DNA of 64,000 nucleotides, from assembly GCA_022711405.1 (NCBI GenBank), contig JAKLFC010000008.1:97658-161657 (forward strand), written 5' to 3'. Of the stretch, positions 1 to 64,000 are shown piece by piece. The position numbers and the translations under genes were made by a program. The DNA comes from Bacteroidota bacterium. GTDB lineage: Bacteria > Bacteroidota > Bacteroidia > Bacteroidales > JAGONC01. Within the stretch, counting starts at the first letter, position 1; each line of letters starts with the position of its first letter. The notes below the pieces were generated by a model. That model ran no database searches and was not told the origin of the DNA. It saw only the letters and a program-made list of their open reading frames with translations.

Positions 1-134
1 GCAGTCCGGATCTCCTCGACCGCAAACTGGCCGAGGTTCCTTAGTATCTCCAGTGTATGCCGGGGGATCACCTTTTCGGGATGTACGTCGCCCAGTGGTG
101 ATGGAATGAGGTACAATCTTCCGGGGGTATTCAT
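1..134 (-). CDS. RsmI-like SAM-dependent methyltransferase, partial (N-terminal 44 residues)
   Basis: The first 134 bases, read on the minus strand, open with ATG at 134 and encode a peptide beginning MNTPGRLYLIPSPLGD, then VIPRHTLEILRNL and VEEIRT. This is the start of the tetrapyrrole-methylase-fold family to which RsmI (16S rRNA C1402 2'-O-methyltransferase) belongs, in the divergent form common in Bacteroidetes. The rest lies beyond the left edge of the window. It follows the dehydratase gene in the same direction with a 19-bp gap, so the two may be co-transcribed. The family assignment rests on a short N-terminus; the exact substrate is not established. Confidence 0.6.
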   Translation of the reverse strand, partial: MNTPGRLYLIPSPLGDVHPEKVIPRHTLEILRNLGQFAVEEIRT

Positions 135-153
135 CACCGATGAGTTTGGAGTG

Positions 154-1116
154 TTACCAGGGTAGTTTTGACAGGTCGACGTTTCCTCCTGACAGGATCA
201 CTCCGACACGACTGCCCAGGATCAGTAGTCCGTCAGGATCTTTTTTCTTTGCGTTATCCATCAGGGCAGCCACGGGGACGGCAGAAGAGGGTTCAATGAT
301 GATCTTGAGCCGTTCCCACACGAAGTGCATGGCCCCGATGATGGATTCCTCGCTGACGGTGATGATCCGGTGGACATGCTCGCGGATGATGGGGTAGGTA
401 AGGCTTCCCAGGGATGTCAGCAGCCCGTCGGCGATGGTCTTTGGATGGAGGGAGGGAACCAGCTGGCCCGAATAGAAGGAACGGTAGGCATCGTCGGCCA
501 TGGCAGGTTCTGCGGCGATCACTTTTGTTCCAGGCGAGAAATAATGAGCGGCGAGGGCTGTTCCGCTGAGCAGACCTCCTCCGCCTACCGGTGCCATGAT
601 CACATCGAGAGGTCCGGCATCCTGGATCAGCTCGAGCGCCGCGGTGGCCTGTCCTACGATGGTCCGGTGGGCATTATAGGGATGTACCTCGGTGGCATGT
701 GTCTTTCGGAGGATCTCTTGCAGGGTTTCCTCCCGTGCTGCCAGTGTAGGTTTGCAAAACGTGATGATCCCGCCGTAGCCTCTGACCGCATCGATCTTCA
801 CGCGCGAGGAGGTTTCCGGCATGACGATGTAGGCGGGGATACCCCTGTTGCGCGCAGCCAGGGCAAGTGCCTGCGCGTGGTTGCCTGACGAATGGGTACA
901 GACACCGTTGATCACCTCGCTTTCCGTGAGCGACAACACACTATTGGTGGCGCCCCTGAATTTAAATGCCCCTGCTTTCTGGAAGTTCTCGCACTTCAGA
1001 AAGATCCTTACCCCGGTGAGCTGATCCAGTGTTCTGGAGTTCAGGACCGGGGTACGGTGAATGTGATCCTTTATCCGTTCTGCAGCAGAGAGTATGGTGG
1101 TGTCATCAGGAATCAT
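154..1116 (-). CDS. Threonine ammonia-lyase / serine racemase family PLP enzyme
   Basis: 320-residue fold-type II PLP enzyme that would deaminate threonine or serine to a 2-oxo acid, or racemise serine. Visible motifs: KCENFQKAGAFKFRGA near residue 50, whose lysine in AFKFRG is the Schiff-base residue; SSGNHAQALA, the cofactor/substrate loop; GGGGLLSG near residue 180, the phosphate-binding glycine loop; and a C-terminal SGGNVDL that contacts the pyridine nitrogen. There is no C-terminal ACT regulatory domain, so it resembles catabolic TdcB or serine racemase rather than feedback-inhibited biosynthetic IlvA. It lies downstream of dnaA with a 46-bp gap. Which of the reactions dominates cannot be told from sequence. 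Confidence 0.88.
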   Translation of the reverse strand: MIPDDTTILSAAERIKDHIHRTPVLNSRTLDQLTGVRIFLKCENFQKAGAFKFRGATNSVLSLTESEVINGVCTHSSGNHAQALALAARNRGIPAYIVMPETSSRVKIDAVRGYGGIITFCKPTLAAREETLQEILRKTHATEVHPYNAHRTIVGQATAALELIQDAGPLDVIMAPVGGGGLLSGTALAAHYFSPGTKVIAAEPAMADDAYRSFYSGQLVPSLHPKTIADGLLTSLGSLTYPIIREHVHRIITVSEESIIGAMHFVWERLKIIIEPSSAVPVAALMDNAKKKDPDGLLILGSRVGVILSGGNVDLSKLPW

Positions 1117-1162
1117 GGCCTGAAAGGATTTTCATACGGATAGGTGCAGGTTGGCACAGAGG

Positions 1163-2599
1163 TTACAACTTGATTTTTTTGTCAAGCTCTTCCACATAGA
1201 TCCTGAACTGCTTGTCGGTTTCGATGAGGTTATTGACCGTCCGGCATGCGTGGAGCACAGTTGCGTGATCTTTATTGCCGCACTGCAATCCAATGGTGGC
1301 CAGTGAAGACTTGGTATGCTTCTTGGCAAAGTACATGGCAAGCTGCCGGGCCTGAACGATCTCCCGTTTACGTGTCTTCGAATGGATGGCATCCGATGCC
1401 AGGCCGAAATAATCGCAGATCACCTTCTGGATGTAATCGATGGATATTTCGCGGGTTGTGTTCTTGACGAACTTGTCTACCATCTGTTTGGCCAGTTCGA
1501 TGGTGATGGCCTTTTTGTTCAGGGAGGACTGCGCCAGTATGGAGATCAGTGCGCCTTCGAGCTCCCGGATGTTCGTGGTAATGCTATAGGCAAGGTACTC
1601 AATGACGTCGATGGGCATCTCGATGCCGTCGTTGTAGAGTCTTTTTTCCAGGATGGCGATACGTGTTTCCAGGTCGGGTACCTGCAGATCGGCTGCCAGC
1701 CCCCATTTGAACCTCGACAACAGCCTGGGTTCAATGCCCTGCATCTCAACCGGAGGTTTGTCGGCAGTGAGTATCAGTTGTTTCTTATTCTGGTGAAGAT
1801 GATTAAAGATATGGAAAAATACATCCTGGGTTTTCTCCTTTCCTGAAAGGAAATGGATATCATCCAGGATCAGTACGTCGATCATCTGGTAGAAATGGAC
1901 GAAATCGTTCTGGCTGTTATTTTTAACCGCATCAATGAACTGGTTGATGAATTGTTCGGTGGAAACATAGAGCACGGTCAGTTCCGGAAAATTATTCTTT
2001 ACCTGCAGTCCAATGGCATGCGCCAGGTGAGTTTTCCCGAGCCCAACGTTGCTGTAGATGAAAAGCGGGTTAAAGGATGTCTTTCCCGGGTTGTTGCCAA
2101 CAGCGTAGCCTGCTGAACGGGCAAGCCGGTTGCAATCCCCTTCGATGAAACTGTCGAATGAGTAGGTGTCGATTAACTGCGAATTGACCTTGATCTTCTT
2201 CAGACCAGGAATAATAAAAGGATTCGGTATCTCTTTGGATGTTCCCCTGTTCAGGTCAATGGGCATGGCAATCGAGGGATTCTTCACGGCTTTCCTGTGT
2301 GTGGTGGGCATCTTGATGGACAACGGATCCTCTTCGCCGGAGGACTGGTCCATGATGATGCTGTACTCCAGCTGCCCGGATGCTCCCAGCTCATGCCGGA
2401 TGGTTTTCTTCAGCAGGTTGATGTAATGTTCCTCCAGCCACTCATAGAAAAACTGACTGGGCACCTGTATCGTCAATACGCTCTTTTCCAGCTTCAGAGG
2501 CTTTATCGGTTCAAACCATGTCTTAAAACTTTGATAATTAATATTATCCTTGATGATTTTAAGACAATTTTCCCACACCTCCGAATGATCCATTTTCAT
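1163..2599 (-). CDS. dnaA: Chromosomal replication initiator protein DnaA
   Basis: 478-residue initiator ATPase that binds DnaA boxes and melts oriC. Domain I spans about residues 5-75 (DnaB/helicase contact), followed by a short linker. The AAA+ domain shows Walker A GLGKTHLAH at 186-194, Walker B VLILDDIHF ending at residue 250, and sensor I LILTADKPP. The C-terminal DNA-binding domain carries the signature GNKDHATVLHACRTV near residue 445. Length and architecture are normal. Start is ATG at 2599; a second ATG two codons later (MDHSEVW) is equally plausible. The 390-bp AT-rich region upstream is the largest housekeeping intergenic gap in this part of the window. Confidence 0.98.
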   Translation of the reverse strand: MKMDHSEVWENCLKIIKDNINYQSFKTWFEPIKPLKLEKSVLTIQVPSQFFYEWLEEHYINLLKKTIRHELGASGQLEYSIIMDQSSGEEDPLSIKMPTTHRKAVKNPSIAMPIDLNRGTSKEIPNPFIIPGLKKIKVNSQLIDTYSFDSFIEGDCNRLARSAGYAVGNNPGKTSFNPLFIYSNVGLGKTHLAHAIGLQVKNNFPELTVLYVSTEQFINQFIDAVKNNSQNDFVHFYQMIDVLILDDIHFLSGKEKTQDVFFHIFNHLHQNKKQLILTADKPPVEMQGIEPRLLSRFKWGLAADLQVPDLETRIAILEKRLYNDGIEMPIDVIEYLAYSITTNIRELEGALISILAQSSLNKKAITIELAKQMVDKFVKNTTREISIDYIQKVICDYFGLASDAIHSKTRKREIVQARQLAMYFAKKHTKSSLATIGLQCGNKDHATVLHACRTVNNLIETDKQFRIYVEELDKKIKL

Positions 2600-2989
2600 T
2601 GGTCGACAGTTATTCCTGAGTCAAAAAATCTTTATTCTGCTTACTTAACGGTGTTGATTGCTTCCTAAAACTTCTTAAACTTGATTTCTAGCGAGTTAAT
2701 TTTTTTGAGGAGGAAAGTTTTATAGTTAACAAAAATGAAATAAAAAAAGTTAAGAAAAAAATTTTTTAGGTCTTGTTTTTTAAAAAAGTTTTTTTACATA
2801 AAGAAGGGGAAATCTCCACCGGGCTATTTTTAATATATTGTAAATTAATAATTTACGGATGATGTGATGAACGTTTTGCGAAATCTGTCATTTATCGCGT
2901 TGGATTTTCTAAAGTATGGAAAATTGATTGAATCTGGAATAAAAATACATTTAGAATGATTATAAATTTCGGGGGAGGTCACCCATTCA
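2600..2989. other. AT-rich intergenic region upstream of dnaA (no confirmed origin)
   Basis: 390 bp between dnaA and the YigZ gene. It contains dense A and T runs from about 2690 to 2800 and a small palindrome (GTAAATT, AAT, AATTTAC) at 2840-2856. I found no clear 9-mer DnaA boxes of the TTATCCACA type, so an origin is possible from position and AT content but is not supported by box sequences. It presumably holds the dnaA promoter; no clean TAnnTTTG was found for that direction. Confidence 0.3.
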
Positions 2990-3616
2990 TTATCCATTCA
3001 CGGTCGAAGGAGCTACCTGCCTGATAGTTATGCCGTAACGTTCGTTGAATTTGGCAAGGGTTTCTTCAGCCAGGCTTTTTCGTACCTCGACGGTCAGCAC
3101 GCATTCATCCTGGAAATTGTTTTCGGAGATGTCGAGGTTGTTTTCCCTGATCAGGTGCATGACTTCATTGAGCATGGGATAGCTGCACCGGATCTGGAGG
3201 GTGACGGTGACCGTTCTGTTGATCACCTGTGCTTTTGACAGTGCTTCACCGGCAGCTGTGCGGTAAGCCCTGATCAGTCCTGGTATGCCGAGTTTTGTCC
3301 CTCCGAAGTATCGGATCACCACGATCAGCAGATCGCTGAGATTTTCGGACAGGATCTGTCCGTAGATGGGTTTACCGGCGCTACCGGATGGTTCACCATC
3401 ATCGTTTACACGGTACCTTGAGCGGTCGGCTCCCAGTGCCCAGGCATAGCAGTGATGATGTGCGTCGTGGTACTGTTTGCGAAGGAGGGCAAGGTGCTGG
3501 CGGATCTGCTCCTCGGTGGTGACGGGAAAGGCAAGGCCGATAAACTTGCTGCCCCGGTCCCTGTACTGACCGGAGGCAGGCTCCCTGATCGTCTTGTATA
3601 TGTCGGGATTGCTCAC
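2990..3616 (-). CDS. YigZ/IMPACT family protein (UPF0029)
   Basis: 208-residue member of the YigZ family. The N-terminal IMPACT domain has the family hallmark DDGEPSGSAGKPIYGQI near residues 66-82 and IVVIRYFGGTKLG just after it. The C-terminal half (from about residue 137) is the ferredoxin-like domain also seen in elongation factor G domain IV-like folds. The cellular role is unsettled; eukaryotic IMPACT proteins regulate translation under stress. The start is GTG at 3616. It sits 17 bp downstream of the CoA-binding protein gene and is probably co-transcribed with it. Confidence 0.9.
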   Translation of the reverse strand: MSNPDIYKTIREPASGQYRDRGSKFIGLAFPVTTEEQIRQHLALLRKQYHDAHHHCYAWALGADRSRYRVNDDGEPSGSAGKPIYGQILSENLSDLLIVVIRYFGGTKLGIPGLIRAYRTAAGEALSKAQVINRTVTVTLQIRCSYPMLNEVMHLIRENNLDISENNFQDECVLTVEVRKSLAEETLAKFNERYGITIRQVAPSTVNG

Positions 3617-3633
3617 AAAGGCAGGTCCCAGAA

Positions 3634-4101
3634 TTAGCGGGGGAATTTCCCGAACAGCTTTCTAAAGAAGCGATGGGCACTATGGATGCTGCTGACCGGT
3701 CGGGCATGCATCATCAGGCATTCCTTGAAGATGATGTTGCTGCTGTTGCCCTGAGCCGCATACTCCATTGCTTCGTTGCTCTCGGCACCCTGCTGCACCC
3801 AGAAATTCCGGATGCCGGCAGCCTCCCCTTCTTTGATCAGCGTGAGCGTCTGTGAGGGATTGGTCACAATGACCAGGCCCGTAACACCTTCGGGCAGGTT
3901 ACTGACTGTCGGATAGCAAACGTTCCCTTTGTAGGATTCCATAGCGGGATTGACGGCATACACTGTGTATCCCTTTCCGGCCAGTTCCTTGTAAAGGATG
4001 TTCCCGAATTTGGTTTCTTTTCTTGAGACCCCGGCAATGGCCAGTGTTTTTTGTTCAAGAAAACTGTTGATGGATTCTAAAGTGACCATAATTTTATCCA
4101 T
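3634..4101 (-). CDS. CoA-binding domain protein (YccU-like)
   Basis: 155-residue single-domain Rossmann protein of the CoA-binding family. The N-terminal segment TLAIAGVSRKETKFGN is the glycine-rich nucleotide loop; YTVYAVNP and GLVIVTNP are the following strands; NFWVQQGAES and CLMMHARP match conserved family blocks near the C-terminus. Members bind CoA or a related nucleotide, but a reaction has not been assigned to the stand-alone form. The ATG at 4101 is 53 bp downstream of a TAACTTTG promoter-like motif on the same strand. Confidence 0.85.
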   Translation of the reverse strand: MDKIMVTLESINSFLEQKTLAIAGVSRKETKFGNILYKELAGKGYTVYAVNPAMESYKGNVCYPTVSNLPEGVTGLVIVTNPSQTLTLIKEGEAAGIRNFWVQQGAESNEAMEYAAQGNSSNIIFKECLMMHARPVSSIHSAHRFFRKLFGKFPR

Positions 4102-4154
4102 ATTATTGTTCGTCTGACGTTTCTTACCTGAAGAATAAACTGACGTTAAAGATA

Positions 4155-4162
4155 CAAAGTTA
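4155..4162 (-). promoter_or_regulatory. Candidate Bacteroidetes -7 element for the CoA-binding/YigZ genes
   Basis: On the minus strand the octamer reads TAACTTTG, matching TAnnTTTG. It lies 53 bp upstream of the start at 4101. No clear -33 TTG was seen at the usual spacing, so this is a moderate candidate. Confidence 0.35.
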
Positions 4163-4200
4163 GCAGATTTATACCAGTTGTCTCCGGGCTTTATTACCCA

Positions 4201-4803
4201 TCAGGGTTTCCTGTACATTTTCAGGATCCTGACGGGTGTATCCAGCAGCTGAAAATCGCCGGATACTTTGCCCTGATGAATTTTTCTTACGACATCCATC
4301 CCTTCTGTTACTTCTCCGAATGCGGCGAATCCGTAACCATCGGGATTTCTTTTACCTCCAGCATCAAGGGCTGGCTGGTCACCGAGGCAGATAAAGAATT
4401 CCGAAGTGGCTGTACCCGGTCCGTATCTTGCCATGGAGATCACCCCATCCTTGTGGAGGATCCCTGTTTTATCCGTTGATTCATGAGGTATGGCAGGCAG
4501 CGTGTCGACATTCAGCACACCGTCGAGGCCTCCCTGGATCACCTCGATCTTGATGGGATTCGGTTGATCTTCAAGACGCACATTACGGTAAAAGGAACCA
4601 TTGTCATAGGCACCCTTGTCAACGTACATTAAGAAATTGGCAACGGTCACAGGTGCTGCGTCAGGGTACAGTTCCACCTGGATCGTCCCTGCCTCGGTCT
4701 CCATCACTACTACAGGCATAGGGGACTGGCGGGTGCAGGCCGTCATCAGCGCGATGCTGCAAAAAACAATACGGCAGAATGGTCTTGGGTCCATGATCCT
4801 CAT
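4201..4803 (-). CDS. Peptidyl-prolyl cis-trans isomerase, cyclophilin type, lipoprotein
   Basis: 200-residue cyclophilin. The N-terminus has a hydrophobic signal ending in LMTAC at about residues 19-23, a lipobox, so the protein is probably a lipid-anchored periplasmic foldase. The cyclophilin core starts at about residue 33 with TEAGTIQVELYPDAAPVTV, then VIQGG, GVISMARYG, SEFFICLGDQPALD and FAAFGEVTEGMDVV, all typical of bacterial PpiA/PpiB proteins. A second in-frame ATG lies three codons into the ORF (MRIMDPRPF). It is divergent from prmC, with 75 bp between the starts. Confidence 0.92.
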   Translation of the reverse strand: MRIMDPRPFCRIVFCSIALMTACTRQSPMPVVVMETEAGTIQVELYPDAAPVTVANFLMYVDKGAYDNGSFYRNVRLEDQPNPIKIEVIQGGLDGVLNVDTLPAIPHESTDKTGILHKDGVISMARYGPGTATSEFFICLGDQPALDAGGKRNPDGYGFAAFGEVTEGMDVVRKIHQGKVSGDFQLLDTPVRILKMYRKP

Positions 4804-4878
4804 TTTTTAAAATCAGGGTTTAAAAATAATCATCTTTTTGTATATTCGTTCTGTTTTCATTCCAGAATCACCAATGAC

Positions 4879-5745
4879 ATGCATACGGTCGGAAGTCTAA
4901 GGGTCCTGATCAGAAGACAACTGGAGGGGTATTATGAGAAGCGCGAACGGGAAAGCCTGTCCGGTCTTCTCCTGGAAGAGTACCTTGGGCAGTCGGGAGC
5001 ATCCCTTTGCCTGGATGTGAATCAACCGGTGACCGGAGAGGTGTTCAACCTGATTGAATCGGCCGTCAGTCTTCTTAAAAAACACGTGCCGGTTCAGTAT
5101 ATTTTAGGCAAGGCCCATTTCTGCGGCATGGTCTTCAGGGTCAGCGAGCATGTTCTGATCCCCCGGCAGGAGACTGAGGAGCTGGTCGGATGGATCTGTG
5201 AGGATCATCCCGTCAGCAAAACGTACTCATTACCTTTGAGGATCCTGGATGTTGGTACCGGCAGCGGGTGCATTGCAGTAACGTTAAAGAAGAGGATGCC
5301 AGGCGCCCAGGTGACGGCTGTGGATATCAGCCGTGAAGCGGTAGATGTGGCCAGAAGCAACGCAGGTCAGCTGGGGACCGACGTTATGTTTGTACAGTTG
5401 GATATGCTGGATCCGAACCAGTGGGAAGCTTTGGGCCGCTTTGACATTATAGTCAGCAATCCTCCCTATGTTTTGCCCTCGGATAGATCACGCATGAATG
5501 CCAATGTCACTGACCATGAGCCTGCGCTGGCCCTGTTTGTCAGTGACCACAAACCGCTGATGTATTATAAGGCTATAGCGGCATACTCAGGTCAGCATCT
5601 GGGACCGCAGGGTATGATCTATCTTGAGATCAATGAACGGATGGGCAGGCAGGTCTGTGATCTTTTCGAAAATGCAGGATTTGAGCATACTGAACTCAGG
5701 AAAGACATCCATGGCAGGGACCGTATGGTCAGGGTAAGCCGGTGA
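4879..5745 (+). CDS. prmC: Peptide chain release factor N5-glutamine methyltransferase PrmC
   Basis: 288-residue class I SAM methyltransferase that methylates the GGQ glutamine of release factors. The N-terminal helical substrate domain occupies about residues 1-90, including IPRQETEELV at 94-103. The SAM loop is DVGTGSGC at 124-131 and the catalytic NPPY is at 194-197. The gene converges on rimM and overlaps its 3' end by 17 bp, so the two terminate inside each other with no room for a conventional terminator. Confidence 0.95.
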   Translation: MHTVGSLRVLIRRQLEGYYEKRERESLSGLLLEEYLGQSGASLCLDVNQPVTGEVFNLIESAVSLLKKHVPVQYILGKAHFCGMVFRVSEHVLIPRQETEELVGWICEDHPVSKTYSLPLRILDVGTGSGCIAVTLKKRMPGAQVTAVDISREAVDVARSNAGQLGTDVMFVQLDMLDPNQWEALGRFDIIVSNPPYVLPSDRSRMNANVTDHEPALALFVSDHKPLMYYKAIAAYSGQHLGPQGMIYLEINERMGRQVCDLFENAGFEHTELRKDIHGRDRMVRVSR

Positions 5746-6283
5746 GCTCATCATTCCCAGCGGTATTCAGGTCGAGTAGTCCTTCGGGCAGGTCCATGTG
5801 GATCTCCCTGCTGCGGTTATCCACCCTGAGGATATAAGCTTCAACGGCAGGTATGAGGAATTCATTTCCCTGATCGCCCACTTTCAGCAGATCCTGTTTT
5901 TTCAGGCTTATATACTCCTGTACAGTTCCAATGTATCCTTTTTCAAGGTCGAAGACCCTGTATCCTGCAATCTGCTCGTCCAGCCGCATGGATGGATCAG
6001 GTCCGGCAATCTCTTCCAAGGGAAGATAAAGATCGCAACTGACGAGTTTCTTAGCCTGGTCATCTGAAACGATGTCATCGAACCGAACCATGACAGTATG
6101 GTCATCCCTGATCTGATAATCTTCCAGGAAGAAGGGTACGAGTTCCCCGTCGATTTCTGCGAAAATGCAGGGGAGGGTGGCAAAGGCATCTGCCCTGGCC
6201 ATTTCAAAGAAAAGGATGAGATTGCCTTTGTACCCGAAGGATTTTACGATCCTTCCCACACGGTAGCAACTGCTTTTATCCAT
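5729..6283 (-). CDS. rimM: 16S rRNA processing protein RimM
   Basis: 184-residue ribosome maturation factor that assists 30S 3'-domain assembly and binds S19. The N-terminal beta-barrel begins YRVGRIVKSFGYKGNL, the family start signature. The C-terminal PRC-barrel domain includes DLEKGYIGTVQEY and FLIPAVEAYILRVD. It lies 29 bp downstream of rpsP on the same strand, the standard rpsP-rimM pairing. Confidence 0.93.
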   Translation of the reverse strand: MDKSSCYRVGRIVKSFGYKGNLILFFEMARADAFATLPCIFAEIDGELVPFFLEDYQIRDDHTVMVRFDDIVSDDQAKKLVSCDLYLPLEEIAGPDPSMRLDEQIAGYRVFDLEKGYIGTVQEYISLKKQDLLKVGDQGNEFLIPAVEAYILRVDNRSREIHMDLPEGLLDLNTAGNDELTGLP

Positions 6284-6312
6284 GTGCAGGAACGATGAAA
6301 TGACGACAGGTT

Positions 6313-6891
6313 TTACGCCTGGGGTGCGTGGGGTTCGTCGGGCATCCGGGTTTCGGGTTCCTGGGGTTCGACAGCTGTCTCAGCTGCCTCTGCAGCGCTT
6401 TCCTCGGCTTCCTTCACTTCAGCCTGCAGTTCCTGTGAGCGTTTCCGGGCTACTTTCTCAGAGATCGCCTCCATCACCTTCATCTCTTCCTCAAGCTTTT
6501 TTTTGCGGGCTTCCTTGCCCTGCAGTTCTCTTGATTTCACCACGGCACTGATCTTGGCCTCTTTCTGAACGACCCATTCATTGAACTTCGCCTCTGCCTG
6601 AAGCTGTGTAAGTGCTCCTTTTTCCACACCCTTGAGCAGGTGTTTTTTATAGAGAACCCCTTTGTACGAAAGGATTGCCCTGACTGTCTCGGAGGGCTGG
6701 GCGCCATTGTTCAGCCACTCCAGTGCCTTGTCCAGATCCAGGACGATCTCGGCTGGCCGGGTGATGGGATTGTAGGTGCCAATGTTTTCAATAAATTTTC
6801 CGTCACGTGGTGCACGACCATCCGCTATTACAATGTGGAAAAAAGCTCTTCCCTTCTTTCCGAAACGTTGTAATCTCATTCTTGCTGGCAT
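6313..6891 (-). CDS. rpsP: 30S ribosomal protein S16 with long C-terminal tail
   Basis: 192 residues. The first 80 or so are canonical S16 (MPARMRLQRFGKKGRAFFHI, NIGTYNP and a C-terminal ALEWLNNGAQPSETVRAIL). The remaining 110 residues are a charged, Ala/Glu-rich, probably helical extension ending in an acidic, proline-rich tail. Most bacterial S16 proteins are about 80-90 residues; extended tails are common in Bacteroidetes. It is first in a probable two-gene unit with rimM. An 8-bp repeat array begins within about 45 bp upstream of the start. Confidence 0.96.
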   Translation of the reverse strand: MPARMRLQRFGKKGRAFFHIVIADGRAPRDGKFIENIGTYNPITRPAEIVLDLDKALEWLNNGAQPSETVRAILSYKGVLYKKHLLKGVEKGALTQLQAEAKFNEWVVQKEAKISAVVKSRELQGKEARKKKLEEEMKVMEAISEKVARKRSQELQAEVKEAEESAAEAAETAVEPQEPETRMPDEPHAPQA

Positions 6892-6933
6892 AATTCGTAA
6901 ATCTTAAATGGTTAAATCACTCAATTACTTAAT

Positions 6934-7020
6934 TGTCAAATTGTCAAATTGTTAAATTGTTAAATTGTCAAATTGTCAAATTGTCAAATTGTTCAATTGT
7001 TCTATTGTTCTATTGTTGGT
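6934..7020. repeat. 8-bp tandem array, unit TGTCAAAT/TGTTCTAT
   Basis: About ten consecutive 8-bp units run TGTCAAAT, TGTCAAAT, TGTTAAAT, TGTTAAAT, TGTCAAAT and so on, changing to TGTTCAAT and TGTTCTAT. They are followed at 7020-7056 by degenerate 7-bp units of the TGACTGT/TGACCGC type. A degenerate prelude (TTAAATGGTTAAAT) starts at 6904. The same composite recurs at 61553-61690. It lies between the divergent rpsP and dnaE genes, just upstream of rpsP. Confidence 0.85.
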
Positions 7021-7225
7021 TGCTGACTGTTGACCGCTAACTGCTGGTTACTGACCTTTTCCCAAAAAGGGCTGCAAATTTCGGATTTTTTAATTACATA
7101 TCAAAGAACACCAGCGAATTATTTCCGGTTGCCCAAATTTCTAAAACTTTTCAACATTCTCCGGCGGTTTGAGAGAACTGATTATTTTTATAAATTGATT
7201 CCATCCATTTTTAGTGACAGGACGC

Positions 7226-10200
7226 ATGCTGGATTTCACGCATTTACATGTACACTCGCAGTTCTCCATACTGGATGGCGCCGCCAGTGTGGAGGGACTT
7301 CTGGCCAGGACAATGGCCATGGGTATGGACGCACTGGCCATCACCGATCACGGGAATCTTTTCGGCATCCTGAAGTTCCTTCTGTCGACTCAGGAGGAAT
7401 ACAGGATCAAGCCCATCATCGGATGTGAGATATACGTTGCCAGGCGGACCCGGAAGGACAAGACTTCCAGGCTCGACAGGAGTGGACACCACCTGATCCT
7501 GCTGGCTAAAAATACCCAGGGATATAAGAACCTCGCCAAATTAAGTTCACTGGGATACCGCAGGGAAAATTTTTATTATACCCCTCGTATCGACAAAGAA
7601 TTGCTCAGGCAGTACAGTGAAGGACTTATTGCCTCCTCTGCCTGCCTGGGTGGGGAGATCCCCTCTGCGATTCTGCTGCATGGCGAAGAGCGTGCCGCAC
7701 TTGTACTGGAGGAGTACCTCGATATGTTTGGAGGGGATTTCTATCTCGAGATGCAGAACCATGGTTTAAAAGAACAGGAGCAGGTCAACAAATCGCTGCT
7801 GAACCTGTCGTCACGTTTCGGTGTGAAACTGATTGCGACCAATGACGTTCATTTCATTAACCGGGAAGATTACGAGGCCCATCATATCCTGATATGCCTG
7901 AACACGGGCAAGGAGATGGAAACAGAGGATGGTATGCATTACACGGGACAGGAATACCTGAAGTCGCCTGAAGAGATGGCGCTCCTTTTTCCCGGCCATC
8001 CGGAGGTTCTGACCAATACCCGGGAGATCGTCGATAAAGTGGAACCTTATCAGGTCCTGACCAAAAAGGTCATCGTCCCTCATTATCCTTTACCTTCAGA
8101 TTATTCATCAGAAGACGATTATTTACGTTACCTCACCTATGATGGGGCAAAAAAAAGGTATGAGACGATCACTCCCGAGATCCAGCAACGTATTGACTAC
8201 GAGTTGTTCGAGATACAAAAAGCCGGTTATTCCGGATATTGTCTCATCGTGCAGGATTTTATCAATGCTGCCCGGAGCATGGGTGTGGTCGTGGGTCCGG
8301 GACGCGGATCGGCTGCCGGATCCGTGGTGGCGTACTGCACAGGTATCACCAACATTGATCCTATCCGGTATAACCTGCTCTTTGAGAGATTCCTGAATCC
8401 TGAGCGTGTGACGATGCCGGATATTGACGTTGATTTTGACGATGAGGGACGCGACCGTGTGATGCAGTATGTAGTGGATAAGTACGGAGAAGAACGTGTG
8501 GCTCAGATCATTACGTTTGGTACCATGGCGGCCCGTTCCGCCATCAGGGATGTGGGAAGGGTATTGAAAGTTCCCCTGGATCAGGTGGATAAAGTGGCCA
8601 AACTGGTGCCTGAACGTCCCGGTGTCACCCTGAAGATGGCGTACAAGGAAGTCCCTGAACTGGCGGATCTGAAAAAGAACGGACCGGATCACATACGCCG
8701 GACACTGAACCTGGCTGAGACGCTGGAAGGATCCAATCGCCATACAAGCACCCATGCCTGCGGTGTGATCATTGGACCTGATAGCCTCATCGAACATGTA
8801 CCGCTGGCCATTGCCAAGGACTCTGCGATGATGGTGACTCAATATGAAGGCAAGCTCGTGGAAAAGGTGGGTATGCTGAAGATGGACTTCCTGGGCCTGA
8901 AGACCCTGTCGATCATCAAAGATGCCATCGAGCTCATCGGCAAACGGCGCGGAGTGAAGATTGACATTGAAAACCTTCCCCTGGATGACCCCCTGACCTT
9001 TGAGCTTTACCAGCAGGGTGACACCATCGGAACCTTCCAGTTCGAGTCGGATGGTATGCGTGCTTATCTTAAGGAGCTTAAGCCGACAAGCCTTGAGGAT
9101 CTCATCGCGATGAATGCACTGCACCGGCCTGGTCCCATGCAGTTCATCCCCTCTTTCATCAACAGGAAACACCTGCGCGAAAAGGTGGAGTTTCCCCATC
9201 CCCTGCTGGAAGACATCCTGAAACCAACGTACGGGATCATGATCTACCAGGAGCAGATCATGCAGGTAGCCCAGCGGATGGGCGGTTTTTCACTGGGACA
9301 GGCAGACCTGCTGAGAAAAGCCATGGGCAAGAAGATCAAGGAGGAGATGGAAAAGAACCGGACCCTTTTTATCCAGGGCGCCCTTGCACAGGGGATCCCT
9401 GAACAAAAGGCCATCGAGGTTTACAACATTATGGCTGATTTCGCCAATTATGGCTTTAACCGTTCCCATTCGGCAGCCTATTCGGTGATCGCCTACCAGA
9501 CCGCTTATCTGAAAGCCAATTTTCCTCCTGAATATATGGCTGCCGTGCTCACGCACAACCTAAGCGAAATCAAAAAGATCACCTTTTTCATTGATGAGTG
9601 CCGGAGGCATCAGATCAAAGTCCTCGGGCCTGATATCAATGAAAGTGAGCTGAATTTCACGGTCAACAGGGAAGGGTCGATCCGTTTTGGGATGGCTGCC
9701 ATTAAAGGGATTGGCGAGTCGGCTGTGGCCAGCATCATCGAGGAACGGGTGAAAAACGGTCCCTACCGGGATATTTTTGACCTTGCCCGCCGGGTCAATC
9801 CCAGAGCGGTCAACCGGCGCAGCCTGGAGGCACTGGCCATGGCAGGAGCATTCGACAGCTTCCCGGATTCACACCGAGCACAGTATTTCTATAAAGAACC
9901 AGGCGAAGAGACCAATTTTCTGGAAAAGGTGCTACGTCATGCGGCCAATTACCAGAGCCGTCAGCTGGCCTCCCAGGCCAGTCTGTTCGGCGATGAGGTG
10001 CTGTCACAACTGCCCGATATCCGCATGCCGCAGTGCGAGCCCTGGACTAAACTGCTGAAGATCAAATTTGAAAAAGAAGTCACAGGTTTTTACATGTCGG
10101 GCAATCCGCTGGATGATTTCAGGATGGAAATGGACAACCTGTGCAATGTCACACTCACGGAACTCAACAGGGATCTGAATGCCTTCAGGGGAAGGGACCT

Positions 10201-10693
10201 TACCTTTGGCGGGATGGTGACGGAAGTAAAGCAGGGCACCACACAGAAGGGCAATCCCATGGGCTCCTTTATCATTGAGGATTACACGGATTCCTACCGC
10301 CTGGTACTTTTCTCAGAGGAATTTCTTAAGTACAAACATCTGCTGGTGGAAGAAACCGCCGTACTGATCAAAGCAAGGATCCTCCCGCGCTTTAATTCGG
10401 ATAGCCAGGTCGAAGTAAAGATCCAGAACATGATGCTGCTGTCAGAGGCCCTTGAAAAGCTGGTTAAGGAGATCACCGTGAGGATGCCGCTCAAGGCTGT
10501 TGATCACCAGCTTACGGAGCTTTTTTCAAAGCTTCTGAAAAAAATGAAAGGGAAATGTTCGGTGAAATTCGTCGTCTTTGACACAGATGAAAACCTTTCC
10601 ATCGAGATGCCGTCCGGCAAGTTCCATGTACCCTGTTCAGAATTCCTGCATGGGATCAGGGATATCCCGGAAATTAGCTATAAACTCTCATGA
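7226..10693 (+). CDS. dnaE: DNA polymerase III subunit alpha DnaE
   Basis: About 1155-residue replicative polymerase. The PHP domain starts immediately (FTHLHVHSQFSILDGA). The palm carries GPGRGSAAGS and the catalytic acidic motif PDIDVDFDD. Further on are the fingers and beta-binding regions, a helix-hairpin-helix (MAAIKGIGESAV) near residue 830, and a C-terminal OB fold (LTFGGMVTEVKQGTTQKG) near residue 990. I prefer ATG at 7226, with ACAGGA about 8 bp upstream; an in-frame GTG at 7214 would add four residues. The thioredoxin gene follows 49 bp after the stop. Confidence 0.97.
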   Translation: MLDFTHLHVHSQFSILDGAASVEGLLARTMAMGMDALAITDHGNLFGILKFLLSTQEEYRIKPIIGCEIYVARRTRKDKTSRLDRSGHHLILLAKNTQGYKNLAKLSSLGYRRENFYYTPRIDKELLRQYSEGLIASSACLGGEIPSAILLHGEERAALVLEEYLDMFGGDFYLEMQNHGLKEQEQVNKSLLNLSSRFGVKLIATNDVHFINREDYEAHHILICLNTGKEMETEDGMHYTGQEYLKSPEEMALLFPGHPEVLTNTREIVDKVEPYQVLTKKVIVPHYPLPSDYSSEDDYLRYLTYDGAKKRYETITPEIQQRIDYELFEIQKAGYSGYCLIVQDFINAARSMGVVVGPGRGSAAGSVVAYCTGITNIDPIRYNLLFERFLNPERVTMPDIDVDFDDEGRDRVMQYVVDKYGEERVAQIITFGTMAARSAIRDVGRVLKVPLDQVDKVAKLVPERPGVTLKMAYKEVPELADLKKNGPDHIRRTLNLAETLEGSNRHTSTHACGVIIGPDSLIEHVPLAIAKDSAMMVTQYEGKLVEKVGMLKMDFLGLKTLSIIKDAIELIGKRRGVKIDIENLPLDDPLTFELYQQGDTIGTFQFESDGMRAYLKELKPTSLEDLIAMNALHRPGPMQFIPSFINRKHLREKVEFPHPLLEDILKPTYGIMIYQEQIMQVAQRMGGFSLGQADLLRKAMGKKIKEEMEKNRTLFIQGALAQGIPEQKAIEVYNIMADFANYGFNRSHSAAYSVIAYQTAYLKANFPPEYMAAVLTHNLSEIKKITFFIDECRRHQIKVLGPDINESELNFTVNREGSIRFGMAAIKGIGESAVASIIEERVKNGPYRDIFDLARRVNPRAVNRRSLEALAMAGAFDSFPDSHRAQYFYKEPGEETNFLEKVLRHAANYQSRQLASQASLFGDEVLSQLPDIRMPQCEPWTKLLKIKFEKEVTGFYMSGNPLDDFRMEMDNLCNVTLTELNRDLNAFRGRDLTFGGMVTEVKQGTTQKGNPMGSFIIEDYTDSYRLVLFSEEFLKYKHLLVEETAVLIKARILPRFNSDSQVEVKIQNMMLLSEALEKLVKEITVRMPLKAVDHQLTELFSKLLKKMKGKCSVKFVVFDTDENLSIEMPSGKFHVPCSEFLHGIRDIPEISYKLS

Positions 10694-10701
10694 ATTTTTG
10701 A

Positions 10702-10709
10702 TAATTTTG
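10702..10709 (+). promoter_or_regulatory. Candidate -7 element for thioredoxin
   Basis: TAATTTTG followed by C matches the Bacteroidetes -7 consensus TAnnTTTG and lies 34 bp before the thioredoxin ATG, in the short gap after dnaE. No convincing -33 element is visible. Confidence 0.4.
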
Positions 10710-10742
10710 CAACCCATCATTCACTAATAAAATTGTTGTTCT

Positions 10743-11060
10743 ATGGCTCTGGAAATAACTGATTCGAATTTTGAAGAGATCGTCCTGAAGGCCGATAAAC
10801 CCGTCATCCTGGATCTGTGGGCCGCCTGGTGCGGTCCCTGCCGTCTGGTAGGCCCTATCATTGAAGATATTGGTAAAGAGTACGATGGAAAGGCGATCGT
10901 TGGTAAACTTGATGTAGACGGTAATCCTCAGATAACCACCCGTTTTGGAATTCGCAGCATTCCCACCATACTCTTTTTCAAGGGTGGACAGGTGGTGGAT
11001 AAACAGGTGGGTGCCGTTCCCAAATCGGTGCTGGTAAGCAAACTGGAAAAACTCCTGTAG
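10743..11060 (+). CDS. trxA: Thioredoxin
   Basis: 105-residue cytoplasmic dithiol oxidoreductase with the exact thioredoxin active site WCGPC (redox cysteines 30 and 33), the buried aspartate region VILDLWAAW, and the cis-proline segment RSIPTILFF near residue 76. No signal peptide. The ATG at 10743 is preceded by its own TAnnTTTG motif. Confidence 0.96.
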   Translation: MALEITDSNFEEIVLKADKPVILDLWAAWCGPCRLVGPIIEDIGKEYDGKAIVGKLDVDGNPQITTRFGIRSIPTILFFKGGQVVDKQVGAVPKSVLVSKLEKLL

Positions 11061-11101
11061 CCATTTCCCGGGATCTATTTTAATTGTCTTTATCCTTTTC
11101 A

Positions 11102-12037
11102 ATGGAATATAAGCTGGACCGCAACCGGATCGAACATTACGGGTCCCTTGATTTTCTGGCCCGACAGGTCGTTGCAGGATTCATTACGGGGCTGCACAAG
11201 AGCCCCTTCCACGGCTTTTCTGTTGAATTTGCAGAACACAGGCAGTATAACCAGGGAGAATCCATCAAGCACATTGACTGGAAGCTGTTCGGCAGGACCG
11301 ACCGGCTGTACATCAAACGGTTCGAGGAGGAAACCAACCTGAGGTGCCAGTTCATTCTCGACAATTCATCCTCCATGTACTTTCCTGTGCTGGAAAAACC
11401 CTCTTTTGACCAGCCCAACAAGATCACTTTCGGCATCTATGCGATTGCCGCCCTGATGCACATGCTGAAGGGACAGCGCGATGCGGTTGGGCTGAGCGTA
11501 TTTTCCGACAAGATAGAGCTGCATACGGAAGCCAGGTCCAGTTCGGTTCATCATAAATACCTGATGGGCCATCTGGAGAACATGCTCAAGCCCATTGCCC
11601 CGAATGAAAAAAAACATACCCTGGCCACCGAAGCATTGCATGAAATCGCAGAACGTATCCACAAACGCTCCCTGGTGATCCTCATCAGCGACATGATGGA
11701 TTCCGAAAGACCGGTGAATGAATTGTTCTCCGCCCTGCAGCACCTTCGGTACAATAAACATGAAGTGATCCTTTTTCATGTGGTTGAGAAAACAAAGGAA
11801 CTTGAGTTTGATTATGAGAACCGGCCCCACCGTTTCATCGACATGGAAAGCGGAGAGGAGGTGAAGCTCAATCCCTTTGATGTCAGAACAGATTACATGA
11901 AATCGGTCATGGACTATCGCAATGAGCTCAGGCTGCGGTGTGCCAAATACCGCATTGATTTTGTGGAAGCAGATATCAACAGGGGATTTGACCAGATCCT
12001 GCTACCGTACTTGCTGAAAAGAGAGAAGCTGTATTAA
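11102..12037 (+). CDS. DUF58 domain protein (VWA-like)
   Basis: About 311-residue DUF58 protein. The hallmark block is near residue 60-80: QGESIKHIDWKLFGRTDRLY, followed by KRFEEETN and by LDNSSSMYF, which resembles the DxSxS metal site of von Willebrand A domains. VILISDMMDS is a second VWA-like strand. Such proteins usually pair with MoxR ATPases and VWA proteins in aerotolerance (Bat) clusters, but no MoxR gene is adjacent. ATG at 11102 (MEYKLDRNRIEHYG) is preferred to an upstream TTG at 11084. Confidence 0.88.
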   Translation: MEYKLDRNRIEHYGSLDFLARQVVAGFITGLHKSPFHGFSVEFAEHRQYNQGESIKHIDWKLFGRTDRLYIKRFEEETNLRCQFILDNSSSMYFPVLEKPSFDQPNKITFGIYAIAALMHMLKGQRDAVGLSVFSDKIELHTEARSSSVHHKYLMGHLENMLKPIAPNEKKHTLATEALHEIAERIHKRSLVILISDMMDSERPVNELFSALQHLRYNKHEVILFHVVEKTKELEFDYENRPHRFIDMESGEEVKLNPFDVRTDYMKSVMDYRNELRLRCAKYRIDFVEADINRGFDQILLPYLLKREKLY

Positions 12038-12093
12038 GATCAAAGATCAAAGAGTAAAGATCAAAGATCAAAGAGTAAAGATCAAAGATCAAA
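12036..12093. repeat. 21-bp tandem repeat, 2.8 copies
   Basis: Two complete copies (12036-12056 and 12057-12077) of a 21-bp unit built from AAGATCAAAG blocks, then a 16-bp partial copy. The first copy includes the TAA stop of the DUF58 gene. The last copy forms the left arm of a terminator-like hairpin. Confidence 0.85.
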
Positions 12094-12124
12094 TCTATGT
12101 TCTTTGCACTTTGATCTTTTTTAA
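12084..12124 (+). terminator. Probable intrinsic terminator after the DUF58 gene
   Basis: AAAGATCAAA at 12084-12093 pairs with TTTGATCTTT at 12110-12119 around a 16-nt loop and is followed by more Ts. The stem is AT-rich, so strength is uncertain. Confidence 0.5.
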
Positions 12125-12129
12125 TTTTG
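12122..12129 (+). promoter_or_regulatory. Candidate -7 element for valS
   Basis: TAATTTTG followed by C matches TAnnTTTG, 39 bp upstream of the valS ATG and immediately after the terminator-like hairpin. Confidence 0.4.
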
Positions 12130-12167
12130 CACGACAATTTACATAACCCACTCTTCATTCAATTTTC

Positions 12168-14807
12168 ATGGATATCCCGTCAAAATACGATCCTTCACTG
12201 ACCGAGGACAAATGGTACGCGTTCTGGATGCAGAAAGGATTTTTCAGATCGGTTCCGGATGAGCGTGAACCGTACTGTATCGTTATCCCTCCTCCCAATG
12301 TCACCGGTGTCCTGCACATGGGACATATCCTGAACAATACCATCCAGGATATCCTGGTCAGAAGGGCCCGCATGCAGGGAAAGAATGCATTGTGGCTGCC
12401 GGGTACCGATCATGCCTCCATTGCCACGGAAGCCAAGGTGGTGGCTAAACTCAGGGAGCAGGGGATCAGCAAGAGCGACATCACCCGCGAAGAGTTCCTG
12501 CGGTACGCATGGGAATGGAAGGAAAAGCACGGAGGGATCATCCTGGAACAGCTTAAAAAGCTGGGTGCCTCGTGTGACTGGGAGCGAACCCGGTTTACCA
12601 TGGATGAAGCGCTCTATGCATCAGTGATCGATGTCTTCATTGATCTGTACAATAAAGGTCTGATTTACCGCGGCGTAAGGATGGTGAACTGGGATCCGAA
12701 AGCGCTCACTGCAGTCAGCGACGAGGAGGTCAGGCCTATCGAAATGAAATCCAAACTGTATTATGTACGGTACAGGATAGAAAATACAGAGGATGAATGG
12801 ATCACGGTAGCCACCACACGGCCCGAGACCATATTGGGAGATACAGCGGTGTGTATGAATCCTGCCGACAAACGGTACAGGCATCTTGCCGGTCGCCGGG
12901 TGCTCGTCCCGCTGATCAACAGGCCTGTTCCGGTCATCTTCGATGAATATGTGGATATGGAGTTCGGAACCGGATGCCTGAAGATCACCCCGGCTCATGA
13001 TATGGAAGATTACAAGATTGGCGTGAAGCATCATTTGCCGGTGATCGATGTCTTCAATGATGATGGTACCATGAGCCCGGCCGCGGAGCTTTACATCGGG
13101 GAAGACCGTTTTGTGGTCCGCGACAGGATCTCGGAAGAGCTGACAGCAAAGGGACATATGGTAAAGGTAGAGGACTATATCAACCGTGTCGGTTACTCGG
13201 AGCGTACCAATGTGGCCATTGAGCCCCGGCTTTCGCTGCAGTGGTTCCTGAAGATGGAAGCCATGGCTCCTCCTGCCCTGGAGGCGGTCCTCAACAATAC
13301 GGTCAGGTTCCATCCTGCCAAGTTCAAGAACAGTTACCGGCACTGGATGGAGAATGTCAGGGACTGGTGCATCTCACGCCAGCTCTGGTGGGGTCACCGG
13401 ATACCTGCGTACTATCTTCCTTCAGGCGAGATCATCGTTGCCAGGTCCGCTGAGGAAGCCTGGCGGCAGGCAAGTGAACGATACCCTGAACTACATATCC
13501 GGCCGGAGGACCTCGTCCAGGATGAGGACGTGCTGGATACCTGGTTCTCATCCTGGTTGTGGCCCATATCTGTTTTTGATGGCATACGCTTTCCTGATAA
13601 TCCTGATATCCGCTATTATTACCCTACCAATGACCTGATCACTGCACCTGAGATCCTTTTCTTCTGGGTGGCGCGGATGATCATGGCGGGACTGGAGTAT
13701 CGCAAACAGGTGCCGTTCCGCAACGTCTACCTGACCGGGATCGTCCGTGACAAACAGGGGCGTAAGATGTCGAAGTCACTGGGCAACTCGCCCGATCCCA
13801 TACTGCTGATGGAAAAATACGGCGCCGACGGGATCCGTGTGGGTATGCTGATGACCTCACCCGCCGGCAATGATCTTCCCTTTGATGAAGTGCTGTGTGA
13901 ACAGGGCAGGAATTTCAGTAACAAGATCTGGAACGCTTTACGACTGGTCAAAGGTTGGGAGGTGGATGAACAGTCGGGACAGAGCCCGGCAAACAAAATC
14001 TCGGTGAGATGGTTTGAATCGAGGCTACATCAGGCAATTCATAAGATCGATGACCTTTACCAGAAGTACAGGATCTCCGATGCGCTGATGATGGTGTACA
14101 AACTCATATGGGATGATTTCTGCTCATGGTACCTGGAAATGATCAAACCGGAATTTGGCAAACCCATCGACCGTCCTACCTACGAAGCTACGGTGGAGTT
14201 TTTCGAGAAACAGATGCAGATCCTTCATCCATTCATGCCTTTCATCACCGAGGAGATATGGCAGGTGCTCAGGGAACGCGGTGAAAACGAAAGCATTATG
14301 ATCAGCAGGCTGCCCGCGCGAAAACGGATCCAGCACCGGGTCCTCGAACGTTTCGATTATGAGAGGGAAGTGATCATCGCCCTGCGCACTATCAGAAAAG
14401 AGAAAAAGATACCACCACGGGAAACGCTGGCCCTTTCGGTAAAAAAGAATTTCGGGGAAGAACCTGACACTTCCTTCGATCCGGTGATCGGTAAGCTGTG
14501 CAACCTGAGCAGCATCAGCTACGTACATGAAAAACCGGCGAATACCCTTTCATTCATCATCCGTTCCACCGAGTTTTATATTCCCTTTACCCAAGCGGTC
14601 GACCAGGAGTCAGAGATTCAAAAATTACGGGAAGAACTGGATTATCAGAGGGGATTCCTTGAAGCGGTGGACCGCAAGCTGAGCAATGAGCGGTTTGTCC
14701 AGGGTGCCCCGGCTGCTGTGGTGGAGAAGGAGCGAAAGAAAAAAGCCGACGCCGAAGCCCGTATCAGGGTGATTGAGGAGCAGCTGTCGGCATTGGCTGG
14801 TGGGTGA
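12168..14807 (+). CDS. valS: Valyl-tRNA synthetase
   Basis: 879-residue class Ia aminoacyl-tRNA synthetase. The HIGH-type motif is [13 protein letters not shown] near residue 45, the KMSKS motif is at 533-537 ([14 protein letters not shown]), the editing domain has [13 protein letters not shown], and the anticodon-binding domain contains [11 protein letters not shown]. The C-terminal 70 residues form the arm/coiled coil typical of ValS ([19 protein letters not shown]). It converges on the DUF4159 gene with only 3 bp between stops. Confidence 0.98.
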
Positions 14808-14810
14808 TCC

Positions 14811-15488
14811 TTACTGGCGAAAAACATATTCTATAAGATTCGCGCCCATCTGCAGCGCCTTCAGCCGGGTTTCCTCAGAATCCCTGTGCACCTGCGGATC
14901 CTCCCAACCGTCCCCCAGATCGCATTCATAGGTGTAAAAGCACACCAGCCTTCCTTCATAGATGAGGCCAAATCCCTGCGGGGCCTTGTTGTCATGTTCG
15001 TGGATCTTGGGCAGCCCAGTCCGGAACTCATATTTCTGGTGATAGACCGGGTGATCAAAGGGCAATTCAATGAACTCCAGCTCCGGAAATACTTTTTTCA
15101 TCTGGGGGCGGACATACGGGTCCAGCCCGTAGTTGTCGTCAATATGCAGGAAACCTCCGGCCAGCAGGTATTTTCTGAGATTCAGGGCTTCTTCATCAGA
15201 GAAGATCACATTTCCATGGCCGGTCATGTGAACAAAGGGATAGTTGAAGATGTCGGGATCTCCCGGCGACACGGTAGCATTGGCCGGATCAATGCTGGTC
15301 CCAAGATTCTGGTTGCAGAACCGGATGAGGTTGGGCAAGGATGTGGGATTTGCGTACCAGTCACCGCCTCCACTGTATTTTAATAGCGCGATCTGCACTC
15401 CGGATTGAGCCATGACCATCCCTGAAAGTAAGCATGAGACCGTCATGAGGAATATGCATTGCGTGAGCTTATGCGTGATGTTTTTCAT
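14811..15488 (-). CDS. DUF4159 domain secreted protein
   Basis: 225 residues with a cleavable signal peptide (about residues 1-28, ending MVMAQS). The mature part matches DUF4159: IALLKYSGGGDWYANP at the start, FVHMTGHGNVIFSDEEA and LRKYLLAGGFLHIDDNYG in the middle, and GFGLIYEGRLVCFYTYECD near the end. The fold resembles glutamine-amidotransferase-like domains without a catalytic triad. Function is unknown; in many genomes DUF4159 genes lie near DUF58/MoxR genes, and here a DUF58 gene is 3 kb away. It is followed upstream by rsmE with 2 bp between. Confidence 0.82.
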   Translation of the reverse strand: MKNITHKLTQCIFLMTVSCLLSGMVMAQSGVQIALLKYSGGGDWYANPTSLPNLIRFCNQNLGTSIDPANATVSPGDPDIFNYPFVHMTGHGNVIFSDEEALNLRKYLLAGGFLHIDDNYGLDPYVRPQMKKVFPELEFIELPFDHPVYHQKYEFRTGLPKIHEHDNKAPQGFGLIYEGRLVCFYTYECDLGDGWEDPQVHRDSEETRLKALQMGANLIEYVFRQ

Positions 15489-15490
15489 AG

Positions 15491-16192
15491 TTATTCATTA
15501 AGAAGACTGATCAGGCTGCAGACTACTACCCCTGCAGTTTCGGTCCTTAACCGGGATGAACCCAGATTCACCGCTTTAAATCCTTCCTCTGACGCCAGAT
15601 GCAGCTCGCCCTGACTGAAATCGCCTTCAGGGCCTACCAGCACAATAACGTCCTTGCCTTTGGTATCATTGTCCTTCAGATGCTGATTGGCCTGATCATA
15701 ATGGGCAATGAACTTCACCTTATCGTAAGGCTCTTTAATGAAGGAAGAAAACCTGGACGGTTCATGCAGCACAGGGAGCGTCGTCTTCAGGGATTGTTTC
15801 ATGGCCGCGATCATAATCCTGTACATACGATCGGTCGGTACGGATTTTCTTTCCGCATGTTCGCAGATCAGCGGCGTTATTTCATCAATTCCGATTTCTG
15901 TAGCTTTTTCCAGGAACCATTCCAACCGGTTCAGGTTCTTGGTGGGCGCGATGCCGACATGAAGACGGTAATTTCGGGCGTCCGGGCCCGGAATGGAGTT
16001 GATGATGCGGACCATGGTCCTCTTCTGGGATTCGGAGTCCACTTCCGTCTCAAAGAGTGCTCCTTTACCGTCGGTAAGAAAGATGTGATCCCCCTTTTTC
16101 AGGCGAAGGACCCGGGAGCAGTGCCTGGACTCTTCTTCGTTAAGGAGATAGTGATCTGCTGAACCGATATCCGGCGTAAAGAATAAATGCAT
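15491..16192 (-). CDS. rsmE: 16S rRNA (uracil1498-N3)-methyltransferase RsmE
   Basis: 233-residue SPOUT-class methyltransferase. The N-terminal PUA-like part contains HCSRVLRLKKGDHIFLTDGKG. The C-terminal trefoil-knot region contains LVGPEGDFSQGELHLA, the conserved SAM-binding loop, then VNLGSSRLRTETAGV, which completes the knot. Length is normal. It precedes the DUF4159 gene with a 2-bp gap, so translation may be coupled. Confidence 0.95.
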   Translation of the reverse strand: MHLFFTPDIGSADHYLLNEEESRHCSRVLRLKKGDHIFLTDGKGALFETEVDSESQKRTMVRIINSIPGPDARNYRLHVGIAPTKNLNRLEWFLEKATEIGIDEITPLICEHAERKSVPTDRMYRIMIAAMKQSLKTTLPVLHEPSRFSSFIKEPYDKVKFIAHYDQANQHLKDNDTKGKDVIVLVGPEGDFSQGELHLASEEGFKAVNLGSSRLRTETAGVVVCSLISLLNE

Positions 16193-16212
16193 ACATGCTG
16201 TGGATCAGCCGG

Positions 16213-19122
16213 TTATTCGAGCATCAGTTTTCTGGTTGCAATGGCGTCCTGGCTTACGAATTCCAGCAGGTACAGCCCTCCTGGGTAATCCGCCATGTCT
16301 ATCTGCAGGAATCCTGCGCCAGCAGGAATGATCCTGTCCATGATCTTTTGTCCCTGCAGGTTAAGGATCAGCAGGTGTGCCCTTTCCCTGGTCTCTTCAA
16401 AATAGACGTTCACCATTCCCGTGGCTGGATTTGGGAAGATCCTGATTTCCTTTTCCTTTGGCTGCCCGGGAATACCCACGGAGTTATAGATCACGATGTT
16501 GTCGAGGTAAAGGTTATTGCCGTAAAAGCTATAGCACTCAAACATGATCCTGACATCCGTCTTTCCCGCCCAGGGTGAGAGGTCAAGATAGGTACAGGCA
16601 GGCCCGCCGGCTGCTCCGCACCAGTCATCTTCATTCTGCGGAGAGAATTCAGTTGTCATGGCAGGGTGCGTGATGAAGTTGCCCGAACCATCCTCACCCA
16701 GTCCGAGAAGCCTGGTCCAGGTTTGCTGGCAGTCATCCGAGATGAAAACGATGAGAGAATCGGAAATATTGGTGTTGTACTGGGCATATGCATGTTTGAA
16801 GGTCATTGTGATATACTCGAATCCGGAAAAATCCATCGGGGGTGTGATTAGCCGGTCGCGCTCCCGGATGGCATTGTAAGAACGGATATCCATATAGGCT
16901 GCTTTGTACCCCGGCTCTGTGCCTTCAATATTGGCAATATCCCAGGTAATATCGTTGTCAGGATTGTCGATGGTCCATCCCCTGTGATTGAAGCCTTCCT
17001 CAAAGTCTTCTTCAAAGGAGAGGGTGGTGCCGCCGGCTGCCAGGTAGTTTTCCCTGGTAAGTGTGGAATTGCCGTTGGGATTAGTGGCAGTGAGCGAGAC
17101 TGTGAAAATGCCGGGAGCTGTGAGCACGATACGGGGATTCTGGGAGGAGGAGGAAGTGCCTTCCACATACTCGAAATCATCCGGTGCGATATCCCAGCTC
17201 CACGCCGTGGGATTGTACGTGGTGAGGTCCGTGAACCTGACCGTATCACCAATACAGATAATGGAATCATTCGCCATGAAGTCAACATTGGGGAGAATGG
17301 TCGTGCTGGCCGTGATGTAGTCCTCAATGGTGACGGTGTTGGATCCGATGGCGTTGGTGGCTGTAAGGGTTACGTCATAGACACCGGGATCATGATAGAT
17401 GATGTTGGATGGATTCTGATCCGTCGACACTGATGGATCTCCCCCTTCAAATTCCCAGAGCCAGGATGTAGGTACGAACTGGGATTCATCCGTAAAATTA
17501 ACGCCTGTGGTTACCGGAACGGTGGTCATATTCGCAGAAAACTGAGGAATGGGGGCCGCTTCTCTTTTTATCATCGCCCACCAGGTGCCCCATGTGTTCG
17601 AAGGGCTTTCGGCATATTCCTGCAGGGTCCAGAAATTAAGATCGTTGGCTGGATCGGCATAGGTAGCCGAGTAGTCCCCCCAGCGGTTCCTGTCGCCTCC
17701 ATAGGTTTTGTAATAAGGTGTCTCGCCGCTTTTGAACAGATAAGGATCCCGGAGTGCGTTCAACGGATCATCTGCCGTCCGGAAGGAGTAATTTGCGCTG
17801 GCATACTGGCTGGATGAGAAGCTGGAGTAACCTACCAGCACATCATTGATCCCGTTAACGGCAAGGGAAGAATAGGAGTAGAACATGGTCCCGGCTGGAT
17901 CATCCACCCTTCCGCGCTGTATGACCGTTCCCGTTTCGCTGATCTGCCACCATTGCACGGAGCACCGGGAGGGGCTGCCGGCAGGTAAGAAGATGGTCTG
18001 GGTGAACCAGAGGGATCCGTTCTTGAACATGGTATTGCGGATCCGGCTGTCGCCGGCGTCGATGCGCTGTGAGGAGCCGAGCTGCGGGGAGATGTTCCCG
18101 TTGTTCTGAGGGTACGTGTCAGCCCAGGCATCCGGGGAAGAGATCAGGCCCTGGCTTTCAATGATCGTATTCCCGAGCTGGCCCGTAGTGATCCGGTACT
18201 TACGGATATATCCGTCGCCTCCGGAATTCCCGCTGACATTGGTGACACAATAGATATCCTCCAGATCCTCATCATAGGTCATGGCCGGAGCAATGGTGAA
18301 TCCATTGGAGGGGATCAGCCTGGTGAAGGCTGCATCCGGATTGCCCTCATACAGATCATTCTTGTCGATGACCCACACGGCCGCGTTGAGGAAGCTGTTG
18401 TTGGAGGTGAACATGTTTCCTGAAACCACGATCCATTTCTTATTGAATCCGACACTGGGGAAATCGCACCACGTGGTATTGGCCGGATCTGAGTCGAACG
18501 CATAGAGGTACCATTCGCCCATGGGGTCGTCGGTGGCGGAAACGGCCAGGAAGATCTCCGAACTGATGGGATTCGAATCCTTTACAACGACAAAGATCCA
18601 CCTGTTCTGGTATGGATCGTACATGAGCTGCGGATCGAAGGTCCCATTGGCACCTGGTAACGAACTCCAGAAACTGCTGAGAGATACGGTCGACAGGTTG
18701 TTGCCTTCTTTATCCTGTATCCTGACTTCTGTATTGAGTGAGATCATGAGATGGTTCACCCCGACCGAACCCTTCGTATCAGGGGGAATGGCCGTTTGAT
18801 TATCTCCCAGGCCCGGAAAACTGAGATCAGGCTCAGGCGATCCTTCACGGGGCAGCATCTTGGGCGTCTCATCCCTTGCCGGTTCCCTGTAAATGACCTC
18901 TGAGGGATCAATGGGGTATACCGGTGGAATGAACTGTGGCTTTGGTTTCTTGAGCTTTGGGATCGAATCACTTGGATGAGCTGCGTCATAGGCACGAATC
19001 TGGTCAAAATGTACCTTGACATGACGCTGAGCTTTCCCGGTGGTTCCAGTATAGACCTGTGATTGCAGAGCCAGCGAAGAACACAAAAGGAAAACAGCCA
19101 GAAGAAGGAATTTTTGGATCAT
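16213..19122 (-). CDS. Large secreted PKD-domain protein with T9SS sorting domain
   Basis: 969 residues. A signal peptide spans about residues 1-21. Residues 90-530 form an uncharacterised, probably propeller-like domain (DTKGSVGVNHLMISLNTEV, FDPQLMYDPYQNRWIFVVVK). Two PKD-type domains follow (FTDESQFVPTSWLWEFEGG; FTDLTTYNPTAWSWDI), then a jelly-roll module with GWTIDNPDNDITWD and DVRIMFECYSFYGNNLYLDN. The end is a type A T9SS sorting domain (IRIFPNPATGMVNVYF to TRKLMLE). It would be exported through the Por secretion system and attached to or released from the surface. Substrate unknown. A second protein of the same build lies directly upstream. Confidence 0.85.
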   Translation of the reverse strand: MIQKFLLLAVFLLCSSLALQSQVYTGTTGKAQRHVKVHFDQIRAYDAAHPSDSIPKLKKPKPQFIPPVYPIDPSEVIYREPARDETPKMLPREGSPEPDLSFPGLGDNQTAIPPDTKGSVGVNHLMISLNTEVRIQDKEGNNLSTVSLSSFWSSLPGANGTFDPQLMYDPYQNRWIFVVVKDSNPISSEIFLAVSATDDPMGEWYLYAFDSDPANTTWCDFPSVGFNKKWIVVSGNMFTSNNSFLNAAVWVIDKNDLYEGNPDAAFTRLIPSNGFTIAPAMTYDEDLEDIYCVTNVSGNSGGDGYIRKYRITTGQLGNTIIESQGLISSPDAWADTYPQNNGNISPQLGSSQRIDAGDSRIRNTMFKNGSLWFTQTIFLPAGSPSRCSVQWWQISETGTVIQRGRVDDPAGTMFYSYSSLAVNGINDVLVGYSSFSSSQYASANYSFRTADDPLNALRDPYLFKSGETPYYKTYGGDRNRWGDYSATYADPANDLNFWTLQEYAESPSNTWGTWWAMIKREAAPIPQFSANMTTVPVTTGVNFTDESQFVPTSWLWEFEGGDPSVSTDQNPSNIIYHDPGVYDVTLTATNAIGSNTVTIEDYITASTTILPNVDFMANDSIICIGDTVRFTDLTTYNPTAWSWDIAPDDFEYVEGTSSSSQNPRIVLTAPGIFTVSLTATNPNGNSTLTRENYLAAGGTTLSFEEDFEEGFNHRGWTIDNPDNDITWDIANIEGTEPGYKAAYMDIRSYNAIRERDRLITPPMDFSGFEYITMTFKHAYAQYNTNISDSLIVFISDDCQQTWTRLLGLGEDGSGNFITHPAMTTEFSPQNEDDWCGAAGGPACTYLDLSPWAGKTDVRIMFECYSFYGNNLYLDNIVIYNSVGIPGQPKEKEIRIFPNPATGMVNVYFEETRERAHLLILNLQGQKIMDRIIPAGAGFLQIDMADYPGGLYLLEFVSQDAIATRKLMLE

Positions 19123-19200
19123 CGGTTAAATTATTTAGCAGAATTATGATAAAATGTATCGGTTTGTCAGGCTGAGTCAGAAACGAAATTCCCCGGTCGT

Positions 19201-22200
19201 TCAGTGGAGGATCAGCTTACGATGCTCCAGAAGGTCGCGGCCTGAGACTTCCACAAGATAAATTCCCTTTGGAGAATTGTCAAGGTTGATCTCTTCCAAC
19301 AGATAACCACTGCCGGCATTGAATTTCTGATGGTAAATGATCTGTCCGGACAGGTTCATGATCTTCATGTACAGATCCGATGGAGCCCCTGTCACATAGA
19401 GAGTGAAACTCCCTGTGCTGGGATTGGGATACAGGGTAACGGCCGTTTTTGAAGAGGCGGCCTGATCTAATGCTACCGTAGTGAACAGGGTGGCGTTGTC
19501 GACATAGATGTTATTACCCAGGTAATGATAGCTTTCGAACATGATTCTAATATCCTGCATTCCCACCCATGGGGAAAGATCGATGGTATTGCATCCGCTT
19601 CCGAAACCTCCTCCGCACCAGTCTTCAGCCGTTTGCGGAATGAATTCCTCAGTGGTCAGGGGATGGGTGGCGAAATTGCCGGAACCGTTTTCTCCCAGGG
19701 AGAGCAGCCGGGTCCAGTTGGTGCCGCAGTCGGTTGAGATATACACGATCAGTGAGTCGGATATGGGTGCATATTCCTGGGCATAGGCATGCAGGAAGCT
19801 GAGGTAGGCATTTCCGTAGCCGGTCAGGTTAAAGGGAGGGCTGATCAGCCGGTCTCTCTGACCTGGCACGACCTGGTACTGGAAAATATTCATGCGTGCT
19901 GCCTTATTTCCGGGGGACGTGCCACCCACGGTGGCAATATCCCAGGTAATACTATTGTCGGGATTCTCAACGTTCCATGAGCGTGTTGAGAAGGATCCTG
20001 ATTCAAAGTCTTCCGCAAAAGGCAGGTATTCACCGCCGATCAGGATGAAATCATCTTTGGTGACGGTATTGGAGCCGTTGAGGTTGGAGGCAGTCAGTGT
20101 GACGTCATACGCTCCTACCTCGTTGAACATGACCACCGGGTTACGCGATGCACTGGTCGTTCCCTCCACGAAAGTGACCGAGGCAGGCTCGAAGCTCCAT
20201 TCCCAGGCGATGGGGCAATAGTTGGAGGAATCAAAAAAGGTGACGATCCCATTATCATTGCAAAAAGTGCGTACGGGGGCGTCAAAATCGGCGATGGGTG
20301 TTACGGCAGAACTTACCGATACATAATTGGTCATGATCAGTGAATCCAATCCCATCTCGTTGCTGACCACCAGTTTGACCGTATACTGTCCTTCGTTCTC
20401 ATAGATGATGTCGGATGGATTTTTTTCGGTGGACGACGGAGTGTTGGAGCCTTCGAAGGTCCAGTGCCAGGCGGTGGGGACTCCAGCCGACTGATCCGTG
20501 AAGTTGACAGGGCATCCGGCGGGTACCAGGGTCTGGTCAACGGTAAAGGCAGCAGAGGGCATTCCATGATAGGGCGGGGATTCCCATAATCCCCTTCCAT
20601 AAGTGGACGCCCTGATCATATCGCCAGCGGGACCGGCAGGATCATAATAGATATCGATCTCGCTGACGCGGCCGGCCACCGGGAAACCAGCGGAATACTG
20701 GATCCAGTCATCCATTGAATTATCCCTGTAGTAGATGCCGGCGTCAGTACCCAGGTACAGTCCGTCCAGGCTGTTCTTATAGTACGTCACCCCGCTGAAA
20801 TAGATGTTGGGTAAGGTACCGGTCATGTCTGTCCATGTAAATCCCCGGTCATTTGACCTGTACACATGGTTTCCCTGGGTCATGTAGGTCACATCCGGAT
20901 CAAAGGGATGGGCTTCGATATCACTGATGGAACTGGTATTTGGCAGTGAGTTAGTAAGACTGATCCACTCCGGAGAGGAGGCCGTAGCCTGATCTGTACG
21001 TTTCAGGGTGTTTCCCCTGACCGCATAAAGAATTTCCGTGTTGGCCGGGGACTGTTCCAGAACATTCACTTCGGCCGATTCCCCGCTGGAGATCTGCTTC
21101 CACTGGATCCAGCTGGATTTTACATTGGGGCTGTACCATACGTTCTTATATCCCGCGAACATGGCAGCGGGATTGGCTTCACTCAGGATGAAGGGTGTAA
21201 CCCAGGCTCCGCTCTCGGTGATCCCGTTGACACCCTCACCGGCGACCTGTACGGAATTGCCATGATTATACAAACGGAATATACTCCCATAGTAAAGCGT
21301 CGCATAGCTGTATCTTGAATCCTGGTAGTCAAAAGCACATTCCATCCCGTCGCCACCGTAAACATTCAACCAGGCATCTCCCGTATACGTAGAAGTTCCA
21401 TTATCCTGGTATCCATTGATAACCAAATCTTTATCCGTTGCGCTCTGGCCCAGCCGGTAGGTCTGGCTGATGGCCAGCCCGTCGGTGATCTCTATCCAGG
21501 AACTTCCATCATTGGCCGTATAATAGATCCCTCCATCATTTCCCGCGAAAAGCCTACCGTCGTGGGGATTGTATTCCAGGACGTGGAGGTCGGCATGTAC
21601 TGCAGGCACGCCGCAATCGCCCCACCAGTGGGAAACGATGAACCATGTGGCGCCTCCGTCGGTGGATTTAAAGCAGTTGACTCCTCCGGCATAAACCGTA
21701 TTGGCATCCTGCTCATCAACTGCCATATCAAGGTCGTACCACGCCTGCCCTCCCTCACTGCTGTCGTTGCAGCCCCAGCTCATGATATTGGGGGTGGTGG
21801 ACATGAGTGTGAAAGAATTTCCGCCGTCGGCCGATCGGAAGATCCCCTTGTAGGACGAGGATGTGGTGGTGAAAAAATAGAGCATTTCAGGGTCAGCCGG
21901 TGTAACACCGATGGTACCCCGGGAACCGGGGACGATGCCGTTGGAGAGTTGCAGCCAGGTCTCGCCCAGGTCCGTAGATTTATAAAGCCTGCCGGCAGCA
22001 GTGGTGAATACTATCATGGGATCGTTCACCTTGAAAAGAATATCCTTGTGGTCGCCCGAGTGCGTACGGTACCAGCTCTGTCCCCCATCAGTGGTTTTGT
22101 AGGTACCTCCGCTGGTTGCTGCCAGGATAATATCCGGATCGCCGGGGTACATGATCATCCTTCCCACGGTTTTATTATCCATCCCATTGCTGGATGTGAG

Positions 22201-22848
22201 CCATGTAGCTCCGCCATCGGTGGATTTCATCACGCCAAGGCCTGCTGCGTCACCGGCGTCCCTGTCACCTGTACCGATGTAGATGGTCTGTGGGTTTGTA
22301 TGATCGATCACGATGGAAGACACGCCCAGGGTGGGAAGGGCGTCGGTCAGACACACCCATGTTTCTCCGTAATCCTCTGATCTCCATAATCCTCCTGAGG
22401 GTGCCCCGATATAGATCACATTCGCGTCGAACGGATCAAATGCGATGGCATTGATCCGGCCAAGGCCCTGGTAACCCCTTGCCAGTGGAACCGTGAACGG
22501 TCCAAGGTTCACCCATTGCCCGAGGTTTTCCCTGCCAGCATGCTGCTGAAGATATGCATGATACTCCTTCCACACATGATCCTCATCCAGACGCGAACCA
22601 TCGGGATTGATCCTGGACTGCATCATGTATTCCCAGCGCTTGAAGGGCTTCCATCCACTGCTGCGGGTAACTTCGCGGTCCTTCCAGTAGGTGTCGAAGG
22701 CCCGCTGAACATCAAAAAAATTGATGGTGGGGTCCTGCATCATCTCAATCCAGTAGGGATAACTGGCTGTATCCTGCTGCTGGGCATCGACACGGGAACC
22801 TGAAATCAGCAGGATCATCACCGATAAAAGGAGTAAACGTAATCTCAT
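19201..22848 (-). CDS. Giant secreted beta-propeller (BNR/sortilin-like) protein with PKD and T9SS domains
   Basis: 1215 residues. Signal peptide at about residues 1-22. Residues 130-760 are a chain of BNR/Asp-box repeats (KSTDGGATW, KTTDGGQSW, KSTDLGETW, RSADGGNSF, RSNDRGFTW) of the sortilin/glycosidase-like propeller type. Two PKD domains (FTDQSAGVPTAWHWTFEG; FFDSSNYCPIAWEWSF), a jelly-roll module (NVENPDNSITWDIA to DIRIMFESYHYLGNNIYVDN) and a T9SS type A domain (VTLYPNPSTGSFTLYV) follow. The last 450 residues closely parallel those of the 969-residue neighbour, so the pair looks like a duplication or module exchange. No catalytic residues were identified. Confidence 0.86.
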   Translation of the reverse strand: MRLRLLLLSVMILLISGSRVDAQQQDTASYPYWIEMMQDPTINFFDVQRAFDTYWKDREVTRSSGWKPFKRWEYMMQSRINPDGSRLDEDHVWKEYHAYLQQHAGRENLGQWVNLGPFTVPLARGYQGLGRINAIAFDPFDANVIYIGAPSGGLWRSEDYGETWVCLTDALPTLGVSSIVIDHTNPQTIYIGTGDRDAGDAAGLGVMKSTDGGATWLTSSNGMDNKTVGRMIMYPGDPDIILAATSGGTYKTTDGGQSWYRTHSGDHKDILFKVNDPMIVFTTAAGRLYKSTDLGETWLQLSNGIVPGSRGTIGVTPADPEMLYFFTTTSSSYKGIFRSADGGNSFTLMSTTPNIMSWGCNDSSEGGQAWYDLDMAVDEQDANTVYAGGVNCFKSTDGGATWFIVSHWWGDCGVPAVHADLHVLEYNPHDGRLFAGNDGGIYYTANDGSSWIEITDGLAISQTYRLGQSATDKDLVINGYQDNGTSTYTGDAWLNVYGGDGMECAFDYQDSRYSYATLYYGSIFRLYNHGNSVQVAGEGVNGITESGAWVTPFILSEANPAAMFAGYKNVWYSPNVKSSWIQWKQISSGESAEVNVLEQSPANTEILYAVRGNTLKRTDQATASSPEWISLTNSLPNTSSISDIEAHPFDPDVTYMTQGNHVYRSNDRGFTWTDMTGTLPNIYFSGVTYYKNSLDGLYLGTDAGIYYRDNSMDDWIQYSAGFPVAGRVSEIDIYYDPAGPAGDMIRASTYGRGLWESPPYHGMPSAAFTVDQTLVPAGCPVNFTDQSAGVPTAWHWTFEGSNTPSSTEKNPSDIIYENEGQYTVKLVVSNEMGLDSLIMTNYVSVSSAVTPIADFDAPVRTFCNDNGIVTFFDSSNYCPIAWEWSFEPASVTFVEGTTSASRNPVVMFNEVGAYDVTLTASNLNGSNTVTKDDFILIGGEYLPFAEDFESGSFSTRSWNVENPDNSITWDIATVGGTSPGNKAARMNIFQYQVVPGQRDRLISPPFNLTGYGNAYLSFLHAYAQEYAPISDSLIVYISTDCGTNWTRLLSLGENGSGNFATHPLTTEEFIPQTAEDWCGGGFGSGCNTIDLSPWVGMQDIRIMFESYHYLGNNIYVDNATLFTTVALDQAASSKTAVTLYPNPSTGSFTLYVTGAPSDLYMKIMNLSGQIIYHQKFNAGSGYLLEEINLDNSPKGIYLVEVSGRDLLEHRKLILH

Positions 22849-22871
22849 GGTGGAAAATCTTAAAAACGGTG

Positions 22872-22879
22872 CAAAGGTA
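22872..22879 (-). promoter_or_regulatory. Candidate -7 element for the propeller gene
   Basis: On the minus strand TACCTTTG followed by CA is a strong match to the Bacteroidetes TAnnTTTG consensus, 23 bp before the start at 22848. A TTG (plus-strand CAA at 22896-22898) lies 16 bp further upstream, slightly short for a -33 element. Confidence 0.5.
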
Positions 22880-22993
22880 CCAATTTTTTAACTATCAATT
22901 TTTGTGAAATAGAAATACATTTTCTGCATGCCGGTCATCAAAATACCGTTTAAATCTGTATCTTTCCTGCCACTTTTAAAATGAACCATTATC

Positions 22994-24493
22994 ATGGAAA
23001 ATTCAGCTTCCGTTAAATTGACCATCCCCAATGACCTTACTTTTTTTGGACTGGCTCAGCTGTTCGTCAGGGAAATGGCAAAGAAAACAGGATTCTCGGG
23101 CAGCGCTCTGGACCAGATTGAGATAGCTGTTGAGGAATCAGTGACCTTTGTCATGAAACATGCGTATGACAAGGAAGAAAGCAAGACCATTGATATTATC
23201 TGCCAGGGTGTTGAAGGAGGATTGAAGATCATTGTGAAGGACATGGGTATCCCCTTTGATCCCAGCCGGATCGCCCGTTTCAACATCACCAAGAACATCG
23301 AGGATATGGAGACCGAAGGCCTCTGGATCTATATGTTGAACAAGGTGGTGGACGATCTCTCGTTTCAGAACCTCGGACACCTGGGAAAAGAGATCCATAT
23401 GGTGAAATATCTGCCCCAGCAGGCTCAGACTCCTGTCTTGTCGCTGGAGGAATCCGCGGTGATGGAAGATGCCATGCCCGGCACAGGCAAGATCGATTAT
23501 GAAGTGCGTAGAATGCTGCCGGAAGAAGCCATCGAAGTGTCGAGATGTGCCTACATATCACACGGTTACTCCTTTTTTGACGATCATATCTATTACCCCG
23601 AACGGCTGGTGGAAATGAACAGGAGCCTGGAGATGATCTCCGTGGTGGCGGTCACAAAAGAGAACGAGTTCATGGGACATACAGCGCTTGTTTTTCAGTA
23701 TCCCGAGGATACGATCGCCGAACTGACGTTTGCCTTTGTCAATATGGAATACAGAGGCCAGGGAGCCTTGAACCGTATGACCGATTTTTTGCTCAATGTG
23801 CCCAAAAAGAGAAGGTTGACCGGTATTTATGCCTACGCTGTGGCCAATCATCCCTTCACCCAGAAGTCACTGATGAAATACAACCTGAAGGATTGCGGCA
23901 TCCTGCTGGCTACCAGCCCTGCCTCCTGGAAATTCAAGGGCATATCGGATGATACTTCGCAGCGCATCAGCGTCGTGCTCAGTTTCCGGTACATGCATGT
24001 GCCCAGCACCCTGTTGCTTTACCCGCCGGAACATCACAGGGAGATGATCTCAAAAATGTACGAATCACTCGGAGCATCCCACCAGTTCCTTCAGCCGGAA
24101 TCACGGGATGTTCCTTTTAAAACGCCTGTTTCAGTGCTCTATACAGGACTGAACGAACTGGAAGGATGCGGGGAGATCTATGTAATGAATTATGGCGAGA
24201 ACATACGGCGTGAGATCAGGAGAACATTGAGGAGCTTCTGTGTCAGGCATATTTCCACCATCAATCTTTTCCTGAAGCTTACTGACCCGTTGACCTCCCT
24301 CCTTACAGAAGAATTCGAGAAAATGGGATTTTTCTTTGCCGGTATCTTACCGGAAACCATGATCGGTGACGCGCTGGTGCTGCAATACCTGAACAATGTG
24401 GAGTTTGATTACGGCAAGCTGGTGATCTATCAGGATTCCACCAGAGAGATCCTGGAGTACATTCAGAAGCATGATCCAAACGAGAATCTGTAG
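22994..24493 (+). CDS. RsbW-like ATPase domain fused to GNAT acetyltransferase
   Basis: 499 residues, cytoplasmic. The N-terminal 140 residues are a GHKL/HATPase module of the anti-sigma-factor kinase type: ALDQIEIAVEESVTFVMKHA is the N-box and VKDMGIPFDPS the G1 box. Residues 160-310 look like a GNAT acetyltransferase (VVAVTKENEFMGHTALVF, ELTFAFVNMEYRGQGALNRM, where RGQGA is the acetyl-CoA loop). The last 190 residues are a further domain I cannot name. No CHASE, PAS or HisKA domain, so it is not a sensor kinase. Target and acyl acceptor are unknown. Possible role: linking a partner-switching regulator to acetylation. Confidence 0.75.
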   Translation: MENSASVKLTIPNDLTFFGLAQLFVREMAKKTGFSGSALDQIEIAVEESVTFVMKHAYDKEESKTIDIICQGVEGGLKIIVKDMGIPFDPSRIARFNITKNIEDMETEGLWIYMLNKVVDDLSFQNLGHLGKEIHMVKYLPQQAQTPVLSLEESAVMEDAMPGTGKIDYEVRRMLPEEAIEVSRCAYISHGYSFFDDHIYYPERLVEMNRSLEMISVVAVTKENEFMGHTALVFQYPEDTIAELTFAFVNMEYRGQGALNRMTDFLLNVPKKRRLTGIYAYAVANHPFTQKSLMKYNLKDCGILLATSPASWKFKGISDDTSQRISVVLSFRYMHVPSTLLLYPPEHHREMISKMYESLGASHQFLQPESRDVPFKTPVSVLYTGLNELEGCGEIYVMNYGENIRREIRRTLRSFCVRHISTINLFLKLTDPLTSLLTEEFEKMGFFFAGILPETMIGDALVLQYLNNVEFDYGKLVIYQDSTREILEYIQKHDPNENL

Positions 24494-24513
24494 TGGCAGT
24501 ATGATGGCCTTTG

Positions 24514-24621
24514 ATTTAACCACAAAGGTGCACCAAGGATTTCACAAAGGAACACCAAGGTGAACATCACCCAATCCTTTGTGCGCCTTGGTGAAATCCT
24601 TTGTGTTCTTAGTGGTTAAAT
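24514..24621. repeat. Imperfect inverted repeat, about 105 bp
   Basis: Between two convergent genes. The outer arms are TTAACCAC (from 24516) and GTGGTTAA (ending 24619). Inside, CACCAAGG and CCTTGGTG segments and several CACAAAGG/CCTTTGTG blocks can pair. A related short sequence (TTTAACCACAGAGG) occurs at 62362-62375. There is no T run, so it is more like a dispersed palindromic repeat than a standard terminator, though it could end transcription from both sides. Confidence 0.6.
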
Positions 24622-24648
24622 GAAAATGATTCTCCTCACTTATTTAGA

Positions 24649-26376
24649 CTACAATTCCAGACCACTGCTGATAAGCCCCTGGATTGCAGGATTTTTCGCC
24701 TTAAGGATTTCCAGCTGGGAATGGATAGTATTGGAAAGTTCTTTTAAGGATGTTTGACCCTTACTGATTTCAAAGATCTCCAGTCCCAGCAACCAGTGAT
24801 CGGGATCCAGTGACAGCATTTCATCCCATATCCTGGGTAACATGCCAAACCCTTTTCCCGATTCCCTGATATCCCTTACCCTTTGATAAAGTGCATGGAT
24901 TTTCCCTGCCTCTTCTGTATGAACGATCTTATGCGTCTTTTCCGCCGGCACGTGGTATGTTAATCCAAACGCATCCGGATCAGCAGGTCCCGAAAAGGCG
25001 GAGATGATCTTTTCTCCGACCGCCATATCATACTTCCCCCATGAAGGTTCGAAAAGGACCTGGTCCTGATAGGTCACCCTGCCATCCGTGAATGTCATCA
25101 GAATGTTCTTTCCGCTTTTGGCCAGGATATGCTCCAGTTTTCCATGCACCGTTAAACCGGATTCGAATTCCAGGGTACAGATTTGACCGGGCATGATCCC
25201 GGCATGCTCCAGATCACTTGCATCCATGGTTTCCAGAGGCTTGCTGGCCGATTTCAGTTTACCGGCCGGGGAGCCGAATCCTGTGCTGTGGTACGATTTA
25301 CCATGTCCTTCCAGCTGTTTATCATTGAAATTCAGACTGGTAGGTCCTGTGGTTCGGATATAGACCGGTTCATCCCTGTCGGAAATCACATCATCGAAGG
25401 TACCCGAGACCTGCAGCCCTGAGCTGTAGACGCATGTGGCGGTGTTTTTTGATTCGATGGCTTGCTGAACGGCGAACAATCCCCCTTTTCTCAGCGCCAT
25501 CCGGCCGGCGAACTGGTTCAGCACTGTGACCAGGTGGTCGAAATCCGGAGTAACGAACAGCTGGGGTTGCATGGTGGTGATGTCGAAATTGACATCCGCC
25601 GCTGCGATGGAGTAGGGGATCTTTTTGACATGGTCCTGCAGGCAGTGCTGGCTCTCGCCAATGGATGACAGCAGTCCGGCCCCGTAGATCTTTGGCCGTT
25701 TCAGGTCACCTATCAGCCCGTACTCTACGGTCCACCAGTGCAGGTTACGGATCCGGGCCATTTCGGAAGGTGCGCCCAGGTTTTGCTCAATGTCAGCCAG
25801 AGCCTTCTCTGCCACTTCGATATCAGCTTTGGGTGTATATGGATCAGCCTTCAGGATCGAAAGGTGTCTGACAGCTTCATAAAGCTCATAATCCCTGGCG
25901 GATGAGAATGCTTTGCTGCCGGTCTCACCGAACATGCGAAGGTACTCGGCGTACTGGTCATCCGCTATGATCGGGGCATGCCCTGCCGCTTCGTGGATGA
26001 TGTCGGGCGATGGCGTGTAGTTGATCTGGTCGACCGGACGGATATCGGCTGCGATCACCAGCACCTTGTACGCCTGGAATTCCATGAAGGCAGAGGGAGG
26101 GATGAATCCGTCCACCGCCACGGCAGCCCAGCCGATCTCCTTCAGGATTCGGTTCATGCCATACATGTGAGGGATATGCTCAATGCTGATGCCGGTGCGG
26201 CGCAGTCCGTCGAAGTAGGAGCCATGAGCCACCTGGCTGAGGTACCGGACGTTGCGGCGCATCACATATCGCCACACGGCATGATCCTGTGCAGTGTATT
26301 CGTTATAGGGCTGCTCGATCACCAGGTCCATCAGGTGACGCGGGAGCCGGTCAAGGATTTCGTTGGATTCGTACAT
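24649..26376 (-). CDS. Aromatic amino acid hydroxylase (phenylalanine 4-monooxygenase-like), long form
   Basis: 575 residues. Residues 1-290 contain a pterin-dependent aromatic amino acid hydroxylase core: iron ligands H128 and H133 in SPDIIHEAAGHAP, and the glutamate ligand E218 in HWWTVEYGLIG, all in the expected spacing. Typical bacterial phenylalanine hydroxylases are about 260-300 residues without an extension; this protein adds about 285 C-terminal residues (including LNFNDKQLEGHGKSYHSTGFG) that I do not recognise. It probably hydroxylates phenylalanine, but tyrosine or tryptophan cannot be excluded. No pterin-recycling gene is adjacent. Confidence 0.85.
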   Translation of the reverse strand: MYESNEILDRLPRHLMDLVIEQPYNEYTAQDHAVWRYVMRRNVRYLSQVAHGSYFDGLRRTGISIEHIPHMYGMNRILKEIGWAAVAVDGFIPPSAFMEFQAYKVLVIAADIRPVDQINYTPSPDIIHEAAGHAPIIADDQYAEYLRMFGETGSKAFSSARDYELYEAVRHLSILKADPYTPKADIEVAEKALADIEQNLGAPSEMARIRNLHWWTVEYGLIGDLKRPKIYGAGLLSSIGESQHCLQDHVKKIPYSIAAADVNFDITTMQPQLFVTPDFDHLVTVLNQFAGRMALRKGGLFAVQQAIESKNTATCVYSSGLQVSGTFDDVISDRDEPVYIRTTGPTSLNFNDKQLEGHGKSYHSTGFGSPAGKLKSASKPLETMDASDLEHAGIMPGQICTLEFESGLTVHGKLEHILAKSGKNILMTFTDGRVTYQDQVLFEPSWGKYDMAVGEKIISAFSGPADPDAFGLTYHVPAEKTHKIVHTEEAGKIHALYQRVRDIRESGKGFGMLPRIWDEMLSLDPDHWLLGLEIFEISKGQTSLKELSNTIHSQLEILKAKNPAIQGLISSGLEL

Positions 26377-26397
26377 AAGGTTTCAAGTTGACCCCAC

Positions 26398-26431
26398 CCC
26401 CAACCCCTCCCCAGATGGGGAGGGGTTGGGG
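26398..26431. repeat. GC-rich palindromic repeat, intergenic copy
   Basis: Perfect 15-bp arms, CCCCAACCCCTCCCC (26398-26412) and its complement (26417-26431), around AGAT, with a further GAGGGG after. Two diverged copies lie inside selB at 31579-31623 and 31649-31689. It sits 22 bp upstream of the hydroxylase start. Confidence 0.9.
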
Positions 26432-26596
26432 AGGGGTAATGTTTATGCATAAACAACGAAACCATACCATTGTTCATTGCTTTCGTGCTGGGGTCAAAAA
26501 AGCGGTCGAAAATGATACTTTACAAAATCTTTATGCGATCACCGGAAAGTTTGACTTTTCCTTTATAACACCAGGATTACATTTGCTGCCGGTAAG

Positions 26597-28645
26597 ATGA
26601 CCCTTATGAACGACACGACTGCCATATCGGCAAAAATCAAGAACACTCTGATCGGTAAAGCGCGTGATATATCGGATAAGTCAATATTTCGGCATATTTC
26701 CCTGATCACTTTTTTTGCCTGGGTGGGATTGGGATCGGATCCGCTGTCTTCGTCCTGTTACGGACCTGAGGAGATCATGCGAAACCTGGCCGGTCACCAG
26801 AACCTTTCCATCTTTGCAGCAACACTCACGGTGATCACGATTTTTGTGATCAGTACGAGTTACCGGCAGATCATCCGGCTTTTTCCGCATGGCGGAGGCG
26901 GATACATTGTGGCCAGCAAGCTGATATCCCCAACTGCCGGAATGATCTCCGGCAGTGCATTGCTGATCGATTATGTTCTTACCATCACCTTATCGGTATC
27001 CAGCGGTTCGGACGCCATTTTCAGTTTTTTGCCGGAAACATGGCACATTGTAAAGCTTCCCTTTGCATTTTTTATCCTTTCGGTATTGATCGTCCTTAAC
27101 CTGAGGGGAGTAAAGGAATCAGTGCAGACACTGACCCCCGTTTTCATTCTGTTCGTACTGACGCATGTCCTGCTGATCGGTTATAGTATTATGACTCATA
27201 TGTCGCAAGCCCCGGCCATCATCGGGAAGACAGCTGTTGAAACCTCCCGGACAGTTTCTGAACTCGGGATACTGGGAACCCTATTCCTGATCCTGAGGGC
27301 TTACAGTATGGGAGCAGGAACCTACACGGGCATTGAAGCCGTCAGTAACGGCATTCCTAACCTGCGGGAACCGAAGACTCACACCGCGCAGAAAACCATG
27401 ATGCTGATGTCGGTATCCCTGGCCATTGCCGCCTTTGGACTCATCATTTCGTACTACCTTTTTGATCTCCGGTTTGAGCATGGAAAAACATTGAATGCTA
27501 TACTGGTTCAACAGGCTACCTCCGGGTGGAATCCCTTTGTCGGAAAATCATTTGTTTACCTGACGCTGATATCCGAGGCGGCATTGCTGTTCGTCGCAGC
27601 CCAGACGGGATTCCTCGACGGCCCCAGGGTAATGGCCAACATGGCCACCGACCACTGGATCCCAAAAAGATTCATGCACCTGAGCGACCGACTGGTATCC
27701 CAGAACGGTATCCTGATCATGGGCGGAGCAGCTTTTGTGTTGTTGTTCGTTTCCAGGGGGTCTGTCGCCTGGCTGGTCATCCTTTACAGCATCAACGTAT
27801 TTATCACGTTTACCCTTTCCCAGTTCGGAATGGTCAGGCACTGGATACAGGTAAGGAAAGAGGAACGGAAATGGCTGAGGAAAATGCTGGTGAATGGGAT
27901 CGGACTTGTCATGACCAGCTTTATTCTGGTCACCGTAGTGATCCTTAAATTTGGTGAAGGAGGATGGATTACACTCTTAATCACAGGAATTATTTCCTTA
28001 TTTGCAGTTACCATCAAGCGGCACTACAATAAAACACGGAAGGAGATCATCCTCGTGCAAAGGATCATCAAAAAAGTGCTGCCCGGTATCATTACTAAAA
28101 TGAAAAGCAGCATTGCATTTCACTCCCGTCCAGGAAACAGGGGCAATAAACCCTTGCATACTGCCGTTTTCCTGGTCAATGGATACAATGGCCTTGGATT
28201 ATATTCCTTCTACCGGCTTATCGAATTATTTGATTCAACTTACTCCAACATCACCTTTCTAAGCGTTGGTATTGTGGATTCGCAGTGCTTCACTGATCAT
28301 AACCATTACGAACGGATCAGGGGTAGTATTGTGACCGACCTGCAGAAATATAAGTATATTGCCGAACAGGTGGGCCTCAGGGCAGATAGCTTCTATAGCC
28401 TGGGGACCGATGTGGTGGAGGAGGTCGATCATCTTGTTCCTGAGATCATTGCCAAGTACCCGGATGCTGTATTCTTTGGAGGCCAGTTCATTTTTCAGGG
28501 AAATCCCCGGTTTGTACGATTGCTGCATAATTACACCATTTTTGCCATCCAGAGGAAACTGTTCCTTCATGGAATCACTACCATTGTGTTACCGATCCCT
28601 CTGGACCAGTCAGAAATCATCCATCTGGCTTCAACGAATTCCTGA
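26597..28645 (+). CDS. KimA-like potassium transporter (APC superfamily)
   Basis: 682 residues with about 12 predicted membrane segments in residues 35-480 and a C-terminal cytoplasmic domain of about 200 residues. Segments such as GLGSDPLSSSCYGPEEI, SYRQIIRLFPHGGGGYIVAS, SGSALLIDYVLTITLSVSSG and VLNLRGVKES follow the pattern of Bacillus KimA (YdaO), a high-affinity K+/H+ symporter, more than that of amino acid permeases. Family memory only, no alignment was run; a generic amino acid permease remains possible. A KdpD/KdpE-like pair downstream supports a potassium role. Start is ATG 26597, with another ATG three codons later. Confidence 0.75.
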   Translation: MTLMNDTTAISAKIKNTLIGKARDISDKSIFRHISLITFFAWVGLGSDPLSSSCYGPEEIMRNLAGHQNLSIFAATLTVITIFVISTSYRQIIRLFPHGGGGYIVASKLISPTAGMISGSALLIDYVLTITLSVSSGSDAIFSFLPETWHIVKLPFAFFILSVLIVLNLRGVKESVQTLTPVFILFVLTHVLLIGYSIMTHMSQAPAIIGKTAVETSRTVSELGILGTLFLILRAYSMGAGTYTGIEAVSNGIPNLREPKTHTAQKTMMLMSVSLAIAAFGLIISYYLFDLRFEHGKTLNAILVQQATSGWNPFVGKSFVYLTLISEAALLFVAAQTGFLDGPRVMANMATDHWIPKRFMHLSDRLVSQNGILIMGGAAFVLLFVSRGSVAWLVILYSINVFITFTLSQFGMVRHWIQVRKEERKWLRKMLVNGIGLVMTSFILVTVVILKFGEGGWITLLITGIISLFAVTIKRHYNKTRKEIILVQRIIKKVLPGIITKMKSSIAFHSRPGNRGNKPLHTAVFLVNGYNGLGLYSFYRLIELFDSTYSNITFLSVGIVDSQCFTDHNHYERIRGSIVTDLQKYKYIAEQVGLRADSFYSLGTDVVEEVDHLVPEIIAKYPDAVFFGGQFIFQGNPRFVRLLHNYTIFAIQRKLFLHGITTIVLPIPLDQSEIIHLASTNS

Positions 28646-28659
28646 ACGATCATTGAACA

Positions 28660-28869
28660 ATGCTGACCATGGAAAAACTTATCGAGGATCTGATCATCCG
28701 TCTGACGGAAAGCAAATCAGAGGTGCTGAAAAAATTTGAGAATGAATCCTCTGTGATAAACGAAAAGATGACATTGATTTTAGCTGGTAAGCTTGCTGCA
28801 TATGATCAATGTATCCTAGAACTGAAGAGGATTCTGAAATACTTTCATGAGTGCGCACTGAAGCATTGA
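28660..28869 (+). CDS. Small helical protein of unknown function
   Basis: 69 residues beginning MLTMEKLIEDLIIRL, predicted almost entirely helical with many Glu/Lys residues and no membrane segment or signal. It starts 14 bp after the KimA-like gene and ends before the promoter of the sensor kinase, so it is probably co-transcribed with the transporter. A role as a small modulator is conceivable, but nothing in the sequence proves it. The likely start may be the internal ATG (MEKLIED) at 28669. Confidence 0.55.
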   Translation: MLTMEKLIEDLIIRLTESKSEVLKKFENESSVINEKMTLILAGKLAAYDQCILELKRILKYFHECALKH

Positions 28870-28907
28870 CTCCGTACCCATGATTCCAAAATTCATCCTT
28901 TTTATTG

Positions 28908-28915
28908 TACCTTTG
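28908..28915 (+). promoter_or_regulatory. Candidate -7 element for the KdpD-like kinase operon
   Basis: TACCTTTG followed by GC matches TAnnTTTG well and lies 47 bp upstream of the kinase ATG, separating it from the transporter unit. No clear -33 TTG was found at about 20 bp upstream. Confidence 0.45.
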
Positions 28916-28962
28916 GCGGAATGCATGGAGTTCCTGATTGGCCAGGTGCTAATCCCTGAAAA

Positions 28963-30045
28963 ATGATCAGATCAACTGACTATACAGGCAGGAAAAGCTC
29001 AATTCAATACCTGATAAGTATTTCTGTCACCCTTGTAGTTGCACTGATTTGCTTTTTCATTTCGGATGTGATTGGATATCGTGCTGTGGCACTTGTACTT
29101 CTGTTTAATGTCTCGTTGCTGGCCATCGTATTCAGTCTATATCCGGTTTTGATATCAGCTGTGCTCAGTGCCATGATATGGGATTTTTTCTTCATCCCGC
29201 CTCATTACACCTTTCATGTCAATACTACGGAAGATGTACTGATGCTCGCCATGTTTCTTACGATTGCCCTGTTGAACGGAATTCTCACATCCCGGATCCG
29301 GCATTTTGAAAGGCAGGTTCGACAAAGAGAGCAGAGGCTCCAGGCCCTGAAGCTGTACAATGCCCTTTTCAATTCAATTTCTCATGAACTTCGGACCCCC
29401 CTGACTACAATTATGGGTGCGGCTGAAACCCTGATTGGCCGGCATAAAAAAATCCAGGACGCCGACAGGATGTTCCTGCAGGATGAGATCCTTCTTGCCT
29501 CCACACGGCTTAACCGATTGGTAGACAATTTGTTGAACATGTCTCGTCTGGAGTCAGGGATGCTCCGGCCAAAGCTCGACTGGTGTGATGTAAATGAGCT
29601 GATCCATACTGTGGTGAACAGGTTAAGGCCAGAAATAGAACAGTTTCCCGTTTCTATCCTGGTACCTGAAAATATTCCGATGGTCAAAATGGACTTTGGT
29701 TTAATGGAACAGACCCTTTTCAATATAATACACAACATCACGGTACATACCCCACCGGGAACTTCGTTCAGCATCAGTGCGTCGATTGAAGTGAATGAAC
29801 TGATATTTCTGATATCCGATGACGGTCCCGGATTTGAAAAGCAAAGTGTGGATAAGGCTTTTGATAAATTCACCCGTCGAAGTGATTCTGGGAAAAGTGG
29901 CCTGGGACTGGGCCTATCCATTAGCAGAGGATTCATCCAGGCTCACAACGGTACCATCACGGTTGTTAACCACGATCCTCACGGTGCACTTTTTACCATC
30001 CGAATCCCTGTTGAAATTATCCGTATAGAACCGGAAAATGAATGA
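28963..30045 (+). CDS. Sensor histidine kinase, KdpD C-terminal type (DUF4118)
   Basis: 360 residues. Four closely spaced membrane segments occupy about residues 15-105 (SISVTLVVALICFFI, AVALVLLFNVSLLAIVF and two more), the DUF4118 arrangement of KdpD. A short coiled linker leads to HisKA with phospho-acceptor H141 in NSISHELRTPLTTIMGA, then HATPase motifs (DNLLNMSRLESGML, DDGPGFE, GLGLGLSI). The large N-terminal KdpD and universal-stress domains of classic KdpD (about 890 residues) are absent. Its stop overlaps the response regulator start by 8 bp. It probably senses potassium or osmotic state. Confidence 0.88.
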   Translation: MIRSTDYTGRKSSIQYLISISVTLVVALICFFISDVIGYRAVALVLLFNVSLLAIVFSLYPVLISAVLSAMIWDFFFIPPHYTFHVNTTEDVLMLAMFLTIALLNGILTSRIRHFERQVRQREQRLQALKLYNALFNSISHELRTPLTTIMGAAETLIGRHKKIQDADRMFLQDEILLASTRLNRLVDNLLNMSRLESGMLRPKLDWCDVNELIHTVVNRLRPEIEQFPVSILVPENIPMVKMDFGLMEQTLFNIIHNITVHTPPGTSFSISASIEVNELIFLISDDGPGFEKQSVDKAFDKFTRRSDSGKSGLGLGLSISRGFIQAHNGTITVVNHDPHGALFTIRIPVEIIRIEPENE

Positions 30046-30727
30046 ACACCCTACCATACTGGTGATTGATGATGAAGCGCAGATCATAAGATTACTGGAA
30101 ATAACCTTACGTTCAGCAGATTATCGGGTCAGCGAGGCAAGTACTGGCCGGGATGGCATGATGCAGGCTGCCATGCATCCGCCTGACCTGATCCTTCTGG
30201 ACCTGGGCCTGCCCGATGAGGATGGCCAGAATATCCTTGTCAAACTGAGGGAATGGTTTCTTTCTCCAATCATCATATTATCGGTTCGTGATTCAGAGGA
30301 TGAGATCATCAGGGCATTGGATAATGGCGCCAATGACTATCTCGTTAAACCCTTCCGCACCGGTGAGTTGTTAGCAAGAATCCGGACAGTCCTTCGTAAT
30401 AATAATAAATCAGAAAATAAAACGATCATCAGCAGCAAAGACCTCTCTATCGATCTGGCCAATCGCATGGTAAAAAAAGGAAACGTCATCATCAAACTGA
30501 CTTCCACTGAATATTCACTTCTGGCACTTCTGGCCAAAAATGAAAACAGGGTGCTGACCCATCAGTTCATCCTAATGAAGATATGGGGGCCCGGTTATGT
30601 GGAGCAGTCGCAGTACCTTCGTGTTTTTATCGCTCAGCTGCGCAAAAAGATCGAAGATAATCCGAATCATCCGGTCATCATCGTCACCGAACCGGTCATA
30701 GGGTACAGGTTCATGGGGGATGACTAA
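30038..30727 (+). CDS. KdpE-like response regulator (OmpR family)
   Basis: 229 residues. Receiver domain 1-120 with acidic pocket VIDDE (near residue 11), phospho-acceptor D55 in LILLDLGLPDEDG and the lysine in YLVKPF. The C-terminal winged helix (residues 130-228) has LTSTEYSLLALLAKN and YLRVFIAQLRKKIE, matching KdpE. It overlaps the kinase gene by 8 bp. Its stop overlaps the convergent selB stop by 4 bp. No kdpFABC genes are in the window, so the nearest plausible target is the KimA-like transporter. Confidence 0.9.
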   Translation: MNEHPTILVIDDEAQIIRLLEITLRSADYRVSEASTGRDGMMQAAMHPPDLILLDLGLPDEDGQNILVKLREWFLSPIIILSVRDSEDEIIRALDNGANDYLVKPFRTGELLARIRTVLRNNNKSENKTIISSKDLSIDLANRMVKKGNVIIKLTSTEYSLLALLAKNENRVLTHQFILMKIWGPGYVEQSQYLRVFIAQLRKKIEDNPNHPVIIVTEPVIGYRFMGDD

Positions 30728-32835
30728 AGCTGCAACAGCATTTTCCCTTTCTCTGTGATCTTCAGGTAAAATGACTGCTTTATGATGGATCCTTCCTGAA
30801 TAAATATTCCGATCAGCACCTGCACGATCCTTTTTGTACCATCGATCAGCAAACGGAATTCTTTTTCATTGATGCCGGCTTCCCTGTCCTTCAATTCAGC
30901 CAGTAACAGGTTGCGGCAATGGTCAACCACAGTGCGGTGAAGATAATCGTCGTCATGGAAATATAGTATTCCTTCTTTCGCAAGGTAAACCAGCATCATC
31001 AGCAGCTTCTGCTTGCCGATGCCCCTGGCCTGGGCTGCCGTAACCAGCTGTTCCATCTCCGTGGCCACTGATCTCTGAGCGCCATGCTGTTCAATGGTCT
31101 TATCAAGCCAGTCAAGGGATTCCTGCATTTTTTTATCTATCGTCACCTGAAATCCTTCCAGCAGCCATGCACTGCCGCTTTTCCGGATGCTCCCTTCTTT
31201 CTGCATGGCATCCAGCAGTGCATCCAGGTATTGTTTCTGCACCGTGGAATGAAAGCTCAGCTTGCCGGCCAAACCTTTGGCATCCAATCCGGATTCCAGC
31301 AATGGATTGGCTTCATGCCATTGTCGCAGTACTGACAGTACCTTCTGCCGGATGCTCTCGTCCAGAGAGTTCATGATCAAAATCGTATTTGATCCGGGAT
31401 TATACACGTGGACTTCAGAACTCAGTAACTCGTTTATATGGTTCAGAACATCATCGGGTGACAAATTAAGCCTGGCTGCAATCGTTTCCGGAAAAAACGG
31501 ACCCGCTTCCTTCCTCATTTCTATTTTTATCCATCCCAGCCCAGGCTGCCTCCTGCCTCCCACCTCCTGCAGCCTGTACCCCAATTCCTGCCCCTCCCCA
31601 TCTGGGGAGGGATTGGGGAGGGGCCAATAGCCTCCTGCCTTATTTCCCACCCCCTGCCCCTCCCCAGTTGGGGAGGAGTTGGGGAGGGGCCTCCCACCTC
31701 CCGCTTCCCTCAGATCCTTCAAATACTCCACCAATTTTACAGACCGCTTTTTATGATGCAGGGGAGTGATATCCATCACCATGCCCCCGCCGATGGTGGT
31801 ATCGTTGGAGGAATTCCGGATGACGTAATGATCTCCGTTCATAAGAAAAGCGGGTTTGTCAAGATGGATCTGTACCAGAGCCGATCCTCCGGGCATCAGC
31901 TGGTCTTTGTCCAGCAGGTGTATCCTTGCCTTGCATTTCAGGGTTCCGGTAAGAAAGATTACCTGGGACCATATGCTCAAATTCTCTGCCTCACTGAAAA
32001 GGATCAGCGAGGCATCGGTCATAAGGGTAGATGGCAGTCGCTGGCCGGAGAGTACTACTCCCCGTTCGAAGTCCTCGGCACTGATGCCCGACAGGTTCAG
32101 GGCAGCACGATCACCGGCGCAGACTGCGCTGACGGATTTGCCGTGCCGCTGTATTTGTCTAACCTTCAGTTCTTTATCTACGCCAGGTAAAAGATAGAGT
32201 TCGTCACCCGTTTTCACAGAACCATTCATCACTGTCCCTGTGACTACATATCCCTGTCCTTTCATGTGGAAGAGACGGTCGATGTACATCCGGAAAACAG
32301 CACCCGCAGGTTTATCCGGAATCCCCGGGATCAGGGCGTCGATCTCATTTACCAGTACATCCAGACCGGTTCCGGTGACGGCGGAGACGGGTACTATGGG
32401 AGCATGTTCAAAAGGAGTCCCCTCCAGGAATTCCATTACTTCCAATCGTGCCAGTTCCAGTGTTTCGTCGTCGGCCAGGTCGGCTTTGGTTAGCGCTACC
32501 AAACCCGTTTGGATACCCAATGACCGTATGATGTTGAGGTGCTCAACGGTCTGGGGCATGACCCCGCTGTCGGCCGCAATGACAAGCATCACCAGGTCGA
32601 TGCCGTAAGCACCGGCCACCATGGTCCTGATAAAGTCTCTGTGTCCGGGTACATCCACAATGCCGATGTTTTCTCCGGAGGGCAGGTCAAGGTGGGCGAA
32701 ACCGAGGTTGATGGTGATACCCCGCTCTTTTTCCTCTTTATGGGTATCGCAGTCGATACCGGTAAGCGCTTTGATGAGCGCAGTTTTACCATGGTCCACA
32801 TGGCCTGCGGTCCCCAGGATCAGGTGCCGGCTCAT
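30724..32835 (-). CDS. selB: Selenocysteine-specific elongation factor SelB with repeat-derived insert
   Basis: 703 residues. The GTPase domain starts at once: [14 protein letters not shown] (G1, residues 9-22), [14 protein letters not shown] (G2), DVPGHRDF (G3), TKADLAD (G4). Domains II and III run to about residue 375 ([26 protein letters not shown]). The C-terminal winged helices (about residues 450-703) bind the SECIS hairpin. Between them, residues about 383-434 are low-complexity ([24 protein letters not shown]) and come from two palindromic repeat copies; the frame is intact. It overlaps the selA stop by 4 bp (ATGA), so translation is coupled. Confidence 0.95.
31579..31689. repeat. Two copies of the GC-rich palindromic repeat inside selB
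   Basis: Copy A at 31579-31623 and copy B at 31649-31689 contain the palindromic core CCCCTCCCCA....GGGGAGG followed by GATTGGGGAGGGG-type sequence, like the intergenic copy at 26398. Read on the selB strand they encode [12 protein letters not shown] and [12 protein letters not shown] and keep the frame open. Confidence 0.88.
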
Positions 32836-34247
32836 GACGAGAAGGGATGGATTACCTGATGAATGATACGGGCAACAAGAGGTATCTCATGATCCGGAAT
32901 GGTCAGCACATCAAACAGAACTTGCCCTCTCCGCAGGATGCCCATCACAGGAGTGTCGTGAAGCAGGAGTTTGCGATACACTTGTTCAGCAAAGGCTGCC
33001 CTTTCCCGGCTGGTCTTGAAGAAGCCCCTGATCATTACGGCATAACTGGGTATTTCAGCTTCTGGAAGGGAGCCACCGCCAGTCTGGGCACCATTTGGAA
33101 CAACTTCGGAGTCGATGTGGAGAACCTTCAGCTCCTGATGAAGCATGTCGGCTTTCTGCCGGATCTCCTCCGGCGTCTTATGGAGCATGGCAAAAACCGG
33201 ATTTGTCTGCATCAGGTGTTCATCATCCAGATACGACAGGCAGGCTGCCTCGAGAAGGGCCAGGGTGGTCTTTCCCACGCGCAGGGCCCGGGTCAGCGGA
33301 TCCTTCTTCAACCGCGAAACGAACTCAGTTTTGCCGGCAATGATCCCTGCCTGCGGGCCACCCAGCAACTTATCGCCGCTGAAACTTACCAGGCCGACAC
33401 CCCTGCCCAGAGTCTGCCTTACATCAGGTTCATCCTTTAAAATCCCGATACCAGTTTTACGGATTAAGCCTGAACCCAAATCGTAGACCACCGGCAGAGA
33501 ATGCTTTTTTCCTAATTCAACAAGTTCCTCCAACGTGGGCTGGTGGGTGAATCCTTTGATTACATAATTCGATCGGTGCACTTTCATCAGAAGAGCTGTG
33601 CCAGGCGTGATGGCATTTTCATAATCCTCCAGCCGCGTCTTGTTGGTGGTTCCCACCTCGACCATCCGGCACCCGGAGGTTTTCATCACATCCGGCATGC
33701 GGAACGAACCGCCGATCTCGATCAGTTCACCCCGCGAGATGATCACTTCTTTCCGGCGCGCCAGGGTATGAAGGATCAGAAGGACCGCCGCAGCATTGTT
33801 ATTGACCACCAGAACATCCTCTGCACCGGTCAGGTACCTCAGCAGCCTTGTCAGATGCGAATAACGTGAGCCCCTTTTTGCATTTGCAAGGTCGAATTCC
33901 AGGTTGGAGTATCCTGTAAGCACTTCCCGTACATCGTCCAGGATCGCTTCACCCAGCGGCGATCTGCCAATGTTGGTATGGATGATCACCCCTGTGGCAT
34001 TGATAACCTTCCTCAGGCTGTGACGGGTCAGTTCAATGATTTTCGTGCTGATATCCCGGATGATGCAGGCCATGTCCGGTGCAGCCACCCCTTCTCTGAG
34101 AGTACTCCTGAAATCCTCCAGGGTTGATTGTATCGCAAACACTACCAGATCACGGGAGTGTGACTCAAGCAGGAGCTTTATTTCCTCTGTACCGAGTAAA
34201 GTGTCGACACCCGGGAGGTCTTTGAATGATCCGGTATTCCTGTCCAT
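32832..34247 (-). CDS. selA: L-seryl-tRNA(Sec) selenium transferase SelA
   Basis: 471-residue PLP enzyme that converts seryl-tRNA(Sec) to selenocysteinyl-tRNA(Sec) with selenophosphate. Motifs include the N-terminal [17 protein letters not shown] near residue 83, NNNAAAVLL, and the PLP-lysine K293 in [13 protein letters not shown]. Length is close to the family norm of about 460. It begins 31 bp downstream of tRNA-Sec and overlaps selB by 4 bp. The selenophosphate synthetase gene selD is not in the window. Confidence 0.97.
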
Positions 34248-34278
34248 CTTACTGAACGTTGCGGATGACGGTGGTGAC

Positions 34279-34373
34279 TGGCAGAGAGGGCAGGGATCGA
34301 ACCTGCCACAGCCGGTTTTATCCGCCTGTCATTGGTTTTGAAGACCAACTGGAACACCAGTCCCGACCTCTCT
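34279..34373 (-). tRNA. selC: tRNA-Sec (anticodon UCA)
   Basis: 95 nt including a genomically encoded CCA. The anticodon stem TTGGT/ACCAA closes the loop CTTCAAA, with anticodon TCA at 34341-34339. The D arm GGGAC/GTTCC has a TGGT tetraloop, as in other selenocysteine tRNAs. A long variable arm (CAGGCGG against CCGGCTG, with one G-G mismatch) follows, and the T arm is GCAGG, TTCGATC, CCTGC. The discriminator is G. I count 7 acceptor pairs (AGAGAGG/CCTCTCT) rather than the usual 8. It lies between the selenoprotein gene and selA, probably in one transcript. Confidence 0.95.
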
Positions 34374-34433
34374 ACAAAAGTTGAATGGCTACGCCATGAT
34401 TACGTAACAAAAGTAAAGAATTATCATGAGGTT

Positions 34434-36236
34434 TTACCTTATAAGGATCATTTTACCGGTTTCGGAATGATTGTTCACAGTCAGGTTATAGAAGTAGAAT
34501 CCCTGTTCAACCGGTATGCCAGTATCATTCAAACCATCCCAGATGATGAAATGGGAACCGGCTGGTTGTTCTCCGGAAAGCAGGTGCTGGATCAACCTTC
34601 CGTTCAGGTCAAAGATATCGATCTGAATGTGGCTTTTTTGCCTGAGCTCGTAACTGATCTTGATCTGGTCAGAAAAAGGATTTGGAAAGGCAGCTGTAAA
34701 AAGTGAGGAAAGGTTTTCTCTAAGGGAAGTGATGGTTTGAATGTCAAGCAGATAATTAAGGTATTCGCTGATCAGGTAAGGTTTGATATTCAAGCTGTCG
34801 CTGTTCTTCATGGCACCGAAGACCAGGGTAGAGGAGATCGCCCTGTACACATCATTTTCGAACGAAAAGATCCTTCCTACCTGTTCCTCAGAATAAAAGA
34901 GCACTTCCGTGCCTGGCAGGGGCGCCATCCGGTCGATGCTGTAATGAGGATCAACTCCTCCTGCGTAGTCGAAATGGTTATCCTTCAGGAAATTCCCGTT
35001 TTCTCCGGAGATGCTGTCCACCTGATATTCTCCCCCGTCACCCGAGTACTGAAGTCCCAGTGCGCCGAGAAACTCCGTTCCCTGGTGGCTCAGTCCCAGA
35101 TCGACACTTTCAATGTATATACTTTTTCCGTTCTGGAGGAAATTGATCAGCCTGTCCTGGTCTGTTGCATCTACAAACCCGGGAGGAGTGAGGCTTCAGC
35201 TGTAACAGTAGCACCCCAGGGTGCTGATGACGGCATCGTAACTTAACAGGTCAGCAGGAAGCGAATGGGTGTAATCATACTGTATCCCTGCATAATTCAG
35301 TGCTTTGAGCAATCCCTCCTGGCTTTCTTCCAGGCTTCCTGACTCTGGATTTTCGACCGTTTCCAGCCCGTTGTCGTTATCCCAGAAAAGAATGCTGAAG
35401 TTCTCATCCGGCTCTATACGCAGAAAATGCGAGGGCGTGGAGTTATTGACAAGATAGTCGTCATTTTGTGTCACTACCACGCCATAAAGACATGTATTCT
35501 GGACTACGGTGGCGGTCCAGGGAATCTCATACAGTCCAGACTGGCCTGGATTGAGGGTAGTGTTCACATAAACCGATCCCAGCAGCTCGCCGGATCTATA
35601 GCTGAAGAGTCTTACATCGTATTCCGATTGCGGATTCAGACCGGTATTGGTCACCTTGATCTCCCATGTGGCTGTTTCGTTAACCTTTATGCGGGTTGGC
35701 CCGTAAACGGCAGAAGCAAGGAGATCATTGTCGTACAGCGCGGTGATCTCAACGTTGAATATGCTCCAGTCCCACCATGCATCTGTGGTGGGGCCCCATG
35801 ACCTGAACCTGATCTGGATGGTCTGACCGGCGTATTCATAAAGAGGCAGCCGAAGTTCCGAACCCTCTGGTGCACCCCAGCTGCCTTCCTTGTTTTCGTA
35901 AAGCCAGAGCACCGTTTCATCCTGACCGCTTATCACAGAGATCTGTGATTTCTCTGTGGTGACATTAGGCTCATACATGGAGAGGAACTGGCTGACGACC
36001 AGTTCCCCTGTATTGGATGGAAGAAGGATCTCAGGCGACAGCGCAGAGAAATCATAATTGGCGACCACAGGATAGTAGTACATGTAGAGCGAGCCCGGGA
36101 TAAAGGTCCAGTTTTCCTGGAGTGTCCAGCCCTCAGGAGTTTCCTCGAAACTCTCCTCCCAGCATACCATCTGGGAGAACAAGGGTATCTGGACGGCCAG
36201 CACTGTCGATACCAGGAAAAGAAGGTGTTTTATCAT
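34434..36236 (-). CDS. Predicted secreted selenoprotein with T9SS sorting domain, in-frame UGA as Sec347
   Basis: A 600-residue protein if TGA at 35198-35196 is read as selenocysteine. Signal peptide at residues 1-21 (LFLVSTVLAVQIPLFSQ). Residues 24-165: jelly-roll/adhesin-like domain (CWEESFEETPEGWTLQENW). Residues 170-280: CARDB-like Ig domain (TWEIKVTNTGLNPQSEYDV). Residues 285-500: Rossmann-like domain with YDAVISTLGCYCYS directly before Sec, giving C342-x-C344-x-x-U347. After Sec the frame stays open for 253 codons and keeps the fold (DRLINFLQNGKSIYIESVD), then a T9SS domain (FTAAFPNPFSDQIKISYEL). The downstream part has no ATG start of its own. A SECIS-like hairpin follows the TGA. It is 60 bp upstream of tRNA-Sec, then selA and selB. 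Alternative: a recent nonsense mutation. Confidence 0.8.
35159..35198 (-). promoter_or_regulatory. Candidate bacterial SECIS element with its UGA codon
   Basis: TGA occupies 35198-35196. After 16 nt comes arm GGTTTGT (35179-35173), loop AGATGCA (35172-35166), arm ACAGACC (35165-35159): seven pairs with one T-G wobble. A G-A mismatch and two more C-G pairs extend the base. The second loop base is G and the loop starts 24 nt after the TGA, both within the published bacterial SECIS pattern (G in the first two loop bases, about 16-37 nt spacing). SelB would bind it. Confidence 0.7.
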
Positions 36237-36261
36237 CAGGTTCGGTTAAAGGCCGGGAAAT

Positions 36262-36292
36262 ATCAATGCAGATTGCGGAACTCTGCATTGAT
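36262..36292 (-). other. Perfect 11-bp hairpin between cytochrome c and selenoprotein genes
   Basis: ATCAATGCAGA (36262-36272) and TCTGCATTGAT (36282-36292) pair around a 9-nt loop. It lies 26 bp upstream of the selenoprotein start and 20 bp after the cytochrome c stop. There is no following T run on the minus strand, so it may be an mRNA-stability or attenuation structure rather than a full terminator. Confidence 0.5.
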
Positions 36293-36312
36293 CAACCGGA
36301 AGATAAGCTGAC

Positions 36313-36777
36313 CTATCTTGGTTTGATCGTAATGTTCTTTACCTGGTCGGGCGTCACGGTTCCTCCGTTGTTTCCCCAGGCATTCAGCACATAATTGATC
36401 ACGGCGACAGCGTCCTCTTTAGTGTTGACCTGTGGTGGCATCGGTGTCGTGTAGGTGATCCCGTTCACTTTCATGGGTTCGTTGGAACCGTTGAGGACCT
36501 GGGCAACAGCCCTGACTTTGTCAGCCATCAGGTAATCCGAACCTTTCAGAGGCGGGAAGGCATTTGGTATCCCCAGCCCGGTGGCCTGGTGGCAGGGAGT
36601 GCATTTTTCCTTATAGATCTGGGCCCCTTTTGGATATTTCTGAGCAGCCGGATCGGCCTGCTGGGTCTGGAAGGAATCAGAAGCTGTACCGGCGGTGTAA
36701 CGAAAACCGTAACTGATCCATGCCAGCGAACTCACCACGAGTGTCGTGGCAAACAGTAAGATGATATTTCTCTTCAT
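36313..36777 (-). CDS. Secreted monohaem cytochrome c
   Basis: 154 residues. N-terminal hydrophobic segment at residues 5-25 (IILLFATTLVVSSLAWISYGF), a signal peptide or anchor. The haem site CTPCH is at about residues 59-63, followed by GIPNAFPPLKGSDYL and a distal methionine in MKVNGITYTTPMPPQ. This is the class I cytochrome c type found near Bacteroidetes oxidases and could deliver electrons to the cbb3 oxidase encoded just upstream. A -7 motif at 36811 suggests its own promoter. Confidence 0.88.
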   Translation of the reverse strand: MKRNIILLFATTLVVSSLAWISYGFRYTAGTASDSFQTQQADPAAQKYPKGAQIYKEKCTPCHQATGLGIPNAFPPLKGSDYLMADKVRAVAQVLNGSNEPMKVNGITYTTPMPPQVNTKEDAVAVINYVLNAWGNNGGTVTPDQVKNITIKPR

Positions 36778-36810
36778 TGTGACCGTAGATTTTGGATGAT
36801 TCTAAGGCTG

Positions 36811-36818
36811 CAAAATTA
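36811..36818 (-). promoter_or_regulatory. Candidate -7 element for the cytochrome c gene
   Basis: On the minus strand TAATTTTG followed by C matches TAnnTTTG, 33 bp before the start at 36777. If used, it could also drive the selenoprotein-selC-selA-selB genes, because no other promoter motif was found before 36236. Confidence 0.42.
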
Positions 36819-36852
36819 GTAAAAGTTTACCTGGGTGTGTACATGTTGATTA

Positions 36853-37557
36853 TTAATGATGCATCTGTTCCGTCCTGGGTTGCAGTTTGCTGTCCTTCGG
36901 GCTTATGTATTTGATACCCAGGTTCATCCCGCGCAGGATGAATAAAATCCCGATGAGAACGATCACCAAAGGGATGATCCTGCGGATGGCCGTTCGTAAT
37001 CGCGAGGATAACACATTTCCTGCAATGTTCAGTACAAAAAGCATTGGAATGGTCCCCACACCGAACCATACCATGAAAAGTGTCCCTCTGACGAGATCTC
37101 CAGTCGCCAGTGCACCTGCAATGGCAATGTACACAAGGCCACAGGGAAGAAATCCGTTGAGTATTCCTATAGCAAAAAGCGAAGTGTATGAACGGATCAT
37201 GAACAGGCGATGGAAGTGGTTGCTGAGGAATTGCGTAAATCTGGTGATGGTAATATGATAAAAATGAGACTTCCGAAAGAATGCAGGCAGCAGGACCGAG
37301 AGGACCATGATGATTCCCATAAGGATCGAGACCCATTGCTGTAATCCACTCATTTTTAGCCCCATGCCAATGATTCCGAAGATCATTCCCATAAATGCGT
37401 AGGTAAGGGTCCGTCCTGAATTGTACATAAGGCTTCCAAGGATTCTGGTAAGCCAGGTGTCGTTATTCAGCGGCAGGGCAATGGCGATCGGCCCGCACAT
37501 TCCCACACAGTGGAAACTGCCCATCAGACCCAGTATCAGCGCTTCCAATAATAGCAT
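36853..37557 (-). CDS. Sulfite exporter TauE/SafE family protein (oxidase-associated)
   Basis: 234 residues, six or seven membrane segments. The N-terminus LILGLMGSFHCVGMCGPIAIAL, with the conserved GMCGP, and FLPCGLVYIAIAGALATG are typical of the SafE-like/UreH-type proteins that close cbb3 oxidase operons in Bacteroidetes. Proposed roles are copper delivery or haem-protein assembly; not established. It starts just after ccoH with a 1-bp gap. Confidence 0.85.
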   Translation of the reverse strand: MLLLEALILGLMGSFHCVGMCGPIAIALPLNNDTWLTRILGSLMYNSGRTLTYAFMGMIFGIIGMGLKMSGLQQWVSILMGIIMVLSVLLPAFFRKSHFYHITITRFTQFLSNHFHRLFMIRSYTSLFAIGILNGFLPCGLVYIAIAGALATGDLVRGTLFMVWFGVGTIPMLFVLNIAGNVLSSRLRTAIRRIIPLVIVLIGILFILRGMNLGIKYISPKDSKLQPRTEQMHH

Positions 37558-37558
37558 T

Positions 37559-38008
37559 TCATTTTATGATTACAGTTTGTTCCTGATAATAGCTGAGGCT
37601 GTTCATTTCCCAATTCATCTTAAGGATGTATTTTCCGGGCTTAAAATTTTCCAGGTCAACCTGCTGCACTCCGGACGAATCCGGAAGTAATGGAATGAAT
37701 TCATCCAGACGGGCATCAGAAGGACGGTAGAAATGCAGGGTTCCTTTGACGGAATCCTGCAGAAAGGTGAGGGGTACGTTCACTGTCAGAAACCTGCCCT
37801 CCTGATCAATGATGATCCTTTCAGCCAGTAACCGTGTTCGGTTCATTTTATCGATCTGCTGCTGGAACCCGATCTCCTTTTCATAGTAATCCTCTTCCAC
37901 CAGGATGAACTCCTGGTAAGAGCTGAACACAAAAAATCCGATCACTGCTGTTATAAACAGGATGATGAAGATCAGAAGTCCTGTTCCCCATGAAAAATGT
38001 ATGTTCAT
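37559..38008 (-). CDS. ccoH: cbb3 oxidase assembly protein CcoH (FixH family)
   Basis: 149 residues with one N-terminal membrane helix (TGLLIFIILFITAVIGFFVF) and a periplasmic beta-rich domain (NVPLTFLQDSVKGTLHFYRP, PGKYILKMNWEMN) of the FixH type. FixH/CcoH assists assembly of the cbb3 complex. It sits between ccoG and the TauE/SafE-like gene. Confidence 0.88.
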   Translation of the reverse strand: MNIHFSWGTGLLIFIILFITAVIGFFVFSSYQEFILVEEDYYEKEIGFQQQIDKMNRTRLLAERIIIDQEGRFLTVNVPLTFLQDSVKGTLHFYRPSDARLDEFIPLLPDSSGVQQVDLENFKPGKYILKMNWEMNSLSYYQEQTVIIK

Positions 38009-38055
38009 GGCGAATGGCTTATGGGTCCGGTAAACACGGAATGGACCTTTCTGAT

Positions 38056-39429
38056 CTACTGATCACCGGAATAGATCCCGAGTTCGACGGGTGTTTTGTC
38101 GCCAGGAACCTGTGAGCGGTCAAGGTAAATAAAAAAGACGCCCTCGCTGACTGCCCTGGCTTTAGCCAGGAGTTTGTCGCCAATCACCTTGATTTCACCG
38201 CTGCCGGAAAGCAGTTGCAGCGTAACAGGCAGATCGGTGGACGTCTTATTGATCAGTTTAATATGATAAAGGTTGGATATACGGTTATCCGGTTGTTCCT
38301 GGTAGAGGGTTCCTGGCGCACGCAACACGGTCACCTCCACAGCTTTCCTGGCAACCATCGCATAGACGATGACGCCCAGCAGGACTGCCAGTACCGCCGA
38401 GTAAGCGATTGCCCGCATGTTGAACTTTACGCTGCTGCCTTCAGCAATGCTGCGTTCGGAGGCATACCGTATCAGCCCGGTGGGCTGGTTCACTGCTTTC
38501 ATCATGCTGTAGCAGGCGTCGATGCATGCGGTGCAATGGATGCATTCCAGCTGGGTGCCATTGCGGATGTCGATGCCGGTGGGGCATACCTGCACACATT
38601 GCGTGCAGTTGATGCAATCGCCTTTTTCTGCTGCTTTGCGGTTCTCTCCTTTAAAATAGGTGCCTTTAGGTTCTCCCCGTTTATGATCATAGGCCACCAC
38701 GATCGAGTTCCGGTCGAGCAAAACGCCCTGCAGCCTTCCGTAAGGACATACCATGGCACAGACCTGCTCCCTTAAAAATGCAAACACAAAATAAAAGACA
38801 CCCGAGAAAACGATCATTCCGGCAAGTCCGGCCAGGTGATCTCGCGGCGCATCGGTAACGATCTCTTTAAGTTGTTCTATGCCAATGATATAAGAAAGAA
38901 AGAAATTGCAGATCACAAACGCGATGAGGTAAAAGATGCCATGTTTGAGTATCTTCTTCATGATCCTGACCGCACTCCATGGCTGTTGACTGAGTTGTTT
39001 CTGTTGCCTTGGATTTCCCTCGATCAGCCATTCGATCCTTCGGTAGATCATTTCCATAAAAATGGTCTGTGGACATGCCCAGCCGCAGAAAACGCGGCCA
39101 TAGACCACGGTGAACAGAATAATGAACACCATCATGGAGATCATGGCAAGGAAGAAAAGATGGAAGTCCTGGGGCCAGAACTGGACGCCAAGCACTACGA
39201 ACTTCCTCTCCATGAAATTCAGCAGTAAGAGGGGTTCTCCGTTGATCTTAAGAAAAGGGCCGGTGAAAAAAAGCGCCAGCAAGAAAATGGCAACGAGGAT
39301 CCTGAATCGTGTCAGCCTTCCCCTGGGCTTCTTTGCATACACCCATACTCTTTTCCCTTTGTCATCGATCGTGGTCAGCTTATCGCGAAAGGAAGCTTCC
39401 TCCCTTGTTTCTTTCCTGTACTGCACCAT
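38056..39429 (-). CDS. ccoG: cbb3 oxidase accessory ferredoxin CcoG (RdxA/FixG)
   Basis: 457 residues. Four or five membrane helices, with a cysteine-proline motif in FCGWACPQTIF and an MVCPYGRLQG loop. A 2[4Fe-4S] ferredoxin section is at about residues 275-315 (CINCTQCVQVCP and CIHCTACIDAC). The C-terminus is an Ig-like domain, as usual in CcoG. It probably reduces Cu(II) for insertion into the oxidase. Confidence 0.95.
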   Translation of the reverse strand: MVQYRKETREEASFRDKLTTIDDKGKRVWVYAKKPRGRLTRFRILVAIFLLALFFTGPFLKINGEPLLLLNFMERKFVVLGVQFWPQDFHLFFLAMISMMVFIILFTVVYGRVFCGWACPQTIFMEMIYRRIEWLIEGNPRQQKQLSQQPWSAVRIMKKILKHGIFYLIAFVICNFFLSYIIGIEQLKEIVTDAPRDHLAGLAGMIVFSGVFYFVFAFLREQVCAMVCPYGRLQGVLLDRNSIVVAYDHKRGEPKGTYFKGENRKAAEKGDCINCTQCVQVCPTGIDIRNGTQLECIHCTACIDACYSMMKAVNQPTGLIRYASERSIAEGSSVKFNMRAIAYSAVLAVLLGVIVYAMVARKAVEVTVLRAPGTLYQEQPDNRISNLYHIKLINKTSTDLPVTLQLLSGSGEIKVIGDKLLAKARAVSEGVFFIYLDRSQVPGDKTPVELGIYSGDQ

Positions 39430-39456
39430 ATTTTGCTCCTGATTGGCGATAGTTGG

Positions 39457-40077
39457 TTAAGAACCCGGGTTGAAAAGTGTTCCCTCCTGTGCTTTTGGAT
39501 TGGGAGGATTCGTGCCCTGAAGGCTCATGATAAAACTTGCGACCTGTTGAATATCCGTAACCGATAGCATGTCTTTCCATGCGATCATCCCTTTTTCGAT
39601 CACACCCGTATTGATGACCTTCACGATGTCTTCGAAGCTGCCTCCATGGATCCAGTAGGCATCGGTCAGGTTGGGCCCTACAAGACCCTGTCCCTGTGCA
39701 AGATGGCAGACAGCGCAGTTTTTGTCGTACACGGTTTTACCACCCTCGAGGCTGGCAGCATCGGTGAGACGAGTGCCTGTTACCGTGGCTTCATCACCGG
39801 ATGAAGAGGAGGAGGGTGCAGGAGCTTCCTCGGATGGGGTTTGTTCAAAGGCAGCCATCTCGGTAAGATACTCCTCTTCCTGCAGGGGAGCAGTTTTTAG
39901 CACATGGAACCTGAGAATATAGATAACACCAATGATGATCGTTATGTAGAAAAGGCCCAGCCACCATCTCGGCAGCTTGTTGTTCAGCTCCTGTATGCCA
40001 TCATACTCATGTCCATGCATGATCTCATCACCGGTGAGCTGATCTCTTTCCTGGTTGTTTTCCGGGTCTGCTTTCAT
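39457..40077 (-). CDS. ccoP: cbb3 oxidase subunit III CcoP, monohaem form
   Basis: 206 residues. The N-terminal part HEYDGIQELNNKLPRWWLGLFY is the FixP_N signature, with one membrane helix (FYITIIIGVIYILRF). After a Ser/Glu/Pro-rich linker (residues about 80-105) there is a single cytochrome c domain with CAVCH near residue 125 and KGMIAWKDML as axial-methionine region. Proteobacterial CcoP has two haem sites; here only one is seen. It lies between ccoQ and ccoG. Confidence 0.93.
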   Translation of the reverse strand: MKADPENNQERDQLTGDEIMHGHEYDGIQELNNKLPRWWLGLFYITIIIGVIYILRFHVLKTAPLQEEEYLTEMAAFEQTPSEEAPAPSSSSSGDEATVTGTRLTDAASLEGGKTVYDKNCAVCHLAQGQGLVGPNLTDAYWIHGGSFEDIVKVINTGVIEKGMIAWKDMLSVTDIQQVASFIMSLQGTNPPNPKAQEGTLFNPGS

Positions 40078-40113
40078 AAAAGTCTATTTTACAAATGATC
40101 TGAATTAGGCATT

Positions 40114-40296
40114 TTACTGATTGTTTTCTTCCATCTCTTCCAGCGGAATGTTTTTCATCTCGTGGATGGTCTTTTTATCTATAGAGAACGTGTGAATGAT
40201 CATCACGACGAATACGATAAAAAACAGCACAAAGGAGATGACCGGGTAAATGCTGATCCCCGGTATGGTTTCGAGATGATGCTGAATGATATCCAT
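40114..40296 (-). CDS. ccoQ: CcoQ-like small oxidase subunit
   Basis: 60 residues with one membrane helix (YPVISFVLFFIVFVVMIIHTF) followed by a charged tail. Size, position between ccoNO and ccoP, and single-helix build fit CcoQ/FixQ, which stabilises the oxidase. It overlaps the ccoNO stop by 1 bp. Sequence identity in this family is too low for a firm call. Confidence 0.75.
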   Translation of the reverse strand: MDIIQHHLETIPGISIYPVISFVLFFIVFVVMIIHTFSIDKKTIHEMKNIPLEEMEENNQ

Positions 40297-42428
40297 TACC
40301 TGCCCTCCATGATGTCGGTCCCCAGCCGTTGCAGGTAGGCGATCAGAGCAATGATCTCCTTATCTGACCGGACTTCTATTCCGGCTGACTTCAATCCGTC
40401 GGCTATCTGCTGTGCCTGTATGGAAAGGTCGTCGTTTGCCTGCTCTGCATAGCCTTCGGGGTAAGGCACTCCCAGCTTTTGCATGACCGAGATCTTTCTT
40501 GCCGTGGTGCAGGAGTTCAGCCTGTTTCGCAGCAACCATGAATATCTGGGCATGATGGATTGCTCATTCAGTTTACGGGGGTCATCCATATGGTTGTAAT
40601 GCCAGGAATCTGGTTTATACAGTCTTCCCGATTTAACGCCTTCGCGTGCCAGGTCGGGTCCTGTGCGTTTGGAGCCCCATTGGAAGGGATGATCATATAC
40701 AAATTCCCCGGCTTTGGAATATTCACCGTACCGTTCGGTTTCTGAGCGGAAAGGTCTGATCATCTGCGAATGGCACGTATAGCATCCTTCGCGGATGTAG
40801 ATGTCCCTGCCCTCCAGTTCAAGGGGCGTGTATGGTTTGACGCTGGCGATGGTGGGAACGTTGGATTTGATCAGCCAGGTGGGAATGATCTCTACGAGGC
40901 CTCCGATGAGGATCACCACCAGGGAGACGATCATGAACTGAACCGGCTTACGTTCGAGCCAGCGGTGCCTGGATTCACCCTGAATCCGGCGTCCGGATAT
41001 AGTGTCCAGCGGAGCAGCACTGGCCGCCTCATCCCGGATGAACTTGCCGTGTGTGACCGTTTTCACCAGGTTATACACCCCGATGATGACCCCGGTGATA
41101 TAGAGTAATCCTCCGAAAGCCCGGGCCGCGTACATGGGTATTAGCTGCGTAACGGTCTCAAGGAAATTAGGATATTTCAGGAAACCGTCGGGAGTGAATT
41201 CCTTCCACATGAGGGTCTGTGTAATGGCCGCCCAGTACAGCGGGATGGCATAGAAAAGAATACCGAGGGTTCCGATCCAGAAATGCGTGTTGGCCAGCTT
41301 CCTGGAGAACAGCTGGGTGCCGAATAAACGGGGTACCATCCAGTACAGCATCCCGAACGTAAGGAATCCATTCCAGCCAAGAGCACCAATGTGAACATGA
41401 GCGATGGTCCAGTCCGTAAAATGTGTGAAGGCATTTACGGTTTTTGTCGACATCAGCGGACCTTCGAGCGTCGACATGCCGTAGGCCGTCACGGCTACCA
41501 CAAAGAATTTCAGGACCGGATCCTCCCTCACTTTGTCCCACGCTCCGCGAAGCGTCAGCAGCCCGTTGAGCATTCCTCCCCATGAAGGGGCGATAAGGAT
41601 GATGGAGAAGACGGTTCCCAGTGTCTGTGCCCAGTCAGGCAGCGATGAATAGAGCAGGTGGTGAGGCCCTGCCCAGATATAAATAAAGATCAGCGCCCAG
41701 AAATGAATGATCGACAACCGGTAGGAATACACCGGACGGTTCGCTGCCTTGGGGAGGTAATAGTACATCAGCCCGAGGAAAGGTGTGGTAAGGAAGAAGG
41801 CTACGGCGTTGTGGCCATACCACCACTGCACCAGCGCATCCTGGACGCCGGCGAAGACTGGATAGCTTTTCAGAAAATTGACCGGTATTTCGATGGAGTT
41901 GACAATATGCAGCACGGCTACTGTAACAAAAGTGGCAATGTAAAACCAGACAGCGACATAGATGTGGCGGGTTCTCCGCTTCAGCAGGGTACCGAACATG
42001 TTCCATCCAAAGATAACCCAGATGATGGTGATGGCCAGGTCGATAGGCCACTCCAGCTCTGCATATTCCTTACTGAGCGTATATCCTGCCAGAAAGGTCA
42101 GCGCAGCCGAAACAATGATCAGCTGCCAGCCCCAGAAATGGATATAGCTCAGGGTGTCGCTGAACATCCGGGCTTTGCACAACCGTTGCAGAGAATAGTA
42201 AGTGCCTGCAAAAATAGCATTGCCCACAAAGGCAAAGATCACAGCATTGGTGTGCAGGGGCCGGATCCGGCTGAATGTGGTCATCGCCGTATTAAAGGAT
42301 AACTCGGGCCAGACCAGCTGCAGGGCTGCCAGGATACCTACAAGCATTCCGATCACTCCCCAGAACAGGGTAGCGTAAAGGAAGTACTTGACAATTCTGT
42401 TATCGTAGTAGAATTTCTCCTGATCCAT
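40296..42428 (-). CDS. ccoNO: Fused cbb3 cytochrome c oxidase subunits I and II (CcoN-CcoO)
   Basis: 710 residues. The first about 480 residues are CcoN: twelve membrane helices, with haem-copper histidines in PLHTNAVIFAF, WWYGHNAVAFFLT, GPHHLLYSSLPDW and TIAHVHIGALGWNGF. After a linker the CcoO part has one helix (FMIVSLVVILIGGLVEIIPTW) and a haem site CYTCH near residue 560, with MIRPFRSETERYGEYSKAGE. The fusion is normal for Bacteroidetes. It reduces oxygen at high affinity. Confidence 0.96.
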   Translation of the reverse strand: MDQEKFYYDNRIVKYFLYATLFWGVIGMLVGILAALQLVWPELSFNTAMTTFSRIRPLHTNAVIFAFVGNAIFAGTYYSLQRLCKARMFSDTLSYIHFWGWQLIIVSAALTFLAGYTLSKEYAELEWPIDLAITIIWVIFGWNMFGTLLKRRTRHIYVAVWFYIATFVTVAVLHIVNSIEIPVNFLKSYPVFAGVQDALVQWWYGHNAVAFFLTTPFLGLMYYYLPKAANRPVYSYRLSIIHFWALIFIYIWAGPHHLLYSSLPDWAQTLGTVFSIILIAPSWGGMLNGLLTLRGAWDKVREDPVLKFFVVAVTAYGMSTLEGPLMSTKTVNAFTHFTDWTIAHVHIGALGWNGFLTFGMLYWMVPRLFGTQLFSRKLANTHFWIGTLGILFYAIPLYWAAITQTLMWKEFTPDGFLKYPNFLETVTQLIPMYAARAFGGLLYITGVIIGVYNLVKTVTHGKFIRDEAASAAPLDTISGRRIQGESRHRWLERKPVQFMIVSLVVILIGGLVEIIPTWLIKSNVPTIASVKPYTPLELEGRDIYIREGCYTCHSQMIRPFRSETERYGEYSKAGEFVYDHPFQWGSKRTGPDLAREGVKSGRLYKPDSWHYNHMDDPRKLNEQSIMPRYSWLLRNRLNSCTTARKISVMQKLGVPYPEGYAEQANDDLSIQAQQIADGLKSAGIEVRSDKEIIALIAYLQRLGTDIMEGR

Positions 42429-42431
42429 AAC

Positions 42432-42635
42432 CTATTTTTTTTGTTCGTTAATGGGTTTATCTTCTCTCTTGTTATCTGAAGTTTCCGGCGATGGCGCATC
42501 GTCATCAAAAAGAATGCGAACCGAAGGGGTGTAATCGTCCTCATACTGGCCGCTTTTCACTGCCCACAGAAAGGCTGCAAGAAAGCTACCGGCGACTGCC
42601 AGGCTGATGCCGATCAATATGAAGATTACACTCAT
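42432..42635 (-). CDS. ccoS: cbb3 oxidase maturation protein CcoS
   Basis: 67 residues with one N-terminal helix ([21 protein letters not shown]) followed by [20 protein letters not shown], the FixS/CcoS signature. Needed for cofactor insertion into cbb3 oxidase. It overlaps fbp by 4 bp (ATGA) and precedes ccoNO by 3 bp. The usual ccoI copper-ATPase gene is not next to it. Confidence 0.92.
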
Positions 42636-43651
42636 GCGTTCGTCTCAAAATCCCTGGAGTAATACCTCATAAAATACTCTGCTTTTTCTACCATATGGGA
42701 TGAACCGACAAACAGGGGTGACCGCTGGTGGATGGTGCCGGGCCGGATGTCCAGGATTCGCCGGAATCCGTCGGAGGCTTTGCCCCCTGCCTGCTCAGCA
42801 AGGAATGCGATGGGGATGCATTCGTACAGCAGCCGGAGCTTTCCCTGCCGGTTCTTCTTCGTCCCAGGGTATAAGTAGATGCCCCCGCGGATGAGATTCC
42901 GGTGAAAATCGGCCACCAGGGAACCTATATACCTTGTGGTGTAAGGCCGGCTGGTTTCAGGGTGATCCTCCTGGCAGTACCGGATGTACTCTTTGACTCC
43001 TTCAGGGAAATAGATATAATTGGCTTCATTGACTGAATAGATGTTCCCGCCGTCAGGGATGCGCATGCTTTCCTCCGACAGGATGAACAGGCCCACCGTA
43101 GGGTCATAGGTGAAGGCATGGACTCCGGCACCCGTAGAATATACCAGCATGGTGGAAGACCCGTAAATGACATATCCTGCAGCCACCATTTTGCTGCCCG
43201 GCTGAATGAAATCTTCTTTTGTTCCTGGTTTTCCGACTGGAGATGTCCTTCGCCAGATGGCGAAGATGGTACCGATGGAAACATTCACATCTATGTTGGA
43301 AGAACCATCCAGCGGATCCATGGCAACCACATACCTGCCTTTGTTGGAAAGCTCCGAATCAAAGGTGATCAGCTCTTCATTCTCCTCCGATACGATGGCA
43401 CAGCACTGCCCGCCATTACGCAAGGCTTTGATGAAATGTTCGTTGGCAAAAACATCCAGCTTTTTCTGCTCTTCTCCCTGCACATTGGTACTGCCCTCCA
43501 GACCAAGAATATTGGCCAGGCCTGCGCGGTTGATGTCTCGGTTGACAATCTTCGCTGCAATGCCGATATCGTTGAGAAGTCTTGATAATTCACCTGTTGC
43601 CCCGGGAAAAGCTTCCTGCCTCTCATGAATGAATTCGATCAGTGTTTTCAT
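42632..43651 (-). CDS. fbp: Fructose-1,6-bisphosphatase, class I
   Basis: 339 residues. Motifs: SEENEELI near residue 98, metal-binding [20 protein letters not shown] near residues 118-137, [11 protein letters not shown], and [22 protein letters not shown], all typical of class I FBPase. It catalyses the gluconeogenic step from fructose 1,6-bisphosphate to fructose 6-phosphate. It is first in a run of minus-strand genes and overlaps ccoS by 4 bp, so it appears translationally coupled to the oxidase operon. Confidence 0.97.
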
Positions 43652-43674
43652 GCCTTCCTCGGTTCAATCTGGCC

Positions 43675-43893
43675 CTACTGCTTCTTTTTATTTTTATCGC
43701 ACAGCGTATTGCATTTGCAAGCCGTATAGAGCGGACAGAAACCAATGAATCCTGTCACGAGAAAAATAATGGCAACGATCAAAAAGATGATTCCCCAGAC
43801 TCCTGAGACTACCTTGGTGAAAAAAAGAATTGCTAAAACGGCCGCGATGAGGATCCGGATAATCCGATCGGCCAATCCCATGTTTGTTTTCAT
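43675..43893 (-). CDS. DUF2892 small membrane protein
   Basis: 72 residues: NMGLADRIIRILIAAVLAIL, two helices and FIGFCPLYTACKCNTLCDK. This matches DUF2892 (inner-membrane protein, often with rhodanese or sulfur-handling proteins). The C-terminal cysteines could bind metal or take part in redox chemistry. It lies 23 bp upstream of fbp. Confidence 0.85.
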   Translation of the reverse strand: MKTNMGLADRIIRILIAAVLAILFFTKVVSGVWGIIFLIVAIIFLVTGFIGFCPLYTACKCNTLCDKNKKKQ

Positions 43894-43957
43894 AGTGGAT
43901 GGTTTTTTGAGGTGTGAACAGATTTACGAAGATATAAAAATTTATTTTCACCAACAC

Positions 43958-43988
43958 TTGATTTTTGTTTTTAAATGTTCTAATTTTG
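43958..43988 (+). promoter_or_regulatory. Promoter-like TTG / TAATTTTG pair
   Basis: TTG at 43958-43960, 20 bp, then TAATTTTG at 43981-43988, matching the Bacteroidetes -33/-7 spacing. It would start a transcript near 43996 with a leader of about 220 nt before the gene at 44215. Confidence 0.5.
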
Positions 43989-44073
43989 TAAAGTTTAAAA
44001 ATAATGAAGTATATAAACTATTGAAATAATGAAAAATGATAAAACCGTTCAATCATCCAAACATCACACGCAA

Positions 44074-44166
44074 TGAAAACAACATATGGCATCATCTGGC
44101 TGAATGCGTTGATGCCGGACATATTCACCTTGGCGGGAAAGCGACTTTTCAGCCAGATGAAATGAG
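44074..44166 (+). CDS. Possible 30-residue ORF in the leader
   Basis: ATG at 44074 to TGA at 44166 encodes a 30-residue peptide starting MKTTYGIIWLNALMPDIF. It spans both arms of the 13-bp inverted repeat, so translation would open the hairpin. It could be a leader peptide or chance; there is no clear ribosome-binding site. Confidence 0.2.
44092..44160. repeat. Perfect 13-bp inverted repeat with 43-nt loop
   Basis: TCATCTGGCTGAA (44092-44104) is complementary to TTCAGCCAGATGA (44148-44160). Located in the probable leader of the gene at 44215. It may form a long hairpin in the RNA, or mark a REP-type palindrome. Confidence 0.7.
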
Positions 44167-44214
44167 GATTCTTGACTACCGCATTGAACAATAGACTAAA
44201 TCATAATCACATCC

Positions 44215-45036
44215 ATGAAAGCAAATAAACTGAGTGCCGATCGATCGATCACCGGATTGCTGCCGGCCATCATTGCCCTGACCGTTACAGTACTGGCATT
44301 TATTTTCTTCGGGAAACCAATTGGCTACAAAATTCTGGCGGGAATCATTTTCATTTACGCCCTTTTCCAGTACTATGCTTTCTCCAGGGTCAGAAGCCTG
44401 GCTTATTTCCTGAGTGCGACTTATATCCTGTCGTTTTCCCTGTTCGCATTCTTTGTACCAGTCACCGAACATGGTCTTGACGAAAAAGAATTTGATCTGC
44501 CAGCGAAGTTACTGACATTCGTGACGGTGTTCCTTTTACTCTGGCTGATCTACCTATTACTGACCCGAAAGACCAAATGGAAAGGGCGGGAGGTATTTGA
44601 ACTGGCGGCCGCAGCGGTCAAAGAAGCCCCGGGTAGTTTTACAGAACGCCCCCGTCCTGCTGGAAGGATAAGCTGCTCAAAGGAGGAATTGCTGGCTTAT
44701 GCAGACTTTATTAGGAGAAACCATATCGCTTTGCCTTTCATCGAAATGGACAGGGTGGTACTGGTTCCGGTCAAGATGGGCAGAGAATTCTCATTGCTTT
44801 ACAGCTTCAGACCGGATTACAGGGATCTGTCATGGGTGGCTATGGATGATCATGGAGAAGTGACGGTTCAAATTTCAAAAAGGGATTATCTCGAGTATAA
44901 AGATCAGCTATCGTTTGACCAGCTTTGTGAATCAATGGGAAACCTATTCAAGGAGTTTCTGGAAATGTTCCTGAAGAATGAAGGACTACGGATCATTACA
45001 AGGCTGGATTCAACCGGGGTGGGTATTTTTTCGTAA
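44215..45036 (+). CDS. Membrane protein of unknown function
   Basis: 273 residues. Four predicted membrane helices in residues 12-120 (LLPAIIALTVTVLAFIFF, ILAGIIFIYALFQYY, AYFLSATYILSFSLFAFFV, LLTFVTVFLLLWLIYLLL), then a cytoplasmic domain of about 150 residues with FIEMDRVVLVPVKMGREFSL. I do not recognise the family. It is followed after 28 bp by a winged-helix-like gene, probably in the same transcript, and has a long leader. Confidence 0.7.
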   Translation: MKANKLSADRSITGLLPAIIALTVTVLAFIFFGKPIGYKILAGIIFIYALFQYYAFSRVRSLAYFLSATYILSFSLFAFFVPVTEHGLDEKEFDLPAKLLTFVTVFLLLWLIYLLLTRKTKWKGREVFELAAAAVKEAPGSFTERPRPAGRISCSKEELLAYADFIRRNHIALPFIEMDRVVLVPVKMGREFSLLYSFRPDYRDLSWVAMDDHGEVTVQISKRDYLEYKDQLSFDQLCESMGNLFKEFLEMFLKNEGLRIITRLDSTGVGIFS

Positions 45037-45064
45037 TGGATGAATCGACAAACCAATTACAGGA

Positions 45065-45664
45065 ATGGATTTTAAGCAAGCCGCCTTACTGGGTTCGTAT
45101 CTTTCGAAGGATTATGCCGAAGACCTCTTCCGGCTGCTGGCAGCCTATTCAAGTATCTCAGCTTCTGAGGCTGCATCGCGGTTGGACCTGCACATCAAGA
45201 CGGTGCAGGATTTTATGGAGGCAATGTTTGAACTGGGTATTTTGCAGCGGGAGGAAGTGTATGAAGGCAAACGGCCATATTTCCGGTATACACTTTCTGC
45301 GAGACGGATCCTGATGGATCTCGACCTGACACCGCTTTTCCCGCTTCCGTCACCAGACAGGCGTATCCAACTTCGGATCCGGGAACGGAAGAACATGGGT
45401 GCCCGGTTCACCACTGCCCGCAACAATAAGTATATCAGCGGTGTAACCATCTGGATGGGGGAGGGCAGAGAACGCACAGAGCGCAGGCTCAGCCTTTCGA
45501 TTCCCCAGGGAAGTTTCCTTTTTCACCTGCCCTTTCCGACCGCCGACTTTGAAAGCGTTGAAGATATCATGAAAAAAGCAGGCGTTGATGGGGATCATGC
45601 TTCTGAGATACTGGATATTGTAAGTGCGTTGATTGAGCTGGGGGTGATAGAGATCCAGCGATAG
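45065..45664 (+). CDS. Winged-helix-like regulatory protein, unknown target
   Basis: 199 residues. N-terminal part looks like a winged helix-turn-helix: LLAAYSSISASEAASRLDLH, KTVQDFMEAMFELGILQRE and YFRYTLSARRIL as the wing. The middle (MGARFTTARNNKYISGVTI) and the C-terminus (a second helical domain, VSALIELGVIEI) are not recognised. ATG at 45065 is preferred; an overlapping ORF starting at the ATGG at 45036 is out of frame and lacks these features. It likely regulates or partners the membrane protein upstream. It converges on xylA. Confidence 0.65.
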   Translation: MDFKQAALLGSYLSKDYAEDLFRLLAAYSSISASEAASRLDLHIKTVQDFMEAMFELGILQREEVYEGKRPYFRYTLSARRILMDLDLTPLFPLPSPDRRIQLRIRERKNMGARFTTARNNKYISGVTIWMGEGRERTERRLSLSIPQGSFLFHLPFPTADFESVEDIMKKAGVDGDHASEILDIVSALIELGVIEIQR

Positions 45665-45686
45665 ACAGTTTAATATCCGGTACAAA

Positions 45687-47012
45687 CTAATGGTAAAGAT
45701 TGATGATTTGTTCCAGCAATTCCTGTTTGCCGCTGATCTGACAGGGCTCTCCCTGACTGAGGGCGATCTGCCTGAGATCATCCAGTGTAAGCAGGCCCTG
45801 CTCAAATTCTTTTCCCTTTCCTGAATCAAAGGAAGCATAGCGTTCCTGACGCAGCCTGAGAAAACCGGACTCCCTCAGGATGGTATCAGCGATGACCAGA
45901 GCCCTGGCAAATGTGTCCATTGCCGATATATGCGCAATGAAGATGTCTTCAAGGTCGGTGGAGTTGCGCCGGGTCTTTGCGTCGAAGTTAATCCCGCCGG
46001 GTGCGAGTCCGCCTGCCTGAAGGATCACCAGCATGGCCTCAATGGTCTCATAAAGGTCCACCGTAAACTGATCCGTATCCCAGCCGTTCTGGCTGTCGCC
46101 CCGGTTGGCGTCGATGCTGCCCAGCAGGCCGGCATCTGCCGCCATCTGCAGCTCATGCTCAAAGGTATGTCCGGCCAACGTGGCATGGTTCACCTCGATG
46201 TTCAGCTTAAAGTCCTTATCCAATCCAAAATGCCTTAAAAATCCAATGACGGTTTCCGCGTCAAAATCGTACTGGTGTTTGGTAGGCTCCATGGGTTTGG
46301 GCTCGATCAGGAAAGTCCCTTTGAACCCTTTGCTGCGGGCATAATCCCGTGCCATGGCCAGAAAGCGGGCCAGGTGTTCCTTTTCCCTTTTCGTATCGGT
46401 GTTAAGAAGCGACAGGTATCCTTCCCTTCCGCCCCAGAACACATAATTCTCCCCGCCAAGGGCGATGGTGGCATCGAGTGCATTCCTGACCTGCGTGCCG
46501 GCATGGGCCACTGCCAGGAAGTCGGGATTGGTGGCTGCTCCGTTCATGTAGCGTGGATTACCGAATACATTGGCTGTCCCCCACAGCAGCCTGACACCTG
46601 ACGCCACCTGTTTTTTATGTGCATATTCGACCATTTTGCCAAGACGCTCCTCGATTTCACCCACGGTGCCATCCCCGGTGACATCGGTATCATGAAAGCA
46701 CCAGAAAGGGATGCCTGCTTTGGTCATGAACTCGAATGCGGCATCCATTCTGTCGTAATTGCGTTGCATAATCCCGGAGGCCTCTTCCCAGGGGTATGCT
46801 TTGGTTCCCGGTCCGAATGGATCACTACCCGTGTTGCACAGGGTATGCCAGTACGCCATGGCAAAACGCAGATGCTCTTTCATGGTCTTACCGGCCACCA
46901 TCTGGTTCTCATCGTACCAGTGAAATGCCAGCGGATTTTTGCTGCTTTTTCCTTCAAAGGGTACTTTCCCAATTCCCGGGAAAAATTCCTTCTCGCCTAT
47001 CGTGATTTTCAT
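45687..47012 (-). CDS. xylA: Xylose isomerase
   Basis: 441-residue TIM-barrel enzyme converting D-xylose to D-xylulose. Motifs: WCFHDTDV (catalytic histidine), [26 protein letters not shown] (metal-binding glutamate), [14 protein letters not shown] and [19 protein letters not shown] (metal-binding aspartates). Class II length. It is 33 bp downstream of xylB on the same strand, so the order is xylB-xylA. Confidence 0.98.
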
Positions 47013-47045
47013 ACTGTTGATTAAATATTAATACTCTATCCTGAG

Positions 47046-48527
47046 TTAATGGATGATTTCTTTATCAAGACAATTCTTCCAGTGAAGATAGGCATCCATC
47101 ATGCTTTTGTTATCAGAAGATGGTTCAACGATCATTTTTTTCTTTAACCTACCCAGGATCTCTCCGGCAGTTCCGATCCTGTCACCCACGGCAGCACCGA
47201 TGGCAGCTCCCATTGAACCGTCGGTGTCGTAAAGTTCGATGGTGGTATCCGACACATCGGCAAGGATCTGCCGGAAGAGGGGACTGAGGAACATATTGGC
47301 GCAGCCTGCCCTGATGACCGCTGGTGCGATTCCGTTCTGCTTCATGACCGCCAGTCCGTACCTGAGAGCGAATGCAATGCCTTCCTGCGAAGCCCTTAAG
47401 AGATGGGCCCGGGTATGCAGATTGAAGTTCATCCCCAGTATACGGCATCCGATATCCCGGTTTTCAAGGATCCTTTCAGCGCCGTTGCCAAATGGCAGTA
47501 CGATAAGTCCCTGCGAGCCGGGCGGGACTTCCATGGCCATCCGGTTCATTTCTTCATAGCCTGATCCGGCGGCCACATGTTTCCTGAGCCAGGAATTCAG
47601 GATGCCGGTGCCATTGATGCACAGCAGGACACCCAGCCTGGGATGATCCGGGGCATGGTTGACGTGGGCGAAGGTATTGATGCGTGACAGGGGATCGGAT
47701 AGCAGCTGATCGGTGACCGCATAGATGACACCCGATGTGCCGGCAGTGGCAGCCACTTCGCCCGGCTCAAGCACATTCAGCGACAGTGCGTTATTGGGCT
47801 GGTCGCCGGCACGGTATGTCACCGGTATTCCTGGATGAAGACCAAGTTCCCGGGCGACGGCGGGCAGCAAACTGCCCTGCTCGCCAAAAGTGGGTACAAT
47901 GTTGGGTAGCAGGTACCTTTGAATTCCGGTAATATCAAGAAGCTCTTCTGAAATTCGTTCCTTTGAGAAATCCCAGAAAATCCCTTCGGATAATCCACTT
48001 ACCGTAGTATTGACCTGACCTGTTAGTTTATAGGCAAGGTAATCACCCGGCAGCATGATACGATAAATTTTACGGTAGAGGCCAGGCTCATTGACCATCA
48101 GCCATTTAAGTTTCGAAGCGGTAAAGTTTCCCGGTGCGTTGAGAAGATGCGACTGGCAATATTCTTTTCCAAGCTGTTCAGCAATCAGGTTGCCTGTTTC
48201 CACGGCGCGGCTGTCGCACCAGATGATCGAAGGCCTTAGCGGCGTACCTTTTTTATCAATGCAGACCAGGCCATGCATCTGATACGTAATCCCGATGGCC
48301 TCGATTCCGGCAGCATCAGGCCCTGTCTTGCCGATTACCTGTTTAATGGCAGCAATGGCGTGCTCCCACCAGGATTCAGGGTATTGCTCAGCCCAGCCCT
48401 TTCGCGGGGCAAGAATCGGCATTTCCTGATCCGGCGTCTGCGACCTGGCCACGCACATTCCCGATTCAACATCGAAAATGGCAGCCTTGATGAACGAACT
48501 TCCAATGTCGAGTCCCAGTGTTTTCAT
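47046..48527 (-). CDS. xylB: Xylulokinase
   Basis: 493-residue FGGY-family kinase that phosphorylates D-xylulose. N-terminal GLDIGSSFIKAAIFD (phosphate 1 loop), QMHGLVCIDKKG, PSIIWCDSRAV, and the C-terminal RAGCANMFLSPLFRQILADV (FGGY signature region). It lies between a lipoprotein gene (adjacent, no gap) and xylA. No regulator of the xylose genes is in the window. Confidence 0.95.
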   Translation of the reverse strand: MKTLGLDIGSSFIKAAIFDVESGMCVARSQTPDQEMPILAPRKGWAEQYPESWWEHAIAAIKQVIGKTGPDAAGIEAIGITYQMHGLVCIDKKGTPLRPSIIWCDSRAVETGNLIAEQLGKEYCQSHLLNAPGNFTASKLKWLMVNEPGLYRKIYRIMLPGDYLAYKLTGQVNTTVSGLSEGIFWDFSKERISEELLDITGIQRYLLPNIVPTFGEQGSLLPAVARELGLHPGIPVTYRAGDQPNNALSLNVLEPGEVAATAGTSGVIYAVTDQLLSDPLSRINTFAHVNHAPDHPRLGVLLCINGTGILNSWLRKHVAAGSGYEEMNRMAMEVPPGSQGLIVLPFGNGAERILENRDIGCRILGMNFNLHTRAHLLRASQEGIAFALRYGLAVMKQNGIAPAVIRAGCANMFLSPLFRQILADVSDTTIELYDTDGSMGAAIGAAVGDRIGTAGEILGRLKKKMIVEPSSDNKSMMDAYLHWKNCLDKEIIH

Positions 48528-48989
48528 TTAGTCCCATACATATTTCCACGTCCCGTCCCTTTGTTTTTTCCAAACGGTCATATAAATCCCCCGGTATTCA
48601 TTGATCGTTCCGGCCGAATCGCTGATCTGCCATGTATATTTTCCGTAACTGTATCCAAGCTCTCCATCCCCGGATACTTCAATGAAGTCAGGTTCCCAAT
48701 CCACAGAGGCATTCCTGTATACCGCGCGGTCGTAATACCTTTTAATGTTCTCCCTGCCCGATATCAGCGAATCATGACCTCTGTTGATAACGGCCGAAGA
48801 ATCGGCGAACCTGTAAAATGCTTCTGCAATGCTACTTTCTTTTGCCAATGTTTTAAATTCATGCTCCGTTTTGCGGATCTCTTCCTTGTAATTTCCGGAA
48901 GATTGATTTTCGGTCTTTGGATTACAGGAAACCATTGCCAGTAGCAGGGAACCTAATGATAAAAGTAAAATTGAATTTTGCACTTTCAA
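48528..48989 (-). CDS. SnoaL/DUF4440-like lipoprotein
   Basis: 153 residues. Signal peptide with lipobox LLAMVSC at about residues 16-22, so a lipid-anchored envelope protein. The mature part resembles DUF4440/NTF2-like folds: FYRFADSSAVINRGHDSLIS, YDRAVYRNASVDWEPDFIEV, DGELGYSYGKYTWQI and WKKQRDGTWKYVWD. Function unknown. Its stop abuts the xylB start, which suggests co-transcription with the xylose genes. Confidence 0.8.
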   Translation of the reverse strand: MKVQNSILLLSLGSLLLAMVSCNPKTENQSSGNYKEEIRKTEHEFKTLAKESSIAEAFYRFADSSAVINRGHDSLISGRENIKRYYDRAVYRNASVDWEPDFIEVSGDGELGYSYGKYTWQISDSAGTINEYRGIYMTVWKKQRDGTWKYVWD

Positions 48990-49087
48990 GTTAAATTCAG
49001 TTTATATTGACCTCACCCATTGATGCCAAAATTACTGAATTCCGGCGAATAGTGGACCCACTCCGGAATTACTTTCGAAACACTACT

Positions 49088-49342
49088 TTACCCATGGATT
49101 AGCTTTAAGATGATTACAATTCCGACCATGAAAAGAGTTATGATACTCATGATGACCAGGGCCTCACTGTGAATCTTCTGACCATAAATGATCCAGAGAA
49201 TCTGCCCTGATAGATTAATAAGGGTCCACGATAGGGCAATGTCTTTTGTTGATTTTGTTCTCCAGGATTTTATTACCTGGGGCAATAGCGAAACAGACAC
49301 TAATCCTCCCGCTGCAAAGCCGATGATTTCTATAGGATTCAT
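49088..49342 (-). CDS. SemiSWEET-type sugar transporter
   Basis: 84 residues with three membrane helices and the PQ motif LLPQVIKSWRTKSTKDI after helix 1, then LINLSGQILWIIYG. This is the half-size SWEET type that dimerises to form a sugar facilitator. The neighbouring xylose genes suggest a pentose or hexose substrate; not proven. Confidence 0.85.
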   Translation of the reverse strand: MNPIEIIGFAAGGLVSVSLLPQVIKSWRTKSTKDIALSWTLINLSGQILWIIYGQKIHSEALVIMSIITLFMVGIVIILKLIHG

Positions 49343-49435
49343 TAGAATAAAATTAAAATCTTTGGTCGAATAGACCTCAGGTAATAAAATTACGTTTTTT
49401 TATTGTACTTTAGTTTTTTTGAAACGTAAGATCCT

Positions 49436-51988
49436 GTGGAAGTCTATAAAGCTAAACGGCACGGCAAAGAACCGAAAAAGCATTATGCGTTGGAGGTCAT
49501 CGTCGCTATCAGCCTTTTTCTGGTTTTCCTTCTGGTCATTGGCACCGGAGTGCTATCCTACATCCGGCTCGACCAGATCATACACACGGTGAACAGGGGA
49601 ATCCGGCCGGATCAGAAGCTGATCCTTGTCAAGGAGATCTACAATGATCTTTCGGAAGCGGAAAGCAGCGTAAAATCCTACAGTCTGACAAGGAATAAGG
49701 AGGATATGGACCGGTTCTATACCCTCATCGGGGCCACCGGTGATCGCTTTGAGAAGCTCAAAAGCATGTGCAGCCGAAGTGATCCCATGTTTCCCTATAT
49801 CCTCACTCTGGACAGCATCATCATACGGAAGTTCATGAACCTTGACCGGCTTCTCGTTATCCAGGACGAATTCAGGGTACAGCAGGCCATGGACCAGGTG
49901 ATGGAACGCATCAGGGAGGAAAAGGGGCCGGAACTTCCCCCTGTCTCGGATACGGTGGTGGTTAGCAAAACGGAGGTGGTCGGTGATACGGCAAAAAGGG
50001 GCAGTTTCTTTTCGCGTATCTTTCGCCGGAAAGAGGAAGGAGAAATCGTCCGGTCCGATACGGTGCTTATTACAACCACACAGCCTCCTGTAAATTCCTA
50101 CGAGGGCCTTAGCGAACAGGTCACTATCGTCCAGCAGAAAGCCCTGACCAGGGAAAGGATTCTCAGGCAGGAAGAGTGGAACCTTTTGCAGCAGGACCGT
50201 TTGCTGATGGAACAGATCCGGAAGGTACTCTCGCAGATGGAAGCTGCTGAAAAAGCTAACCTGTCGAACCAGACAAAGGATACGGAGCGGAAGGCCGGAG
50301 AGGTCAAAAGGATCATTTCATCTTTTGGACTCTCCGCTTCTGTACTGCTGTTGCTGGCTGCACTGGTGATTTTCCGGTACGTGCGCAAGAATATGCTTTA
50401 TCAGAAGGCACTCAGGAAGGCAAAGGAAGAGGCTGAAGACCTGTCGGGAGCCAAAGAAATGTTCTATGCAACTATGAGCCATGAGATCCGGACACCCATG
50501 AACATCATCTCAGGATTCATCAATCAGTTGCTCAAAAGCAGGCTGGATCCTGAACAGCGGGATCAGCTGGGTATGGTGAAGAAATCATCCGACCATCTCC
50601 TTGGGATTCTGAATGATTTGCTGGACCTGTCGAAGCTTCAGGCTGGAAAGCTGGAACTGCTTCAGACCCCTTTCAGCATACGGGAGATCATGGAGGATAT
50701 GCGGGGGTGGTTTGAACCGGTTGCCGCTCAGAAGAACCTCCAGCTGAGTGCATGGGTGGGGCCCGGTGTCCCTCAGCTGGTCACCGGAGATCCGGTGCGC
50801 CTCAGGCAGATCCTGTTCAACCTGGCAGGGAACGCGTTCAAATTCACCGAAAAAGGCCAGATCTCCATCAAGGCATTCCCAAAAGAAATCACCGACGACA
50901 GTGTTCTTATTGTCTTCGAAGTGACCGACACCGGCGTGGGTATAAAGCCTGAGGACATGAAAAAGATCTTTGATGAGTTTGAACAGGGAAGCAACCCCAA
51001 AAAACAGGATTCAGGAGGCACTGGGCTGGGACTGGCCATCACCCGGAAACTGATCGAACTTCATCATGGCTCCCTGAAGGTTGAAAGTCAACCGGGCACC
51101 GGATCCTCCTTCAGGTTCAGCATCCCATACATGAAGGCAACAGGTGAAGGGGAAGCGGTACCGGAGAAGAGTTCCGAAGGATATGAGGATCTTGACGGTT
51201 TGAGGGTGCTGGTGGTGGATGATGAAGAGTATAACATCAAATTGATCCAGGTCATCCTGAAACGGTACGGATGCACCACCATAGTGGCCATGAGCGGTGA
51301 AGAAGCACTGCGTCAGATGGAAGAGCCGGAAATCGACCTGGTGCTGATGGACCTTCACCTTCCTGGTATGAGCGGTGATCAGGCAGCCAGGGAAATACAC
51401 CGGAAATCAGAGGAAAGAGGCGCCTGCCTGCCCGTGATCATCATCAGTGCAACCATCACCTCCGACAACATGAATGATTTCCGGCAGATGGGCATCGATG
51501 ACTGCATACCCAAACCGTTTGAAGAAGAGCAGCTGCTCCGGTCCATACAATCGACCATGGCCCGTTTCCCGGACCGAAAAGCAGTGAAATCTCCGCCTGC
51601 AGATCAGGAATCAGGACAGGAAAGCCTTCCTGAACAGGATGAACAGCCGGTTTATGATCTGGCTTCCTTAAAAGAGACAAGTGCCGGAGATAAGACCTTC
51701 TTCAAAGAAATGGTGCAGCTTTTTATTACGAACACAGACCAGGGACTGGAAGAGATCACGGAATACCTGTCGCAGCAGGAATGGTCAAGGGCAGCGGAGG
51801 TCGTTCACAGGATCAGTTCCCCCTGCCGGCACCTCAAAGCGGAAAAGCTACTCCGGCTATTGAAGGAAGCTGAAGCACTCCTTCAGGAACCGGATAAATA
51901 CTGGATGTCGGCAGAGGTGATCCTGGAGGCCGTAGAGGAATTTGAGCTCATCCGTAAAGACCTTGAGTCACTGGACGAATTGAAATGA
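49436..51988 (+). CDS. Hybrid sensor histidine kinase with receiver and Hpt domains
   Basis: 850 residues from GTG at 49436. Membrane helix at about 22-45 (EVIVAISLFLVFLLVIG), a periplasmic, partly coiled sensing region to about residue 295, a second helix (SASVLLLLAALVIF), HisKA with H349 in YATMSHEIRTPMNIISGF, HATPase (NLAGNAFKFTEKG, DTGVGI, GTGLGLAI), receiver with D639 in LVLMDLHLPGMSG, and a C-terminal Hpt with H791 in EVVHRISSPCRHL. It is followed at 14 bp by a sigma54-type regulator, its probable phosphorelay partner. Confidence 0.93.
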   Translation: MEVYKAKRHGKEPKKHYALEVIVAISLFLVFLLVIGTGVLSYIRLDQIIHTVNRGIRPDQKLILVKEIYNDLSEAESSVKSYSLTRNKEDMDRFYTLIGATGDRFEKLKSMCSRSDPMFPYILTLDSIIIRKFMNLDRLLVIQDEFRVQQAMDQVMERIREEKGPELPPVSDTVVVSKTEVVGDTAKRGSFFSRIFRRKEEGEIVRSDTVLITTTQPPVNSYEGLSEQVTIVQQKALTRERILRQEEWNLLQQDRLLMEQIRKVLSQMEAAEKANLSNQTKDTERKAGEVKRIISSFGLSASVLLLLAALVIFRYVRKNMLYQKALRKAKEEAEDLSGAKEMFYATMSHEIRTPMNIISGFINQLLKSRLDPEQRDQLGMVKKSSDHLLGILNDLLDLSKLQAGKLELLQTPFSIREIMEDMRGWFEPVAAQKNLQLSAWVGPGVPQLVTGDPVRLRQILFNLAGNAFKFTEKGQISIKAFPKEITDDSVLIVFEVTDTGVGIKPEDMKKIFDEFEQGSNPKKQDSGGTGLGLAITRKLIELHHGSLKVESQPGTGSSFRFSIPYMKATGEGEAVPEKSSEGYEDLDGLRVLVVDDEEYNIKLIQVILKRYGCTTIVAMSGEEALRQMEEPEIDLVLMDLHLPGMSGDQAAREIHRKSEERGACLPVIIISATITSDNMNDFRQMGIDDCIPKPFEEEQLLRSIQSTMARFPDRKAVKSPPADQESGQESLPEQDEQPVYDLASLKETSAGDKTFFKEMVQLFITNTDQGLEEITEYLSQQEWSRAAEVVHRISSPCRHLKAEKLLRLLKEAEALLQEPDKYWMSAEVILEAVEEFELIRKDLESLDELK

Positions 51989-52001
51989 TAACTTGAAAAA
52001 T

Positions 52002-53345
52002 ATGCAGGAAGACCATCTTACCATTTTCGTAGTGGAGGATAACGAATGGTACAACCGGTTGTTACGGCACCACCTGAACATGATCGAGGATTATGATGTC
52101 AGGGGTTTTCTCAGCGGAAAGGAGTTTCTTTCCCATCTGCATGAGCGGCCTGACATCATCACACTGGATTACCGGCTGCCTGACATCAAAGGTTCGGAAC
52201 TACTGAAAAGGATCAGGGAATTTGATGAAGGCATCGAAGTGATCATCATATCCGAGCAGGCCGATGTGCAGACGGCGGTGGATCTGCTTCGCGAAGGAGC
52301 CTATGATTACCTGGTGAAGAACGATGAGATACAGCAACGGTTGCACAGCGCCATTGAAAAGATCAGGAAAAATGCCGCCCTGAGAAAGAGGATCAGGTTG
52401 CTGGAGCAGGAGGTGATCACCCGGTACGATTTTGAAAAGGTCGTAGTCGGTAAAAGCCCCGCCGTCAGAAAAGTGCTTGAACTCATGGCCAAAGCGGTCA
52501 AAAACAACATCACGGTGACCATCACGGGAGAAACGGGAACCGGTAAGGAAGTGGTCGCCAAGGCCATTCATTTTCATTCTCAAAGAAAAGACAGGCCTTT
52601 TGTACCGGTCAATATGAGTGCGGTGCCATCCGAGCTCTTTGAGAGTGAATTTTTCGGTTTTGAAAAAGGTGCGTTCACAGGGGCATCAGCTCGCCGCATC
52701 GGAAAAATGGAAGAAGCCAACGGTGGTACATTGTTCCTGGATGAAATCGCAGACACCGACATCAACTTTCAGCCAAAGCTCCTCCGTGCCCTGCAGGAAC
52801 GTGAGATCACACGCCTTGGAAGCAACGAGATCATAAAATTCGACTGCCGCATCATCGTAGCCAGTAACCGCAACCTGCAGGCTGAAGTGAAGAAGGGAAC
52901 CCTCCGGCAGGATCTGTATTACCGCCTGTTTGGGCTGCAGATCGATCTTCCGCCACTCCGCGAAAGGGGAAACGATGTGCTGATCCTGGCCCGCCACTTC
53001 ATGGATTTGTACTGCAAGGAGAACCATCTCACACCCAGGAGCCTTTCTGATGAGGCAGTGAACCGGCTGCTCACCTATCCATGGCCCGGCAACGTAAGGG
53101 AACTTAAATCCGTGATCGAGCTGGCCATCGTCCTTAGTTCCGGAGATACCCTCCAGGCATCGGATATCACGCTCAGTCATTCTGATCTGCTCACAGAGGT
53201 CCTTTCAGAGGAGATGACCTTAAAGGAATATGACAAACACATCCTGAAGTTCTACCTGAACAAATACTCCAACAACATCAAACTGGTGGCCGGAAAACTG
53301 GGTATTGGCCAGGCCACCATCTACCGGATGCTGAAAGAGATCTGA
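52002..53345 (+). CDS. Sigma54-dependent response regulator (NtrC family)
   Basis: 447 residues. Receiver with acidic VVEDNE and phospho-acceptor near D56 ([10 protein letters not shown]). AAA+ domain with Walker [14 protein letters not shown] (about residue 176), the sigma54-contact loop GAFTGA (about 223) and Walker [13 protein letters not shown]-terminal Fis-type helix-turn-helix ([20 protein letters not shown]). ATG at 52002 is preferred to an in-frame TTG at 51993. A sigma54 promoter candidate lies 114 bp after the stop. Confidence 0.94.
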
Positions 53346-53355
53346 CTTCTTTCCG

Positions 53356-53390
53356 GAATTTTATCAAAATGATAAAATTCTTTTTATTTT
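53356..53390 (+). terminator. Intrinsic terminator after the sigma54 regulator
   Basis: GAATTTTATCA (53356-53366) and TGATAAAATTC (53370-53380) form a perfect 11-bp stem with AAA loop, followed by TTTTTATTTT. Confidence 0.8.
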
Positions 53391-53458
53391 GATCCGTTTC
53401 ATGGTTTTTGTTAAGTATAAATAATTGATTATAAGCATATTATAGTCAATCTTCCCTG

Positions 53459-53474
53459 TGGCATGCCATTGGCT
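53459..53474 (+). promoter_or_regulatory. Candidate sigma54 promoter
   Basis: TGGCATgccatTGGCT matches the -24/-12 consensus TGGCAC-N5-TTGCW at 9 of 11 positions, with the essential GG and GC exactly 10 bp apart. It is 40 bp upstream of the ATG at 53515 and directly after the operon encoding a sigma54 activator. Confidence 0.6.
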
Positions 53475-53514
53475 ATGCGCCTGTTACTATCATTAAATCA
53501 ATAAATATTTCGTT

Positions 53515-54471
53515 ATGGGACTACAGGAGAGGCATAAGATAATGATCAAGAACATAGTATTGTTGCTGGTCACCGTTGTGGCAGCTGCAGGGATCATCGC
53601 TGCGCTGAGGCAGTATGATCAGAAGAAGGAGTATATTGAGGAAACCCGGAAACTGCAGGCCGCACAGGAGAAATACATGCAGGAGGCATTCAGCCGCATC
53701 GAGGCCAACCTTGCCAGGATCAGGGAGCATGAGGGCCTGATCCACCACAACCTCACCAATGTGGAAAGCGGCGGAGAGAAGGCACCTGAGGAACGCATCC
53801 AGAATGAGATCGATATCATCGAACAGTTATTGAATGAGAATAACAGTCTTATTTCCAGCCTCAACCAGCAGCTGGATGACAAGGACAAGAGGATTGCAGG
53901 GTACCAGAGGACGGAGAAGGATCTCAGGAAAAAACTCGATGAGTATAAAACGGAGGTTGCCAGGCTGGTTGCAGAAAAGGATAAGATACAGCAGGATCTT
54001 AATGAAGTGATGCAGGTCAGGGAACAGCTGGTCGTCAGGGTGAATGAACTGGATCAGGATCTTGCTGAGAGATCAGCCAGGATTGAACAGCAGAACCAGC
54101 AGCTGATGGAAAAAGAACTGGAGCTGAACACTGGCTACTATGTCATTGGGACCTATAAATCATTAAAGGACCGGAAGATCTTGGAGAAAGAAGGGGGATT
54201 TCTTGGTATCAACCAGGTGAAGATCCTCAGCAATGAGTTAGATCCCGGGCAGTTACACAGGATAGATACCCGGGTGGTCACGGAGATCCCTGTGGATGCG
54301 CGGCATTGCGAGATCATCACGGATCAGGATCCGTCGTCTTACCAGCTCATCGATCACCAGGGCAGGGTAGAGGCGATCCGGATCACGGATCCGTCGAGGT
54401 TTTGGGAAAAGACTAGATACCTGGTCATCGTGGTTCGGGATAACAATTCCGAGCTGGCAGATGCCAGGTAG
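53515..54471 (+). CDS. Membrane-anchored coiled-coil protein, unknown function
   Basis: 318 residues. One N-terminal helix (IVLLLVTVVAAAGIIAAL), a long coiled coil at about residues 35-205 (NSLISSLNQQLDDKDKRI, EVARLVAEKDKIQQDLNEV), and a C-terminal globular domain (TGYYVIGTYKSLKDRKILEK, YLVIVVRDNNSELADAR). I do not recognise the family; the shape suggests an envelope sensor or spacer. It sits behind a sigma54 promoter candidate, so it may be the output gene of the upstream phosphorelay. It ends at a terminator. Confidence 0.7.
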   Translation: MGLQERHKIMIKNIVLLLVTVVAAAGIIAALRQYDQKKEYIEETRKLQAAQEKYMQEAFSRIEANLARIREHEGLIHHNLTNVESGGEKAPEERIQNEIDIIEQLLNENNSLISSLNQQLDDKDKRIAGYQRTEKDLRKKLDEYKTEVARLVAEKDKIQQDLNEVMQVREQLVVRVNELDQDLAERSARIEQQNQQLMEKELELNTGYYVIGTYKSLKDRKILEKEGGFLGINQVKILSNELDPGQLHRIDTRVVTEIPVDARHCEIITDQDPSSYQLIDHQGRVEAIRITDPSRFWEKTRYLVIVVRDNNSELADAR

Positions 54472-54485
54472 TTTATATATCTCCC

Positions 54486-54521
54486 CCGGGTGGTGTTTCC
54501 TGCCACCACCCGGCTTTTTTT
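54486..54521. terminator. Intrinsic terminator between convergent genes
   Basis: CCGGGTGGTG (54486-54495) pairs with CACCACCCGG (54504-54513) around an 8-nt loop, followed by C and a run of Ts. It serves the coiled-coil gene and may also help the opposite gene pair. Confidence 0.85.
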
Positions 54522-54527
54522 CTCCAT

Positions 54528-55130
54528 TTATTGGGCTAACTTCACAATATCCGCAATCGGAAGGGAATTCATCAATCCCGTCACTTCAGTTTCATCAGGT
54601 ATTCCGTTCGTTTTAAAGGTCATCATCGAATTTCCGAACGGCATCTGAATTTCATATGTTACGATCTCATTGTATTCGCTCTTTGTCATCAGTGCCTTGT
54701 ACGATCCGACCTTGATTCGTTTCTGATTGGGATCGGATACAAACATGGTTGACATGGTCAGGAGCGAATTGACCGTCGCCAGCATGGGAGAATCACTGAT
54801 GATCTCCAGTGAGGCGTCTCTGATCGTATCTTTCTGGTAATCACGGTTGACATACAAACCGGCAAAGCCCATGTTGGTGCCGGTCACATTATCGGAACCG
54901 GCGATCACGTTCATTCCCCCAAGGGTTGCAGGCAAAAGATGGAGGATGTCCTGCCCTATGGCCTGGTTGACTCCGTTGAGAGCTTCCTGAAGCGCAAAAC
55001 GTGCATTCTCCAGGTCACCTGAAGCGTAAGATGCAGTAGCTGTGCTGAGTTGTCCGTTCACATCCTGTGCCTTTACCTGAACGGCAAACAGTGACAGGAT
55101 CATCAGGAAAGAAAATATGGTTGTTCTCAT
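54528..55130 (-). CDS. Secreted protein of unknown function, paralogue of the next gene
   Basis: 200 residues with a signal peptide (residues 1-22, ending AVQVKAQD). The mature region starts with SYASGDLENARFALQEALNG, then HLLPATLGGMNVIAG, GFAGLYVNRDYQ and KALMTKSEYNEIVTYEIQMP. The same blocks appear in the 258-residue neighbour. No catalytic motif. It overlaps the upstream paralogue by 4 bp (ATGA). Confidence 0.7.
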   Translation of the reverse strand: MRTTIFSFLMILSLFAVQVKAQDVNGQLSTATASYASGDLENARFALQEALNGVNQAIGQDILHLLPATLGGMNVIAGSDNVTGTNMGFAGLYVNRDYQKDTIRDASLEIISDSPMLATVNSLLTMSTMFVSDPNQKRIKVGSYKALMTKSEYNEIVTYEIQMPFGNSMMTFKTNGIPDETEVTGLMNSLPIADIVKLAQ

Positions 55131-55903
55131 TGTTCTCCGAGGTGTTTCTTAATGTTTTCAATATCAATTTCATTGGATGCATTCATGAAGTCATCTTCCG
55201 AGCTGAAGTTCACTCCTTCGGTGACCAGGATGGATGATTGACCGAAAGGAACGCTCAGCTTATATCCGGAGGATTCGTCGTATTCAATGATCGCTCTGTA
55301 GTCCTTGAATTTCGTCTGTTGTATGTTTTGCTCCTCGGCGGTAGAGGCATAAGCGCCCGATGCGAGGTACATATTCACGGCAGAAAGCATGGCCGCGTCG
55401 TTGCCGATGGTCAGCGTGAATTGTTTTTCACCCGAGCCGTAGATACGATGGATGACCAGCCCCACAAAACCGATCCCGCTGCTGGTGACGTTGTCTTCCT
55501 CTGGCACGATGGGAAGACCAGCGATCTTTTCCGGTAGCTCCTTCAGAATGTTTTTCCCTATCTCCAGTTCGATTCCGAGGATGGCCTGGCGTATGGAGTA
55601 TTTGGCGTCGGTGTATTTTTTCGCATCATAAGCGGTTTGCGCGTCGGCGATTTGCTGCCTGATATCGATCGTTTTGGCATTCAATCCGCCTCCCTTGGTG
55701 TTCGACGGTCCGCTAGTGCCGGATGATGATGTTCCGGTAGTAGCTTCCTGGTCCTTTTGCTCATCTCCGGCCGGTGTCTTTTTGAGCAGCGCGTCTTCTG
55801 CCTTTTTCTTCATTTTTTCCATGAGGTTCTGCGAGGAGGCCTGCTGGGTGGCAAGGCCCATGAGCAGCACGGCAGAAATAAACGTGAACAGTATTTTTCT
55901 CAT
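55127..55903 (-). CDS. Secreted protein of unknown function, paralogue of the previous gene
   Basis: 258 residues with a signal peptide (ending MGLATQQASSQ), a charged helix (LMEKMKKKAEDALLKK), a Gly/Ser/Thr linker (residues about 50-75), then a domain that parallels the downstream gene: AYDAKKYTDAKYSIRQAILG, LKELPEKIAGLPIV, GFVGLVIHRIYG and FKDYRAIIEYDESSGY. The two genes look like a tandem duplication. Function not known. Confidence 0.7.
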   Translation of the reverse strand: MRKILFTFISAVLLMGLATQQASSQNLMEKMKKKAEDALLKKTPAGDEQKDQEATTGTSSSGTSGPSNTKGGGLNAKTIDIRQQIADAQTAYDAKKYTDAKYSIRQAILGIELEIGKNILKELPEKIAGLPIVPEEDNVTSSGIGFVGLVIHRIYGSGEKQFTLTIGNDAAMLSAVNMYLASGAYASTAEEQNIQQTKFKDYRAIIEYDESSGYKLSVPFGQSSILVTEGVNFSSEDDFMNASNEIDIENIKKHLGEQ

Positions 55904-55950
55904 TGGTGTTGGATTAAAAAAAAGCTAATAATACGGTGGCTATCGGTCAG

Positions 55951-55971
55951 CAAAGATAATAAAAATCTTTG
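55951..55971 (-). promoter_or_regulatory. TATCTTTG -7 motif and overlapping small hairpin
   Basis: On the minus strand TATCTTTG (55958-55951) matches TAnnTTTG, 48 bp before the start at 55903. CAAAGAT (55951-55957) and ATCTTTG (55965-55971) also form a small hairpin just after the araB stop, which could end araB transcription. Confidence 0.4.
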
Positions 55972-55979
55972 AATGAAGC

Positions 55980-57668
55980 TCAGGGCATCCTGTCAGGCTG
56001 TTCTTCGGCGAACTTTCCCAGCCTCAGATATTTCCTGTACAGCCGCTGGTATGTAGCGGCCAAATCCTCATCCGGATGGTATACTCTGTCGAATCCTCTG
56101 CCCATGACTTTTTGTGCATCCTCCACCTTTTCATGGATCCCTCCGGCGACGGCGGCAAACATGGCAGCGCCAAAAGCGCAGGTTTGTTCCGTCGCAGCTA
56201 CCTTAATAGGCATATTCAGCACGTTGGCCATGGTCTGCATCACAAAAGGGGATTTTTTGGCTATTCCGCCAAGTCCGATGATCTCTTTTATCCTGACGCC
56301 TTCCCGTTCGAACCTTTCGACGATGGCTTTGGACCCGAATGCAGTGGCTTCCACCAGAGCCCTGAAGATCCTTGGAGCATCGCTGCCCAGGGTAAGACCC
56401 ATGATGGCTCCTTTCACCTCCTGGTTGGCATCCGGCGTCCGGCGTCCATTCATCCAGTCAAGCGCAACGATACCGGACTCATCCACGGGTAGTTGAGAGG
56501 CAGCTTCACTCAGACCTGGAATGATTTGCTCCAGGATCTCCTCCTTCAGTTTTATTTTTGTCTCAGGGGGGATGTGCAAGGAGTTGTCCGGCAGATGTTC
56601 GACAGGCCAGGCCAGCACGTTTCGGAACCACGCATAGATGTCGCCGAAACCCGATTGTCCGGCTTCAAGCCCTACATAGCCAGGGATCACCGATCCGTCC
56701 ACCTGTCCGCATATCCCCGCAATCAGCTGATCGCCGACATCCGTGTAATCAGCGGTCATGATATCGCATGTGGAGGTTCCGATGGTCCTGGTCAGTACGT
56801 TGGGGGTTGCTTCACCGCCCACGGCGCCCATATGGCAGTCGAAGGCACCGGTGCCGACTGCTACCTGGGTTGTCAGCCCCAGGCGGCTTGCCCATTCGGG
56901 TGTGAGGAACCCTACCCTGATATCCGATGTGAAGGTCTCACTGTAAAGGTTCTCGCGGATGCGTGCCAGGGCGGGATCCAGCTTTGCAAAGAAGCTGCCG
57001 GGTGGCAATCCGTTCCACTCGGGGTGCCACAAGGCCTTATGTCCCGCCGCGCAGCGGCTGCGGATTACCTCGGAGGGCCGTTGCCGGCCGCACAACAGCG
57101 CAGGCATCCAGTCACAATGCTCGATCCATGAAACTGCCGCACTGCGGATCCCCGCATCATGGCGGATGACATGCAACACCTTGGCCCATACCCACTCTGA
57201 TGAATATACCCCACCTACATATTTGGTGTAATTCACCGCTCCGCTTCGTGCCAGCCGGTTGATCTCCTCCGCTTCCTTGACCGCGGTGTGATCCTTCCAA
57301 AGGATGAACATGGCATCGGGATTTTCTTCAAAGCCCCCGGTCAGCGCCAGCGGTATCCCCTCCGCATCGGTCACCACCGGCGTACTGCCGGTCGTATCCA
57401 GGGAGATCCCTGCCACTTGGCCGGCGATCGTTGCGTCGCAGTGCGAAAGAGCTTCCCTGATGGTGGCTTCAAGGACTTCCATATAGTCCAGCGGATGCTG
57501 CCGGTACTTATTTTTCACCGGGTCGCAATATTTTCCCTCACTCCACCGGGGATAGTGCCGGACAGCGCTGGCCAGTTCCTCACCCGTAAATGCGTCTGCT
57601 ATGATCGTACGGGCCGAGTCAGTGCCGAAATCCACGCCAATGACATACCGTCGGGTCTTATTGTCCAT
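55980..57668 (-). CDS. araB: Ribulokinase
   Basis: About 562 residues. FGGY-family kinase phosphorylating L-ribulose. N-terminal YVIGVDFGTDSARTII, then VAGISLDTTGSTPVV, GAFDCHMGAVGGE, and C-terminal EIIGLGGIAKKSPFVMQTMA (FGGY signature region). I prefer ATG at 57668 (MDNKTRRYVIG); upstream in-frame ATGs at 57677 and 57698 exist. The gene overlaps the end of araD by 11 bp with this start. Last gene of the arabinose unit. Confidence 0.93.
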   Translation of the reverse strand: MDNKTRRYVIGVDFGTDSARTIIADAFTGEELASAVRHYPRWSEGKYCDPVKNKYRQHPLDYMEVLEATIREALSHCDATIAGQVAGISLDTTGSTPVVTDAEGIPLALTGGFEENPDAMFILWKDHTAVKEAEEINRLARSGAVNYTKYVGGVYSSEWVWAKVLHVIRHDAGIRSAAVSWIEHCDWMPALLCGRQRPSEVIRSRCAAGHKALWHPEWNGLPPGSFFAKLDPALARIRENLYSETFTSDIRVGFLTPEWASRLGLTTQVAVGTGAFDCHMGAVGGEATPNVLTRTIGTSTCDIMTADYTDVGDQLIAGICGQVDGSVIPGYVGLEAGQSGFGDIYAWFRNVLAWPVEHLPDNSLHIPPETKIKLKEEILEQIIPGLSEAASQLPVDESGIVALDWMNGRRTPDANQEVKGAIMGLTLGSDAPRIFRALVEATAFGSKAIVERFEREGVRIKEIIGLGGIAKKSPFVMQTMANVLNMPIKVAATEQTCAFGAAMFAAVAGGIHEKVEDAQKVMGRGFDRVYHPDEDLAATYQRLYRKYLRLGKFAEEQPDRMP

Positions 57669-58341
57669 AATAGGCATCCTTTCCGTGTTTACGTTCATAA
57701 TGCCTGCGAATCAGGGCTTTGTTCATCGTGGTCTCCGGATTGATCGCCAGTGTAAGGCAGGCCATGCGTGCCAGCTCTTCGAGGATGACGCTGTTGTAAA
57801 CGGCATCCTCCGGATCTTTACCCCATGTGAACGGGCCGTGGTTCCGTACCAGGACACCGGGAACATGCTCATAACTGATGTCATTGAAAGTACGGATGAT
57901 GACCCCGCCAGTCTGCTTTTCGTAGTCACCCTCCACCTCTTCCGGCGCCATCACGGCTGTGCAAGGGATGGGCTGCGCAAAATGATCGGCATGGGTGGTC
58001 CCCAGGATGGGTATGTTCCTGCCTGCCTGGGCCCAGGCCGTCGCATAGGTGGAATGAGTGTGTGCGATCCCACCGATCTTAGGAAATGCCCTGTACAGTT
58101 CGATATGAGTGGGAGTATCCGTGGAGGGCTTAAGCCGCCCCTCCACTACGTTGCCCTCAAGGTCAACCACCACCATGTCCCGTGGCTTCATCCGTCCGTA
58201 ATCCACCCCGCTGGGTTTGATGACAATCCATCCCTTTTCACGGTCAATACAACTGGCATTTCCAAAAGTGAACAACACCAGCCCGTATTCCACCAGGTCG
58301 AGATTGGCTCGGTATACTTTTTCTTTCAGTTCGTTTAGCAT
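57658..58341 (-). CDS. araD: L-ribulose-5-phosphate 4-epimerase
   Basis: 227-residue class II aldolase-fold epimerase. NASCIDREKGWIVIKPSG (phosphate site), PTHIELYRAFPKIGGIAHTH with zinc-binding HTHSTYAT, HADHFAQPIPCT, and NHGPFTWG with the third zinc histidine. Converts L-ribulose 5-phosphate to D-xylulose 5-phosphate. It lies between the transporter (26 bp gap) and araB. Confidence 0.95.
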   Translation of the reverse strand: MLNELKEKVYRANLDLVEYGLVLFTFGNASCIDREKGWIVIKPSGVDYGRMKPRDMVVVDLEGNVVEGRLKPSTDTPTHIELYRAFPKIGGIAHTHSTYATAWAQAGRNIPILGTTHADHFAQPIPCTAVMAPEEVEGDYEKQTGGVIIRTFNDISYEHVPGVLVRNHGPFTWGKDPEDAVYNSVILEELARMACLTLAINPETTMNKALIRRHYERKHGKDAYYGQ

Positions 58342-58367
58342 GATATAATATATTTATTACCAAATAA

Positions 58368-60032
58368 TTACCAGAAATAAATATAAAAAGCGATGACGAT
58401 GCTGATGATGACTGCTGTATTTATGATATCCCATTTGTTATAACTGCCCCTGACCTCGGCTCTTTGCTCCGGGGTAACCGATGCCAGGGTGAGTCCCCGT
58501 ATGCTTGCAAAGTCTTTTGGCTTTGTAAGTGCGCTGATGACGATCATCAGGAGGATGATGATAAAGAACAGGGCGATCTCATAGTGCAGCCAGTTAGGTG
58601 CAAGGAAGATCCTGTATATGAGCCCGTCAGGATTCATACGGTCAGCGAACAACTTCAAACCCAGCCGCAACATCCCAAGGATAAAGCCGACGATCAATCC
58701 ATAAAGGCCTGCTTTCGGGGTAGTTCGTTTCGACAGGATCCCCAGTAAAAATACTGCTGCAATGCCGGGTGCCAGCAGCGACTGGACATCCTGCAAATAA
58801 GCATACAGGACCTTTCCCAGACCTCTCATGACGGGTATCCAGAGGATACCGAGCAGTACCACGACTGCCGTTGCTATCTTCCCGACCACTACATAATGCC
58901 TTTCCGTCGCATTGGGTTTGTATTTTTTATAGAAATCTACCGTAAATAACATGGCTAAGGAGTTGAACAGTGAAGCCAGGGAACTCATGAGAGCGGCCAG
59001 CAGGCCACCGATCACAACGCCTTTGAATCCCATCGGCAGCAGCTCTTTCACCAGGGTGGAAAACGCAGCATCATTGCTCGACAGGTTTATCATTCCCTTC
59101 TGGTTCATCACATAGGCGATCATACCAGGGATCAGGAATATAAAGACGGGTGTGAGCTTAAGGTAAGCGCCGAAGATGGATCCTCTTCGCGCCTGTGTCA
59201 TATTCCGGGCGGATAGGACACGTTGAACGATGTACTGGTCGGTGCACCAGTACCAGAAACCAATGATGGCGGATCCCAGGAGCACTCCTGTCCACGGGAA
59301 CTCCGGATCTTTGGGGCTTCGTATGAGGTTGGCCATGCTGTCACCATATTCATTCACCGGTGCAGCCCTTACCACTTCCATCATCTCCGACCAGCCACCG
59401 ATTTTAGTCAGTCCAATGATCAGCACCAGGATGGACCCGAGCAACAGCACAGGCGTCTGAAGCACAGAGGTATAGAGAACGGCCTTCATTCCACCCAGGG
59501 TTGTGTACAGTCCGGTCAGGGCCACAAGGCCTACGGCGCTAACCCAGAAAAAATCGATTTCGGCACCAAAGAGCCGGATCGCTTCGATCCCAAAAACATC
59601 TTTAAAAACAACTCCTCCGGCATATACGGTCACCGCAACTTTTGTCAGCACATAGCTGACCAGGGAAATCACGGATAAAAAAGACCTCGATTGAGGATTA
59701 TATCTCTTTTCGAGGAATTCGGGCATGGTAAAGACCTTGCTGCGGGAATAAAAGGGTACAAACAGCCATCCCAGGATCAGGATGAGCCACCCATGCATCT
59801 CCCAGTGGGCCATCGCCATCCCGCTTGATGCCCCTGCGCCTGCCAGTCCCACCAGGTGCTCCGATCCGATGTTGGAAGCGAAGATGGATGCACCGATCGC
59901 CAGCCATGTGGCATCGCGCCCGGCCAGGAAATAGTCGGATGTATCCTTGTCCTTTTTCAGCAGTACCCAGATGACGATCCCGGCCAACGCAGCAAGAAAA
60001 GCACCCAGGACAATCCAGTCCAGTGTAGTCAT
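58368..60032 (-). CDS. Sodium/sugar symporter (SSS family)
   Basis: 554 residues with about 14 membrane helices. Typical SSS motifs: SDYFLAGRDATWLAIGASIF near residue 32, GASIFASNIGSEHLVGLAG, GMKAVLYTSVLQTPVLLLG and WYWCTDQYIVQRVLSA. This is the SGLT-like branch often found in Bacteroidetes arabinose operons, so the substrate is probably arabinose. It is between araA and araD with short gaps. Confidence 0.92.
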   Translation of the reverse strand: MTTLDWIVLGAFLAALAGIVIWVLLKKDKDTSDYFLAGRDATWLAIGASIFASNIGSEHLVGLAGAGASSGMAMAHWEMHGWLILILGWLFVPFYSRSKVFTMPEFLEKRYNPQSRSFLSVISLVSYVLTKVAVTVYAGGVVFKDVFGIEAIRLFGAEIDFFWVSAVGLVALTGLYTTLGGMKAVLYTSVLQTPVLLLGSILVLIIGLTKIGGWSEMMEVVRAAPVNEYGDSMANLIRSPKDPEFPWTGVLLGSAIIGFWYWCTDQYIVQRVLSARNMTQARRGSIFGAYLKLTPVFIFLIPGMIAYVMNQKGMINLSSNDAAFSTLVKELLPMGFKGVVIGGLLAALMSSLASLFNSLAMLFTVDFYKKYKPNATERHYVVVGKIATAVVVLLGILWIPVMRGLGKVLYAYLQDVQSLLAPGIAAVFLLGILSKRTTPKAGLYGLIVGFILGMLRLGLKLFADRMNPDGLIYRIFLAPNWLHYEIALFFIIILLMIVISALTKPKDFASIRGLTLASVTPEQRAEVRGSYNKWDIINTAVIISIVIAFYIYFW

Positions 60033-60059
60033 TTGTCTGAAGATTAGATGTTCGTTTGA

Positions 60060-61544
60060 TTATTTATTGAGCTGATAATATACATGGTTGTTCCGTAACT
60101 CTTTTTTAAAGTCAGTGATGCGTGTATTTTTATCGATGATCAGCAGTTCGATGCCGAACATTTCAGCCAGGTCCTGCATGTGCTCAACGGTTAGTGCCAT
60201 GGTAAAACTGGTGTGGTGAGCACCGCCGGCAAGGATCCAGGCATGCGCACTGGTTTCCAGATCAGGTTCAGGTACCCACAATGCCCGGGCCACGGGCAGT
60301 TTTGGCAGAGGCATGGGGGTGATCACTTCGACAGGATTGACGATCATCCGCATGCGCCCTCCCATATCCACCAGCGTAGCCACCATTCCCCGTCCAGGTG
60401 GCACCGTAAATACAAATCTTGCAGGGGCATCCTTGCCTCCAATTCCAAGGGGATGTACCTCAATGGAAGGCTTTTGCCCGGCCAGCGACGGACAAATTTC
60501 CAGCATGTGTGCGTTCAGCACCGACGGCCTGACAGGATCCAGGTGGTAGGTATAGTCCTCCATGAAGGAGCACCCTCCTTCCATTCCCCGGGCCATCACT
60601 TTCATGATCCTTACCAGCGCCGATTGCTTCCAGTCGCCTTCCGCACCGAAACCGTATCCCTGTTCCATCAACCGCTGAACGGCAAGCCCGGGAAGCTGCT
60701 CCAGCCCAAAGAGATCTTCGAAGTTCGTGGTAAAGGCACGGTAACCGTTCCTTTCAAAGAATGCCTTCATGCCCAGCTCGATCCTGGCCTGGTACCGCAC
60801 AGGATCATCTTTCAAAACAGCAAAAGAGTATTTATCACGGTATTCTCCCATCAGCTTTTCGATCTCCTGTGCAGCGACGGCATTCATGCTTTCCACCAGT
60901 TCGCCCACGCCATGGTAGTTGACCTGCCAGCCAAGGACCTTCAGCGCTTCCACCTTATCACCTTCCGTCACGGCCACATATCGCATATTATCTCCGAAAC
61001 GGCATATTTTCAAGCCTCTTGATTCATTGAATCCCATGGCAGCCCTTGACCATATTCCGACAGCCTCCTGAACCTTTTCATCCTGCCAGTGGCCGACCAC
61101 CACCTTGCGGTTAAGTCGCAGACGCGAACAGATGAAACCGAATTCACGGTCACCATGCGCCGACTGGTTCAGGTTCATGAAATCCATATCGATGTCGTCC
61201 CACGGGATCCCCCGGTTGAACTGTGTGTGCAGATGGAGCAGGGGTTTGTTCAGCATTCCCAGGCCCGTGATCCACATCTTTGCAGGGGAGAAGGTATGCA
61301 TCCAGGCAATGATCCCGATGCACCTGCCGTCAGAATTGGCCGACAGGCACATGCCCGTGATCTCATCCGGAGTGGTCAGTACGGGTTTGAAGATGACCCT
61401 CACAGGGATCCTTTCGGATGCATTCAGTGCCGCCGCTATGGCTGAGGAGTCTTCATTGACGTGGTGCAAGGTCTCGGCACCGTACAGATGCTGGCTGCCG
61501 GTGACGAACCAGACTTCGTAGTTTTGTGTCTGTTTTGGAGTCAT
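60060..61544 (-). CDS. araA: L-arabinose isomerase
   Basis: 494 residues. Catalyses L-arabinose to L-ribulose. Motifs: EVWFVTGSQHLYGAETL at the N-terminus, MHTFSPAKMWITGL, LHTQFNRGIPWDDIDMDFMN, GFGAEGDWKQSALVR (catalytic glutamate), SFMEDYTYHL (metal glutamate) and GGAHHTSFTM (metal histidine). First gene of the arabinose unit; an 8-bp repeat array lies directly upstream. Confidence 0.98.
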   Translation of the reverse strand: MTPKQTQNYEVWFVTGSQHLYGAETLHHVNEDSSAIAAALNASERIPVRVIFKPVLTTPDEITGMCLSANSDGRCIGIIAWMHTFSPAKMWITGLGMLNKPLLHLHTQFNRGIPWDDIDMDFMNLNQSAHGDREFGFICSRLRLNRKVVVGHWQDEKVQEAVGIWSRAAMGFNESRGLKICRFGDNMRYVAVTEGDKVEALKVLGWQVNYHGVGELVESMNAVAAQEIEKLMGEYRDKYSFAVLKDDPVRYQARIELGMKAFFERNGYRAFTTNFEDLFGLEQLPGLAVQRLMEQGYGFGAEGDWKQSALVRIMKVMARGMEGGCSFMEDYTYHLDPVRPSVLNAHMLEICPSLAGQKPSIEVHPLGIGGKDAPARFVFTVPPGRGMVATLVDMGGRMRMIVNPVEVITPMPLPKLPVARALWVPEPDLETSAHAWILAGGAHHTSFTMALTVEHMQDLAEMFGIELLIIDKNTRITDFKKELRNNHVYYQLNK

Positions 61545-61552
61545 GGAACTAT

Positions 61553-61690
61553 GTTAAATGGTTAAATTGTTAAATTGCTAAATTGTTAAATTGTTCTATT
61601 GTTCTATTGTTCGATTGTTGACTGTTGACTGTTGACCGCTGACCGCTGACCGCTGACCGCCGACCGCTGACCGCCGACCGCCGACCGTTT
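61553..61690. repeat. Second composite array: 8-bp TGTTAAAT units then 7-bp TGACCGC units
   Basis: From 61553 the sequence runs TTAAATGGTTAAAT, then TGTTAAAT, TGCTAAAT, TGTTAAAT, TGTTCTAT, TGTTCTAT and TGTTCGAT. At about 61617 it changes to 7-bp units TGACTGT, TGACTGT, TGACCGC, TGACCGC, CGACCGC and so on, ending before the barrel gene stop at 61689. It is a longer version of the array at 6904-7056 and, as there, sits just upstream of a minus-strand gene start. Confidence 0.88.
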
Positions 61691-62306
61691 ACTCCTCGTC
61701 CGATTTCAGCTTAAACCTGAACCCCAGGTTGGCATAGAAAGATTGCATCTTGGCTTCGATCGGGTCATCAACGTACTGCGGCGTTAATCCCCAGCCATAG
61801 CTGACATCCAGGAAAATGAACCAGACATTGATCCCTGCCCCGACAGAAATATCGAATTGTGGATTTTTAACATCAGCTTTGACGATGGTATAATCGTTCT
61901 CCTTAATACTTACCGGGATTAGCATGGAAGGACCGATAAAAATCTTTAATCCCGCAAAACTGGTTGTTGACCCGATGAACTGAAATCCGAAATTGACAGG
62001 TATTCTCACAAAGCTTGCACTATACGTAAATTCAGACTTCTCAACATTGGTAGGGCTCATATCCTGAGTGAGCTTCGTGTAAAACACACCCGGCTCGACA
62101 TAAAGCTTACGTCCGATAGCGAGGCTTGCCCCGAACTGGTAGCCGGCTTTGCCGTTCGTGACGACACTGTCTTCATACGTTTCGAACACCGGATTGGAAT
62201 CGAAGCTGGCAATTGTAAGGCCGACGGCGGGTTTCAGTTCGAGCTGGGCAAAACCGGTTAAGGTTAATACAAAAAGGCATAGAGTTAATATAAATGCTTT
62301 TTTCAT
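61689..62306 (-). CDS. Outer-membrane beta-barrel protein (PorT-like)
   Basis: 205 residues with a signal peptide (residues 1-20, LCLFVLTLTGFAQ). The mature part has alternating strands with aromatic ends (VGLTIASFDSNPVF, GYQFGASLAIGRKLYVEPG, VRIPVNFGFQFIGS, VSYGWGLTPQY) and ends with FYANLGFRFKL, the pattern of the PorT/OmpA-like barrel family. Substrate or role unknown. Its last bases touch the end of the repeat array. Confidence 0.8.
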   Translation of the reverse strand: MKKAFILTLCLFVLTLTGFAQLELKPAVGLTIASFDSNPVFETYEDSVVTNGKAGYQFGASLAIGRKLYVEPGVFYTKLTQDMSPTNVEKSEFTYSASFVRIPVNFGFQFIGSTTSFAGLKIFIGPSMLIPVSIKENDYTIVKADVKNPQFDISVGAGINVWFIFLDVSYGWGLTPQYVDDPIEAKMQSFYANLGFRFKLKSDEE

Positions 62307-62361
62307 CGTCTTATATTTTTTACAAAGATGAAAAATAATTAGCCTTCTCTGTTAAATTTAA

Positions 62362-62400
62362 TTTAACCACAGAGGGAACAGAGCAGACACAGAGGGAACA
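62362..62400. repeat. Direct repeat CACAGAGGGAACA, two copies
   Basis: Copies at 62368-62380 and 62388-62400, 20 bp apart, preceded by TTTAACCA. The start resembles the arm of the inverted repeat at 24514. It lies in the 138-bp gap between the barrel gene and the partial secreted protein. Confidence 0.6.
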
Positions 62401-62444
62401 AAGGATTCGATAATCAGGTAAATCGGGCCTTTCCGATGAAATCA

Positions 62445-63998
62445 TCAATTAGGCCCTACAATCACCGGGTTACCGTAATCCTGCAAATACCCTTCAACCA
62501 GCTTCAGATGGTTCTTTACCCTCAGGCTGTAATAAGGGAAAACCCCTGCCCCGCCGGATTTGGTGACGTAAGGATAATGGAACCAGCAGGTCGGCTCAAA
62601 AAATCCGCAATCGGCATCCCAATCGTCATACAATTCGACAATTCCTCCGGTCGGATGGAAAGAATTCACCCCTTCCTGGCCAAAGAAATTTCCGGGCAAA
62701 CGAATGGTTCCGCCCGTGATATTCTCGGAGAAATTACCGGGCATGACCTGGACTGAATGATTTTGCAGGTAAAACAATCCTCCTGTCATTGTCAGGTCAG
62801 ACGTGCTCGACGTTATAGATGGCCATCTCGATTGTCCGGACCCTCCAATGAAATATAAAGTGCCCCCATTTACAGTAATGTTAGCATAATATAAATCATG
62901 CGTCGTATTATATTCTGCCTGTTTAAGAATAACAGATCCGTTATCAATAGTATAGGAACCTGTTACATAATTCTGGTTAAGGTCATTAACGGTTATTGAA
63001 CCATCATGTATATGGACAAGACCTCCCTGGTTGAGTGTGGTAATTTCCATAACAGCCCCGTCATCCAAATGAACCTCTGTGAGATTATCGTCAAAATTTG
63101 CACTCATTATATTATGTGTTCCATGAAACCAAACCGGTGTTGACGGTATGAATGAATTCATATTTTCCACATCATAGAAATGGACTCCCTCTTCACTTTC
63201 ATTGTTTACATATACTCCCATAAAGTTCGAATTCCCCCTGACTTCCTGTCTTACCGCCGGATCCCAGAAGTGTACCTGGTGCGACTGGCCGGCACCCGTT
63301 ACAAAAGCTGCTGCCCCGGCGTTGTTTATCCAGTCGCCCCGAAGCATGACCCGGAAAGCGTTGGCGGTCAAACGGGTGGTACTTCCCCCGGAACCTGCAG
63401 CCAGGATCAAATCACCGTTCACCCGCAAGGTATCGGAATACCCGGTAGTGGTGTAAAGATTTACCAGAGTGTCGATAATTAGGTTATTAAAGTAATCACC
63501 CTGTTTAACACGGAAATAGTTAGAAGAAATTGGCCCTGACAGGCGTATTGTTCCGCTGCCCAGGCGGAAATGCCCGTTTACCGTATTCCTGAAATTACCG
63601 TCAAAAATCCATTCCTGGGTAGAAGGGCACCTGAGTGTTGCATTCGATCCATTCACAAACATACCGCTTACAGTCAGGCAGGCTAGAGTATCACCGCACA
63701 GGCTGAGGCTGTATGGAGAAGGCTTGTTGTTGGTCAGGTTGTAAATAGTCGCTGTATCATGACATACAAGCCTGCTTTCGCCTGTACCCTGGAAAACGAA
63801 CTCCCCGGCATTCATATTGAGGTTGCTTCCCTGCCTGATCAGGATATCCTTTTCAACAACAAAGAATCCTTTACCGGCGACAGTTACGGATGATCCGGCC
63901 TTCCAGTCGAGACTATCGGTCCAGAATTCTATCTGGTCCTGTGCAAAATCACCCAGGCTCAAACTTCCGCCAATTGTAGCCCATTCACTGATATACAA
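62445..63998 (-). CDS. Partial secreted beta-helix-like protein (C-terminal part)
   Basis: At least 517 residues, open at the right edge; the true start is outside the window. The sequence has many short beta-strand repeats with Gly/Asn turns (AGEFVFQGTGESRLVCHD, LGSGTIRLSGPISSNYFRV, NDLTMTGGLFYLQNHSVQV-type segments), suggesting a right-handed beta-helix surface protein. It ends at two consecutive TGA codons (62447-62442) without a T9SS sorting domain in this frame. Family not recognised. Confidence 0.7.
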   Translation of the reverse strand: MYISEWATIGGSLSLGDFAQDQIEFWTDSLDWKAGSSVTVAGKGFFVVEKDILIRQGSNLNMNAGEFVFQGTGESRLVCHDTATIYNLTNNKPSPYSLSLCGDTLACLTVSGMFVNGSNATLRCPSTQEWIFDGNFRNTVNGHFRLGSGTIRLSGPISSNYFRVKQGDYFNNLIIDTLVNLYTTTGYSDTLRVNGDLILAAGSGGSTTRLTANAFRVMLRGDWINNAGAAAFVTGAGQSHQVHFWDPAVRQEVRGNSNFMGVYVNNESEEGVHFYDVENMNSFIPSTPVWFHGTHNIMSANFDDNLTEVHLDDGAVMEITTLNQGGLVHIHDGSITVNDLNQNYVTGSYTIDNGSVILKQAEYNTTHDLYYANITVNGGTLYFIGGSGQSRWPSITSSTSDLTMTGGLFYLQNHSVQVMPGNFSENITGGTIRLPGNFFGQEGVNSFHPTGGIVELYDDWDADCGFFEPTCWFHYPYVTKSGGAGVFPYYSLRVKNHLKLVEGYLQDYGNPVIVGPN

Positions 63999-64000
63999 AT

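What the first reader, a model, noticed from the sequence alone, without database searches (positions are those of the whole stretch)
34434..36236. Undescribed exported selenoprotein next to its own selenocysteine machinery
One minus-strand frame of 601 codons is interrupted by a single TGA at 35198-35196. On both sides the sequence is protein-like: the domain before it ends in YDAVISTLGCYCYS and the part after it continues the same Rossmann-like fold (DRLINFLQNGKSIYIESVD) for 253 codons to a T9SS sorting domain. Between the TGA and the next possible start (a GTG at 35021) there are 58 sense codons with no stop. The gene is followed directly by tRNA-Sec, selA and selB. The product would be a signal-peptide-bearing, T9SS-sorted selenoprotein with a C-x-C-x-x-Sec motif. 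I know of no described selenoprotein family with this build, though this is from memory.
Basis: partly seen in the sequence, partly recalled or inferred. Interest (0 to 1): 0.97.

Follow-up and report, generated by a model that had tools for sequence, protein, structure and literature searches.

The report
New family of likely surface selenoproteins
A gene that sits beside the bacterium's own selenocysteine-making genes carries an internal TGA codon that relatives in other genomes keep at the same place or replace by cysteine; it is predicted to be read as selenocysteine and would give an undescribed, likely cell-surface selenium enzyme.

Summary
The 600-codon frame with one TGA (35198-35196) is real and is followed by tRNA-Sec, selA and selB; selD is elsewhere in the genome. 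All 20 database homologues found end at the residue before that TGA. In DNA, 38 of 40 related loci (40 of 42 gene copies; Bacteroidota, Cloacimonadota, Zixiibacteriota) have TGA at that codon and two have TGC (Cys); none has TAA or TAG. Relatives show purifying selection on both sides of the TGA. Excess RNA structure and strong synonymous-codon constraint peak directly behind it (a SECIS-like hairpin). Eighteen of 40 loci have tRNA-Sec beside the gene. TGA is an ordinary stop elsewhere in the window. The sorting tail lies behind the TGA, so export would need Sec decoding. I found the family neither in the 119-family 2026 catalogue nor in NCBIfam. Against: close relatives have lost the gene or keep remnants, 28 of 30 Bacteroidota hairpins (not the window's own) break the usual loop-G rule, and the catalysed reaction is inferred only.

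The parts
34434..36236 (-). selenoprotein gene, 600 codons plus TAA stop, one in-frame TGA
36171..36236 (-). N-terminal hydrophobic stretch, likely signal peptide (residues 1-22)
   Evidence: sequence read by eye; no signal-peptide program available
35733..36170 (-). MAM-like beta domain (residues 23-168)
35406..35744 (-). CARDB-like domain (residues about 165-277)
34734..35402 (-). Sec domain, GATase1/ThuA-like fold (residues 279-501)
35196..35198 (-). TGA codon predicted to be read as selenocysteine (residue 347); motif C344-x-x-U347
   Evidence: TGA in 38 of 40 related loci, TGC in 2 of 40
35156..35183 (-). SECIS-like hairpin directly behind the TGA (loop 23 nt after the codon)
34446..34688 (-). 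type A T9SS sorting domain (residues 517-597)
   Evidence: PF18962 and TIGR04183 above cut-off
34279..34373 (-). tRNA-Sec (anticodon TCA)
32832..34247 (-). selA, L-seryl-tRNA(Sec) selenium transferase
   Evidence: PF03841 452 bits
30724..32835 (-). selB, Sec-specific elongation factor
   Evidence: PF00009 and PF25461

Best explanation
The gene carries one in-frame TGA, conserved as TGA or Cys across three phyla and predicted to be read as selenocysteine with the help of a likely SECIS hairpin just behind it, which would give a likely T9SS-exported surface protein whose CxxU motif is predicted to act as a selenol-thiol redox centre. How it would work: the ribosome meets the UGA, SelB brings Sec-tRNA-Sec (made by the neighbouring selA and tRNA-Sec genes and by selD elsewhere) to the hairpin about 13-40 nt after the codon, and translation goes on for 253 codons. 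Only the full-length chain carries the T9SS signal, so without selenium the product would be a 346-residue fragment without that signal; selenium supply would thus gate surface display. Outside the cell, Cys344 and Sec347 would sit in the loop after a central strand of a GATase1/ThuA-like domain, next to MAM-like and CARDB-like beta domains. This pair likely cycles between selenol/thiol and selenylsulfide to reduce or oxidise an extracellular substrate. Shown by sequence: conserved TGA and Cys exchange, selection on both sides in relatives, RNA-level constraint, Sec machinery, sorting signal. Predicted: fold. Inferred: Sec insertion in vivo, export, redox chemistry, selenium gating. Unknown: substrate.
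For: (1) 20 of 20 homologues found, with 40-79% identity, end exactly before the TGA (their DNA was not fetched by that search). (2) In DNA, 38 of 40 loci and 40 of 42 gene copies have TGA and 2 have TGC; no copy has TAA or TAG. (3) A second protein search gave 8 proteins that cover the column, and 8 of 8 have Cys there (P0030 is the L052 gene and P0035 matches L050, so 6 are new); Cys copies fall in two clades beside Sec copies, mostly of Cloacimonadota. (4) dN is below dS before and after the TGA in every comparison with finite, non-zero dS: 9 of 13 pairs on both sides, a tenth before the TGA only. (5) Folding z: -1.52 and -1.73 in the windows at 0 and +15 nt, against -0.63 to +0.53 in the other 41 windows; synonymous resampling mean z -1.59, 15 of 41 genes at 0.05 or below. 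(6) Codon choice behind the TGA in 29 Bacteroidota copies: Val+8 GTA 26 of 28 Val (background 26%), Asp+12 GAC 22 of 23 (26%), Gln+13 CAG 29 of 29 (50%), Ala+10 GCA 20 of 20 (36%). (7) tRNA-Sec beside the gene in 18 of 40 loci; selA in 19 of 41 neighbourhoods including the window; L024 runs gene, tRNA-Sec, selA, selB, TusA-like, selD-like. (8) selD in the window's genome. (9) TGA is the stop of 11 of 25 other ORFs of at least 300 codons in the window, so the code is not reassigned. (10) CxxU: Cys at -3 in 44 of 44 rows; CxxC in 7 of the 8 Cys proteins. (11) T9SS tail in 28 of 30 members.
Against: No selenium incorporation, protein or transcript was measured. The gene is dispensable: same-genus G001 has selA and tRNA-Sec but only tail-type matches, G002 keeps only a remnant beside its tRNA-Sec with the Sec domain deleted, and same-family G004 has a fragment with a TAG and no selA or tRNA-Sec above cut-off. 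Of the 60 genomes of that search, the window's own included, only the window's genome and G003 hold a near-full match. Selection on the window's own copy could not be measured: its nearest DNA relatives are saturated at synonymous sites. The Bacteroidota hairpin meets the published rule of a G in the first two loop positions in only 2 of 30 rows, the window among them (rule read in PMC13188914). RNAalifold over all 39 distinct sequences found almost no common structure and no better than column-shuffled controls (-0.31); for Bacteroidota alone it found a weak one (-2.7). Direct covariation is modest: 3 of 10 pairs with changes on both sides, though the covariation score was reached by 0 of 500 shuffles. 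The two Cys genes also fold in this region, so hairpin energy alone is not specific to Sec copies. One of two search patterns behind the 40 loci held part of the motif GCYC, so motif counts are partly selected; the TGA itself was not in the pattern. P0036 has Arg in place of the first Cys of CxxC, so a CxxC pair is not obligatory.
Confidence: 0.85

Rival explanations
1. Sec is inserted, but Sec347 is a metal ligand or a nucleophile rather than half of a CxxU redox pair. The invariant WDNDN, Glu376 and Asp435 would form a metal or substrate site next to the selenium.
For: Of 39 domain rows, the invariant columns include W-D-N-D-N, one Glu and one further Asp besides Cys and Sec/Cys. P0036 keeps Cys at the Sec column although the partner Cys is Arg.
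Against: The Cys at -3 is invariant in 44 of 44 rows, and 7 of 8 Cys proteins keep CxxC, as expected of a redox pair.
Confidence: 0.25
2. The TGA is a true stop. The 346-residue product is the protein, and the second half is a decaying or separate gene.
For: All 20 database homologues found end there. Remnants exist in G002 and G004.
Against: dN/dS is below 1 behind the TGA in relatives, 38 of 40 loci keep TGA and 2 have Cys with the frame open, and 58 sense codons precede the next start. The Cys homologues are continuous proteins. The T9SS tail lies behind the TGA.
Confidence: 0.02
3. TGA is reassigned to an ordinary amino acid in this genome, or is read through by a near-cognate tRNA without selenium.
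For: The frame is open after the TGA.
Against: TGA ends 11 of 25 other large ORFs of the window, selA among them, and 5 of the 42 homologous genes themselves (L021, L022, L024, L028, L038). Sec machinery is adjacent. The exchange residue is Cys, and there is RNA-level constraint behind the codon.
Confidence: 0.02

Closest known systems
Prokaryotic selenoproteins with CxxU motifs (GrdA, SelW-like, AhpD-like; Table 1 of PMC13188914)
   Same: In-frame UGA, CxxU motif, Sec machinery in the genome.
   Different: Different predicted domain make-up; carries a T9SS signal; in no row of the 119-family table. In NCBIfam the only hit above its cut-off is the T9SS tail; the weaker hits fall on the tail too.
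Glutamine amidotransferase selenoprotein (PyrG/CTP-synthase-like, NF004836, GxUxG; deep-Sep, PMC12013277)
   Same: Also a predicted Sec protein on a GATase1-type domain.
   Different: Motif GxUxG, not CxxU; no NF004836 hit was reported for P0001; this domain has no conserved His and no invariant Cys outside the CxxU pair.
ThuA-like / GATase1-like proteins (PDB 4pxy, 3rht, 3soz, 2gk3)
   Different: Sequence identity 11-15%; the Sec-bearing loop and the WDNDN motif are features of this family in the alignment.
C-terminal domain of T9SS peptidase-like proteins in Bacteroidota (own-genome L006; L059, L060)
   Same: Same domain order (this domain, then T9SS tail), 25-28% identity over residues about 305-600; naming as S8/C25-type peptidases is by eye.
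   Different: The loop is missing: the alignments have a gap where CxxU and TPPG stand, with no Cys or Sec.
TonB-dependent receptor, FCYXU motif-type (NF049945)
   Same: A predicted outer-envelope selenoprotein with a C-Y-x-U motif (table row; passages of PMC12013277).
   Different: A different protein; no NF049945 hit was reported for P0001.

Membership tests
Selenoprotein | In-frame UGA conserved as UGA or Cys in homologues | tested here: met
   38 of 40 loci TGA, 2 of 40 TGC; 8 of 8 proteins that cover the column have Cys
Selenoprotein | Coding selection continues behind the UGA | tested here: met
   dN below dS on both sides in all pairs with finite, non-zero dS; not measurable for the window's own copy
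Selenoprotein | SECIS element behind the UGA | tested here: met
   structure peak and codon constraint; hairpin at or below -7.5 kcal/mol in 19 of 30 Bacteroidota and 6 of 12 other rows, control 27 of 252; function not tested
[quoted passage not shown]
   12 of 12 non-Bacteroidota rows have such a hairpin (6 at or below -7.5), only 2 of 30 Bacteroidota rows do, one of them the window (loop AGAUGCA)
Selenoprotein | Sec machinery in the genome | tested here: met
   tRNA-Sec, selA, selB, selD
Selenoprotein | Selenium in the protein | not testable with these tools
   needs 75Se labelling or mass spectrometry
T9SS cargo (type A) | C-terminal sorting domain | tested here: met
   PF18962 and TIGR04183 above cut-off; 28 of 30 members at E 1e-3
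T9SS cargo (type A) | N-terminal signal peptide | not tested
   hydrophobic N-terminus read by eye only
Class I glutamine amidotransferase | GATase1 fold | tested here: met
Class I glutamine amidotransferase | Cys-His-Glu catalytic triad (recalled) | tested here: not met
   no invariant or nearly invariant His among 39 rows; the only invariant Cys columns are the CxxU pair
Thioredoxin-fold selenoproteins | Thioredoxin fold | tested here: inconclusive
   not among the 50 fold matches listed in each search; a family that is not listed is not excluded

The most novel reading that the evidence does not exclude
A selenium-gated surface enzyme. The T9SS address lies behind the UGA, so only a selenium-replete cell can display the protein, and the selenocysteine has made a new redox active site in a loop of a GATase1-like fold that normally does other chemistry. 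In Bacteroidota the recoding hairpin has its own loop type (AAAUGCA), which would mean that their SelB reads a second class of bacterial SECIS. The gene travels with tRNA-Sec, selA and selB and may be a main reason why these lineages keep selenocysteine.
Probability: 0.45. Interest if true: 0.88.

Novelty: new variant of a known kind. Interest (0 to 1): 0.82.

Why it matters
It would add a selenoprotein family that gene callers cut at the TGA in all 20 database homologues found, and it would place selenium chemistry on the outer surface of Bacteroidota and Cloacimonadota by way of T9SS, for which my paper searches listed no precedent. It offers a testable link between selenium supply and surface display, a redox site in an unexpected fold, and a possible second SECIS loop type.

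Tried and rejected
Code reassignment of TGA: rejected (five homologous genes themselves end in TGA). Young pseudogene or sequencing error: rejected. Own-genome paralogues as Cys forms: 40 other matches in the own genome, most on the sorting tail; of the two reported to span the Sec column, L006 has a gap in the loop, and in L008 my own alignment reached the tail only, so L008 was not judged. GATase or ThuA catalysis: fold shared, triad not conserved. Sequence-profile search of the PDB with the domain: nothing (best E 0.079), so the fold rests on structure prediction. RNAalifold on the mixed set: nothing (-0.31); Bacteroidota alone weak (-2.7). Conserved neighbours within 7 kb: besides selA (19 of 41), selB (cluster of 19 of which the L049 row is an IF-2 by eye, so at most 18), a selD-like gene (9) and a TusA-like gene (8; names from L024, and by eye), none in more than 6 of 41 neighbourhoods (many contigs are short). 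Prx-like (PF00578) and molybdopterin oxidoreductase (PF04879) searches in G000-G003 showed no further in-frame TGA; an FDH-like frame in G003 has Cys at the usual Sec place (judged by eye). I did not establish whether the window's genome has other selenoproteins. Thioredoxin fold: not listed among fold matches, not excluded.

Literature (library): searches (search listings) showed no paper that describes this family. PMC13188914: abstract, passages, sections 5 and 9, and parts 1-2 of 3 of section 7 read. PMC12013277: passages only. Subscription papers and preprints are not covered.

Full report
The observation. The minus-strand frame 36236-34434 reads 600 residues with one TGA at residue 347. 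It starts with a hydrophobic stretch and ends in a T9SS type A sorting domain above the Pfam and NCBIfam cut-offs. tRNA-Sec lies 60 nt downstream, followed by selA and selB; selD lies elsewhere in the same genome. TGA is used as the stop of 11 of 25 other ORFs of at least 300 codons in the window.

The TGA is conserved. A protein search found 28 hits: the query's own first half, 20 homologues of 338-356 residues with 40-79% identity, and 7 that share only the tail (only the 7993 candidates sharing most words were scored). All 20 homologues end at the residue before the TGA column. A scan of a collection with one genome for each of 84,980 species gave 40 loci. The codon at the column is TGA in 38 of 40 loci and TGC in 2 of 40, or 40 and 2 of 42 gene copies, since L018 and L019 carry two copies each. 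In L040 a second, 26% identical paralogue beside the Sec copy has Arg aligned there and lacks the loop. The scan used two peptide patterns, one of which held part of the Cys motif, so motif counts are partly selected; the TGA was not part of either pattern. L056 is the same contig as L016 and is a duplicate row.

Cys forms. A search from the L052 protein gave 72 hits; 8 of them cover the column and all 8 have Cys there, 7 as CxxC and one (P0036) with Arg as first residue. P0030 is the L052 gene and P0035 cannot be told from L050 in the tree, so 6 are new. On a tree of 46 domains the 9 Cys rows fall in two clades beside Sec rows, mostly of Cloacimonadota (unrooted, one or two changes). The genomes of both Cys loci also hold tRNA-Sec and selA.

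Selection. In 13 gene pairs compared on both sides of the TGA, dN was below dS in every comparison with finite, non-zero dS (9 pairs on both sides, one more before the TGA only). The remaining three pairs were saturated or identical, both window pairs among them, so selection on the window's own copy was not measured. For example L023/L026 has dN 0.012 and dS 0.135 behind the TGA.

RNA signal. In 45-nt windows from -240 to +390, mean folding z over 42 TGA rows was -1.52 at 0 and -1.73 at +15; the other 41 windows lay between -0.63 and +0.53. Resampling synonymous codons from the same genes gave mean z -1.59, with 15 of 41 genes at 0.05 or below. In 29 Bacteroidota copies the codons behind the TGA are nearly fixed while their use elsewhere in the genes is not: Val+8 GTA 26 of 28 (background 26%), Asp+12 GAC 22 of 23 (26%), Gln+13 CAG 29 of 29 (50%), Ala+10 GCA 20 of 20 (36%). 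A ten-pair helix forms in 86.4% of cells against 17-46% when slid, with 3 of 10 pairs changed on both sides. A test against the published bacterial SECIS model (text of PMC13188914) gave an energy of -7.5 or lower in 19 of 30 Bacteroidota and 6 of 12 other rows, against 27 of 252 control positions. With the loop-G rule the numbers are 2 of 30 (the window and L034), 6 of 12 and 14 of 252. So the other phyla fit the model's loop rule, and most Bacteroidota rows have a related hairpin with a 7-nt loop of type AAAUGCA. Results against: RNAalifold on all 39 distinct sequences gave -0.31, no better than column shuffles, and -2.7 on Bacteroidota alone. The Cys genes at L050 and L052 fold in this region too.

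Linkage. tRNA-Sec is next to the gene in 18 of 40 loci: 17 downstream on the same strand, from a 2-nt overlap to 206 nt, and L040 on the opposite strand at 43 nt. selA is a neighbour in 19 of 41 neighbourhoods including the window, a selD-like gene in 9 and a TusA-like gene in 8 (many contigs are short). In L024 the order is gene, tRNA-Sec, selA, selB, TusA-like, selD-like.

Loss. Of the 60 genomes, the window's own included, only the window's genome and G003 have a near-full match. Same-genus G002 has a remnant directly before its tRNA-Sec and selA with the Sec domain deleted; G001 has selA and tRNA-Sec but only tail-type matches; same-family G004 has a fragment with a TAG and neither tRNA-Sec above cut-off nor selA. 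The gene is therefore dispensable and prone to loss.

Mechanism. I commit to a T9SS-exported selenol-thiol redox protein. Sequence evidence for Sec decoding is strong; Sec insertion itself, export, redox chemistry and selenium-gated display are inferred, and the substrate is unknown.

Novelty. The 2026 catalogue of 119 families/subfamilies lists no such family, NCBIfam release 20.0 gave no hit above a cut-off except the T9SS tail, and the paper searches named under Tried and rejected listed none.

Noticed in passing
L018:8072-11803 and L019:354-4086: Two tandem copies of the selenoprotein gene, both with TGA, with tRNA-Sec behind the second copy.
   Followed up: partly
L057 (G002:C6) and L058 (G004:C33): Remnants of the gene in a same-genus and a same-family genome; in G002 the remnant still sits before tRNA-Sec and selA.
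   Followed up: partly
A4 (29 Bacteroidota copies), loop AAAUGCA; window 35166-35172: Bacteroidota SECIS-like hairpins share a 7-nt loop type that breaks the usual loop-G rule in 28 of 30 rows (the window's own loop AGAUGCA keeps it); possibly a second SECIS class.
   Followed up: partly
P0036 (database protein): Cys homologue with WRTGC: the Sec-column Cys is kept while the partner Cys is replaced by Arg.
   Followed up: no
L023, L030: Records titled Chlorobiota; L023 and L029 (92-94% identical to L030) place inside the Bacteroidota part of the tree, so the titles are probably wrong.
   Followed up: partly
window 36313-42428 (-): Upstream neighbours: cytochrome c and a DsbD_2-type membrane protein by Pfam, then by eye a cbb3-oxidase-like set; none of them is in a neighbour cluster of three or more loci.
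   Followed up: partly
L115 (G003:C320:3000-4864): FDH-like frame of a relative carries Cys, judged by eye, at the place where Sec is usual.
   Followed up: no
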